Positions 1 through 41,079 of a DNA stretch of 41,079 bases are shown here, in pieces. The position numbers and the translations under genes were made by a program. Every line of letters starts with the position of its first letter. Position 1 is the stretch's first letter. The notes below the pieces were generated by a model. The model had not been told where the DNA came from, ran no database searches, and was given only the letters and a program-made list of their open reading frames with translations. The stretch is from Deltaproteobacteria bacterium (GTDB lineage: Bacteria; Desulfobacterota; DSM-4660; Desulfatiglandales; B25-G16): NCBI GenBank assembly GCA_020349945.1, contig CP070704.1:2214014-2255092 (forward strand). Direction: 5' to 3'.

Positions 1-129
1 ATCGATAATGGCTTTGGTGCAGGCTATCAGGCCAACCTGATCAATAAGATTGCCGTAGGGAAGGCCCGAAAAGGCCCTGTTGAGGAGCCGGTTGGAAGAA
101 AGAGAAAACTGTCCTTGGCCAAGGTTTAG
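1..129 (+). CDS. larB: LarB C-terminal fragment (cut by window edge)
   Basis: These 43 codons, including the TAG stop at 127-129, are in frame with and base-for-base identical to the end of the complete larB gene at 10697-11515. The encoded tail carries the glycine-rich stretch IDNGFGAGYQANLINK typical of the LarB C-terminus. The rest of the gene, if it exists, lies to the left of the window. The next gene, an aldehyde oxidoreductase, is convergent and ends 27 bases later, so this larB copy is not followed by larC. Whether this is a second real larB or the edge of an assembly fork cannot be told from the window. Confidence 0.75.
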   Translation: MDNGFGAGYQANLINKIAVGKARKGPVEEPVGRKRKLSLAKV

Positions 130-140
130 CGGTTGTTAAC
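1..140 (+). repeat. Direct repeat, left copy
   Basis: Bases 1-140 match 11387-11526 without a mismatch. Just beyond, 7 of the next 9 bases still agree (up to 149 and 11535), and then similarity ends. The repeat covers the larB 3' end plus 11 bases after its stop codon. Its true left end is unknown because it begins at base 1. Confidence 0.97.
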
Positions 141-156
141 GTGTCAGTTACCCTCT

Positions 157-2184
157 TCACGTGCTCTGATCAGGGGTAATAATGCCTTTCCTCTGGAGGG
201 CCTCCGCCACATCCGAGAGTTTCAATTCCTTTAGCCTGTTGAGGGTAGGAGTCCCTGTTTGATCCCAACCACTTAGCTTGTAATACTCAGCTTTGGCCCG
301 CTCCAGATCATCACGATGATACTGCCTTCCAGCAGCATCCTTGTTCGTGAAGCAGATATCGCGGAGGACATCATCATCGCTGGTTCGCCCCTCTCTCGCC
401 TGAATGGCCCTCTCGAGGGTGCAGAGCATGTCTCCTGCCTCATATGATTCCCCTTCGCTCATCTCAACGCCGGTGACTGCTGTGAACAGCTTGCTTTCCA
501 ACGAGGAGTCACCCACGTGATCCCCGCTGTTGGGGTTATAGAGGAAAGGAAAGGCTACGTCGCAGACGATATAGCTGTCCTTCAAAATGGTACGCTCGAA
601 GAAGCGCTTTGCCACACGAGGCGCCCAATCCCACTTGAGCCCCTTGCCATCAGGTGTAAAGAACTCGGCCGCCTTCTCTGAACCGTATGCGTATTTCATG
701 GTTGGTTTTATGACAGGGATTAACTCCTCGGCCTCGGCAAAGTTGGGCGGATAGCCCAGTGATGTTGCAGCGCCCCATAGCTGAGACATAAAGTTGTGGG
801 ATACCATTGCATCCCGATTGTCCAAGACCCACATAAGCGCCAATGGAGATATGGCATACCCATCAGGAAAACCGCCGTAGTAAAGCCAATGCTCTCGATA
901 GCCCCCAAATTTCCCTGCCCGCGGATATAAAACCCACATCAATTTCTCTGGCTTACCGCCCAGTTTTGTAGCTGCCCTCTGACATCCCTCGGCCAAGAGG
1001 TCACCGAATCCCTCACGATATGCGATCTTCCTGAGAAGCTCAGAAATGAACTCACGTTCACCTATCTTATCCAGTGGAAGTCCCGTATCTTTATTGCTGA
1101 GCACCCCCTCCTCATAACACGCAGTCAGCCAGGGGTTAATTCCATGAATGTCATAGGCGTTGATTCCGTAATAGTCTGCCATGCGCCCGGCTTCCCAGGT
1201 GAGCTTGCTATAACCCTTCTCAGGGTCCTTCATAATGGACTCAAGGTACATGTTCGATTGCGTACATTGGGCCACCCCGCTTGTTATATCCGGCCCCCGG
1301 ACGCGTGTTCGGCATCCGATGGGGCATGCATAACATGCATCGGGAAGGCGCTCGTAACCGGAATTGGGGTCTGAACACAGATTCCAGAGCTCGCCGGGGG
1401 CTCCCGTCAGCTGACCGCGGCCCTGGCCACCCCAAATGTTATACGTGAAGCCGGGCTCATTAGGCTCCAGAGGAGAGCCAGGCTTGGATGGGCGTGAAAA
1501 GAGGGAGCGGATATGACGTGCTACCTCCATCAACTCCTTTGGTCTTGCAACCCGAACTGAGCCCGTTCCCCGGACCACTATGGCCTTCAGGTTTTTGGAG
1601 CCCATGACACCTCCGTATCCCCCTTGACCCGAGGCGTCTCCCGAATCCGTAATGATGATGCCCAGGCGACTCTTTGTCTCGCCTGCCTTCCCAATGGTCA
1701 TGACCCTGGCCTCCTTGCCGTGGACCTTCCAGAGCATCTCCTGGGTGGTAAACGGGTCTAACCCCCAAAGCTTCGAGGCATCTCTGATCTCTGTTTTCCC
1801 GTCCTGAATCCAGATATAAACTGGCTTGCTTGCCTGACCATACACCACCACTGCATCAAAACCCGCCCATTTCAGCTCCGGAGCCCAATGCCCGCCACAG
1901 CCCGAGCGGCAATAGGCCTCAACCGGCGCAGTCTGGGCGGCCTTGCCGACAACCATGAAGCGGCCTGAAGTGGGGGCCATTGTCCCTTGCAGTGGGCCAG
2001 TGGCAAATATCAAGCGGTTGTCAGGATCGAAGGCACCTGCATCCGGTGGGACTTCTTCCCAGTATATGCGCGAGGCAACTCCCCTGCCACCGATATAGGT
2101 GGGGACGTAATCAGAGGTGGGAATATTTTCAAATTTCCTCTCTGTCAGGTTAACTCTCAGTATCTTACCTGCCCATCCATTCAT
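157..2184 (-). CDS. Aldehyde ferredoxin oxidoreductase family protein
   Basis: This 675-residue protein belongs to the tungsten-pterin aldehyde:ferredoxin oxidoreductase (AOR) family, which oxidises aldehydes to acids or runs in reverse. The N-terminus (MNGWAGKILRVNLT, then YIGGRGV) and the 'GPLQGTMAPTSGRF' stretch are family hallmarks. Cys284, Cys287, Cys291 (CxxCxxxC) and Cys541 fit the four ligands of the AOR [4Fe-4S] cluster. Length is close to the family's usual 600-700 residues. The start is fixed by a strong AAGGAGGG site lying inside the last codons of the Fe-S gene upstream, with 5 bases between stop and start, so the two are translationally coupled. It has no signal peptide of its own, whereas its partner has a Tat-type one, so it could be carried across the membrane as a complex. 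The Fe-S/AOR order resembles E. coli ydhY-ydhV. The substrate cannot be told from sequence. Confidence 0.93.
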   Translation of the reverse strand: MNGWAGKILRVNLTERKFENIPTSDYVPTYIGGRGVASRIYWEEVPPDAGAFDPDNRLIFATGPLQGTMAPTSGRFMVVGKAAQTAPVEAYCRSGCGGHWAPELKWAGFDAVVVYGQASKPVYIWIQDGKTEIRDASKLWGLDPFTTQEMLWKVHGKEARVMTIGKAGETKSRLGIIITDSGDASGQGGYGGVMGSKNLKAIVVRGTGSVRVARPKELMEVARHIRSLFSRPSKPGSPLEPNEPGFTYNIWGGQGRGQLTGAPGELWNLCSDPNSGYERLPDACYACPIGCRTRVRGPDITSGVAQCTQSNMYLESIMKDPEKGYSKLTWEAGRMADYYGINAYDIHGINPWLTACYEEGVLSNKDTGLPLDKIGEREFISELLRKIAYREGFGDLLAEGCQRAATKLGGKPEKLMWVLYPRAGKFGGYREHWLYYGGFPDGYAISPLALMWVLDNRDAMVSHNFMSQLWGAATSLGYPPNFAEAEELIPVIKPTMKYAYGSEKAAEFFTPDGKGLKWDWAPRVAKRFFERTILKDSYIVCDVAFPFLYNPNSGDHVGDSSLESKLFTAVTGVEMSEGESYEAGDMLCTLERAIQAREGRTSDDDVLRDICFTNKDAAGRQYHRDDLERAKAEYYKLSGWDQTGTPTLNRLKELKLSDVAEALQRKGIITPDQST

Positions 2185-2189
2185 CTCAA

Positions 2190-2855
2190 CTATCCCTCCT
2201 TAATTATTGGGTACCCGGTCCTGACCCCATCATCCGACCACTTAAATTCCAGTGCCCCATACGGGCAAAACTTCACGCATTGAGGATCGCCAAAGCAAAG
2301 ATGACACTTGATGGCGACGCCGCGCTCCACATCAAAGCGGGGTCGAGGCGGAGTGAATACGCTGCCACAGGCTCCAATGCAATCTTTGGCCCCTATGCAC
2401 TCCTCCTCGTCTACGATTCGTGCGTTTGTTCCAGATTTTTTGTCAATTTTGATGGCCTCTACCGGGCAGGCCTGAAGGCATAAGGGCTCCACGCACTGAA
2501 AGCAGGTGTTGGCCTCGTAATCCCCCTTTAGATAATCCTTCTCGAGTATGACCCGCGCCAGAGCTGAAGAGGAGCGCCCGCTGGAATTATAAGTACTGCA
2601 TACAGCTTCGCATGTGCGGCAACCTGAGCAGAGTTTCTTATCCACGAGCACGACGCCTTTGGCTAACGCCAACTGTTCTCCTTCGGCAAAGGCGACTAGC
2701 TCCAGCATATCCCTTACCCCTGAGCTGCCTGCCAGGAAAGCGAATCCGGCCACTCCAGCCTTTAGGAACTGGCGTCGGCTTATGCACGGGGTCTTCCTGA
2801 CCACCTGCTCCTGACTATCCCTTCTGTCCAGTGATCGATCTTTCTCATTAGCCAT
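2190..2855 (-). CDS. 4Fe-4S ferredoxin-type electron-transfer subunit with Tat signal
   Basis: This 221-residue protein is the likely electron acceptor of the adjacent AOR. Residues 27-31 read RRQFL inside SRRQFLKAGVAGFAFLAGSS, a twin-arginine motif followed by a hydrophobic stretch, as in exported Fe-S proteins. After it come several cysteine groups: CxxCxxCxxxC near residue 77, CxxCxxxxCxxxC near 117, an atypically spaced third group (CIGAKDCIGAC), and CHLCFGDPQCVKFC near the end. This is the HybA/NrfC/DmsB-like layout with about four clusters. It is the first gene of a two-gene operon with the AOR. Tat export is inferred from the motif alone; some family members keep such a sequence without being exported. 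Confidence 0.87.
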   Translation of the reverse strand: MANEKDRSLDRRDSQEQVVRKTPCISRRQFLKAGVAGFAFLAGSSGVRDMLELVAFAEGEQLALAKGVVLVDKKLCSGCRTCEAVCSTYNSSGRSSSALARVILEKDYLKGDYEANTCFQCVEPLCLQACPVEAIKIDKKSGTNARIVDEEECIGAKDCIGACGSVFTPPRPRFDVERGVAIKCHLCFGDPQCVKFCPYGALEFKWSDDGVRTGYPIIKEG

Positions 2856-2897
2856 GTATTACATCCCCTTCTGTGTTAATATGAGGCCTTTGAATTT

Positions 2898-2926
2898 CTC
2901 ATAGAATACTTCTTCTATCCTGTCAA
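2898..2926 (-). promoter_or_regulatory. Candidate sigma-70 promoter for the Fe-S/AOR operon
   Basis: Read on the minus strand, TTGACA (2926-2921) is followed after 17 bases by TATGAG (2903-2898), 42 bases upstream of the Fe-S gene start. The -35 box is perfect and the -10 box weak. Together with the plus-strand promoter at 3079 it fills the 328-base divergent gap 2856-3183. Confidence 0.5.
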
Positions 2927-3078
2927 CCCTGATCATTCATAATTAAGCCCTTTTTAGTTATCCTCTGCCCTTTGGCCTTATCTGGAATCCCTTCGTATGT
3001 CCCAGTCTTTCTCCCTTTAAACCTACCTTGTGAAGGAAGACATGGTCTAGAATAGTTAGAAGCCTGAGGTTGCGGTTC

Positions 3079-3107
3079 TTGACACGCATACGTTCTTCTT
3101 ATATACA
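3079..3107 (+). promoter_or_regulatory. Sigma-70 promoter for the NIPSNAP gene
   Basis: TTGACA (3079-3084), a 17-base spacer and TATACA (3102-3107) form a near-consensus promoter. Transcription would begin near 3114, giving a leader of about 70 bases before the ATG at 3184. Confidence 0.65.
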
Positions 3108-3120
3108 GTGTGTAACTCGC

Positions 3121-3138
3121 GTCCTGGTATGCCAGGAC
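3121..3138. promoter_or_regulatory. Palindrome just after the NIPSNAP promoter, possible operator
   Basis: GTCCTGG and CCAGGAC form a perfect 7-base inverted repeat around TATG. It lies 13 bases after the -10 box, where a bound repressor would block transcription. The core TGGTATGCCA resembles the TGGT...ACCA half-sites bound by some GntR-family regulators. It could instead be an RNA hairpin in the leader. Confidence 0.4.
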
Positions 3139-3183
3139 ACGTTTTCCAGAACTGAGAAGGAATAAAATACAAGGAGGTGTGTA

Positions 3184-3498
3184 ATGATCTATGAGCTTCG
3201 AACCTATCAGTTGAAAGTTGGTGGCGTGCCGGAGTATTTGGAGATGGCGAAGACTAAACTCTTGCCTATCCTCGCTGAGTATGGGCTTAGGCCTATAGGG
3301 TTTTGGTATACAGAGATCGGAACCTTAAACGAGGTGGTTCATCTCTGGCCGTATACGGATCTGAACGACAGACAGCAAAAGTGGGCAAAATGGGTAAAGG
3401 ATCCGAGGCGGGCTGAGATTATGGGTAAGCTGAGCCAACTGATCCTAAGCCAGAGCAACAAGATCCTCACGCCTACAGAGTTTTCCGAGCTCACATAG
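3184..3498 (+). CDS. NIPSNAP family protein
   Basis: This 104-residue protein has the NIPSNAP signature: it starts MIYELRTYQLKVG, continues with a helix ending in LLPILAEYGLRPIGFW, then GTLNEVVHLWPYTDL. NIPSNAP proteins are small dimeric alpha/beta-barrel (ferredoxin-like) proteins whose bacterial roles are mostly unknown. Length is normal for a single-domain bacterial member. An AAGGAGGTG site sits 5 bases before the ATG. The gene stands alone under its own strong promoter, with a palindrome between promoter and start and a hairpin terminator after it, which suggests independent control. It may relate to the DUF362 and AOR genes only by position. Confidence 0.9.
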   Translation: MIYELRTYQLKVGGVPEYLEMAKTKLLPILAEYGLRPIGFWYTEIGTLNEVVHLWPYTDLNDRQQKWAKWVKDPRRAEIMGKLSQLILSQSNKILTPTEFSELT

Positions 3499-3578
3499 CT
3501 ATTCACGTCACATGACTGTCGGCCCTATCTATGCCTCTCACATTCGTCGGATGCCCCGGCCTAGTGGAAGGGACATAG

Positions 3579-3609
3579 AAAAGAGAGCCACCAAGAGGCG
3601 GCTCTCTTT
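3579..3609. terminator. Bidirectional hairpin terminator
   Basis: AAAGAGAGCC (3580-3589) and GGCTCTCTTT (3600-3609) form a perfect 10-base stem around a 10-base loop, between the convergent NIPSNAP and DUF362 genes. On the minus strand the stem ends in TTTT; on the plus strand the U-run is weak. Confidence 0.65.
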
Positions 3610-3706
3610 CAGACAGGCCGCGTTCTGGGCAGCCTCAATTGACAATCTTCAGTATGCATGGGGCTACCAGTTTCTCCCGTGCGTATACCATTCGGCACAC
3701 CGCTCG

Positions 3707-4891
3707 TCACTTGCCAGGGGCCTTGTACCTCTCCTCCCAGTTTTTCACCCCTCCATGCTCAGAGGGCCAGCGATTCTCTTCGGGTACCACCTTGAATTCC
3801 ATCGTCACACTGGCGATACTCTCACCTTTTACCACAATCTGATCTAGATCAGCCACGCCCAAGCCGTGCTTGGCTGCCATCGTAATGTGGCCGATATTTT
3901 TGGGATTGAAGCCCATGATGGCCGTGCAGACTGAATCCACTGCGACCGGGTCAGCCCCCGCAATAATCAAATCCGTCTCTACCGGATCTCCACTCAATGG
4001 ACCATTGCCTTCCATGCCCCAGATCCCGTCTACGACCGTGTAGCCGATCTTAAAGATTGAGGCGACATCGGTAATCCATTCCGGGATCTTTTGGTGCGGT
4101 GCCCCGTATTTGAAGAATCCATACACGCGGCCCGACATCAATCCTACTGCCACATTCTTAAGGCTAGCGGTTATGCCGGTCATGGAATGGGTCTTCAGGG
4201 CCGGCACACTGATAATGCACGTAGCCTCCGTTGCCACTTTAGGCACAGCATACTCAGGGTTGGCCAGGCCCCTGGACTTGACCCATGTGTAGGGCTCGTC
4301 AGTAAAGTCTAATAACTCTACCTTGACCCCCTCCTTTGCCAAGTCCTCGACCATGGCAAGATAGCCGCCCTGCATATATCCTGCCCAGCCATCGCCCGCC
4401 GCCGGACCTTCACCGATGATGATTCTCTTGGCTCCAGATTCCTTGGCCATAACGGCCAAGGCCCTAACGATGCGGGGATCGGTCTGACAAGCCTGAAAGT
4501 CATCCTCGCTCGTCTTTCCGTGATAAAGAAGGAAGAATATGGAGGCCACCAGATTGGGTTTGATCAAGACCACATCCCCGGGTTTTACAGGCCATCCACC
4601 TGCGATCTCCACGGCATTGCGAACCAGTGCCTCAATTTCCCTTTCGCTCTCCTTTGACCATTCAGCGCGAAAATAATCAATATTGCGGGTCTTGTTCACC
4701 CCCTGAGAGAAGGTGCGCTCCCAGTTCATCCTCCAGGTTTCTGCAACCAATTCCTTTTCTTGAGCTTTCAAGATGGCCACTACTGGCTTTCCATCCGCTG
4801 TCGCACTCAGGGATCCCGGCCCAAAAAAGCCGCTCAGTAGTGCAGAGAATAGAAACCCAGCAGCAATCCAGATACCGATTCTTTTGCCCAT
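3707..4891 (-). CDS. Exported DUF362 domain protein
   Basis: This 394-residue protein begins with a Sec-type signal peptide (MGKRIGIWIAAGFLFSALLS, then a small-residue stretch near residue 30). The mature part is a DUF362 domain: GDVVLIKPNLV (106-116), TDPRIV, AKRIIIGEG, PALKTHSMTGITASLKN (230-246), a second histidine in PHQ (His266), ADPVAVDSV (313-321) and AAKHGLG (339-345). DUF362 has no agreed biochemical activity; some members carry ferredoxin domains, this one does not. A paralogue with the same features and its own signal peptide is at 7746-8954. GAGGAG lies about 9 bases before the ATG. It is divergent from the large binding-protein gene, with a promoter for each. I do not know its function; proximity to larEBC makes it a candidate user of that cofactor, which is only a hypothesis. 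Confidence 0.85.
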   Translation of the reverse strand: MGKRIGIWIAAGFLFSALLSGFFGPGSLSATADGKPVVAILKAQEKELVAETWRMNWERTFSQGVNKTRNIDYFRAEWSKESEREIEALVRNAVEIAGGWPVKPGDVVLIKPNLVASIFFLLYHGKTSEDDFQACQTDPRIVRALAVMAKESGAKRIIIGEGPAAGDGWAGYMQGGYLAMVEDLAKEGVKVELLDFTDEPYTWVKSRGLANPEYAVPKVATEATCIISVPALKTHSMTGITASLKNVAVGLMSGRVYGFFKYGAPHQKIPEWITDVASIFKIGYTVVDGIWGMEGNGPLSGDPVETDLIIAGADPVAVDSVCTAIMGFNPKNIGHITMAAKHGLGVADLDQIVVKGESIASVTMEFKVVPEENRWPSEHGGVKNWEERYKAPGK

Positions 4892-4953
4892 TTCAATGTT
4901 CTCCTCATTTCCTTAATTGCTGTTAATAAGCACCCAGGCTTTGATGAGGGCGA

Positions 4954-4982
4954 GTGTAGTTGAATGGGGAGCTGCCTGTCAA
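4954..4982 (-). promoter_or_regulatory. Candidate promoter for the first DUF362 gene
   Basis: On the minus strand TTGACA (4982-4977), 17 bases and CTACAC (4959-4954). The -10 box is poor, but position and spacing fit. It is one of two divergent promoters in the 428-base gap 4892-5319. Confidence 0.4.
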
Positions 4983-5038
4983 GGGGGAAATTCGGTCAGC
5001 TCCGAACGGTCACCAGGCAAAGGCCTTACACAAAGGAG

Positions 5039-5067
5039 TTGACACCCCCAAAGGTATCGAATTAAAT
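5039..5067 (+). promoter_or_regulatory. Candidate promoter for the binding-protein gene
   Basis: TTGACA (5039-5044), a 17-base spacer and TTAAAT (5062-5067). Transcription would start near 5074, giving an unusually long leader of about 245 bases before the ATG at 5320. An ATG-led frame in that leader (5070-5294) has no ribosome-binding site and no recognisable protein. Confidence 0.5.
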
Positions 5068-5319
5068 TTTTGACTGGTAGATGTCTATTATTCTCGATGG
5101 ACTGGAATCTGGCAGCTGGCCATGAGGATTATTGGTCCTTAAACGCAGATGGAGGTGAAATAGGTTTGTTCAATTGCCTCGATGGCTCCGGTCCTTCACC
5201 CAGTTTCTACAATGGCTTTAGTAGAAAGGGTGGAGTTTTCTTAGTTTCTCGGCGAATGCGGAATAATTCGTGTTTATCAAAGTCTCGAGACTGAACAAAA
5301 AGAGGAAGGAGGTCTTACT

Positions 5320-7473
5320 ATGTCTTCAAAGCGATTTTTCGCTCCCTCTTTCACTGTAGCTTTTTACCTTTTCTTGGCGCTCGGTTCCTTGACAATCGCA
5401 GGGGGAGAGCAAGGAGAATCAACCCCTGAAGCTGCCAAATTGAGCATTTTCGGCTATGAAGGAGTCCTTCATGAAATGGATGTGGCTGCTGCTATCAGGG
5501 AGATTAAGGAGCTGGGCATAGGCCAACCCCCGTTTTTGAGGGATTTGGATGCAGGTGAGGGCTACGGGATCAATTTCTGCTTAGGCGGGGTTTTACAGAG
5601 AGGGAAAGATAAGGTATGGGTATTCAAGCTCAAGTTTGAATCCGCGGACCAGGCGCTCTCTAGCATCGATCTGAAGATGCAACGGTCACCGCATAGGGCC
5701 CGGCCCCCTCTCACGATCGAAGATCCGAAGAACTGCAGAAACGCTTACTTCGGGCTCTTCTTCGATGGGACCTACTGGTCCGGTTTCAGGAGGGAAAAGG
5801 ATGTCCTAGCCCTCTTGAAGGGTGCAGTTTCGCAAGAGGATTTCTTTCACATCATGGAGCGGGTGATCCCGGTTACAGACCTCAGCACTGCGGCCGGACC
5901 TGAGCCTATCAGAATTGGCCTCATCGGGACCTTTAGTGGCCCCCTGGAGATCCAGGGGATTGATATGAGAGATGGCGCCCTGCTTGCCCTGAGTGAGGCC
6001 CGTCAGATGAAAGAGATGAGAGGCCGGTCTTTTGAGCTGATCATGGCTGATGACAAACGTAACCCTGACGAAGCGGTCAGGCAGGCCCAGAGGCTCATTA
6101 AATTGGAGAACCTCTGGGCCATACTGGGCCCGGTCAACAGCGCCTGCGCGCTGGCTCTGGTTCCTGTTGTGTCCGAGGCCGGGATTCCCATGATCACCCT
6201 GGCCACTCAGCCAGAAGTAACTCGCCCCCTACGAAGATATGTCTTCAGGGGAAACATGTCTGATGATGATTTAGGCAAGCTCATCGCCGACTACACCAAG
6301 ATCATTCTCGGGGGCGATAGGATTGCGCTCCTCTACGAAGATACGCCTTACGGGAAGGCGGGTATGGAGGTTGTGAGACAGAGGCTCAGGAGGGTTGGAG
6401 TTGAGCCTATGGCAACAGAGAGTTATGTCTCAGGAGACATGGATTTCGGTGCCCAGATGGCCACATTCAAGGAGGCAGGGGCAAGGAACATTATCGTGTA
6501 TGGTACGATGATGGATGCACAGACCATTATGCAGTCGGTCAGGAACAGTGGACTTGGAGCAAGGGTCATTGCCTCCTCAGGCTGGGCATCGACTCATCTT
6601 CTGTCCATGGTCAGCAATGGATTGGATGGCGTGGTCGTTGCTGGTTACGCTCATTTGGGGGAGTTGGATGCTGATATGTTTCCGGCATGGCTGCCCTTCT
6701 ACAAGGCCTTCAGGGGGAAATACGGGCGCAACCCTGACGTGATTGCTGGCTATGCCTATTCCAACATGATGTGCCTTCTGAAGGCGATGGAAAGGGTTCA
6801 ATTCGATGCCGCGAAGATCGTAGAAGGATTGGAGGCAACGGAAAACTTCCAGACCGTTTTCAACCACTTCATTACTTATCATGACGAAAATCATGATGGT
6901 ATGAGATACATCAACTTCTCCACTTACCGGGAAGGCAGGGTCGAGCTGGCCACCAAGGATAAGTCCCTGGATGCGACCAAGATGCGGGAAAAGGGACCGT
7001 GTATAGAGGTGGCAGGGTATCGAGGTGAACTCTCGCCTATGCCGCCAAATACGGCTGCATACTTTGTCATCCACATGGGTTTCGGATATCCACGGTTTAT
7101 GAAAGAGACGAGGGCGATGGGGATGTACGGAGGATTCAGGTCCGATTATGAATTCTATGGGATGAAATACGCCTATTCGGGCACCCTGTTCAAGGGAAAA
7201 GACAAGGTTGTGGTGGTGAAAATGGCATTTAGGTCGCCTGAGCGGGCGATAGCTGTCCTTGATCTGGAGGCCACCAAGCAGGCCTTGGGGGATAAGACTA
7301 CGATCAAAAAGAGACCGGAGGAGATGAGAAATACGGAGGCCGGTATCTCGTATGCCGAAGGGCTGTGGTCGGGTTATCAGCGAAAAGGCCCAACCATCGT
7401 GTTCGCCAAAGGGGAAGCCCCCTTAGAGGATTTGAAGGCGGTCCTGGAGGCCACCCTGCGAGCTCGGAGGTAG
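5320..7473 (+). CDS. Exported binding protein: type I periplasmic domain between two copies of a novel module
   Basis: This 717-residue protein starts with a signal peptide (hydrophobic residues 11-28). Residues about 197-555 are a type I periplasmic-binding domain of the branched-chain amino acid/amide class (IRIGLIGTFSGPLEIQGIDM at 197, then ILGPVNSACALALVPVVSEA). That domain alone is the usual protein. Here it is flanked by two related modules, about 41-182 and 561-714. Both have GYxGxLxxM at the start, a GKDKVxVxKxxFxS segment (94-108 and 626-640), WSGxxR (153 and 683) and an LE/ME-rich end. I do not recognise the module. No permease or ATPase gene is nearby, so it may be a sensor or a solute-binding partner for something other than an ABC transporter. 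An AAGGAGG site precedes the ATG. The second DUF362 gene follows on the same strand. Confidence 0.88.
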   Translation: MSSKRFFAPSFTVAFYLFLALGSLTIAGGEQGESTPEAAKLSIFGYEGVLHEMDVAAAIREIKELGIGQPPFLRDLDAGEGYGINFCLGGVLQRGKDKVWVFKLKFESADQALSSIDLKMQRSPHRARPPLTIEDPKNCRNAYFGLFFDGTYWSGFRREKDVLALLKGAVSQEDFFHIMERVIPVTDLSTAAGPEPIRIGLIGTFSGPLEIQGIDMRDGALLALSEARQMKEMRGRSFELIMADDKRNPDEAVRQAQRLIKLENLWAILGPVNSACALALVPVVSEAGIPMITLATQPEVTRPLRRYVFRGNMSDDDLGKLIADYTKIILGGDRIALLYEDTPYGKAGMEVVRQRLRRVGVEPMATESYVSGDMDFGAQMATFKEAGARNIIVYGTMMDAQTIMQSVRNSGLGARVIASSGWASTHLLSMVSNGLDGVVVAGYAHLGELDADMFPAWLPFYKAFRGKYGRNPDVIAGYAYSNMMCLLKAMERVQFDAAKIVEGLEATENFQTVFNHFITYHDENHDGMRYINFSTYREGRVELATKDKSLDATKMREKGPCIEVAGYRGELSPMPPNTAAYFVIHMGFGYPRFMKETRAMGMYGGFRSDYEFYGMKYAYSGTLFKGKDKVVVVKMAFRSPERAIAVLDLEATKQALGDKTTIKKRPEEMRNTEAGISYAEGLWSGYQRKGPTIVFAKGEAPLEDLKAVLEATLRARR

Positions 7474-7483
7474 ACCTGAGGCA

Positions 7484-7654
7484 CTGACCTTCAAGCTGAT
7501 CTTCAGGTCTGAGCAGAAGGCGATAGAGACCTTAGCCTTTAAGGTGAAAATCTCACAGCAACATGAGATAGAAAGGATATCTGGAGGCAGAAAAGATCTT
7601 GACAGGGAAGGCCCGTATGATATAGTCATTTTGGCTATCCTGCAATTTGGGTAA
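7484..7654 (+). pseudogene. Remnant of a third copy of the flanking module
   Basis: These 56 codons, ending at TAA 7652-7654, have no start codon and lie just after the binding-protein gene in another frame. They encode LTFKLIFRSEQKAIETLAFK, which aligns with VFKLKFESADQALSSIDLK and VVKMAFRSPERAIAVLDLE of that protein's two modules. The match covers about 20 residues and the rest is not recognisable, so this is best read as decayed coding DNA from a former third module or a neighbouring paralogue. Confidence 0.5.
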
Positions 7655-7705
7655 GAAAGGAGGTGATGGAAAGCTCTAAGGGTAGTCATGTGAATGGAGG
7701 CCAGA

Positions 7706-7726
7706 AGGTCCCCTGAGGGAGGACCT
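7706..7726 (+). promoter_or_regulatory. Hairpin just upstream of the second DUF362 ribosome-binding site
   Basis: AGGTCC (7706-7711) pairs with GGACCT (7721-7726). It ends only 5 bases before the AAGGAGGTGA of the next gene, so it could protect the message or modulate initiation. No U-run follows, so it is not a terminator. Confidence 0.3.
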
Positions 7727-7745
7727 AAAAAAGGAGGTGAGATCA

Positions 7746-8954
7746 ATGAAAAAGTTGTTAATCGTATTGACGGCTTTAGGCGTTGCGGCCGTATTTGCTT
7801 CGGTAGCAACAGCGGAAAAGAGCGTCGTCTCCATTGTGAAGTGCAAAAATAAGGCAGACCTGAAGCTGTTAGCCGAAGACTTCCACTTCAATGATGATGT
7901 CTCTCATGAGCAGACCACAGAGTACCACGAAAGGACTGGGGATTATCCACACGTCATCTTTTCTGAGGCAAGCGAGGAGGTGTGGTACAAATACGTGAAG
8001 GAGGCAGTCGAGCTGATTGGCGGCCTGCCCGTGAAACCCGGCGACACAGTTTTGATCAAGCCCAACTTTGTTCTGAGCGCCTATCCTATGATATGGATGG
8101 GATTCGGGGACGACAATAGCTTGCAGGGTGCCTTTGCAGATCCTCGCGCCGCTTTAGCAGTAGCGAAGATTGCTGCTGAAAAGGGGGCAGGCAGGATCAT
8201 TATCGCGGAATGCCCGGCTCTCGGGGATTTTTGGGCAACTGCTCGAAATTACAGCCTGGAATGGGTACAAAAGAGATATCACGATAATGGAATAAAGTAT
8301 GAGCTTATGGATCTGTGCGATAATTGGGAGATGATGCCCGGACTGGGACTGGCCTCGAAAGAATACCCTATCCCCAAGATCTTGAAGGAAGTGGATTGCT
8401 TTGTGCCCATCTGTGCCTTCAAGACCCACGAGTACGCGGGCGTGACTCTGGCCCTCAAGAACATCGGCATCGGCATCCCCTCTGCCAGGGTGATCGGCAT
8501 GTGCAAGTTCGGCCTGCCCCACCAAAATGTTGCCGAGGTGAATGCCGATGTGAATTACATCTCCCAGAGGCTATGTCCGAATCAGGTGCATATTGTCGAT
8601 GCGGTGTATGCCGGAACCTGGGTCCCCGCTGCACCTTACTTCCCCGCTGGCATGATCATAGCAGGCAAAGATGCCGTGGCGGTTGATGCTGTTGGCACTG
8701 CGGTCATGAACCACAATCCCAGAAACATCGGCACAACCCGCCTGGCCGCTAAGCATGGCCTGGGGAAGATGGAATACGACGAGATCGAGGTCGTAGGCGT
8801 TCCTCTCGAGGAAGCTATTATCCAGGACTTCCCTCGCCATCCTTACAAGGCGCGTCTGTGGCCGTGGACGCCAACTATGTATGGAAAGGTCAGCAACTGG
8901 GATCAGTACTATCGACATGACCTTTACGGGGTACCCAATTATCCGCGGTGGTAA
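7746..8954 (+). CDS. Exported DUF362 domain protein (second copy)
   Basis: This 402-residue protein opens with a clear signal peptide, MKKLLIVLTALGVAAVFASV followed by ATAE, suggesting cleavage after ATA. The ATG at 7746 is preferred to an in-frame GTG at 7737 because AAGGAGGTGA ends 5 bases before it and the GTG lies inside that site. DUF362 motifs match the copy at 3707: GGLPVKPGDTVLIKPNFV, DPRAALAVAK, AGRIIIAE, AFKTHEYAGVTLALKN, LPHQN, AGKDAVAVDAVGTAVM, NPRNIG and AAKHGLG. The two paralogues diverge elsewhere, and this one has a tryptophan- and tyrosine-rich C-terminus (NWDQYYRHDLYGVPNYPRW). A strong terminator follows. Function is unknown. Two secreted DUF362 proteins bracketing a binding protein suggests a shared extracytoplasmic role. 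Confidence 0.85.
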   Translation: MKKLLIVLTALGVAAVFASVATAEKSVVSIVKCKNKADLKLLAEDFHFNDDVSHEQTTEYHERTGDYPHVIFSEASEEVWYKYVKEAVELIGGLPVKPGDTVLIKPNFVLSAYPMIWMGFGDDNSLQGAFADPRAALAVAKIAAEKGAGRIIIAECPALGDFWATARNYSLEWVQKRYHDNGIKYELMDLCDNWEMMPGLGLASKEYPIPKILKEVDCFVPICAFKTHEYAGVTLALKNIGIGIPSARVIGMCKFGLPHQNVAEVNADVNYISQRLCPNQVHIVDAVYAGTWVPAAPYFPAGMIIAGKDAVAVDAVGTAVMNHNPRNIGTTRLAAKHGLGKMEYDEIEVVGVPLEEAIIQDFPRHPYKARLWPWTPTMYGKVSNWDQYYRHDLYGVPNYPRW

Positions 8955-8974
8955 ACAGGTAAACCTGTAACTCC

Positions 8975-9010
8975 AAGGGAGGGGGCATTATTTGACCCCC
9001 TCCTTTTTTC
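8975..9010 (+). terminator. Rho-independent terminator
   Basis: GGAGGGGG (8978-8985) pairs with CCCCCTCC (8996-9003) around a 10-base loop and is followed by seven Ts (9004-9010). It ends the binding-protein/DUF362 unit. A smaller palindrome, ACAGGTAAACCTGT, lies at 8955-8968, directly after the DUF362 stop codon. Confidence 0.88.
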
Positions 9011-9127
9011 TGATGGGGCTTTCGCTCTATCAAGATACAGTGCCAGGATGCATAGGAGAAAAAAAAGATGATAGGAACTCAATACTCTGTGTTTCAACAA
9101 AGGTCTATCGTGGGAAGGGAGGATCAG

Positions 9128-9529
9128 ATGGCAGGTAATAGGCGACTGAAGAAGGGTGCGCTCTTTTGCGGGATGTTCCTGCTGGTCTTGATGGTTGTGG
9201 GATGGGGAACGGGTATGTGTAGGGCAGACAAGGCCGTACTCAAGGTGATCACCGATCCCGAGGGGGCAAAGGTGACTGTTGACACGGGAGAGGAAGGGAT
9301 TACGCCTTGCACCCTGGAGGTGCCCGAGGGAAAGAGGCGCTTAAAGATCAAGAAACGGGCGTACGTCGCCGCACGTGTTGAGGTGGAGGTCTCATCGGCG
9401 GAGCCAACCGAGGTCGAAGTAAAACTGACGCCGCTTCCGACGACCATGCGAGATAGCAACCATCTATACTGCAATAACCGCCTTCTTCCTTGTGTTGCTT
9501 ACCTCTTCTTACTATCTCCTAAGCCCTAG
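9128..9529 (+). CDS. Exported PEGA-domain protein, probably with a disrupted C-terminus
   Basis: Starting at the ATG at 9128 (GGGAAGGGAGG ends 5 bases before it; an upstream ATG at 9068 lacks a site), this gives 133 residues. A hydrophobic signal or anchor segment (residues about 12-30) is followed by a PEGA domain: VLKVITDPEGAKVTVDTGEE, TPCTLEVPEGKRRLKIKK, then a strand ending VEVKLTP. PEGA domains are short beta-sandwich modules of surface proteins. After residue about 105 the sequence becomes unlike a PEGA protein, while a neighbouring frame stays open to 9647 with a transmembrane-like segment, so a frameshift is possible. larE starts 140 bases downstream on the same strand. Confidence 0.7.
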   Translation: MAGNRRLKKGALFCGMFLLVLMVVGWGTGMCRADKAVLKVITDPEGAKVTVDTGEEGITPCTLEVPEGKRRLKIKKRAYVAARVEVEVSSAEPTEVEVKLTPLPTTMRDSNHLYCNNRLLPCVAYLFLLSPKP

Positions 9530-9647
9530 TGTTACCATATGGCTTGAAGATTCATTCAAGATCCTTTCTTTCCGGAGAAGGGCCTGGGGGGCAATGCTGC
9601 TGGGGCATGAGCTGGTGCTCTTCGAATATGGACTTCGTCAGGTGTAG
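9429..9647 (+). other. Open frame overlapping the PEGA gene end, possible frameshifted C-terminus
   Basis: Shifting by one base from the PEGA frame gives 73 codons without a stop. They encode ATIYTAITAFFLVLLTSSYY, which resembles a membrane helix, then a basic FRRRAW stretch. There is no start codon or ribosome-binding site of its own. It could be the true C-terminus of the PEGA protein, after an indel or sequencing error, or chance. Confidence 0.3.
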
Positions 9648-9668
9648 GGAAGGGGCGACAGGCACGTA

Positions 9669-10517
9669 ATGATTGAAAGGAACAATAATACGATGGATGA
9701 AGAGGCCGCAAGATCGAAAAAGAAGAACGTGGTTTTTCAGCTCAAGAAGTTGGATTCCCTGTTCGTGGCATTCTCAGGGGGAGTGGATAGCACTTTTCTG
9801 TTGGCCTTGGCCCATGAAAGCTTGGGAGAAAAAGTGGTTGCGGTCACGGCAAGCTCGATCATACACCCGGCCTGGGAAAGGGAAGATGCCACCAAATTTG
9901 TCCGAGAAAAAGGCATTCGTCACATTGTTTTTAACTCAGGGGAAATGAGCCTCCCGGAGTTTGTATCCAATGGAGCTGATCGTTGTTACCACTGCAAACG
10001 ACACCTGCTTCAGAGTCTTTTTAAAATCGCAAGGGAGAATGGCAGCAAAAATGTGGCCCACGGCGCCAATGTGGATGACCTGAAGGATTACCGTCCGGGA
10101 TTCAGGGCCGCCGATGAGGCGGGCGTGATGGCTCCTTTAGTTGATGCACAGCTGAGTAAAGAGGAGATTCGTTTTCTGTCTAAAGAAATGGGCCTTTCAA
10201 CGTGGGACGAGCCGGCTATGGCCTGTCTTGCCAGTAGGATCCCATACGGAAGCCCCATTACGGAGGAAAAATTACGGATGGTTGAAGAAGCAGAGGCATT
10301 TCTTTTGGAACAGGGGTTTAAGGACGTCAGGGTCCGGCATCACGGGTCTGTGGCCAGGATAGAGGTGGGCAGCGCACAACAGGGTGACATCATGGGTGAG
10401 GGGCTCAGAAAGGCCATTGTTGATAAATTGCGTGAGGTGGGTTTCGACCATATTGCCGTGGATCTGGAGGGTTACATATCAGGGAAAATGAACCGAGCCC
10501 TGGGGAGAAACCGGTGA
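9669..10517 (+). CDS. larE: LarE, ATP-dependent sulfur insertase of nickel-pincer cofactor synthesis
   Basis: LarE adenylates the carboxylates of pyridinium-3,5-biscarboxylic acid mononucleotide made by LarB and converts them to thiocarboxylates. The 282-residue protein has the PP-loop SGGVDS at 36-41 in FVAFSGGVDSTFLLALAHE, then Cys106 and Cys109 in RCYHCK, and Cys186 in MACLASRIPYG. Some LarE proteins give up one cysteine's sulfur per reaction; others use a [4Fe-4S] cluster held by three cysteines. A CxxC plus a third conserved cysteine would suit the second type (inference). The ribosome-binding site is weak at ATG 9669; the in-frame ATG at 9693 is an alternative. The stop overlaps a GTG opening a possible small gene, and larB and larC follow, so the genes are probably co-transcribed. 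Confidence 0.92.
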   Translation: MIERNNNTMDEEAARSKKKNVVFQLKKLDSLFVAFSGGVDSTFLLALAHESLGEKVVAVTASSIIHPAWEREDATKFVREKGIRHIVFNSGEMSLPEFVSNGADRCYHCKRHLLQSLFKIARENGSKNVAHGANVDDLKDYRPGFRAADEAGVMAPLVDAQLSKEEIRFLSKEMGLSTWDEPAMACLASRIPYGSPITEEKLRMVEEAEAFLLEQGFKDVRVRHHGSVARIEVGSAQQGDIMGEGLRKAIVDKLREVGFDHIAVDLEGYISGKMNRALGRNR

Positions 10518-10681
10518 AGATCCCCATCAGGGGCAGACGGCAATATATGAAGGGAGCTACAGAGTTTATGGAAGACACAGCACAGAACCGTGGAATTATC
10601 TCAAACAAATCCGGATCGAACCTGATAACCTTTGACCTGGAACAATATCCCATGGTAGACTCGAGCCACCTCATGAGCTAA
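10514..10681 (+). CDS. Possible small gene between larE and larB (55 residues)
   Basis: A frame opens at GTG 10514, overlapping the larE TGA by 3 bases, and runs 55 codons to TAA at 10679-10681, ending 15 bases before larB. It would encode a soluble protein (MKIPIRGRRQYMKGATEFME at the start) rich in polar residues, with no cysteine. It resembles nothing I know. The coupled position favours a gene; the lack of a recognisable family and of a strong ribosome-binding site argues for caution. An antisense frame also covers this stretch but lacks support. Confidence 0.35.
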   Translation: MKIPIRGRRQYMKGATEFMEDTAQNRGIISNKSGSNLITFDLEQYPMVDSSHLMS

Positions 10682-10696
10682 CCAAGGGCAGGAGAG

Positions 10697-11515
10697 ATGG
10701 ATATCAAATACCTAAGGAACCTATTGGAGCAGGTGCAAAGCGGCCGGATGGATCTGGAGGCTGCCATGGATGAGCTCAAAAAGCTGCCTTTCCAAGATCT
10801 GGGCTATGCCAAGATCGACAACCACCGCCCCATCCGGAAAGGTGTCCCCGAGGTGATCTTTTGCCAGGGAAAGAGCATTGAGCAGATCCAGGGCATTGTC
10901 AAGGCCATGTCCCAAAATCACTCCAACATCCTTGCTACCCGCGCCAGCCGTGAGGTATTTGAGGGGGTCCAAAAGGTGGCAGGACAATGTCAGTACCACG
11001 AGAAGGCCCGAATTGTGGTGATCAGGCCCCAGGTGGTTGAAAAGGTGGGGAATATAGCTGTGGTGAGCGCTGGTACCTCTGACATTCCTGTTGCCGAAGA
11101 GGCCGCTGTTACTGCGGAGGCACTCGGAAATCGGGTGACCAGGATCTACGATGTTGGGGTGGCTGGAATTCACCGGCTTTTGGATGCCAGGGAGGATCTC
11201 TTTCAAGCCAATGTGGCCGTGGTTGTTGCTGGTATGGAAGGGGCCCTGGCCAGCGTGGTAGGAGGGCTGGTGGCCTGTCCGGTAATAGGGGTTCCCACCA
11301 GTGTCGGGTATGGTGCCAGCTTCGGAGGTATAGCCGCACTGCTCACCATGCTCAATAGCTGTGCCTCCGGTGTATCGGTCGTGAATATCGATAATGGCTT
11401 TGGTGCAGGCTATCAGGCCAACCTGATCAATAAGATTGCCGTAGGGAAGGCCCGAAAAGGCCCTGTTGAGGAGCCGGTTGGAAGAAAGAGAAAACTGTCC
11501 TTGGCCAAGGTTTAG
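10697..11515 (+). CDS. larB: LarB, pyridinium-3,5-biscarboxylic acid mononucleotide synthase
   Basis: LarB carboxylates the pyridine ring of nicotinic acid adenine dinucleotide and hydrolyses the dinucleotide, the first step of nickel-pincer nucleotide synthesis. This 272-residue protein has the PurE-like core expected of the family: VAVVSAGTSDIPVAEEAAVT, VAVVVAGMEGALASVVGGLV, then CPVIGVPTSVGYGASFGG and NIDNGFGAGYQAN. The N-terminal helical part (residues 1-80) is also typical. Length matches the family. AAGGG lies 8 bases before the ATG. It follows larE and precedes larC by 31 bases. Its last 129 bases are duplicated exactly at the left edge of the window. Confidence 0.95.
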   Translation: MDIKYLRNLLEQVQSGRMDLEAAMDELKKLPFQDLGYAKIDNHRPIRKGVPEVIFCQGKSIEQIQGIVKAMSQNHSNILATRASREVFEGVQKVAGQCQYHEKARIVVIRPQVVEKVGNIAVVSAGTSDIPVAEEAAVTAEALGNRVTRIYDVGVAGIHRLLDAREDLFQANVAVVVAGMEGALASVVGGLVACPVIGVPTSVGYGASFGGIAALLTMLNSCASGVSVVNIDNGFGAGYQANLINKIAVGKARKGPVEEPVGRKRKLSLAKV

Positions 11516-11526
11516 CGGTTGTTAAC
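11387..11526 (+). repeat. Direct repeat, right copy
   Basis: This is the second copy of the 140-base exact repeat at 1-140. Here it is the larB 3' end followed by larC, whereas the left copy is followed by the convergent AOR gene. The spacing between copies is 11,386 bases. Confidence 0.97.
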
Positions 11527-11546
11527 ATCTCAGTTGTGAGGGAAGC

Positions 11547-12569
11547 ATGAAGGTTGCCTATTTTGACTGTTTTGCAGGGGCGAGCGGGGACATGATCCTG
11601 GGATCGCTTATAGATGCCGGTCTGGATGTCGAGGAGCTCAAGAAGGAGTTGGGGAAGCTTTACCTCACCCATTATGATCTCGGAGCAAAGAAGGTTATCA
11701 AGAAGGGAATCGGCGGCACTCAGGCAGTAGTGACTGTGGATGAAGACCACCACGGACACCATCATCACCATTTGAGTCATATCGAGGAAATCATAGACAA
11801 AAGTGCGTTGGAGAGATCGGTAAAGCAGAAAGGCGTACAGATCTTCAGGCGATTGGCTGAAGCTGAGGCTAAGGTTCACCGCACCACCATCGAGCATATC
11901 CATTTCCATGAAGTGGGTGCGATGGATGCCATTATCGATGTGATGGGTGCGGTGGCTGGGTTAGTCGCCCTGGGCATTGAAAGGGTTGATTGCTCGCCCC
12001 TTCATGTGGGAACTGGGACAGTTGAGTGCTCCCATGGCACACTACCCGTGCCTGCCCCGGCCACTGTAGAACTCATCAAGGGAAAACCTATTTATTCTAC
12101 CGGGGTTAAGGGAGAGCTCCTTACACCCACGGGTGCAGCGATTCTGACAACTGTTTCCTCCAATTTTGGTCCCATGCCGGCCATGACTTTGGAAAAGATC
12201 GGATATGGGGCGGGAACATCGGAGCCGGCCATCCCCAATCTGCTCAGAGTGGTCATCGGGGAAGCTCGGGATGAATTAGAAGGCTATCACATGGAACGGG
12301 TAGCTGTGGTTGAGATCAATACCGATGAGATGAATCCCCAGGGGTGCGACAATCTTGTCCAGAAGATCCTGGACATGGGTGCCGTGGATGTGTTTCTAGC
12401 CCCGGTTCAAATCAAGAAAAACCGGACCGGAACCTTGCTCACGGTCATTTGTCTGCCCGAGATGGTGGGGAAATTCTCTGATTTTCTTTTAAGGGAGGCG
12501 GCTACAAAGGGATTGAGATGGCGGATGGATAATCGAATCAAGGCTCAGGCAACAAAAAAGGTGGCCTAA
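11547..12569 (+). CDS. larC: LarC, nickel insertion protein, short form
   Basis: LarC uses CTP to insert nickel into the bis-thiocarboxylate nucleotide, finishing the cofactor. The 340-residue protein starts MKVAYFDCFAGASGDMILGS as in the family. A histidine-rich patch DEDHHGHHHHHLSH (residues 67-80) probably binds nickel. HIHFHEVGAMDAIIDVMGA, the LLTPTGAAIL segment and INTDEMNPQ follow. Full-length LarC is usually near 400 residues; this one stops at GLRWRMDNRIKAQATKKVA, just after the position of the family's TxGxR motif, so the last 60-70 residues are absent. No continuation is visible downstream before the convergent HesA gene. GAGGGAAG precedes the ATG. The loss could abolish activity or mark a short-form LarC. 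Confidence 0.9.
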   Translation: MKVAYFDCFAGASGDMILGSLIDAGLDVEELKKELGKLYLTHYDLGAKKVIKKGIGGTQAVVTVDEDHHGHHHHHLSHIEEIIDKSALERSVKQKGVQIFRRLAEAEAKVHRTTIEHIHFHEVGAMDAIIDVMGAVAGLVALGIERVDCSPLHVGTGTVECSHGTLPVPAPATVELIKGKPIYSTGVKGELLTPTGAAILTTVSSNFGPMPAMTLEKIGYGAGTSEPAIPNLLRVVIGEARDELEGYHMERVAVVEINTDEMNPQGCDNLVQKILDMGAVDVFLAPVQIKKNRTGTLLTVICLPEMVGKFSDFLLREAATKGLRWRMDNRIKAQATKKVA

Positions 12570-12593
12570 ACCAGATGTGTCACATTTCACAGG

Positions 12594-13493
12594 CTAATCT
12601 GATTTTAATGAATTACGTTTTTCGCAGACAAACTCATTCAGCTGACCTGTCTCCAGATCGAGATGGACTATAGTATGTCTGAAAATCTTCCCCCTCTTCA
12701 GGATGATTTTGAGGACCTCCATGGCCTGGAGAGCCGCGAACATGGAAGGCGTTAGAGCGGGAACCCCGAGAATGGCTTCCGGGCTCTTCGCATCATTTCC
12801 CTTTACCTCCCCATCTCCATAGAGACATTTAAGTCCCTCATCATCGGGAAAGATAGTCATCATCCAACCCTCGAAGCCGGCCAATGCGCCGTGGACCAGG
12901 GGAACCCCTAATTGCTTGGTTGTGCTTTCGAGCACAAGTCGGTCTGGGATATTGTCCAGGGCGTCTACAACAACGTCCGAACCGACCAATATTTCCGGTG
13001 CATTTAAGGGGTCAAGCCCCGTCTGATAGGGCGTTACTTTTATCCCCGGATTAATCGAAGCGACAACGTCAACCGCCACTTTGGATTTTGGCCTCCCTAG
13101 TGACTTTCTACTGCACAAGGCCTGGCGATTGAGATTGGTTTCATCAAAAAGGTCAGGGTCTACCACAATCAGGTGCCCGATACCGACCCTTGCGAGCAAC
13201 AAAATAACCTGCCCGCCCAGGCCCCCTGCACCAACCACAGTGACCCTAGACTCTGCCAGCCTGAGTTGTTCCTGGACCGATATGAGCTCCCTGTTGCGGA
13301 TATAGCGGTAGGGATTGATCCCAAGCCTCAGGGCCTCTGTGTAGACCTCATGAACAGTGCGCCTAGATTCACCTCCTATTTTGAAGGCCTGATCATCATC
13401 CAGAACAAGTACCTCGCGTCCGGCTTGATCCGTGATGATTTTTGATCTAGTTTGTATCAGCTGATGAAGCTCTGTTTGTGTCATTTGACTCAT
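12594..13493 (-). CDS. HesA/MoeB/ThiF family adenylyltransferase
   Basis: E1-like enzymes of this family adenylate the C-terminal Gly-Gly of a small sulfur carrier. Starting at ATG 13493, which follows AGGGGGAAG, the protein has 299 residues; an upstream in-frame ATG at 13604 adds 37 residues unlike the family. The nucleotide-binding motif VVGAGGLGGQVILLLARVGI, the acidic LIVVDPDLFDETNLNRQ segment and DVVVDALDNIPDR are all present. The paired CxxC zinc motifs of MoeB are not visible, which fits HesA-type members. A MoaD/ThiS carrier is encoded divergently 323 bases away and is the obvious partner. Such pairs often accompany AOR genes, so a role in tungstopterin synthesis is likely but inferred. 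Confidence 0.88.
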   Translation of the reverse strand: MSQMTQTELHQLIQTRSKIITDQAGREVLVLDDDQAFKIGGESRRTVHEVYTEALRLGINPYRYIRNRELISVQEQLRLAESRVTVVGAGGLGGQVILLLARVGIGHLIVVDPDLFDETNLNRQALCSRKSLGRPKSKVAVDVVASINPGIKVTPYQTGLDPLNAPEILVGSDVVVDALDNIPDRLVLESTTKQLGVPLVHGALAGFEGWMMTIFPDDEGLKCLYGDGEVKGNDAKSPEAILGVPALTPSMFAALQAMEVLKIILKRGKIFRHTIVHLDLETGQLNEFVCEKRNSLKSD

Positions 13494-13707
13494 CTTGACT
13501 TCCCCCTGTCCTCTATTTGTTCTCCAGGTATGCACGCCCTGGATTTTCCAAGGAGGGTAAAATAACTCCTTCCGTACAATTATGTTTTGATCGCTACAAG
13601 GCAATTTACCTGAAAATCAGGGGGACGTCAAAGTCAGGTTTAACTCTTCGAAAGCTTTGCATTTCTTCTTCTCCCCACCAAGGGCAGGGGAGGCATGAAA
13701 AAACTAT

Positions 13708-13737
13708 TTGAGCAGGGCACTCAAAACAGGGTATAAT
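13708..13737 (+). promoter_or_regulatory. Candidate promoter for the MoaD/ThiS gene
   Basis: A perfect TATAAT (13732-13737) is preceded after 18 bases by TTGAGC (13708-13713). It lies 79 bases before the ATG at 13817. The rest of the 323-base divergent gap 13494-13816 shows nothing I recognise. Confidence 0.5.
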
Positions 13738-13816
13738 ACGGACCCCGAGATGCATAGAAGTATTCATATTGGCGTGCTTTATTTGTCAATTGGGAGGTAG
13801 GGGAGATAAGGAAGGA

Positions 13817-14056
13817 ATGAAAGTAAGATTAAATTTGTTTGCTTCTCTTGCACGCTATATGCCCAATAAAGCCAAAGGGAATTCTTGGACTGTGGAGATC
13901 AGTGAAGGAACCAGGGTCAGGGAACTTTTGGAACAATGTAAGATTCCCAAAGATACCGTCAAGCTGGTATTCTTGAATGGGGTTCATGCCAATGGCGATG
14001 AAATCCTGAATGATGGGGATAGGGTTGGTGTTTTTCCTCCTATTGGTGGGGGATAA
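13817..14056 (+). CDS. MoaD/ThiS family sulfur carrier protein
   Basis: This 79-residue beta-grasp protein begins MKVRLNLFASLARYMPNKAK and ends VGVFPPIGGG, the Gly-Gly tail that is adenylated and thiocarboxylated. FLNGVHANGDEILNDGDRV is the usual strand-turn before the tail. The ATG at 13817 is chosen because the family starts here; an upstream in-frame start at 13769 would add a cysteine-containing stretch that does not belong. A purine-rich AAGGAAGGA abuts the ATG. It pairs with the HesA-type enzyme encoded divergently, supplying sulfur for molybdopterin-type dithiolene formation (tungstopterin for the AOR) or for another thiolation. Confidence 0.87.
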   Translation: MKVRLNLFASLARYMPNKAKGNSWTVEISEGTRVRELLEQCKIPKDTVKLVFLNGVHANGDEILNDGDRVGVFPPIGGG

Positions 14057-14374
14057 TTTAACGATATCAGAGAGGATCAGCCCGCTGCAGAGCATTTTCT
14101 TTAGAGTCAGCCACGACCTGGAAAAGGATGTGCGCGCCTGTCAATGTAACTTCTGAAAGTTTGTCCAGATCGCATTTTTTGCATCCCTTCTGGCAGGTTT
14201 GCATGCTGACCAGAAATAATCTGGTCGTCCCCTAAAGAGATCTGAGAAATCCCCCTTACCGTAGGATGATGATTTAGCGAGAAAAGTAGATATGATATAG
14301 GATAGCATAATTTCTGTCAGACAGATTTTGAATATTTCGTTGAGGTCTTTCTTAGAGAGAAAGGAGAGAAATCG
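14057..14374. other. Gap without a recognised gene
   Basis: No convincing gene is present. A frame reads on from the MoaD end for about 30 codons without resembling a known protein. A perfect 7-base hairpin (GACCAGA/TCTGGTC, 14208-14226, loop AATAA) without a U-run lies in the middle. The long antisense frame here is a shadow. Confidence 0.5.
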
Positions 14375-14674
14375 ATTTCTTTTGATACCGAAATAGATAA
14401 AGGAGAAATAGAGTACCAGAAGCGGAGGGCTAGGAAACTTAGACAATCTGCATGGTGGCAAAAGAAGGTATCCAAAGGGACTTGCTATTACTGCGGAAGA
14501 CAGGTTAATCCAGGGGAATTAACCATGGATCATATTGTTCCCCTTATTAGAGGTGGGAAAAGCAGTAAGGGTAATCTCGTGCCTGCCTGCAAGGATTGTA
14601 ATAATAAAAAGAGGTATCTTTTGCCTATTGAATGGGATGAATATGTGAAAGGATTGGGTGTGAGGAGATCTTGA
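14375..14674 (+). CDS. HNH endonuclease with apparent AUU start
   Basis: This frame encodes a small HNH nuclease: GTCYYCGRQVNPGELTMDHI, then PLIRGGKSSKGNLVPACKDC and NNKKRYLLPIEW. CxxC...CxxC (YYC and KDC pairs) binds the structural zinc, and DHI with the N of GNLVPAC and NNKK is the HNH catalytic core. There is no ATG, GTG or TTG in frame after the stop at 14303. An AAGGAG (14361-14366) sits 8 bases before ATT 14375, giving 99 residues starting (M)SFDTEIDKGEIEYQKRRARK, which looks like a natural N-terminus. AUU starts are rare (infC is the known case); a mutated start is the alternative. Such stand-alone HNH genes are common and their role is usually unknown. Confidence 0.75.
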   Translation: MSFDTEIDKGEIEYQKRRARKLRQSAWWQKKVSKGTCYYCGRQVNPGELTMDHIVPLIRGGKSSKGNLVPACKDCNNKKRYLLPIEWDEYVKGLGVRRS

Positions 14675-14685
14675 ATTTTGATTTT

Positions 14686-15000
14686 TCAGAGAGCATTCCC
14701 ACAGTAAGGGCAGAAGGCAAAATCGGGATCTATGTGTCTTCTACAGTGGGGGCACCTTCTTTCGCTTACTTTTTGCACAACATTTACCCTATCGGTATGT
14801 TTATCAAGGACCGTCTTGCACTTCTCACAGATTAAGAATGGAGCCCCTTTCTTGACAGGAAAGAGGGGGATAAAGAATAGGCTCAAATAATGATCCACCC
14901 TTTTTTGAAAGACCTGGAAATGACCACAAGCCGGGCAAGATCTGGCTTGCTTGTCAACAAGGATGGTTTTAGGTTGAATGCCTCCAATAAAGAAAAACAT
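14686..15000 (-). CDS. Zinc-ribbon protein
   Basis: This 104-residue protein starts MFFFIGGIQPKTI, matching small zinc-ribbon proteins of the zinc_ribbon_15 type. Cysteine pairs at CPAC, CEKC, CPHC and CPYC indicate two zinc sites. The middle part (HYLSLFFIPLFPVKKGAPFL) is the hydrophobic signature of the family. ATG 15000 follows GAGGG; a TTG directly upstream adds one residue and is less likely. It ends 11 bases after the HNH stop, convergently. Function unknown. Confidence 0.75.
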   Translation of the reverse strand: MFFFIGGIQPKTILVDKQARSCPACGHFQVFQKRVDHYLSLFFIPLFPVKKGAPFLICEKCKTVLDKHTDRVNVVQKVSERRCPHCRRHIDPDFAFCPYCGNAL

Positions 15001-15433
15001 CAATGCCCTCTTTCTCTATTTCCCGGAAATAACAAGTTTCGATAACTGCAATTCTTGAAGCCAGGGTATTATAATCTTCCTATTCTTTCTGATTCTACCA
15101 AAGGAGTGAGATAAACGCGCACTTACCAATATTCTTATCATTCCTTAACCCTCTTTTATACCCAAATACCCAACCTTAAGAATAGTAGATTGTTGTCTTC
15201 ATTCCTTTCCCAGCACGGGCTACCGGCGGATTATTTTGGAAGCACCGCCGAAGTTTGTCCGGAAAGGGCGGGCAGCTGTCCTCGGGAAACAGGCACGCCC
15301 CCACTATGAGGCAGCAGTTGAAAATTGCGCAGGCACGGTTGCGGCTGCTTATGAACTCGAGGAGGCGGCGAACAGGCTGTTTTTGTTCCTGATTGTTCTC
15401 CTCCTCATCAAACAAAGTTGAGCAAGACAGTTA
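15001..15433. other. Gap without a recognised gene
   Basis: Two overlapping frames (15236-15421 plus, 15176-15415 minus) lack ribosome-binding sites and resemble no family. The plus-strand frame is alanine- and glutamate-rich and ends in a hydrophobic run, which may be decayed coding DNA. I see nothing else. Confidence 0.4.
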
Positions 15434-16552
15434 TTACACTTGAAGTAAAGAGCGAACCCATGCACGCTTTACCCAGAGAGCACAGCCGCCTTCTGTTTCA
15501 CTCAGCTGTTTATGGTTTTGGCGAATTGTCTTCAGAAATTCAGATTGTAATGCCTCTTTTAGTGAAGAATCTCTTAGATTTGTGTCAGAATATGGGGCAA
15601 AAGGACAAGGTTCGACATTACCCTCCGCACTGATGTGTACAAATCCCCGTCCAGCGGACAGGCAGCCGCCAATTTCCTCTTCATCTCCTGGAACGGCAAT
15701 AAACAGAGCTGGAAATCGCGAACGAAGCGAATTCCGTAGGGTTAAGAGACTGGCTCTTTGCTCATCAGTAAGAAGCCAGTTTTCGGTACCCTCTGAGACT
15801 GGCGTATACTCGACAAAAAAGAATAGTTTACACCCGAGACCAATTAAGTTCTCCACGAATTGCTCGTTAGTTATGGTAGCAAAGTTTGACCTTGTTACCG
15901 TCAAAGAGACGCTCCAAAAAATGCCTTGGCCCTTGAGGTTTCTGACTATCCTTTGCAGTCCTTCGTATACTCCTTTACCTCTGCGCTCATCGGTATCTGC
16001 CTCGTAGCCCTCCAGGCTGATTACCGGTACGACATTTTTTTGTCCTTTTAGTTTCATAAGGATTTCTTCATTGATCAGCAAACCGTTAGTAAATAAGAGG
16101 AAAATAATTTCGGGAAAACCCTTAGTAATGTCCAAAATTTCCTGGCGAACCAAGGGCTCGCCTCCAGCAATCACCAGGAAGTAAATTCCAAGCTCTCTTG
16201 CTTCGGCAACAATACTCCTTAATTTGTCCTGAGCCATCTCATCCTTGGGCGATTGGCGTAAAGCCTGGTGGTAACAGCCTCTGCAGCGAAGGTTACACCT
16301 GTTTGTGATACTGAAAATCATAATTGGCGGTATATGGATCCCTTGCTTCTCCCAATTCGACCTTACACGAGCCGCTTTCTTCTGCCACCTTACCGTTTTA
16401 AAGAAAAAATAGGCCTGTGATGGATTCGTAAGGGCTACTCGCAGGGCATCTTTAAAGAAAATATTTAAAGATTCATTAAGAACTTTGCGAAAGCCGCTAG
16501 CCTTCTTATCTTCCTCTGTGCGCATTAATGCTGACCAAGTCTTGCTTGTCAT
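15434..16552 (-). CDS. Radical SAM protein
   Basis: From ATG 16552 (GGGAGGAAA precedes it) this is 372 residues. The radical SAM cluster motif CNLRCRGCY (CxxxCxxC) follows PIMIFSITNR, and AGGEPLVR is the SAM-binding GGEP motif. The C-terminal third has cysteines in GGCLSAGRGFVHISAEGNV, EPCPFAPY and GGCALW, a reduced SPASM-like region that may hold an auxiliary cluster. The first 70 residues include FFKDALRVALTNPSQAYFFF, seen in radical SAM proteins with an N-terminal amphipathic segment. The repeated-hairpin membrane protein at 16703 lies 150 bases upstream on the same strand and may share its transcript. No precursor peptide is visible nearby, so a peptide-modifying role is not supported. 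Substrate unknown. Confidence 0.82.
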   Translation of the reverse strand: MTSKTWSALMRTEEDKKASGFRKVLNESLNIFFKDALRVALTNPSQAYFFFKTVRWQKKAARVRSNWEKQGIHIPPIMIFSITNRCNLRCRGCYHQALRQSPKDEMAQDKLRSIVAEARELGIYFLVIAGGEPLVRQEILDITKGFPEIIFLLFTNGLLINEEILMKLKGQKNVVPVISLEGYEADTDERRGKGVYEGLQRIVRNLKGQGIFWSVSLTVTRSNFATITNEQFVENLIGLGCKLFFFVEYTPVSEGTENWLLTDEQRASLLTLRNSLRSRFPALFIAVPGDEEEIGGCLSAGRGFVHISAEGNVEPCPFAPYSDTNLRDSSLKEALQSEFLKTIRQNHKQLSETEGGCALWVKRAWVRSLLQV

Positions 16553-16702
16553 TGTTAGATTTCCTCCCTCTATGCTCCTTTCCTCGGTGCGGGCTCCCGA
16601 AGGCACGAGCCAGAACGGCCCGATTACCAGGGGCACCAGTTTGATAATCCAAGGAGTTACACAGTTGATTCGGTTAGCCTCCTTGAAGGTGACAGCCCCC
16701 TT

Positions 16703-17119
16703 CTACGATATAATGCGGTGCACCGTAGCAAGGCCCCATTTGGAGAAAATGATGACGGCCAGGGCAGTGAAGGCCTCGCGATCCCCCGCTATCAGCGGGA
16801 GCTTTATGCCGGCGAGAACCGCAATGATGAGCAGCAGAGCTAGGGCACCAAGTGCACCCACGAGGATAGCAATCGGGTGTGTCCAGTATGATTTTGTGTT
16901 GGGCAACCTGACACTGGTACTCAACCTGATAAGAAACCCCATCACGGCCAGGGCAATGAAGGCGGCACGGTCTCCCGAAATAAATGGAACTTCCTTGCCA
17001 GTGAGGTGGGCAAACACGAGCAACACCGCCAAGACCCCTAGTGCGCCTGCGACAATATACACCCCATTTATCAAAAGAGGACTCATGTAGACGATACAAC
17101 TCCCCTTCTTTATGTTCAC
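16703..17119 (-). CDS. Membrane protein built from two copies of a helical hairpin
   Basis: The GTG at 17119 has AAGGAG 9 bases upstream, giving 138 residues; ATGs at 17152 and 17140 lack good sites. Two repeats of about 50 residues match closely: VAGALGVLAVLLVFAHLTGK then FISGDRAAFIALAVMGF, and VGALGALALLLIIAVLAGIK then LIAGDREAFTALAVIIF. Each holds two hydrophobic segments separated by a conserved GDR(A/E)AF loop, predicting four membrane helices. Duplication of a half-unit is typical of small transporters and channels, but I recognise no family. It precedes the radical SAM gene on the same strand. Confidence 0.65.
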   Translation of the reverse strand: MNIKKGSCIVYMSPLLINGVYIVAGALGVLAVLLVFAHLTGKEVPFISGDRAAFIALAVMGFLIRLSTSVRLPNTKSYWTHPIAILVGALGALALLLIIAVLAGIKLPLIAGDREAFTALAVIIFSKWGLATVHRIIS

Positions 17120-17746
17120 GGTATGATTCTCCTTTCCCATCCCTGTGCTCATAGCACATTGCTGACACTGAGTACAATAAGAACGTATCAGGCGTATCAG
17201 TTGAGCTATAGTGCGATCATGTTACCGTTCAACCCTCGCCTTTACCATATGACAACTTGCGGATGAGGTTCAGCCCAAAGAGGATGAGCAGGATAGGGAA
17301 AACCGGCGGGTTACACAAAGATGTCGAGTCGATATAATATAGCGTGTTAGGCGAGAGGGAAGAAGAGAGATAAAATATTCAGTGGAGGCCACGAGCAGGT
17401 TTGAAACCTTGGATAATCAGTGAAACGAGTATGCGCTAATCTTACGGATAAAGATTTAATGATGAAGCATATAAGATCAAGATGCCTCGTGAAATTATAC
17501 CTAATAAGGCCCAAATAAATGATAAGCATTCTTATAGTACAGGAATGTCTCTTGGGGCCTAAGGTTTTCACTTTGATGATGGATGGGGATTTATTTTTGA
17601 AGAGCAACCTGGTAAAGAGATAAAAAGTCCCTTCTCCCTGCTTTTCGAGCTGAAAAAAGGGTTATTGTTCGAGAACCTGCACAAAAGGGAGATATGAGCA
17701 GATAATTTACCGAGAATTACGCTGGATTGCTGGATGAATTGTTAAA
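17120..17746. other. Gap without a recognised gene
   Basis: The frames here have no ribosome-binding site and no family resemblance. On the minus strand near 17228-17345 a short frame ends in a hydrophobic stretch and basic tail (FPILLILFGLNLIRKLSYGK), like the end of a membrane-anchored protein, but it has no start, so it may be a gene remnant. Confidence 0.4.
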
Positions 17747-17914
17747 TTACTCTTTCTTCTGATGTTTCGCTCTGCAGCACCAATCCCTTTTTAATGCAAG
17801 AATTGCCAGCAAGGCTCCTAAGACCGTTAAAGCGATGGGAGCCCATGAGACATGCCACCACGCAAAAACAATGACTAGGACTGCAAAAAGAAGCCTACAA
17901 TAACAGGCTACCAT
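17747..17914 (-). CDS. Small membrane protein (55 residues)
   Basis: ATG 17914 follows GGAGG at an ideal distance (ATGGAGGATAAAATG), and the frame runs to TAA at 17747. The protein starts MVACYCRLLFAVLVIVFAWW, has a short HVSWAP turn and a second hydrophobic segment LTVLGALLAILAL, then ends in a charged, cysteine-containing tail (KRDWCCRAKHQKKE). That predicts a two-helix inner-membrane protein. The good ribosome-binding site and clear topology support a real gene. I do not recognise its family, and no neighbour explains it. Confidence 0.6.
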   Translation of the reverse strand: MVACYCRLLFAVLVIVFAWWHVSWAPIALTVLGALLAILALKRDWCCRAKHQKKE

Positions 17915-18023
17915 TTTATCCTCCATATGAGTTGTTAAAGGTGGTTAATCATAATCCAAGACATACTTATTTAATGTCAAGATATTTTTTCATTAAATCA
18001 ATTATTCAATTTATACTGTTTGA

Positions 18024-18150
18024 GAAATAGCGAAAAGTGGAAATCTCGATCTGCTAACAGAAGAGAGGAAATGGTTTGCTAAGCTTGTGTTGGAACATCA
18101 GTTTGCACCTTTGATCTATAGTGCGTTGAACCAAAAAAAGCAGCGGATTT
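18024..18150 (+). pseudogene. Possible remnant of a nucleotidyltransferase-family gene
   Basis: A startless frame after the TGA at 18021 encodes LLTEERKWFAKLVLEHQFAP followed by LIYSALN. This pattern (helix, then H-x-x-APL-x-Y) resembles the N-terminal part of nucleotidyltransferase-like proteins of the NTP_transf_5 type. Only about 30 residues look meaningful and nothing further follows, so it would be a fragment. The family call is a weak guess. Confidence 0.25.
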
Positions 18151-18190
18151 CGAACAATCTTTATCAGCCCTCTAATGTTATGATCCAGGG

Positions 18191-18481
18191 TTACTCTGCG
18201 GCTATTTCAAAGATAACCGTTCCCCCACCTGTAACCTCGCACGGGTCAAGGCACTGGAGATAGGCCCTGTCCTTTTTTGCTCCTGAAAGTCCCAGGGTCT
18301 GCGGTGGAATCCCTCTGGATAGGGCAACGTAGTATGGCATAAGGGAGGCTAGCGAGTGCATACATGCTGCAGAGCTGTTCTTTGTATCAAGGATGTAGCC
18401 TTCTCGTAAAAGTATTGAGTCTCCGAGACGGTAGACAGGGCATGTTCCTTTTATCTCCATAACCCTAACGATTAGATCCAT
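18191..18481 (-). CDS. TIGR04076 family protein
   Basis: From ATG 18481 (CGGAG 9 bases before) this is 96 residues; a GTG at 18490 overlaps the ribosome-binding site and is less likely. It fits TIGR04076: IVRVMEIKGTCPVYRLGD, then CMHSLASLMPYYVALSRGIP and YLQCLDPCEVTGGGTVIFEI. Conserved cysteines in TCPVY, ACMH and LQCLDPCE suggest metal or redox binding. Members occur mostly in anaerobes and have no assigned function. It appears monocistronic. Confidence 0.82.
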   Translation of the reverse strand: MDLIVRVMEIKGTCPVYRLGDSILLREGYILDTKNSSAACMHSLASLMPYYVALSRGIPPQTLGLSGAKKDRAYLQCLDPCEVTGGGTVIFEIAAE

Positions 18482-18649
18482 GGAAAACACTCCGATAAAG
18501 ATTTACCTCGTTTGAATGGGTCTTCCAGAAGCCGGATCATAAGTAACCACATTGTCACTTGAACCAAATACGGGCTATGTGAAATTCTAATAGGGACTAC
18601 CTTGACATGATTGGCTCACTAAAAGCAAGATAAAATAGGTGAGATTCCG

Positions 18650-19585
18650 ATGACGGATATCGAGGCAAAGTACGTGGGTGGCATGGTTGGGAGCGCTCTC
18701 GGCGATGCGATTGGTGAGTTCGCATTCCACTATCCTAACAGAGAGGGTCTTCGTGCCCAGCTAGACCGAATGAGGGAATTTCGCTACACAGACGATACCG
18801 CCATGTCCATTGGCCTTGCCGAATCTATTCTAAAGAAGGGCTGTCTTGATCAACAAGACCTGGGAGAAACATTCAGATTCAACTTCCAGAAGGAGCCCTG
18901 GCGAGGCTATGCCTCAGGACCGCCAACAATATTCTCCATGGTAAAACGGCTAGGTATGACCTATGCTGAGGCAGCCAGGAGTCTATTTGGAGGTGCTGGC
19001 TCCTTTGGCAATGGCGCTGCCATGAGGATTGTTCCTGTAGGGCTCTTTTTTCACAACTCGCCTGATCTGTATGAAAAGGCATGTATTTCTGCCTCTGTCA
19101 CGCATGCGCATCCCTTGGGTAAGGACGGTGCAGCAGCCCAGGCAAGAGCAGTCTCTCTTGCATTGAAACTTGACCCAAAGGATGCGTTTCCGCGCAAGAT
19201 ATTTATGGATAGGTTACTTGATTTTGCCAGGACCCGTGAGATGAAGCAGAAAATCTACCTTGTTCAAGAATTAATCAAGGCCCAAGCCCCTCCGTCGTTT
19301 GCAGTTGAGCAACTTGGTTGTACAGTAGCCGTTCATGAATCTCTACCTTTCGCTCTTTACTGCTTTCTACGCCATCTCAAATCGTTTGAGGATTGTCTTT
19401 ATTGTGCCGTTTTACATGGAGGAGACCGTGACACCCTTGGTGCCATGGTAGGTGCTGTCTCAGGCGTTTATTTAGGTATTGAGTCTATTCCTGAATCCTG
19501 GAGGCAGAAACTCGAGAATCGAGCATACATTGAGGATCTGGCATTAGGGCTATCAGAGATAAAACCTCGGGTGAGCTTCATCTGA
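18650..19585 (+). CDS. ADP-ribosylglycohydrolase family protein
   Basis: DraG/ARH-type enzymes remove ADP-ribose from proteins or small molecules using two Mg ions. In this 311-residue protein the metal-binding motifs are visible: GSALGDAIGE (14-23), YTDDTAMSIGLAE, GNGAAMRIVPVG, and GGDRDTLGAMVGAVSG near the C-terminus. The last motif is usually GGDTDT; here Thr is replaced by Arg, though both aspartates remain. GGTGAG precedes the ATG. Its last 8 bases overlap the end of the convergent aldolase gene. No ADP-ribosyltransferase or DraT partner is nearby, so the target is unknown. Confidence 0.85.
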   Translation: MTDIEAKYVGGMVGSALGDAIGEFAFHYPNREGLRAQLDRMREFRYTDDTAMSIGLAESILKKGCLDQQDLGETFRFNFQKEPWRGYASGPPTIFSMVKRLGMTYAEAARSLFGGAGSFGNGAAMRIVPVGLFFHNSPDLYEKACISASVTHAHPLGKDGAAAQARAVSLALKLDPKDAFPRKIFMDRLLDFARTREMKQKIYLVQELIKAQAPPSFAVEQLGCTVAVHESLPFALYCFLRHLKSFEDCLYCAVLHGGDRDTLGAMVGAVSGVYLGIESIPESWRQKLENRAYIEDLALGLSEIKPRVSFI

Positions 19586-20372
19586 TCTTTGAAACCACAT
19601 CCTGCATCAAAACATGGAATGTAGTGCTGATATGGGCTATATCCACGCCGAATATCTGAAATCTCACACCCATATCCTTCAGTTTATTGGACTGCTCCAC
19701 CGTCGGGGGATTGACGGCAGAGAGGACAGGCAACCCCTTCTTGTTTGCCCCTTGTACGATAGCGTCAAAGGCCTTAACGAGCTTTGGATGAGTGTAGTCA
19801 TACAAGAGGCTAAGGCCGCAAGAGAGTGCATAGTCAGTTGGTCCGAAAGAGAGGGCATCGATTCCATCCACGGAAAGGATGTCATCCAAGTTTGACAAGA
19901 ACTCCTTATCCTCCAGGAGCGGAATGACCATAGCCTCTTCATTGCTCTTTCTTATAAACTCCTCCCAATCGAAATCCCCGCATCGATATCTGGCGGACCT
20001 CACGGTTGGATCTGCACCGCGTACGCCTCTGAGAGGAAACCGGGCATATTTGACCGCCTTTTCAGCATCTTCCTTAGTGGCCACATGGGGAATGACCACA
20101 CCCTGTGCGCCAGCCTCGAGGGCATTGCGAATGTAGTGCTCCCTGTTTTCCTTGACCCTGACTATGGGCACGATATCACTGGCTTCTGCAGCCCTGATGA
20201 GGTTCTCCAGGGTCATATCGCTCCCAATCGGGGTATGTTCTGTGTCGAGAAAAACGAAATCAAAACCGGTGTAGCCCAATATTTCAACGAGTATTGGACT
20301 TCGGCTCATCACTGCCAGTCCGCAGACTACCCTTCCCTCTGAAAGGGCCCTTCTCAGTGGATTTTTTCTCAC
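19578..20372 (-). CDS. HpcH/HpaI-type aldolase
   Basis: This 264-residue TIM-barrel enzyme belongs to the class II pyruvate aldolases (HpaI, GarL, citrate lyase beta-like), which cleave 2-oxo-4-hydroxy acids to pyruvate and an aldehyde. FDFVFLDTEHTPIG carries the catalytic histidine region, and GAQGVVIPHVATKEDAEKAV is the barrel's active-site loop. The metal-binding acidic residues lie in VIPLLEDKEFL and DALSFGPTDYALS. Length fits the family. It is the last gene of the long minus-strand run, 24 bases after the FAH-family gene. The HpaI plus FAH pairing recalls the lower homoprotocatechuate pathway, but no ring-cleavage dioxygenase is present, as expected for an anaerobe; it probably cleaves another branched or hydroxylated oxo acid. 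Confidence 0.87.
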   Translation of the reverse strand: MRKNPLRRALSEGRVVCGLAVMSRSPILVEILGYTGFDFVFLDTEHTPIGSDMTLENLIRAAEASDIVPIVRVKENREHYIRNALEAGAQGVVIPHVATKEDAEKAVKYARFPLRGVRGADPTVRSARYRCGDFDWEEFIRKSNEEAMVIPLLEDKEFLSNLDDILSVDGIDALSFGPTDYALSCGLSLLYDYTHPKLVKAFDAIVQGANKKGLPVLSAVNPPTVEQSNKLKDMGVRFQIFGVDIAHISTTFHVLMQDVVSKIR

Positions 20373-20396
20373 AGTAACTTCTCCTCTCTACGGTTT

Positions 20397-21158
20397 TTAG
20401 TAGGATCTCACGGTATTTCGTAGCCTTCCGACGCCCTCGACTTGCACCTCAACCACATCCCCTGGGTTCATCGGTCCAATTCCCTTTGGTGTTCCTGTGA
20501 TAACAACATCGCCCGGGTAGAGCGTCATACATTGGGAAAGATAGTTGAGGATGTGCTGAACACTAAAGACACTGTTCCTCGTGTTGTCATGCTGCATCAG
20601 CTTGCCATTTAAGTATGTCTTAACCTCCAGGTTGTTTGGATCAAGATTGGTGGCCAGATAGGGCCCAAAGGCACTAAATGTATCGAATCCCTTGGCGAGG
20701 ATGAGATCTGCAATGTTTTTCATCACAATGGCCCTTTCTGTCACGTCGTTGAAGCACGAATATCCGAGGATGTGATCCAAGGTCTCATCTTCGGGCACAT
20801 CCTTCATTTTGTCCTTGATCACAACCGCCAGCTCGCCCTCGTAGTCAACACGTTGGGCTCCTCGGGGAAGGATAATCGCATCTTCATGTCCAATGAGGGA
20901 TGAAGGGGGTTTTAGGAAAAAATGTGGCCTTTCTGGAAGCCTTGCCCCGATCTCCTCTATATGTCCTCGGTAGTTCAATCCAATGCAGACAATCTTCGTA
21001 GGGATCACGGGTGGGAGCAGCTTCACATTGGCCAACCTATAATGGACTGCGGTCTCCTTATAGGTATTAAAAAGGGAGCCATCAAGAACAACTACCTCGT
21101 TTTCCTTTACCACCCCAAAAGACACACCATCTTTGTATTCAAAACGTGCAAACTTCAT
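20397..21158 (-). CDS. Fumarylacetoacetate hydrolase family protein
   Basis: This 253-residue protein has the FAH fold core: KIVCIGLNYRGHIEEIG (60s), FFLKPPSSLIGHEDAIILP, then VDYEGELAVVIKDKMKDV with the metal-binding glutamates, and GDVVITGTPKGIGPMNPGD. Family members hydrolyse, decarboxylate or isomerise C-C bonds of 2-oxo acids using Mg or Mn. The N-terminal 50 residues form the small domain seen in HpaG/YcgM-type members. It lies 19 bases downstream of the unknown protein gene and upstream of the aldolase, all co-oriented, so it probably acts on the product or precursor of the aldolase substrate. Confidence 0.9.
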   Translation of the reverse strand: MKFARFEYKDGVSFGVVKENEVVVLDGSLFNTYKETAVHYRLANVKLLPPVIPTKIVCIGLNYRGHIEEIGARLPERPHFFLKPPSSLIGHEDAIILPRGAQRVDYEGELAVVIKDKMKDVPEDETLDHILGYSCFNDVTERAIVMKNIADLILAKGFDTFSAFGPYLATNLDPNNLEVKTYLNGKLMQHDNTRNSVFSVQHILNYLSQCMTLYPGDVVITGTPKGIGPMNPGDVVEVQVEGVGRLRNTVRSY

Positions 21159-21177
21159 CTCGACCTCCTCTATTTCA

Positions 21178-22014
21178 TCAGTCCGTTAGCCATGCTGGGA
21201 GTTCTTCCAGCTTTTTTCCCACAAACTTACAGGTGTAAGGACATGTCTCGCAGGTGCCTTTAAATCCCTTTAAGAGTGGCTCCCCTTTGATTGATTCGAC
21301 GATAGAGATTGCGTTTCTGACGTTCGCCTCCTCCCCTTTAATCACCAAGGTTACTGCACCGGCTGATTCACCGACGCCACCAGATGCAACGTGTTTTGCC
21401 TCCACATCGGCCAGTATCTTGAGTGCCTCTATCTCCGTAACGACAATTCCATTTGGAATGCAGAATATGCCGAAGTCGGCCCCAATTGTATAATCAAGTG
21501 TCTTGGCGCCTGCCCAGGCTGATGCCTCTTTGACCGATGCTACCATCTTCTCCAGACCTACGGGGAAGATATACTTCAGCCCCTGTGAGGTGGCAGTACC
21601 ATACGTCGCCCCCATTGTTCCGCCGTCAAAACCAGATGAGACGACACCGACATTTCCTTCATGGTCTATTGCATTTGCCCCCTTGATGAGTGCGGTTTCT
21701 ATATGAAAGTCCTGTAGGACTTCAGGAAGGGTTTTTGAGGACCTCTCCCCCTTGTAGAGGATGATGGGGAAGGGAGTTCGCTTATCAGCATCAGTCACGC
21801 AGAGGAGCCTGTGGGTGTTGGTGCCTGCAGCAAATTTTTGAGGCTCAAGGTCTCTCATCCCAAGAAGCTCTTGAGCTATATAGCCGTTTGTTGTCCCACC
21901 GTTGAGGATGATGTAGGCCTTCTCTTTTGCAATCTTGATCTCTTCCATCTGAACGACAGCCTTAGCGATGAGTCTCCTCGACTCTACCGGTATTAGGGTG
22001 AATGCTGCTTTCAT
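21178..22014 (-). CDS. Unknown protein with a C-terminal cysteine motif
   Basis: I do not recognise this 278-residue protein. AGGAGGTG 6 bases before the ATG supports the start. Visible features are AYIILNGGTTNGYIAQELLG (33-52), similar in shape to the GTT-containing loop of DeoR-sensor and CoA-transferase-like (ISOCOT) folds; a glycine-rich stretch GFDGGTMGATYGTATSQGL; GGVGESAGAVTLVIKGEEAN; and a terminal CETCPYTCKF (CxxCxxxC) that could bind a metal or Fe-S cluster. It has no signal peptide. It sits between the DUF169 and FAH genes in the long run, so it is probably part of the same pathway. A CoA-transferase-like fold is only a suspicion. Confidence 0.6.
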   Translation of the reverse strand: MKAAFTLIPVESRRLIAKAVVQMEEIKIAKEKAYIILNGGTTNGYIAQELLGMRDLEPQKFAAGTNTHRLLCVTDADKRTPFPIILYKGERSSKTLPEVLQDFHIETALIKGANAIDHEGNVGVVSSGFDGGTMGATYGTATSQGLKYIFPVGLEKMVASVKEASAWAGAKTLDYTIGADFGIFCIPNGIVVTEIEALKILADVEAKHVASGGVGESAGAVTLVIKGEEANVRNAISIVESIKGEPLLKGFKGTCETCPYTCKFVGKKLEELPAWLTD

Positions 22015-22066
22015 CTAAGCACCTCCTGTTTCATTTTGTGGACAGGGAAAAGCAACTTGTTCGATA

Positions 22067-22921
22067 TTATTTCTTTTGTTTTTCTTCCTGCTCTTTCTCC
22101 CAGTCACTATAGGGCACAATTTTATGCGGCCATTCTAAAATCTTATAATGAGGCGGGAGGGGAGGGTTGGGTCTTAGCATATGTCCAACGGGAAATGAAT
22201 GACCACTGGCAAAGGATTTTTCCATTCCTAAAATCCATTCATCAAAGAAATCAGTATTTAATGCAGTAAATAATTCGGTATCAGTAAATAACCCGATCCT
22301 TCTACCACCATGGCAAGGGAAGACTATAAATAAATCTCTATTTTTATAGGCCTGCACCACTCCGGTGCCGCAAATGCCACATATGTTATAATAGGTTATC
22401 TCTTTGGGTTTCCCTGTGCTCCACATTGCTCCATCAAAAACCTTGTTACTCATCCCAGGCAGAATAGCAAATCCAATTACATCAGGTTCGACATTTAGGT
22501 CCTGCAATGGACCCAATAAAATAGCCCGCACAGTAAATGGTTCGATTCTAGGCAAACCTTCTTGCGACCTCATAGCAGCTTCCGCGGTTTCAAAATGAAC
22601 TCCGCCCATGTGTTCTCCAGTGGCAATGTAACCCGTCCACTCCTCAAAACCGAGGACGCCAGGAGCAAATGGACAGGTAAGCGCCCCTCTTTTTATTAGA
22701 TAATTCTTTCTGATCTGAGATCTTTCAAATCTTGAATATGACACAAACTGGCAAAAGGTACCGCCGAAGTCCGGCTCTTCCCCAATGCCTTCTGGTATGT
22801 CGCCTTCATTTTTGTAAATCTTTATGCCTACCGGCAATGTGGGAATTCTTAAGTGACTTTCAATCCTTCGTGCCCTTTCAATATTGTCTGCCGTACCTCT
22901 TGGTTTTTCAAAATCATACAT
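22067..22921 (-). CDS. DUF169 domain protein
   Basis: This 284-residue protein has the DUF169 pattern: LRIPTLPVGIKIYKNEGD near the N-terminus, TFCQFVSYSR, LTCPFAPGVLGFEEW, then ICGICGTGVVQAYKN and VFPCHGGRRIG. Repeated conserved cysteines (FCQ, TCPF, CGICG, PCHG) suggest a metal or redox site. DUF169 proteins are widespread in anaerobes and archaea with no established activity. It lies between iorB (97 bases) and the unknown protein (52 bases) on the same strand. The C-terminus is lysine- and glutamate-rich. Confidence 0.8.
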   Translation of the reverse strand: MYDFEKPRGTADNIERARRIESHLRIPTLPVGIKIYKNEGDIPEGIGEEPDFGGTFCQFVSYSRFERSQIRKNYLIKRGALTCPFAPGVLGFEEWTGYIATGEHMGGVHFETAEAAMRSQEGLPRIEPFTVRAILLGPLQDLNVEPDVIGFAILPGMSNKVFDGAMWSTGKPKEITYYNICGICGTGVVQAYKNRDLFIVFPCHGGRRIGLFTDTELFTALNTDFFDEWILGMEKSFASGHSFPVGHMLRPNPPLPPHYKILEWPHKIVPYSDWEKEQEEKQKK

Positions 22922-23018
22922 GATCCGAGGCCTCCTTATTTAGTAATCCTTACCTAAGATTAATTACGACTAATTCCAATAACTCTTGCGCAAGAAAGAG
23001 ACCCTGCCAGACCCTGAG

Positions 23019-23630
23019 CTAGGCCTTAGCAATGAGTTCCATACCCTTACCGAAGGCCTTGATATTCTCCTCTAATAGCTTTCCCGGGAAGCGTTCCTTA
23101 AGAATAGGCATCATTGTTTCTTTAGTAATTGGCAAAACATTTGCCCCTACCAGTGAGCCCAGCAGTATTATATTTGTGTATATGGGATTTCCCATTTTCA
23201 ATGCCTCTTCAGTGGCGTTAACAAATTTCGTTTTGGATGATAACTTGGTGATTGCCCGTTTAACCTTATCCAGGTCGGGATACGTCGCGCCGCCAGAGGG
23301 ATATATCGGTCTTGGGTTTACGATAACAACGACATGAGGGTTGCCAAATTCGCCCAAGGCTCGAAGTGTTTCAACTGGTTCCATACCAAGGATCACATCA
23401 GCTTTTCCGTCAAGTGTTACCGAGCTATACAGGGTCTTCTTTGAGATTTTTATATGGCTTGTAACGGATCCACCGCGCTGGCTCACACCGAAGGTATCCG
23501 CGACGCTTACCATGAAGCCCTCATTTAGGAGAGCTGCCCCAACAAATGCGGACAGTAGTACGTTGCCCTGACCGCCAACACCGGATATGATAAGGTTAAA
23601 CGGTTCCTTTCGTAATCTCCTTCTACTCAT
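23019..23630 (-). CDS. iorB: Indolepyruvate:ferredoxin oxidoreductase beta subunit
   Basis: This 203-residue protein is the gamma-type subunit that, with IorA, oxidatively decarboxylates aryl-2-oxo acids to aryl-acyl-CoA and reduces ferredoxin. NLIISGVGGQGNVLLSAFVG is the usual N-terminus, and DTFGVSQRGGSVTSHIKIS the signature loop. Its ATG overlaps the IorA stop codon by one base (TGATG), so the subunits are translated together. Length matches the family. The typical substrates are indolepyruvate, phenylpyruvate and 4-hydroxyphenylpyruvate; relatives also act on aryl-acyl-CoA ligase reactions (ADP-forming enzymes apart), so the exact substrate is open. Confidence 0.92.
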   Translation of the reverse strand: MSRRRLRKEPFNLIISGVGGQGNVLLSAFVGAALLNEGFMVSVADTFGVSQRGGSVTSHIKISKKTLYSSVTLDGKADVILGMEPVETLRALGEFGNPHVVVIVNPRPIYPSGGATYPDLDKVKRAITKLSSKTKFVNATEEALKMGNPIYTNIILLGSLVGANVLPITKETMMPILKERFPGKLLEENIKAFGKGMELIAKA

Positions 23631-25573
23631 CAGATCGCCTCTTCCCTAATAATCGCACTGGAGGGACATATATCCGCACACAGTCCGCATCCCACGCAAA
23701 GGGCCTCGTCTATCGCAGCCTTACTGATTTCCCTATCTACCATCAGCCCAGGACATCCTAATATCCTGGTGCAGAGATTGTCACAGCCACACGTATCGCC
23801 CAGACACCTTTCCTTATCGACGTGCATCCTATATTTATTCGTAATCTTTCTTCTGGCCTTTACCAACTGGCACATGTGTCGCATTATTATCACCCTGGTA
23901 CCGCCGTCTTTCTTGATCATGCTCAGCAGGGCCTTGGTAGTATCCTCAAGGTCGAAGGGGTCACAGACTCTAACATCTGCACCCATCGCCCGGCAGACGG
24001 CCTCCATGTCTACCACTTTTGCCGGGTCCCCTGTAGCAAGCAGCCCGGTACCGGGATGGGGTTGGAAACCGGTCATAGCGGTGGCACTGTTATCAAGGAT
24101 GAGAAGGATAAAGCTAGAATTGTTGTAGACGCCATTGACCAGTGCCGGCAGAACGGCATGGTAAAAAGTTGAATCACCGGTCATGGCGATTACAGGCTGG
24201 TCAAAGCCGAATTGTCTTAAGTTCCCCAGTCCATTCGCCACACCGGCCCCTGATCCCATGGCGTGCATTGTCCTTGACTGGAAGAAGCCAGGGGCAGTGA
24301 AACCCATGGCGTAACAGCCGATGTCACCGCACACAAAACCTTTACGCCCGTCCAGCTGAAGGGCCTTTTTCACCGCCCAAAACGTAGCCCGATGAGGGCA
24401 GCCAGCGCACATGTTAATGGGACGATCAGGTACAATTTGAATTGCCTTCTTAGCCTCTTCATCGTAGGTGAGGTCTCGTGCTTGGTAGGTAGTGCCCAGG
24501 ATATCCACCAATGCGTCAATGACCAGGTTTGTGCTCTGTTCGTTATAGGGCGCTAAATGTCCGGACCGTTTGCCATAAAAGGTGAGGTCGCACGTAGCTG
24601 GGAGCAAACTGGCGGCCAATTCCATAACGTTTCGTTCCACAAAGGGATCGATCTCCTCAACGAATAGAACCGTCTTTGTGGTACTCAGATGTTTGGCTAC
24701 GAGTTTCTCTGGAAGGGGCCAGGTGGTACCCAGTTTTAAGATTCCCACCCGTTCACCAGCCTTCAATTCATCCACGGCCTCAGTGCAGTAAGATGTGCAG
24801 GCGCCACAGGTTATAATCAGTAGCTCTGGATGCTCCGGCCCCATGTATTGATTGAAGGTGGACCTCTCAAAGATTTCTCGCGCCTTCTCCAGTTTTTCGT
24901 GTAATGGTTTGTGAAAAATGGGAAATGGCCCTGATGTAAATTTGCTCTTTTTGGGGTTATACATATCCCATAGATCGGGGAAAAAGGCCTTTTTTTCCTT
25001 CTTTTCGGGCAGCTCACCAAGCATCACATTACTTTTGGTGTAAGAGATACGGGTTACCCCCCGAACAAAGGTTACGAGGTTTACCGCCTCAGAAACCTCG
25101 TAGGCCCATTTTATCATTTCCTTGGCCTCTTGGGCGCTGCTTGGCTCCAAGAGGGGATTGTCCAGCCATTTGGTTATAGTCCTCGAGTCCTCTTCATTGT
25201 TGCTCGTCATACCACCCGGGTCATCAGAGATAAAGACCACCATTCCAGCATCTCCTACGCCGGTCATATTGGCATTGACTAAGAAGTCGGCGGCAACATT
25301 TGCGCCATTCTGTTTCATTGCACAAAATGAACGTATGCCGGCAAAAGATGCACCGCCAGCTACCTCCATAGCCACTTTCTCATTTACAGACCACTCTGCA
25401 TGGATTTTCATCTGTTTGGCGACACCTGCTATGGTAGTGAGGACCTCTGATGAGGGACTTCCGGGATAGGCGGCCGCAACCCCTATGCCGGCCTCGATCG
25501 CACCTCGGGCTACAGCTTCATTACCCATCAAAAGCACAGTAGCTCCGGGCTTATTCATCGCTATGCTTGCCAT
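23630..25573 (-). CDS. iorA: Indolepyruvate:ferredoxin oxidoreductase alpha subunit
   Basis: Starting at ATG 25573 (GGAAGGGG upstream; a longer frame adds 28 basic residues) this is 647 residues. The N-terminal half has the pyruvate-ferredoxin-oxidoreductase-like domain (VLLMGNEAVARGAIEAGIGV, AAYPGSPSSEVL). The middle has the thiamine diphosphate site: GDIGCYAMGFTAPG, then MTGDSTFYHAVLPALVNGVY with the GDS...N pattern. The C-terminus carries ferredoxin-like clusters, CLGDTCGCDNLCTRILGCPG and CVGCGLCADICPSSAI. With IorB it links amino-acid-derived aryl-pyruvates to CoA thioesters, feeding the acyl-CoA genes upstream in this run. The FrhB-like gene lies 40 bases upstream. Confidence 0.94.
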   Translation of the reverse strand: MASIAMNKPGATVLLMGNEAVARGAIEAGIGVAAAYPGSPSSEVLTTIAGVAKQMKIHAEWSVNEKVAMEVAGGASFAGIRSFCAMKQNGANVAADFLVNANMTGVGDAGMVVFISDDPGGMTSNNEEDSRTITKWLDNPLLEPSSAQEAKEMIKWAYEVSEAVNLVTFVRGVTRISYTKSNVMLGELPEKKEKKAFFPDLWDMYNPKKSKFTSGPFPIFHKPLHEKLEKAREIFERSTFNQYMGPEHPELLIITCGACTSYCTEAVDELKAGERVGILKLGTTWPLPEKLVAKHLSTTKTVLFVEEIDPFVERNVMELAASLLPATCDLTFYGKRSGHLAPYNEQSTNLVIDALVDILGTTYQARDLTYDEEAKKAIQIVPDRPINMCAGCPHRATFWAVKKALQLDGRKGFVCGDIGCYAMGFTAPGFFQSRTMHAMGSGAGVANGLGNLRQFGFDQPVIAMTGDSTFYHAVLPALVNGVYNNSSFILLILDNSATAMTGFQPHPGTGLLATGDPAKVVDMEAVCRAMGADVRVCDPFDLEDTTKALLSMIKKDGGTRVIIMRHMCQLVKARRKITNKYRMHVDKERCLGDTCGCDNLCTRILGCPGLMVDREISKAAIDEALCVGCGLCADICPSSAIIREEAI

Positions 25574-25613
25574 TGTTCTACCCCTTCCGCGTGTTTTGGG
25601 AGATTTTAATTTA

Positions 25614-26735
25614 TTAGCCTTCTGAGAGTTTATCAGCAATACCCTCAGAAAGACCACCCACGTATAGGAGATCCTTTTTGTCGCCGGTTTTGTCGGTAAT
25701 ATTCTTAAATGCCGTTTTCTTCCTCTTGAGCGCGACCGTTTTTAGGTGAGCGAGTCTTTGCCCAGGCAGGGCCTGGGTTTCGAGGATTCCCTTTGCTTTG
25801 GCCAACTTCACAAGATCAGAACCTGTTTTTGTGCGGACAATGACAGTATTCCACCCTGGAAATCTGGATCCTGCAGAGCCAAGGGAGATGTCTGAAAACT
25901 CCGCTGTCATATCCCAGCAATACTGACAGGCCAGATTAATGTATGGTCTAATGTCGTCGAGGGACACTGATTTTGTGTCAGATTTCGTATACACATCGAA
26001 GGTATAGTGTGGGGTGTGTGGAATATCGAATTTAACCGCCTGTGACGGATCACAAAGCCCCTTGAGATAAGGGTGAAAAATATCTGGACGCAGTGCCCAG
26101 CCACAAAACAGGCCCAAGGTCAATTTGATATTGTCAGGATTTGCCCTGTTCTTAGCCGGGTCGCTTTTTATCTTGCCCAGCGCCTCGACTTGACAGCCCA
26201 AGCCAACAATTGCCACTTTTTCGGTGTTCTCTTTGGGAATACTTCTATAGGCTTCGAGTGCGAAGCTGGCCTCGTAACTCGAGCCAGCGCACTCAAGCAG
26301 TTCCGCTCTGGTTCGAGCCAGATAACCGCGTGCAATTTTTTCTTCATCCATCTTCGTGCAGACTGCAACGTCGATCATTTCCTCTTCCAGTGCCAGGGCA
26401 AGCAGCGTTGTTACCGTTCCACCGTCTTGCCCCTTTTCCTTAATCTCCGCGTCTTTGGATTTGACCATATGTATATCTAAAGCGTGGCCAACTTCCCCGT
26501 CATCGTAAGGAACCCCAAAGATCTTCTCACTTACTGCGTTCATGTCCGTATGAGTCCTTGGACAGTGCTGGTAGCAATGGCCGTCTGCAATAGTGCACTT
26601 ATCCAGCACCACGATCCTTCCCTCATAGGCAACAATATAGGGACAGGCGGTAACACATGCTCCGCATCCAGTGCAGAGCCCTTGATCTATGACTTCTTCG
26701 AATAGTTCTCGTGCCCCTTTTCTGTAATTCGACAT
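25614..26735 (-). CDS. FrhB-like ferredoxin/flavin oxidoreductase
   Basis: From ATG 26735 this 373-residue protein starts MSNYRKGARELFEEVIDQGL; an upstream TTG at 26783 is less likely. Two Fe-S motifs follow (CTGCGACVTACPY and CTIADGHCYQHCP). The rest is the coenzyme F420 hydrogenase/dehydrogenase beta-subunit domain, with KGQDGGTVTTLLALALEEEM, ECAGSSYEASFAL, GLGCQVEAL and a YCWDMTAEFSDISLGSAGS segment. FrhB-type proteins pass electrons between ferredoxin, flavin and a partner; in bacteria the acceptor is often not F420. Its place directly before iorAB suggests that it re-oxidises or reduces ferredoxin for that enzyme. Confidence 0.88.
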   Translation of the reverse strand: MSNYRKGARELFEEVIDQGLCTGCGACVTACPYIVAYEGRIVVLDKCTIADGHCYQHCPRTHTDMNAVSEKIFGVPYDDGEVGHALDIHMVKSKDAEIKEKGQDGGTVTTLLALALEEEMIDVAVCTKMDEEKIARGYLARTRAELLECAGSSYEASFALEAYRSIPKENTEKVAIVGLGCQVEALGKIKSDPAKNRANPDNIKLTLGLFCGWALRPDIFHPYLKGLCDPSQAVKFDIPHTPHYTFDVYTKSDTKSVSLDDIRPYINLACQYCWDMTAEFSDISLGSAGSRFPGWNTVIVRTKTGSDLVKLAKAKGILETQALPGQRLAHLKTVALKRKKTAFKNITDKTGDKKDLLYVGGLSEGIADKLSEG

Positions 26736-26931
26736 ACGTCTGTCCCTTTCCGCAATCCTCTTAGAATTCTCCAAGTGATTCAATGGGGATGTGATGCCCC
26801 GGGGTTAAATTTGGTACTATGTATGTATGATGTGGAGGCTGTTGTCAATAAAAAGAATTGCTATTCTTAAGCTCAGGATGGATCTGCTAGGAACTGGCTG
26901 ATTTGGCTGGATGCGGTAACTTGGGTGCTGT

Positions 26932-27951
26932 TTAAATCTTAGGATTCATTTCATGCAATTCTTTAATAAGGGCTGGAACAATCTCATTAACATCGCCGAT
27001 AATACCGTAATCAGCAAAATTAAAGATATCTGCCTTTGGATTGATGTTTATGGCTACGATAAGCTCACTATGTATCATTCCGGCAGAGTGCTGTATTGCC
27101 CCTGAAACTCCACAGCCAATATAGAGCCTGGGTCTGATTGCTTTACCCGTCTGGCCAACCTGATAGTCCTTGGAAATCCAGCCCGCATCTACCGGGAGGC
27201 TTGTTGCCCCTACTTTGGCTCTCAGTAGATCAGCGAGTTCCTTTAGCATTTCAAATCCCTTCACATCACCAAGGCCCATGCCTCCAACTACGACCTTATC
27301 TGCCTCTTCTAGAGATGTCCCGTCCGGGGCTGACCTGACAGTTTCGAGGACCGTAACCCTAATATCCTCCTCCTTTAGATTGAGGTCCACGCAAATCAGC
27401 TTCCCTTTCCTTTTCCTATCCTGAGCCTTTAATTCCATGACACCTGGCCTAACTGTTGCCATCTGGGGTCTGCGGAAAGGGCAGATGAAATCTGCCATGA
27501 GATTCCTGCCAAAGAAAGGCTTGGCTGCCACAATCAGTCTCATCTCTTTATCAATATGGAGTTCAGTGCAGTCCGCTGTACATCCTGTTTCCAACCTTGC
27601 TGATATCCTCGGTGCCAAATCTCTTCCTATGCACGTTGCTCCAATCAGCAGTATCTCCGGTTTTTCCCTCAAAACCTGTTCCACAATAATATCCGCGTAA
27701 ACCTCGGTCCGGTAATCCCTAGCAATAGGATCATCTGCTATGATAACCCTGTCAGCTCCATAATAGATTAGCTCTTCTGGTATTCCTGACACACCTTCAC
27801 CCACAAGGATAGCTGTGACATCCACGTCGAGTTGATCTGCCAGGGTACGCCCCTTTCCCAATAGTTCGAGGGAGACCCTGACCGGATTTCCATTTCTCTG
27901 CTCGATAAATACCCATAATCCTTTATATTCTTTCAATTCGTCGGGTGACAT
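26932..27951 (-). CDS. etfA: Electron transfer flavoprotein alpha subunit
   Basis: EtfA binds FAD and, with EtfB, carries electrons from acyl-CoA dehydrogenases. From ATG 27951 (GAGG 5 bases upstream, in the end of etfB; the in-frame GTG at 27957 overlaps that site) it has 339 residues. The FAD motif is visible as YIGCGVSGAIQHSAGM then INPKADIFNFADYGIIGD near the C-terminus, and VVVGGMGLGD starts that domain. The N-terminal part is the usual nucleotide-binding fold (LWVFIEQRNGNPVRVSLELL). It follows etfB after 7 bases. Confidence 0.94.
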   Translation of the reverse strand: MSPDELKEYKGLWVFIEQRNGNPVRVSLELLGKGRTLADQLDVDVTAILVGEGVSGIPEELIYYGADRVIIADDPIARDYRTEVYADIIVEQVLREKPEILLIGATCIGRDLAPRISARLETGCTADCTELHIDKEMRLIVAAKPFFGRNLMADFICPFRRPQMATVRPGVMELKAQDRKRKGKLICVDLNLKEEDIRVTVLETVRSAPDGTSLEEADKVVVGGMGLGDVKGFEMLKELADLLRAKVGATSLPVDAGWISKDYQVGQTGKAIRPRLYIGCGVSGAIQHSAGMIHSELIVAININPKADIFNFADYGIIGDVNEIVPALIKELHEMNPKI

Positions 27952-27958
27952 ATACACC

Positions 27959-28747
27959 TCAAAGCAGGCCTTTTTGCTTCAATATCTGAATCAGCTCCTT
28001 GGCGGCCTCATCTGGTTCCCCTTCCAATATGGTAACCTCCCCCCTTTTTACCTTTTTCCTGTAAACCTTTCTGGATCGAGTTGGGGAGCCCTTTAGCCCA
28101 AGGTGTTCTGTATGACATCCGATATCTGCTCCCGCCCATACCTGTACCTTTTTATCCCTGTATGCCTCTATGATACTGTCCATAGCAGGGATTCTTGGTC
28201 GATTGATTTCTCTCTCAACCGTTATTAGAGCAGGAAGACAGGTCTCCAAGATTCTAAAGCCATCTTCAAGCTTTTGTTTTATCTTAACGGCACTCCTATT
28301 CACTGTAATCTCTATTGCACAGGTTAGTTGCGGCAGATTCAGTAATTCTGCAAGCTGGGGACCTACCTGGGCCGTCATGCCATCCGATGACTCTTTACCA
28401 CAAAGGATGAGGTCAAACCGGGCTATTTTTTCCAAGGCGAGGCCTAAGGTATAAGAGGTGGATAAGGTATCGGCCCCGGCAAAAAGGCTATCACTTAGCA
28501 GTATTCCCCTATCAATCCCCATGCTCAATGCCTCTCTAAGTGCCTCCTCAGCCTGAGGAGGGCCCATTGAAAGCGCAGTAATAAGACCTCCATGTTTTTC
28601 TCTCAGGTCAAGCGCAGCTTCAAGGGCATTCTTATCATTAGGGTTTAGAATGCCCGGGACACCCTCTCTGATAAGGGAACCTGTCTGAGGGTCCCAACCT
28701 ATGTCGGTTGTTTCCGGCACCTGTTTGATGCAGACCACCATATCCAT
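27959..28747 (-). CDS. etfB: Electron transfer flavoprotein beta subunit
   Basis: From ATG 28747 this is 262 residues starting MDMVVCIKQVPETTDIGWDP; the longer frame adds 15 basic residues that do not fit the family. DKNALEAALDLREKHGG, LSMGPPQAEEALREALSMG, and DLILCGKESSDGMTAQVGPQ (the AMP/FAD-contact loop) are standard. The C-terminus ends in a lysine-rich segment, KVYRKKVKRGEVTILEGEP. It forms a pair with etfA and lies just after the acyl-CoA dehydrogenase in transcription order, separated by the inverted repeat at 28794-28973. Confidence 0.94.
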   Translation of the reverse strand: MDMVVCIKQVPETTDIGWDPQTGSLIREGVPGILNPNDKNALEAALDLREKHGGLITALSMGPPQAEEALREALSMGIDRGILLSDSLFAGADTLSTSYTLGLALEKIARFDLILCGKESSDGMTAQVGPQLAELLNLPQLTCAIEITVNRSAVKIKQKLEDGFRILETCLPALITVEREINRPRIPAMDSIIEAYRDKKVQVWAGADIGCHTEHLGLKGSPTRSRKVYRKKVKRGEVTILEGEPDEAAKELIQILKQKGLL

Positions 28748-28793
28748 GTTTCTTCTCTTTAGATTCGTTGCCTTTCGCCGCTTTTGTTTCAAC

Positions 28794-28973
28794 GGGGCTG
28801 GACCAATCTCCTCCAGGCAATATCTACAGATCTAGGTGGAGGTGGCCAAAATTTCAGGGTTTAGCAGTGAGTTTGCAGATTCCTAGGGCCTTCGATGAAT
28901 AAACCCTGAAATTTTGGCCGTTGCAAACCTGGGTGGAATCTTTGTTGAGATATTGCCTCTCGGAAACAGCCCC
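28794..28973. repeat. Nested inverted repeat between the acyl-CoA dehydrogenase and etfB
   Basis: The core is a perfect 20-base inverted repeat, GGCCAAAATTTCAGGGTTTA (28844-28863) and its complement (28900-28919), around a 36-base loop. Outside it lie a second pair, GGCAATATCT (28816-28825) and AGATATTGCC (28948-28957), and a third, GGGGCTG (28794-28800) and CAGCCCC (28967-28973). The left arm also has a local CCTCCA/TGGAGG hairpin (28810-28842). The whole 180 bases could fold into one long hairpin. It may be a palindromic non-coding mobile element or an RNA structure controlling etf expression. Confidence 0.85.
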
Positions 28974-28999
28974 AGCCCCTATTTGGGCTGAACGTTTAC

Positions 29000-30136
29000 T
29001 TAGATTCCTTTTGAACGGGCCAAGGCTGAACCAACGATTGTCTTTTGAATCTCGGTACTCCCGGCGGTAACACCTGCATGGGCGATAGTCCTATAGAGCC
29101 TTTCTATCTTATAGTCCCTGCAGTATCCATATGAGCCGTGTATCTGCAAGGCCTTTCTAGCAACTTCCTGAATAGTGGGGACGACAAAGAGCTTAAGCGC
29201 AGCCGAATCTACCTCTATATCACCGCCCTCATCCTGCTTGGCTGCTACCCTGTAGGTCCACCACCTGCAGGCCTCTATTGAGGCATGCAGGTCTGCCAAC
29301 ATCCACTGAAATCCCTGCATAGCGGTCAGTGCTCTTCCCCGGACCATCCTCTCCTTTGCATATCGTAGGGACTCGTCAAGGCACGCCTGCCCCATGCCGA
29401 CCATAAATGCCATCTGCTGAACTCTCTCTCCAGCAATCCACCTGAGCAGTATATAAAAACCCTTACCCTTTTCGCCCAGGATATCTTCCTTTGGTGCCCT
29501 CACGTCTTTGAGAAAGACATCTACGAGGCCTTGACCAGCAAGACCCATCAGTGCCCAGGGCTTAGACCAGGTATAACCCTCAGAGCCCTTGTCCACCATA
29601 AACGCCGTAATCCTTTCGGTTTCGTCCTTTGCATAGAAAACTCCGTATCCCTTCTTATGCCCATGGGTGACGAATCTCTTTGTCCCATTTAATACATAAT
29701 GATCACCATCTGGGGTAGCAGTCGTCGTGATCGCAGTGGGATCTGATCCAGTCCCTGGCTCAGTAAATGCCATGGCGGGATAATTCGTTCCATCGCAGAG
29801 GGGAGGGAGGAATCTCTTCCGTAGGTCCTCTGAACCCCAATGATAGATGGTCTCTGCAACACTATTGCAAAAGGCCATGAGAAAGGCGGCTGCGGACCCC
29901 GTTTTTGCGAGCTCTTCGAGAATCAAGACAACGTTAACTGTGGTTGATCCAATGCCGCCGTATTCCTTTGGGACCATCATGCCCAGCATTCTTGCCTTGG
30001 CAAACTTTTGCAGGAGATCATCTGGAAGGGCATCTTCTTTCTCTACCGTGGCGACAGTAGGTTCAATTTCCTGCTCGGCAAAATCCCGAGCCGCCTTGAC
30101 CATCATCTTGCTTTCACCTGATAGGGTAAAATCCAT
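29000..30136 (-). CDS. Acyl-CoA dehydrogenase
   Basis: This 378-residue flavoenzyme oxidises an acyl-CoA to the enoyl-CoA and passes electrons to the ETF encoded next to it. AMAFTEPGTGSDPTAI (121-136) is the FAD/substrate loop, GERVQQMAFMVGMGQA (236-251) helix G, and QIHGSYGYCRDYKIERLYR (331-349) the C-terminal signature. The usual catalytic glutamate of the YEGTS motif is absent: the protein has VTAGSTEIQ, so Ala358 stands in its place. Glu237 in helix G lies where isovaleryl-CoA and long-chain acyl-CoA dehydrogenases carry their catalytic base, which suggests a similar arrangement and perhaps a branched or bulky substrate. An AAAGGAGG site precedes the ATG. Confidence 0.92.
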   Translation of the reverse strand: MDFTLSGESKMMVKAARDFAEQEIEPTVATVEKEDALPDDLLQKFAKARMLGMMVPKEYGGIGSTTVNVVLILEELAKTGSAAAFLMAFCNSVAETIYHWGSEDLRKRFLPPLCDGTNYPAMAFTEPGTGSDPTAITTTATPDGDHYVLNGTKRFVTHGHKKGYGVFYAKDETERITAFMVDKGSEGYTWSKPWALMGLAGQGLVDVFLKDVRAPKEDILGEKGKGFYILLRWIAGERVQQMAFMVGMGQACLDESLRYAKERMVRGRALTAMQGFQWMLADLHASIEACRWWTYRVAAKQDEGGDIEVDSAALKLFVVPTIQEVARKALQIHGSYGYCRDYKIERLYRTIAHAGVTAGSTEIQKTIVGSALARSKGI

Positions 30137-30210
30137 TCCTACCTCCTTTCTTTGACTGGGTTGCCAAAAGTAGCCCGATCACAGCTCCAAAACATAGCGC
30201 CTTTGCGGCA

Positions 30211-31407
30211 CTATAATCCTACGATTACCAGACTAACGACATTCATCTGTGGAAACCCGCCTAGGTTATGGGTAAGGCCGACTTTAGGATCCCTGATTTG
30301 CCTTTCGCCGGCCCTTCCTTGAAGTTGCTGATACATCTCATATAGCATCCTCAGTCCGGAGGCCGCGATGGGATGACCAAAGCATTTCAGGCCGCCGTCT
30401 GGCTGTGAGGGTATCCTGCCTTCTATTGTAAAAAAGCCATCTTCAATATCATTTCTCGCCTTTCCCCTGGGTGATATCCCTAAATCCTCGTAAGTAACGA
30501 GCTCGGTAATGGAAAAGCAATCATGCACTTCCATCATGCTTATCTCTTCCCTTGGATTTTTTATGCCCGCCTCTTCGTAGGCCCTGACAGCTGTTCTGCC
30601 TGTAGCCTCAACATAGGTACCATCCCATTTGGTGTAGCCCAATTCCTCTCCGGAACTGATCGCGATCTGAAGTGCCTTTATGAGTACGGGATCAGGTCTG
30701 AAATCTTTGGCCATATCAGCCCTGCACACAATAGCCGCTGCTGCCCCATCGCTCACACCACAGCAGTCAAAAAGACCAAGAGGGGAGGCAATTATAGGGG
30801 CCTTCAATACGTCTTCTTCTGTTATAATCCTTTGGAGGTGCGCCTTTGGGTTTTTCGCACCGTTCCTATGACTGTTGACCGATATCTTGGCCAGGACTCT
30901 CTTGCCTTCCTCGATTGTCATACCGTACTTGGAGAAATACCTGTTAGCCATCATTGCGAATACACCAGGGGCGCTTATACTCGGGAAAATTACCCTGTTT
31001 TTTGTGCCATAGCTCATGTTAATCTCTGGAAGCCCACCGTATCCTGTATCTTTGAGCTTTTCTGCTCCAAGGGCCAAGGCAATATCATAGGCACCAGAGG
31101 CAACCCCATAAACTGCACCCCGTAATGCCTCAGAACCGCTGGCACAAAGGTTCTCAACCCTGGTCACTGGTATAAATGGTAGCTTCAAGGTCCTGCTCAA
31201 CGGTAGAGCTGACTTCCCAACATTGAATTCATCATAACAAGAGCCATACCAGGCAGCCTGAATATCCTTTTTCTCTATCCCTGCATCCCCAAGGGCCTCA
31301 GTAAATGCCTCAACGATCAGATCCTCAGACCCCTTGTCCCAATGTTCCCCAAATTTGGTGCAGCCCATTCCTATGATAGCTACTTTATCATTTATGCCCT
31401 GCCCCAT
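30211..31407 (-). CDS. Thiolase-fold acyl-CoA acyltransferase (SCP-x type)
   Basis: This 398-residue protein is a thiolase of the SCP-x/acetyl-CoA acetyltransferase-like type. The nucleophile is Cys88 in VENLCASGSEALRGAVYGV. MEVHDCFSITELVTYEDLG carries the HDCF motif, and CFGHPIAASG the catalytic histidine; the C-terminus has THNLGGFPQMNVVSLV. All residues for thiolysis or Claisen condensation are therefore present. It overlaps no other gene and lies 25 bases after the HMG-CoA-synthase-like fusion gene and 74 bases before the acyl-CoA dehydrogenase, all co-oriented. Thiolases of this type usually work with a DUF35 protein, here possibly the domain fused to its upstream neighbour. Confidence 0.9.
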   Translation of the reverse strand: MGQGINDKVAIIGMGCTKFGEHWDKGSEDLIVEAFTEALGDAGIEKKDIQAAWYGSCYDEFNVGKSALPLSRTLKLPFIPVTRVENLCASGSEALRGAVYGVASGAYDIALALGAEKLKDTGYGGLPEINMSYGTKNRVIFPSISAPGVFAMMANRYFSKYGMTIEEGKRVLAKISVNSHRNGAKNPKAHLQRIITEEDVLKAPIIASPLGLFDCCGVSDGAAAAIVCRADMAKDFRPDPVLIKALQIAISSGEELGYTKWDGTYVEATGRTAVRAYEEAGIKNPREEISMMEVHDCFSITELVTYEDLGISPRGKARNDIEDGFFTIEGRIPSQPDGGLKCFGHPIAASGLRMLYEMYQQLQGRAGERQIRDPKVGLTHNLGGFPQMNVVSLVIVGL

Positions 31408-31432
31408 CTTTATCCCCTTAGCTGATTATAGG

Positions 31433-32881
31433 TTAGAATCTGAGAGGTACTGTCTTCCAAAAATAGCCAACAATACCACCTTTTTCATCAACGTATCTTC
31501 TCCTAAAGCTCATCTCAACGGGCATACCGATCTCCATTGATTCAAGATCACAATCCGTAACATCAAACCAGTACCTGCCACCTCCATCAAAATCAATAAC
31601 CGCATATATCCCCGGCGGATCGGGTGTAAAGGCCAGGAGATCGGCAGTAAAGCTAAAGACCTCCCCTTTCTTATCAGAAAACCTGTAGGGCTGCATCTCA
31701 TCAATTGCCCCGCAATCAGGATTAACGCATACCCTTTGCGCAGGATATTGTGGTGTTCCGCATTTTTTGCACCGGGTTCCGCACAGGCCTAATATCTCTC
31801 TCCTGTCTCTCCATATCAAAGACAGGGCAGTGTAAGCTATGGCTTCACCCCTGATTCCTCCTTCTGGTGAAATAAGATTCCTAAACGCAAGATATTTCTC
31901 ATAACTCGTAAGTTGCCTTTTTGACTCTAAATACCTTTTAATGCCTTTCTTTTGACCCTTTACCTTCTCTATCTCTTCTGTCACTTGGAATAAGACGGCG
32001 TCACTCCCATTACCAAACCCGGCTACAATCACCTTGTCTCCAGGTTTTGATGCTTCAAGTGCCGAGATCAATATCATTAAGGGGTATGCTGTGCCAGTAT
32101 TTCCCATAACACCCATCAGGTGATCCTGAATCTGATCTGATTCAAACCCCATTCTTTTGCATAGTGACGCATGGTCCCTGGGGTACATTCCAGGGAAGAT
32201 CACCTTAGCTATATCCTTTGGGTAGAGATTACACTTAGAAAGAAGCCCTGAGATGGCCTCTGGTATAAATTTTCTATAGCCCTCCTCCCTTCCAAATCTA
32301 TCCTCCCAGGACCTGTCAGTCTTGTCACCCTCTGTCCTCCAATGATCAGGAAAATCATAGGATACACTGTAGGAGCCTTCGCAGCTTGCAATTACCCCTT
32401 CCTTTCCTAACAACAGGGATGCCGCACCATCGCTAAAACTAAGTTCTTGAGAACTGCCGGGTTTACCTACCCTGACATCTGATGCACATAAGAGGATACT
32501 ATTGGCTGAGCCAGCGCCAATACAATCAATTGCGGCAATCAATGCAGATGTACCCGCACTGGTGGAGTCGGTAAAATCCGCCGTTCTGATCTGGCTCTTC
32601 AGGTCTAAGGTGGTTCCTATTATATCAGCACACCTTCTTTCCTTGAATGGTGATGTGGTTGTAGCAAGGTAGAGACCATCCAGGTAATCCCTGTCATGTC
32701 CCTCCAAACAGTTCATGGCAGCGGCAACGGCCATGGTTATACTGTCTTCATCAAAGTTCGCTACACACTTTTCTCCCTTCATATAGGTAGCCTGATGGAG
32801 CCAGCCCATGCCCTTGAAGATAATGTCCCTATTTATCCTTTTTAAAGGCAGATAACCACCGTAAGAGACAATACCTTTCAT
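31433..32881 (-). CDS. HMG-CoA-synthase-like protein fused to a DUF35 domain
   Basis: Residues 1-340 have the HMG-CoA synthase/thiolase-like fold: KGIVSYGGYLPLKRINRD, the LATTTSPF strand, DSTSAGTSALIAAIDCIGAG and GVMGNTGTAYPLMILISALE. The canonical catalytic residues are not there: the position of the Glu (TESG) reads TTSP (residues 75-78) and that of the Cys (NACYGGT) reads DSTSAGT (105-111). Residues about 380-482 form a DUF35 unit, with a zinc ribbon (CGTRCKKCG, CVNPDCG) and an OB-fold (GEVFSFTADLLAFTPDPPGI). Archaeal HMG-CoA synthase, thiolase and DUF35 are separate proteins in one complex; here two are fused. AAAGGAGGTC before the ATG supports the start. It probably serves as the scaffold or acyl-channel partner of the thiolase at 30211, rather than making HMG-CoA. 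Confidence 0.85.
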   Translation of the reverse strand: MKGIVSYGGYLPLKRINRDIIFKGMGWLHQATYMKGEKCVANFDEDSITMAVAAAMNCLEGHDRDYLDGLYLATTTSPFKERRCADIIGTTLDLKSQIRTADFTDSTSAGTSALIAAIDCIGAGSANSILLCASDVRVGKPGSSQELSFSDGAASLLLGKEGVIASCEGSYSVSYDFPDHWRTEGDKTDRSWEDRFGREEGYRKFIPEAISGLLSKCNLYPKDIAKVIFPGMYPRDHASLCKRMGFESDQIQDHLMGVMGNTGTAYPLMILISALEASKPGDKVIVAGFGNGSDAVLFQVTEEIEKVKGQKKGIKRYLESKRQLTSYEKYLAFRNLISPEGGIRGEAIAYTALSLIWRDRREILGLCGTRCKKCGTPQYPAQRVCVNPDCGAIDEMQPYRFSDKKGEVFSFTADLLAFTPDPPGIYAVIDFDGGGRYWFDVTDCDLESMEIGMPVEMSFRRRYVDEKGGIVGYFWKTVPLRF

Positions 32882-32955
32882 CTTAATTGACCTCCTTTCT
32901 TATTACCAATTTAGGTATGGTTCTCATATTTCTCTCTTTGCGTAACATATGCTAT

Positions 32956-32984
32956 TTTATATAGATATAGCCTGTTCCTGTCAT
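32956..32984 (-). promoter_or_regulatory. Candidate promoter for the HMG-CoA-synthase-like gene and those below it
   Basis: On the minus strand ATGACA (32984-32979), 17 bases and TATAAA (32961-32956), about 75 bases before the ATG. It lies in the 301-base gap 32882-33182 that separates the first thiolase/DUF35 pair from the rest of the run, which may therefore be two transcripts. Nothing else is recognised in that gap. Confidence 0.5.
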
Positions 32985-33182
32985 GCCATAAGTATTTTGA
33001 ACAACTACACTCTCAAACTGCCGCACCTGCAACGGATTAAGCCATGAAATGGTCTTTTTTCCTGATGCCTTAAGTAATAGGCCGAAAAGGATGGTTGGAT
33101 AAGGGAAATGAATGTAAAACAGAGAGAACTACTCGCTACAATTCTCAATGGGTCCGCCCTTGATAAATATTAAAGGGTCTCC

Positions 33183-33614
33183 TTAAGGCATTTTGAAGAC
33201 ATAGCTAAGCTGACCATTTGGAAGGGTATCCACCTCCGTTCTTAACTCCATCCCCACATTCAGGTCTTCATAGGGTATATCCTTTGATATCTTACCAAAG
33301 ACCTTATATTCACCATAATCCAGGAGGGCAATAGTATAAGGAAGGTCATCCTCAAATCCGGCCGGCCCATAGTTTAATTGACTAAAGCTTAGCAGTCTTC
33401 CGGTACCGGAAATCTCGAACCATTCCGTATCACTACGAAGGCACCTGAAACAATCCGATCTCGGAGGAAAGTAGATAGCCCCGCACTCCTTACATCTGGT
33501 ACCCATGACCTTGCCCTCCTCGAGATAGCCTATGAAATCATTCGCCCTGGTGATAGCCGTAAAGCTTATTCTACCGAATCTTTTAAATCTATCATCCGCC
33601 TCCTTTTTAGCCAC
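33183..33614 (-). CDS. DUF35 zinc-ribbon/OB-fold protein, thiolase partner
   Basis: This 143-residue protein has a zinc ribbon (RCKECGAIYFPPRSDCFRCL) followed by an OB-fold, with SGTGRLLSFSQLNYGPAGF and LDYGEYKVFGKI. It is the type of partner found with thiolase-fold enzymes, for example BbsA with BbsB in anaerobic toluene degradation, where it shapes the acyl-CoA tunnel. The start is GTG at 33614; it is spaced 4 bases after the upstream thiolase stop, with GGGGAGGTGAGG inside the thiolase end as ribosome-binding site. The first 30 residues form a basic helix. It is translationally coupled to the thiolase. Confidence 0.9.
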   Translation of the reverse strand: MAKKEADDRFKRFGRISFTAITRANDFIGYLEEGKVMGTRCKECGAIYFPPRSDCFRCLRSDTEWFEISGTGRLLSFSQLNYGPAGFEDDLPYTIALLDYGEYKVFGKISKDIPYEDLNVGMELRTEVDTLPNGQLSYVFKMP

Positions 33615-33618
33615 TCCC

Positions 33619-34785
33619 TCACCTCCCCAATATGGTCACATTTCCATAGAGACCGACACCACCAATATTGTGGACTAAACCAATCTCCGGATTTTTAACC
33701 TGCATCTCCCCACCCTCTCTCCTCAGTTGCAGTACTATTGTCCTAATCTGTGAACCTCCTGTTGCCCCAATGGGATGTCCTTTAGATAAAAGGCCACCGT
33801 CTATGTTAACAGGGATACTTCCCTCTCTATAAGTCTCCTTAGATGTGATCAGATCCCTTCCTTCACCAGGCTTAGCAAACCCTAAGTCCTCATATGCCAT
33901 CAGCTCGGCAATAGTGAAGCAATCGTGTACCTCGGCCACATCGATATCTCTTGGGGTAACCCCGGCCATTTCATATGCCTGTTTTCCTGCCTCAATACCC
34001 ACGCTCAATCCAGTCAAAAGGTCCCTGCCTGCCATATTAACCGCCTCAGAGGCTGCCCCGAGGCCGAGTATCCAGACAGGCTTATCACACATGGCCTTGG
34101 CATTTTCCTCATTTGCTACGATGATACAGGAACTACCGTCTGCGTTCGCACAGCAATCTCCAACCCTTAAAGGTTTAGCGACGGTAACAGACATAGTGCT
34201 TTCAGGATCAGTGAACATATCAAGGGTTACAGGCCTTCTATAGACGGCCTTCTGATTCATCTGACCATAAGTAGCTGCCTTAACCCGTATTCTAGCCAGA
34301 TCTTCCTGTGTTGTTCCATAGCGAGCCATATGGGCTCGAGCATACATAGCATAATAGGCTGGCATCATAGTGCCAAAAGGGGATTCCCACTGAATATCAG
34401 CCCCTCTTCCCATCCTCTCCTGGGACTCGCTGGATGAGATTTCTGACATCTTCTGGAAGCCGATAATGGCAATAATATCATGTAGGCCTGATTTAATCAT
34501 GGAATAGGCCATCCTTAAGGCAGTACTGCTTGAAGAACAGATGGATTCAACACAAAATGTAGGCTGAGGGATAAGGCCAAGATATTCAGCAATCACCCCG
34601 GCGGGAGATCTTTGCTTATCGTATTCAGGGGCAGATGCGATTATAGAGGCATCAACATCTTTTATCTGTATCCTTGCATCCTCCATGGCCTCCTTAAACC
34701 CTTCAAAGGCAAGTTCCCTGATCGAGCCTGGGTATCCCCTTACAAAATTGCTCTGCCCAACACCAATAATTCCAACCCTTCCCAC
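33619..34785 (-). CDS. Thiolase-fold acyl-CoA acyltransferase (SCP-x/BbsB-like)
   Basis: This 388-residue thiolase starts MGRVGIIGVGQSNFVRGYPG. Nucleophile Cys83 is in VESICSSSSTALRMAYSMIK, AEVHDCFTIAELMAYEDLG carries HDCF, and LSKGHPIGATGGSQIRT the catalytic histidine; GLVHNIGGVGLYGN ends the protein. All residues for thiolysis are present. It forms a tight pair with the DUF35 protein downstream and is the first gene of the minus-strand run, so it may catalyse the final cleavage of a beta-ketoacyl-CoA in an aryl- or branched-acyl pathway. It is clearly distinct from the thiolase at 30211. Confidence 0.92.
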   Translation of the reverse strand: MGRVGIIGVGQSNFVRGYPGSIRELAFEGFKEAMEDARIQIKDVDASIIASAPEYDKQRSPAGVIAEYLGLIPQPTFCVESICSSSSTALRMAYSMIKSGLHDIIAIIGFQKMSEISSSESQERMGRGADIQWESPFGTMMPAYYAMYARAHMARYGTTQEDLARIRVKAATYGQMNQKAVYRRPVTLDMFTDPESTMSVTVAKPLRVGDCCANADGSSCIIVANEENAKAMCDKPVWILGLGAASEAVNMAGRDLLTGLSVGIEAGKQAYEMAGVTPRDIDVAEVHDCFTIAELMAYEDLGFAKPGEGRDLITSKETYREGSIPVNIDGGLLSKGHPIGATGGSQIRTIVLQLRREGGEMQVKNPEIGLVHNIGGVGLYGNVTILGR

Positions 34786-34980
34786 AATTATTCCTTTCCT
34801 TTAACCTTATCTAGTTCTCCTTTTTGTGATTGTTGGGCGCCCCTGGAGCCCCGCATCCGGTAGGTGAAATCCTGAAGCTCTGGTCACGTCGCTGTTGGCG
34901 CATCTGTGAAGGGGGTCACATGAAGGAAATTTACACAGTCCCATGAAGACATCACTGATGAACGCTTACAAAGAGAAATT

Positions 34981-35553
34981 TCATCCTCCAGCCTTAAATC
35001 TTAGCGGATTTTCTGTAGCCAGCAAGAAATACAAGCTGAGGGCCATAACGGTCTGACCGTGGTTTATCTCTCCACTGCGGATCATCTCCGGAATCCTTTG
35101 AAGCTCTACTAGATATACCTCTATATCCTCTGCCAGATCAATGCTAGGTTCAGCTATCCTTTTTACTCCCCTTGCCAGATAAGTCAGCCCAACATTATTC
35201 AGGACTGCAGGCTGTGGATAGATCCTTGTTAGAAGAGAAAGATCCCCTGCACTATATCCAGTCTCTTCTAAGAGTTCTCTCCTGGCAGTTTTTTCTGGGC
35301 TGAGATCAGCCTTATCTATTAATCCGCCGGGTAATTCCAAAAAGATGCGGGCACAACCGTGCCTGTATTGTCTGATCATGACGATTTGATCATCAGGCGT
35401 AATAGGTATAATCTGAACCCAATTTGGAAGATCAATAACATAAAAATTGTGCTCCTGGCCTGTCCTTGGAGAACGACAGCGATTTATCCTAATACAAAAA
35501 AGGCCCATATCAGGCCCCTTAGTTGATTCGATTATCGGCCATGGATTTATCAT
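34981..35553 (-). CDS. Nudix hydrolase, ADP-ribose pyrophosphatase-like
   Basis: This 190-residue protein has a complete Nudix box: GGLIDKADLSPEKTARRELL then EETGYSAG, matching GX5EX7REUXEEXGU apart from Asp or Lys at the first variable acidic position. The preceding VIMIRQYRHGCARIFLELPG resembles ADP-ribose and sugar-nucleotide pyrophosphatases (NudF-like). AAGAAGG precedes the ATG at a normal distance. It stands alone between the catabolic run and the divergent ppsA and probably hydrolyses ADP-ribose or a related nucleoside diphosphate derivative. Confidence 0.85.
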   Translation of the reverse strand: MINPWPIIESTKGPDMGLFCIRINRCRSPRTGQEHNFYVIDLPNWVQIIPITPDDQIVMIRQYRHGCARIFLELPGGLIDKADLSPEKTARRELLEETGYSAGDLSLLTRIYPQPAVLNNVGLTYLARGVKRIAEPSIDLAEDIEVYLVELQRIPEMIRSGEINHGQTVMALSLYFLLATENPLRFKAGG

Positions 35554-35657
35554 GGGGGTTACCTTCTTAATCAGCTCCCATATCAGATCAAGGCGAGCGA
35601 CTAGCCGCAGAAAGTCTTTAGGGCATTAATGTGCTCTTTTAAACCATTTTTTGCAAA

Positions 35658-35687
35658 TTGACAAGCTCTGAGTATTGATGATATAGA
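35658..35687 (+). promoter_or_regulatory. Candidate sigma-70 promoter for ppsA
   Basis: TTGACA (35658-35663), an 18-base spacer and TATAGA (35682-35687), 29 bases before the ppsA ATG, giving a very short leader. Confidence 0.55.
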
Positions 35688-35716
35688 AAAAATCACGTAT
35701 CAGCAAGGAGACTGCC

Positions 35717-38140
35717 ATGGAATCAGACAGGGCACAGAGGCTTGTCCTGTGGTTTGATGAGATCACTATAGATGATGTGCCCCTGGTGGGAGGCAAGAAT
35801 GCATCCCTGGGGGAGATGTACCAACACCTTTCCTCCAAGGGTGTCAATATCCCCTGGGGATTTGCCATCACCGCCTATGCCTACCGGTATCTCATTCAGG
35901 AGGCTCACATAGAGGAGGCCATCAGGGATGCCTTAGAGGGCCTCAACACCCATGACATGGAAAACCTGCGGGAGCGGGGAGAGCAGGTCAGGTCTCTCAT
36001 CAGGCACACGGAGTTTCCCCCTGAGCTCACCGAGGCCATAGTGGATAGTTACCAACGAATGGAGCAGCACTATGGTCAAGGGGTTGATGTAGCGGTGAGA
36101 TCCTCTGCAACAGCAGAGGATCTGCCTGATGCATCCTTTGCAGGCCAGCAGGAGACCTTCCTCAATATCACAGGCGAGGATCCCCTGATTGATGCCTGCA
36201 AGCGCTGTTTTGCCAGCCTCTTTACCAACCGCGCCATCTCATACCGCCACGATAAGGGCTTTGGACAGACTGATGTGTATCTCTCCATTGCGGTTCAAAA
36301 GATGGTCAGGGCTGATCAGGCCAGTGCCGGGGTGATCTTCTCTATTGATACCGAGACAGGCTTCAGGGATGTGGTCTTTATCACGGCCTCCTATGGGCTC
36401 GGGGAAAACGTGGTAAAGGGTGCAATCAACCCGGATGAATACTATGTCTTTAAGCCAACCCTGCGGCAGGGAAAACGGCCTATCGTGGAAAAACGACTGG
36501 GCGGAAAGCACCTCAAGATGATCTATACCGATGACCTCCAGCAGCCCACCAAGGACATTGAAACCACAGAAGAGGAGAGACATCGCTTTACCCTTGAAGA
36601 TGATGATATCCTCACCCTCGCACGGTGGGCCTGTATTATCGAGGATCACTACCAGAAGCCTATGGACATTGAGTGGGCCAAGGATGGCTCCCACGGGCAG
36701 CTCTTTGTCGTGCAGGCACGGCCAGAGACCGTGCACTCCCAGCACGCAGACAACACCATAGAGACCTATGTGATGAAGCAGACAGGCACGGTCCTGCTCA
36801 CTGGCCAGGCAGTAGGCAGTAAGATCGGCCAGGGGCGTGCCCATATCATAGAGGACAGCTCCCATATCGGTGAGTTTCAGCAAGGTGAGGTGCTGGTGAC
36901 CACCATGACCGATCCTGACTGGGAACCCATCATGAAGATCGCCGCTGCCATTGTCACCAACAAGGGAGGCCGCACCTGCCATGCGGCCATCATCTCCCGG
37001 GAACTCGGCATCCCCTGTATCATTGGAACAGAGCATGCCACCAAGACACTTACCACCGGACAACCCATTACGGTTTCCTGTGCCCAGGGGGATATCGGCA
37101 ATGTCTATGAGGGGCTGTTGAACTTTGAGGTTGAACGGCTTGACCTTGATCAGATCCCCCGGACCAGGACAAAGATCATGATGAACGTGGGGATCCCGGA
37201 GAACGCCTTCAAGGAGGCCCAGATCCCCAACGATGGGGTCGGGCTTGCACGGGAGGAATTCATCATCAACTCCCACATCGGTATCCATCCCCTTGCCCTC
37301 ATCAACTATGAGGAGCTCAAGAGGAGCAGTGAGCCTGAAACCCGCCAGATCGTTCAAAAGATCGATGAGCTCACAGCTGCCTATGAGGGGAGCAAGGAGG
37401 AGTTCTTTATCGACAGGCTTGCCATGGGTATTGGCAGGATCGGGGCAGCCTTCTACCCCCATGATGTCATTGTTCGGCTCTCGGATTTCAAGACCAATGA
37501 ATACGCCAACCTCATTGGCGGACACCTCTATGAACCGGTAGAGAGCAACCCCATGATAGGCTGGAGGGGGGCCTCCCGGTACTATGATGAGAAATTCAGG
37601 CAGGCATTTGGCCTCGAGTGCAAGGCATTGCTCAGGGCCAGGGATGAGATGGGCCTGACCAACATCAAGGTCATGGTGCCATTTTGCAGGACACCTGAGG
37701 AGGGAGAGAAGGTCATTAAGGCCATGGCTGACTTTGGGCTGGTGCGAGGGGAAAATAGCCTCGAGTTCTATGTGATGTGCGAGATCCCCAGCAATGTCAT
37801 CTCTGCAGACAGGTTTGCCGATATCTTTGACGGGTTCTCCATCGGCTCAAATGACCTCACCCAGTTAACCCTCGGCCTTGACAGGGACAGTGACCTGGTC
37901 GCCCACATCTTTGATGAGAGAAATGATGCAGTCAAGGCCATGGTACGAGAGGTGATTGCGGTTGCACGACGGAGGGGAAGGAAGATCGGCATCTGTGGTC
38001 AGGCACCCAGTGATTTTCCGGAGTTTGCCACCTTCCTGGTGGAATGTGGCATTGACTCAATCAGCCTGATACCTGACACCGTGGTCAAGACACGGCTTGC
38101 CGTTGCCAAGAAGGAGCAGGAGATGGGGGTAAAGGTCTAA
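35717..38140 (+). CDS. ppsA: Phosphoenolpyruvate synthase
   Basis: PpsA converts pyruvate, ATP and water to phosphoenolpyruvate, AMP and phosphate, the entry to gluconeogenesis from C2/C3 products. The 807-residue protein has the ATP-grasp N-terminal domain (VGGKNASLGEMYQHLSSKG, VAVRSSATAEDLPDASFAGQ), the phosphohistidine domain with His422 in TNKGGRTCHAAIISRELGIP, and the C-terminal TIM barrel (FYVMCEIPSNVISADRFADI, GSNDLTQLTLGLDRDSD). GICGQAPSDFPEFATFLVE holds the conserved C-terminal cysteine. Length matches E. coli PpsA. AAGGAG precedes the ATG. Its position beside a catabolic run that would yield acetyl-CoA and pyruvate makes physiological sense. Confidence 0.97.
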   Translation: MESDRAQRLVLWFDEITIDDVPLVGGKNASLGEMYQHLSSKGVNIPWGFAITAYAYRYLIQEAHIEEAIRDALEGLNTHDMENLRERGEQVRSLIRHTEFPPELTEAIVDSYQRMEQHYGQGVDVAVRSSATAEDLPDASFAGQQETFLNITGEDPLIDACKRCFASLFTNRAISYRHDKGFGQTDVYLSIAVQKMVRADQASAGVIFSIDTETGFRDVVFITASYGLGENVVKGAINPDEYYVFKPTLRQGKRPIVEKRLGGKHLKMIYTDDLQQPTKDIETTEEERHRFTLEDDDILTLARWACIIEDHYQKPMDIEWAKDGSHGQLFVVQARPETVHSQHADNTIETYVMKQTGTVLLTGQAVGSKIGQGRAHIIEDSSHIGEFQQGEVLVTTMTDPDWEPIMKIAAAIVTNKGGRTCHAAIISRELGIPCIIGTEHATKTLTTGQPITVSCAQGDIGNVYEGLLNFEVERLDLDQIPRTRTKIMMNVGIPENAFKEAQIPNDGVGLAREEFIINSHIGIHPLALINYEELKRSSEPETRQIVQKIDELTAAYEGSKEEFFIDRLAMGIGRIGAAFYPHDVIVRLSDFKTNEYANLIGGHLYEPVESNPMIGWRGASRYYDEKFRQAFGLECKALLRARDEMGLTNIKVMVPFCRTPEEGEKVIKAMADFGLVRGENSLEFYVMCEIPSNVISADRFADIFDGFSIGSNDLTQLTLGLDRDSDLVAHIFDERNDAVKAMVREVIAVARRRGRKIGICGQAPSDFPEFATFLVECGIDSISLIPDTVVKTRLAVAKKEQEMGVKV

Positions 38141-38174
38141 AAAGGGCCAAATGATTTTATGATTATTATATGAT

Positions 38175-39374
38175 ATGCTCAAAATGAAACACGAGGATAA
38201 AACTAAAAAAGGGCAACCCATAAATGAATTGATGGAACTGCGCCAAAGGATTACCCAATTAGAGCAAGAACGCAAACGAGCCGAGGATACACTTAGAAAA
38301 AGCGAGGAGAAACTAAAGAATATATTGCACGGCTCACCTATTCCAACATTTGTCATTGATAACAATCATAGGGTTACTTACTGGAATAGGGCATTGGAGG
38401 TATACAGTGGGATCAAGGCAAAGGACATAGTTGGCAGTGACCGGCAGTGGAAGGCCTTCTACAATGAAAAGAGGCCGTGCATGGCTGATTTGCTGGTAGA
38501 TGGCAAGACAGAAGATATTCCCCAATGGTATCCAGGAAAGTATAGGGCCTCTGATCTGATAGAGGGGGCACATGAGGGCATAGATTATTTTCCCCAGCTG
38601 AGCCACGAAGGGAAATGGCTCTATTTTACAGCAGCCCCACTGAGGGATTCGGGTGGAAGATTCATTGGGGCCGTAGAAACACTTCAAGATATAACAGAGA
38701 CAAAAAAGTCCGAGGAACAGATAAGGGTGTTATCGAGACAGAACATAGAGATCCAGGAAAGGGAGAGGGAGTCTTTATCAAGGGAGATTCATGATAACAT
38801 TGGTCAGCTATTAGTCTCATTAAAGATGGGTCTTTCCATGACGTATAAAAAGATACCGAAAGAACTCTCTACCATAAAGGACCAATTGGGTGAGCTTTCA
38901 TATCTTGTGAACAGAGCGATAAAGGAAATCAGGGAACTCTCCCATGCGCTCCATCCACCTTTGATTGAAGATCTGGGGCTTATACCCGCTCTGGAGGGGC
39001 TTTGTCAAGACTTTAGATCATACTCGGAGATTAAGATTCAATGGAATTTTGAGCAGATTGAAAAACCTCTTCAGTCTGTAACCAATATCACCATATATAG
39101 ATTTTTCCAGGAGGGGTTAAGCAATATTTTAAAACATAGCAGGGCGACAAAGGCATATTTAAGCCTAACACATTCGGATAGTGCGATAAGCGCTGTGATT
39201 GAGGATAATGGCGTAGGATTTGTAGTGGATGATGCCCTTTCGCCTTTACAAAATACAAAGTCCCTCGGCCTCATTAGCATGAGGGAGAGATTGGCCCTCA
39301 TCGGCGGGGAACTAAAGATCATATCGACGCCGCGAAAGGGCACCAAGATTACAGCACGTTTACAAAGGGATTGA
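38175..39374 (+). CDS. PAS-domain sensor histidine kinase (NarL-type)
   Basis: This 399-residue cytoplasmic kinase has no membrane segment. A short coiled coil (residues 18-50) leads to a PAS domain (about 45-175: SPIPTFVIDNNHRVTYWNRA), then a HisKA_3 dimerisation domain with phospho-acceptor His206 in LSREIHDNIGQLLVSLKMGL. A GHKL ATPase domain follows (YRFFQEGLSNILKHSRATKA, VIEDNGVGF, LGLISMRERLALIGG). The PAS domain, next to WYPGKY and EGAHEGIDYFPQLSHEGKW, may bind a small ligand or haem; no cofactor residue is certain. The start has no clear ribosome-binding site, and an in-frame ATG at 38184 is an alternative. The response regulator follows after 4 bases. Confidence 0.9.
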   Translation: MLKMKHEDKTKKGQPINELMELRQRITQLEQERKRAEDTLRKSEEKLKNILHGSPIPTFVIDNNHRVTYWNRALEVYSGIKAKDIVGSDRQWKAFYNEKRPCMADLLVDGKTEDIPQWYPGKYRASDLIEGAHEGIDYFPQLSHEGKWLYFTAAPLRDSGGRFIGAVETLQDITETKKSEEQIRVLSRQNIEIQERERESLSREIHDNIGQLLVSLKMGLSMTYKKIPKELSTIKDQLGELSYLVNRAIKEIRELSHALHPPLIEDLGLIPALEGLCQDFRSYSEIKIQWNFEQIEKPLQSVTNITIYRFFQEGLSNILKHSRATKAYLSLTHSDSAISAVIEDNGVGFVVDDALSPLQNTKSLGLISMRERLALIGGELKIISTPRKGTKITARLQRD

Positions 39375-39378
39375 AGGT

Positions 39379-40047
39379 ATGAGGGAGAAGATAAGAATTG
39401 TTTTGGCTGATGACCACCGGATCTTCCGTAAGGGTCTAAGATCGCTCCTTTCAGAAAAGGAGGGCATCGAGGTTTTGGCAGAGGCTGACGACGGGGATGA
39501 GGCCCTGAAAATGGCAAGAAAATACAGACCAGGAATAGTCATTATGGACATAGGAATGCCGAAGATGGACGGGATAGAGGCCGCCCGCCAGATCAGGGAA
39601 AGACTTCCAGGCACAGAGGTCATTATTCTCTCTATGCATGCCAAGAAGGCATACATCGATGAGGTCTTGAAGGCGGGTGCCAAGGGATATGTTTTAAAGG
39701 ATTCTGATGAGGAAAATCTGATAGCCGCTATCAACACCGTACATAATGGCGGTTACTATCTTGACTCACCCATTGCAGATCAAGTTTTGTCTGATTATTT
39801 CGGGGGCAAAAGAAAAAGAGAGCTAAAGGAACAATCGGATCCCCTCTCAGAGAGGGAAAAGGAGGTGCTGAGGCTCTTGGCTCAAGGTCACTCCAACCAA
39901 GAGGTTGCCGATATCTTATGTATCAGCAGAAAAACGGTAGAAAATCATAGGGCACATATTGTACGTAAAACAGGGGTTCAAGGTCAGGTAGGTCTCACAA
40001 AATATGCCGCCCGTATAGGCCTTATTGATTTAGATCTGTGGAACTAG
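39379..40047 (+). CDS. LuxR/NarL-type response regulator
   Basis: This 222-residue regulator has a receiver domain with DDH at 11-13 and phospho-acceptor Asp57 in IVIMDIGMPKMDGIEAARQI, then KGYVLKDSDEENLIAAINT. The C-terminal LuxR-type helix-turn-helix reads PLSEREKEVLRLLAQGHSNQ and EVADILCISRKTVENHRAHI. It is the partner of the kinase 4 bases upstream. A terminator follows at 40116, so this pair forms its own operon after ppsA. Its targets are unknown; no binding site was identified. Confidence 0.94.
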   Translation: MREKIRIVLADDHRIFRKGLRSLLSEKEGIEVLAEADDGDEALKMARKYRPGIVIMDIGMPKMDGIEAARQIRERLPGTEVIILSMHAKKAYIDEVLKAGAKGYVLKDSDEENLIAAINTVHNGGYYLDSPIADQVLSDYFGGKRKRELKEQSDPLSEREKEVLRLLAQGHSNQEVADILCISRKTVENHRAHIVRKTGVQGQVGLTKYAARIGLIDLDLWN

Positions 40048-40115
40048 ATGAGGTCTCAACATAATTGAGTAGGTATTTCTCCCTATTAGAGGCAGGGAAC
40101 AAGTACACGAGTAAG

Positions 40116-40146
40116 CCACCCCCATTCATAAATGGGTGTGGTTTTT
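40116..40146 (+). terminator. Rho-independent terminator after the two-component pair
   Basis: CCACCCCCATT (40116-40126) pairs with AATGGGTGTGG (40131-40141) with a single mismatch around CATA, followed by TTTTT. It lies about 70 bases after the response-regulator stop. Confidence 0.88.
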
Positions 40147-40277
40147 CTATTTTTGACTAAAATACCTGATTGAGGCTAGCTTTTTAGGTGAATAAACTAT
40201 AAGTTTGGTAAAAAACTGATGAGAATTTAAACTTCAACATAGACTATCCCATATATCATAGAGAACAGGAAGGAAAA

Positions 40278-40916
40278 ATGAGAGTAAGAGATATTATGAG
40301 TACCAATGTAGTAGCTGTTGACGAGAAGACCTCAATTCACGATGCCAGAAAGATAATGGAGGCCCATAAGATTAGAAGACTGCCGGTTATGAAAAGGGAT
40401 AAGCTGGTGGGCCTGGTAACAAAGCACATGCTTTTAGAGGCATCTCCCTCACCTGCTACATCCCTGAGCATTCATGAATTGCATTATCTTTTGGCTAAGA
40501 TGACCGTCAAGGACATAATGGTCAAAAGGCCCCATACTATTTCTCCTGATATGCCAGTCGAAGAGGCCCTGCAATTGGGGCAGGAAATGGGTTATGGTGC
40601 GTTTCCGGTCGTGGAGGATGGAGGGCTTGTTGGCATTGCCACCGAATCAGATATTGTGAGGATGATGACGAGGGTTTTGGGGCTAAGAGAAAAGGGCAAG
40701 AGGGTGGATATAAAGGCTTCTAGGGAATTTGGTAATATGCAGAGGATAATGAAGGTCCTGGACAAGAATAAAACTGTCTTGTTGAGTTTAGTGACCCTCC
40801 CCCCGGAATCGGAAGAGGAGGATTGGCTGATAGTATTACGATTAAAGAGCGAAGATACAGAGCCGATAGTCAAAGAGCTGCAGTCCTCTGGTTTCAATGT
40901 TACCTATGTGGGTTAG
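40278..40916 (+). CDS. CBS-domain protein with ACT-like C-terminus
   Basis: This 212-residue protein has two CBS domains (residues about 1-60 and 75-135): VRDIMSTNVVAVDEKTSIHD with IRRLPVMKRDKLVGLVTKH, and TVKDIMVKRPHTISPDMPVE with GAFPVVEDGGLVGIATESD. Residues about 140-212 resemble an ACT fold. The layout matches AcuB-type CBS-ACT proteins, which bind adenine nucleotides or other metabolites. GGAAGGA precedes the ATG. A further response-regulator gene begins 24 bases downstream, so the two may be co-transcribed. The ligand and target are unknown. Confidence 0.88.
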   Translation: MRVRDIMSTNVVAVDEKTSIHDARKIMEAHKIRRLPVMKRDKLVGLVTKHMLLEASPSPATSLSIHELHYLLAKMTVKDIMVKRPHTISPDMPVEEALQLGQEMGYGAFPVVEDGGLVGIATESDIVRMMTRVLGLREKGKRVDIKASREFGNMQRIMKVLDKNKTVLLSLVTLPPESEEEDWLIVLRLKSEDTEPIVKELQSSGFNVTYVG

Positions 40917-40940
40917 GGTTTATAAGAAAGGAGGAAGGCA

Positions 40941-41079
40941 ATGGAGAGAATGAGGGCCCTGGTAATTGATGACGAACAGATTGTCTTAGACAGTGTCAGC
41001 AAGATACTTGCCGATGAGAAGTACACAGTAGATGTCTCACTGAGCGGACGTGAGGGACGTGACTGGGCCATCCAGAGAC
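40941..41079 (+). CDS. Response regulator, N-terminal part (cut by window edge)
   Basis: AAAGGAGGAAGG precedes the ATG at 40941. The 46 visible codons encode MERMRALVIDDEQIVLDSVS and a following helix, the start of a receiver domain with the acidic DDE pair at residues 10-12. The phospho-acceptor and output domain lie beyond the window, so the type is unknown. It follows the CBS-ACT protein by 24 bases on the same strand. Confidence 0.8.
   Translation, partial: MERMRALVIDDEQIVLDSVSKILADEKYTVDVSLSGREGRDWAIQR

Follow-up and report, generated by a model that had tools for sequence, protein, structure and literature searches.

Gene organisation of the locus

The window, that is, the whole stretch of 41,079 nucleotides analysed here from the 2.53-Mb genome of an anaerobic bacterium, contains an intact open reading frame at positions 5320–7473 of the forward strand that encodes a protein of 717 amino acids. 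In the order of the protein, and all on the forward strand, its parts are a signal-peptide-like N-terminus (approximately residues 1–28; positions 5320–5403), an N-terminal module (residues 41–183; 5440–5868), a type I periplasmic-binding domain of the Leu/Ile/Val (LIV) type (residues 196–534; 5905–6921), and, at the C-terminus, the other copy of the module (residues 561–714; 7000–7461). Read from the sequence, the start of the protein resembles a cleavable signal peptide, with no lipobox cysteine. The modules were delimited by their alignment to each other and by HMM hits, and the binding domain by a match to the Pfam family Peripla_BP_6 (174 bits against a cut-off of 31.7; E = 9.1e-51). A reading of the letters alone, made before this analysis (the sequence-only reading), had placed a binding domain at about residues 197–555 between two modules, and the Pfam boundaries come near to these.

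A gene for an exported-type DUF362 protein (DUF362-1; 3707–4891, reverse strand; PF04015, E = 1e-42) is divergent from this sandwich gene. Downstream of the sandwich gene are a second DUF362 gene (DUF362-2; 7737–8954, forward strand; PF04015, E = 5e-25), a gene for a PEGA-domain protein, and larE, larB, and larC (9669–12569, forward strand), which are assigned to the synthesis of the nickel-pincer cofactor by NCBIfam equivalog hits above the cut-off. Both DUF362 proteins begin with a signal-peptide-like N-terminus.

The two-sided layout, for which the sequence-only reading knew of no described family, is without a counterpart as far as we searched, but a one-sided precedent exists and lowers the surprise. 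Dret_0059 of Desulfohalobium retbaense (PDB 5ERE) likewise joins a further extracytoplasmic domain to a type I binding domain, in that case a dCache domain at the C-terminus only (PMC8694187). The sandwich protein has no Cache match in Pfam, and Dret_0059 has no sequence match to the module. The sandwich is real, and none of the libraries searched describes its module. The protein is nevertheless rare and confined to one lineage, with an ordinary binding core and a function that we infer.

Sequence and distribution of the repeated module

The two flanking segments are homologous copies. Residues 41–183 and 561–713 aligned with a BLOSUM62 local score of 167, against 28 ± 4.5 (maximum 51) in 1000 shuffles of one side, and share 27–28% identity. 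Each of the three motifs that had first drawn attention to the repeat (GYxGxL, GKDKVxVxKxxFxS, and WSGxxR) was found, and each lies inside this alignment. A profile made from the two copies matched exactly these two sites and nothing else across the 2.53-Mb genome. Neither copy matched a Pfam family at E-values up to 10, the NCBIfam search returned nothing except one chance-level hit, and no PDB chain matched by sequence beyond the chance level, so that the module, previously taken to be unknown, was not traced to any described sequence family.

When the order and 395 genomes drawn evenly from the phylum were searched, the module was found in three genomes of a single order: this genome, one of the same genus (G003), and one of another family (G080). 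A scan of genome contigs with the single sandwich protein matched only contig L016, which is, by its sequence, the same contig as in G080. The L016 relative is about 70–75% identical to the sandwich protein. In both G003 and G080, the contig ends within the binding-domain part of the gene, leaving the N-terminus beyond the contig, and the full sandwich is therefore documented only once. The L016 relative, from the metagenome-assembled genome Meg22_24_Bin_103, also has what looks like a frameshift in the module (L016 positions 550–1000), which may be an assembly error. No relative was encoded in the viral contigs and plasmids, and nothing was found among viral structures. Weak HMM hits in two further genomes (G374 and G206; L023 and L024) fell in frames that, by eye, look like TruA-type pseudouridine synthases sharing an SGWQR-like stretch. 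Another hit (G043; L021, E = 0.008) did not correspond to a module gene and was lost with a better profile.

Predicted fold of the module

The AlphaFold2 model of the C-terminal module alone (five rows; mean pLDDT 72.7, pTM 0.72; two loops unreliable) supports, with moderate confidence, an alpha/beta fold. In the full-length model, the binding domain was predicted confidently and both flanks with low confidence. The sequence-only reading had proposed predicting each copy separately; in the full-length model, the order of strands and helices proved to be much the same in both flanks, at the low confidence of these parts.

A Foldseek search of the PDB with the C-terminal module model returned the extracellular domain of the kinase PknH first (4esq; E = 2.2e-3, probability 1.00), followed by TiME and RseB, the counterpart of which is MucB (RseB: E = 9e-3, probability 1.00). 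These matches are marginal, with none below E = 1e-3 and TM-scores of about 0.43–0.45. The nearest solved folds, the PknH sensor domain and the N-terminal domain of RseB/MucB, are both extracytoplasmic and sensor-like, and the model may resemble such domains; we treat this as a lead and not as membership. Unlike PknH and RseB, the modules are not linked to a kinase or an anti-sigma factor, and they have no sequence similarity to either protein, the PknH_C and RseB-like profiles being absent from the Pfam matches of the module copies up to E = 10. The two intramolecular disulfides of PknH (PMC3601408) have no equivalent in the core of the C-terminal module (residues 562–714), which contains no cysteine; the N-terminal module contains two. 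The PknH sensor domain has a large cleft for which small-molecule binding has been proposed (PMC3601408), and lipid signals are reported to act on the MucA–MucB pair (PMC7400510).

These folds bear on the possibility that the protein is a soluble co-receptor that senses a ligand through its binding domain and engages a membrane sensor through its modules, in the manner of LuxP and LuxQ. That the closest folds are sensor or regulator domains fits such an arrangement, as do the fusion of a binding domain to dCache in Dret_0059 (PDB 5ERE; PMC8694187) and the presence of a histidine kinase and a response regulator in the window (38175–40047). However, the kinase and regulator lie about 31 kb away, the kinase has PAS domains and no recognised periplasmic sensor domain, and a sensor gene is adjacent in neither of the two genomes that show the locus, which makes a co-receptor of this kind rather unlikely in our view.

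A remnant of a second gene and the probable origin of the layout

Comparison with the genome of the same genus disclosed a remnant of a second binding-protein/module gene directly downstream of the sandwich gene, a feature that is new in this analysis. The 48-bp segment at positions 7491–7538 (forward strand) aligned with the module gene of G003 at the DNA level with a local score of 61, against 16.5 ± 2.3 (maximum 30) in 2000 dinucleotide shuffles. At the protein level, it reads KLIFRSEQKAIETLA against KLIFRSEEEAVEALS in G003, with a score of 53. The spacer 3' of the remnant also aligns with the G003 spacer as far as DUF362-2, including a TTGACA element. A suspected remnant upstream of the sandwich gene (approximately 5210–5290) did not rise above chance when tested.

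The binding protein of this locus is only 35.9% identical to that of G003, whereas the identity of the neighbouring proteins is much higher (DUF362-2, 88.6%; LarE, 75%; LarB, 84%; LarC, 81%; ThiF, 74.5%), as is that of the L016 relative from another family. For this reason, the G003 gene is probably not an orthologue of the sandwich gene. Because the remnant lies directly downstream and G003 retains a gene of that type before DUF362-2, the ancestral cassette was probably a tandem pair before DUF362-2, consisting of gene A (the sandwich) and gene B (the G003 type), of which B was deleted here. In a quartet tree of the modules, in which the two L016 pieces shared a row, each at its own alignment columns, the N-terminal module grouped with the G003 module and not with its own C-terminal partner (support 100, for four short unrooted sequences). 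In addition, a 10-residue insert common to the two other C-terminal modules is absent from the N-terminal module and the G003 module. To judge from these sequences, the sandwich probably goes back to tandemly arrayed binding-protein/module genes, with the loss of one binding domain between two modules; an array that loses one binding domain would yield exactly the order of signal peptide, module, binding domain, and module.

The same history could be taken to mean that recombination in a decaying tandem array produced the sandwich as a by-product, without a function of its own. The deletion remnant directly downstream, the apparent frameshift in the module of the L016 relative, and the strong divergence of the gene in the same genus (35.9% identity) are in keeping with decay. 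Nevertheless, the frame is intact over 717 codons, and the C-terminal module is approximately 69% identical to that in the genome of a different family. Moreover, the two modules have kept their core motifs despite differing at more than 70% of positions, which indicates long selection. We therefore consider a functionless by-product very unlikely.

The binding domain and its ligand

The central 340 residues of the sandwich protein belong to the family of the LIV/HAAT substrate-binding proteins, which includes LivJ, LivK, and the aromatic-acid-binding proteins of Rhodopseudomonas, and the predicted fold of the domain fits LivK (3td9) and LivJ (4gnr) with a TM-score of 0.87, normalised to the target. 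It differs from these proteins in having two extra domains and no linked ABC genes, and in the residue aligned with their amino-group contact. S274 and A295–T296 align with the same residues of 4gnr, at the Ser and Ala-Thr positions that we take to be the contacts of the ligand carboxylate in LIV-type proteins. In contrast, the Asp common to 4gnr, 3td9, and 3ipc, presumably the contact of the amino group, is replaced by S420, and Ser is also found in the relatives L016 and L019. The Asp or Glu at the alpha-amino contact that is a feature of LivJ-like amino-acid-binding proteins is thus absent. These residues suggest that the ligand may be a small carboxylate with no alpha-amino group. The loss of the Asp is not unusual in itself, because some paralogues in the genome, which encodes at least 13 other LIV-type binding proteins, also lack it.

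In line with the sequence-only reading, which had noted that no transporter genes accompany the protein, no ABC permease or ATPase was detected among the window proteins scanned with Pfam. Binding proteins and permeases can be encoded at separate genomic sites, so the protein might still be an ordinary ABC-type import protein for branched-chain or aromatic acids, with its permease elsewhere and its modules serving to stabilise it or to bind the cell wall. The clear Peripla_BP_6 match, the PDB relatives that bind amino and aromatic acids, and the many paralogues in the genome all agree with import. However, a module on either side of the binding domain could get in the way of docking to a permease, no permease or ATPase was found in the window, and the conserved neighbouring gene encodes an exported DUF362 protein. 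On balance, import appears somewhat unlikely, and since no transporter genes were found nearby, capture or sensing of a molecule outside the cell is more probable than simple import.

The DUF362 neighbours and the possible role of the protein

The association with DUF362 also occurs in the one further genome that has this DUF362 gene. DUF362-2 was found in two of the 85 genomes of the order (E ≤ 1e-90), namely this genome and G003, and among 395 genomes drawn from the phylum, with G003 not among them, in this genome only (E ≤ 1e-70). Both carriers have DUF362-2 directly downstream of a binding-protein/module gene, which supports the link to DUF362 that the sequence-only reading had raised as a check. 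The order larE-larB-larC-thiF is also conserved between the two genomes. In G080, the genes downstream of the relative on L016 are Rieske-like and cytochrome b-like, and not DUF362. A promoter-like element (TTGACA-16-TATAGT; 7599–7626, forward strand; a consensus match only) precedes DUF362-2, and TTGACA also occurs at the aligned place in G003. Because DUF362-2 has this promoter-like site of its own, it need not be co-transcribed with the sandwich gene.

We tentatively prefer to read the sandwich protein as an exported orphan that binds a solute and whose two accessory domains, of a sensor or docking type, would report its ligand or hand it on, plausibly to DUF362. The exported protein would capture a solute with its LIV-type domain, a step supported by the family, with no transporter genes of its own, and the domain would close on a small carboxylate with no alpha-amino group. 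The two alpha/beta modules would then report or present the bound ligand to an extracytoplasmic partner, most plausibly the neighbouring exported DUF362 proteins. Of the roles proposed by the sequence-only reading, adhesion found no support in any part of the analysis.

DUF362 and LarA belong to one Pfam clan (CL0471; PMC11770544), and the His-x9-Lys motif of LarA has a counterpart at the same place in the neighbouring exported DUF362 proteins. In both DUF362-1 and DUF362-2, which lie beside larE-larB-larC, this motif and a later His are in register with the cofactor-binding residues of LarA. The Lar_N profile matched one DUF362 frame of this genome (E = 6.7e-5), and an hhalign comparison of DUF362 with LarA was weak (E = 0.17) and in the expected register. 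The literature searched described no extracytoplasmic nickel-pincer enzyme or cofactor-bound DUF362 protein, and we treat the likeness to LarA as a lead only. An enzymatic version of the scheme, in which the sandwich protein is the substrate-capture subunit of an undescribed pathway outside the cytoplasm, where exported DUF362 proteins, as distant relatives of lactate racemase, use the nickel-pincer cofactor made by larE-larB-larC and the modules dock the binding domain onto them, is most improbable. The genome carries three LarA-type genes at other sites; the cofactor genes therefore need not serve DUF362, and it is less likely that larBCE serve DUF362 alone.

If the preferred reading is correct, the module represents an undescribed, lineage-restricted family of extracytoplasmic domains, the two-sided layout is an addition to a very common receptor fold, and the protein points to a use of solute-binding proteins besides import. 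The conserved link to an exported DUF362 protein would also provide an entry point to a widespread, functionally uncharacterised family in the clan of lactate racemase.

Several other genes in the vicinity were noted. A third DUF362 gene lies upstream of the window (L026:5533–6720, forward strand; G000:C1, approximately 2210532–2211719), and its twin-arginine-like N-terminus (RREFFKDLAKYGGAGLAA) would suggest that the protein is exported after folding. The segment at 157–2855 (reverse strand) encodes an aldehyde ferredoxin oxidoreductase and an Fe-S protein with a weak twin-arginine signal match, and that at 12594–14056 encodes ThiF and a ThiS/MoaD-like protein; the genes of these two segments are possibly parts of a cofactor-synthesis island. 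In G003, too, a related oxidoreductase-like gene lies close by (L025:8861–10597). Finally, a frame of 149 amino acids at 16703–17152 (reverse strand) contains two similar hydrophobic segments, VAGALGVLAVLLVFAHLTGKEVPFISGDRAAFIALAVMGF and LVGALGALALLLIIAVLAGIKLPLIAGDREAFTALAVIIF, and is a possible duplicated membrane repeat.
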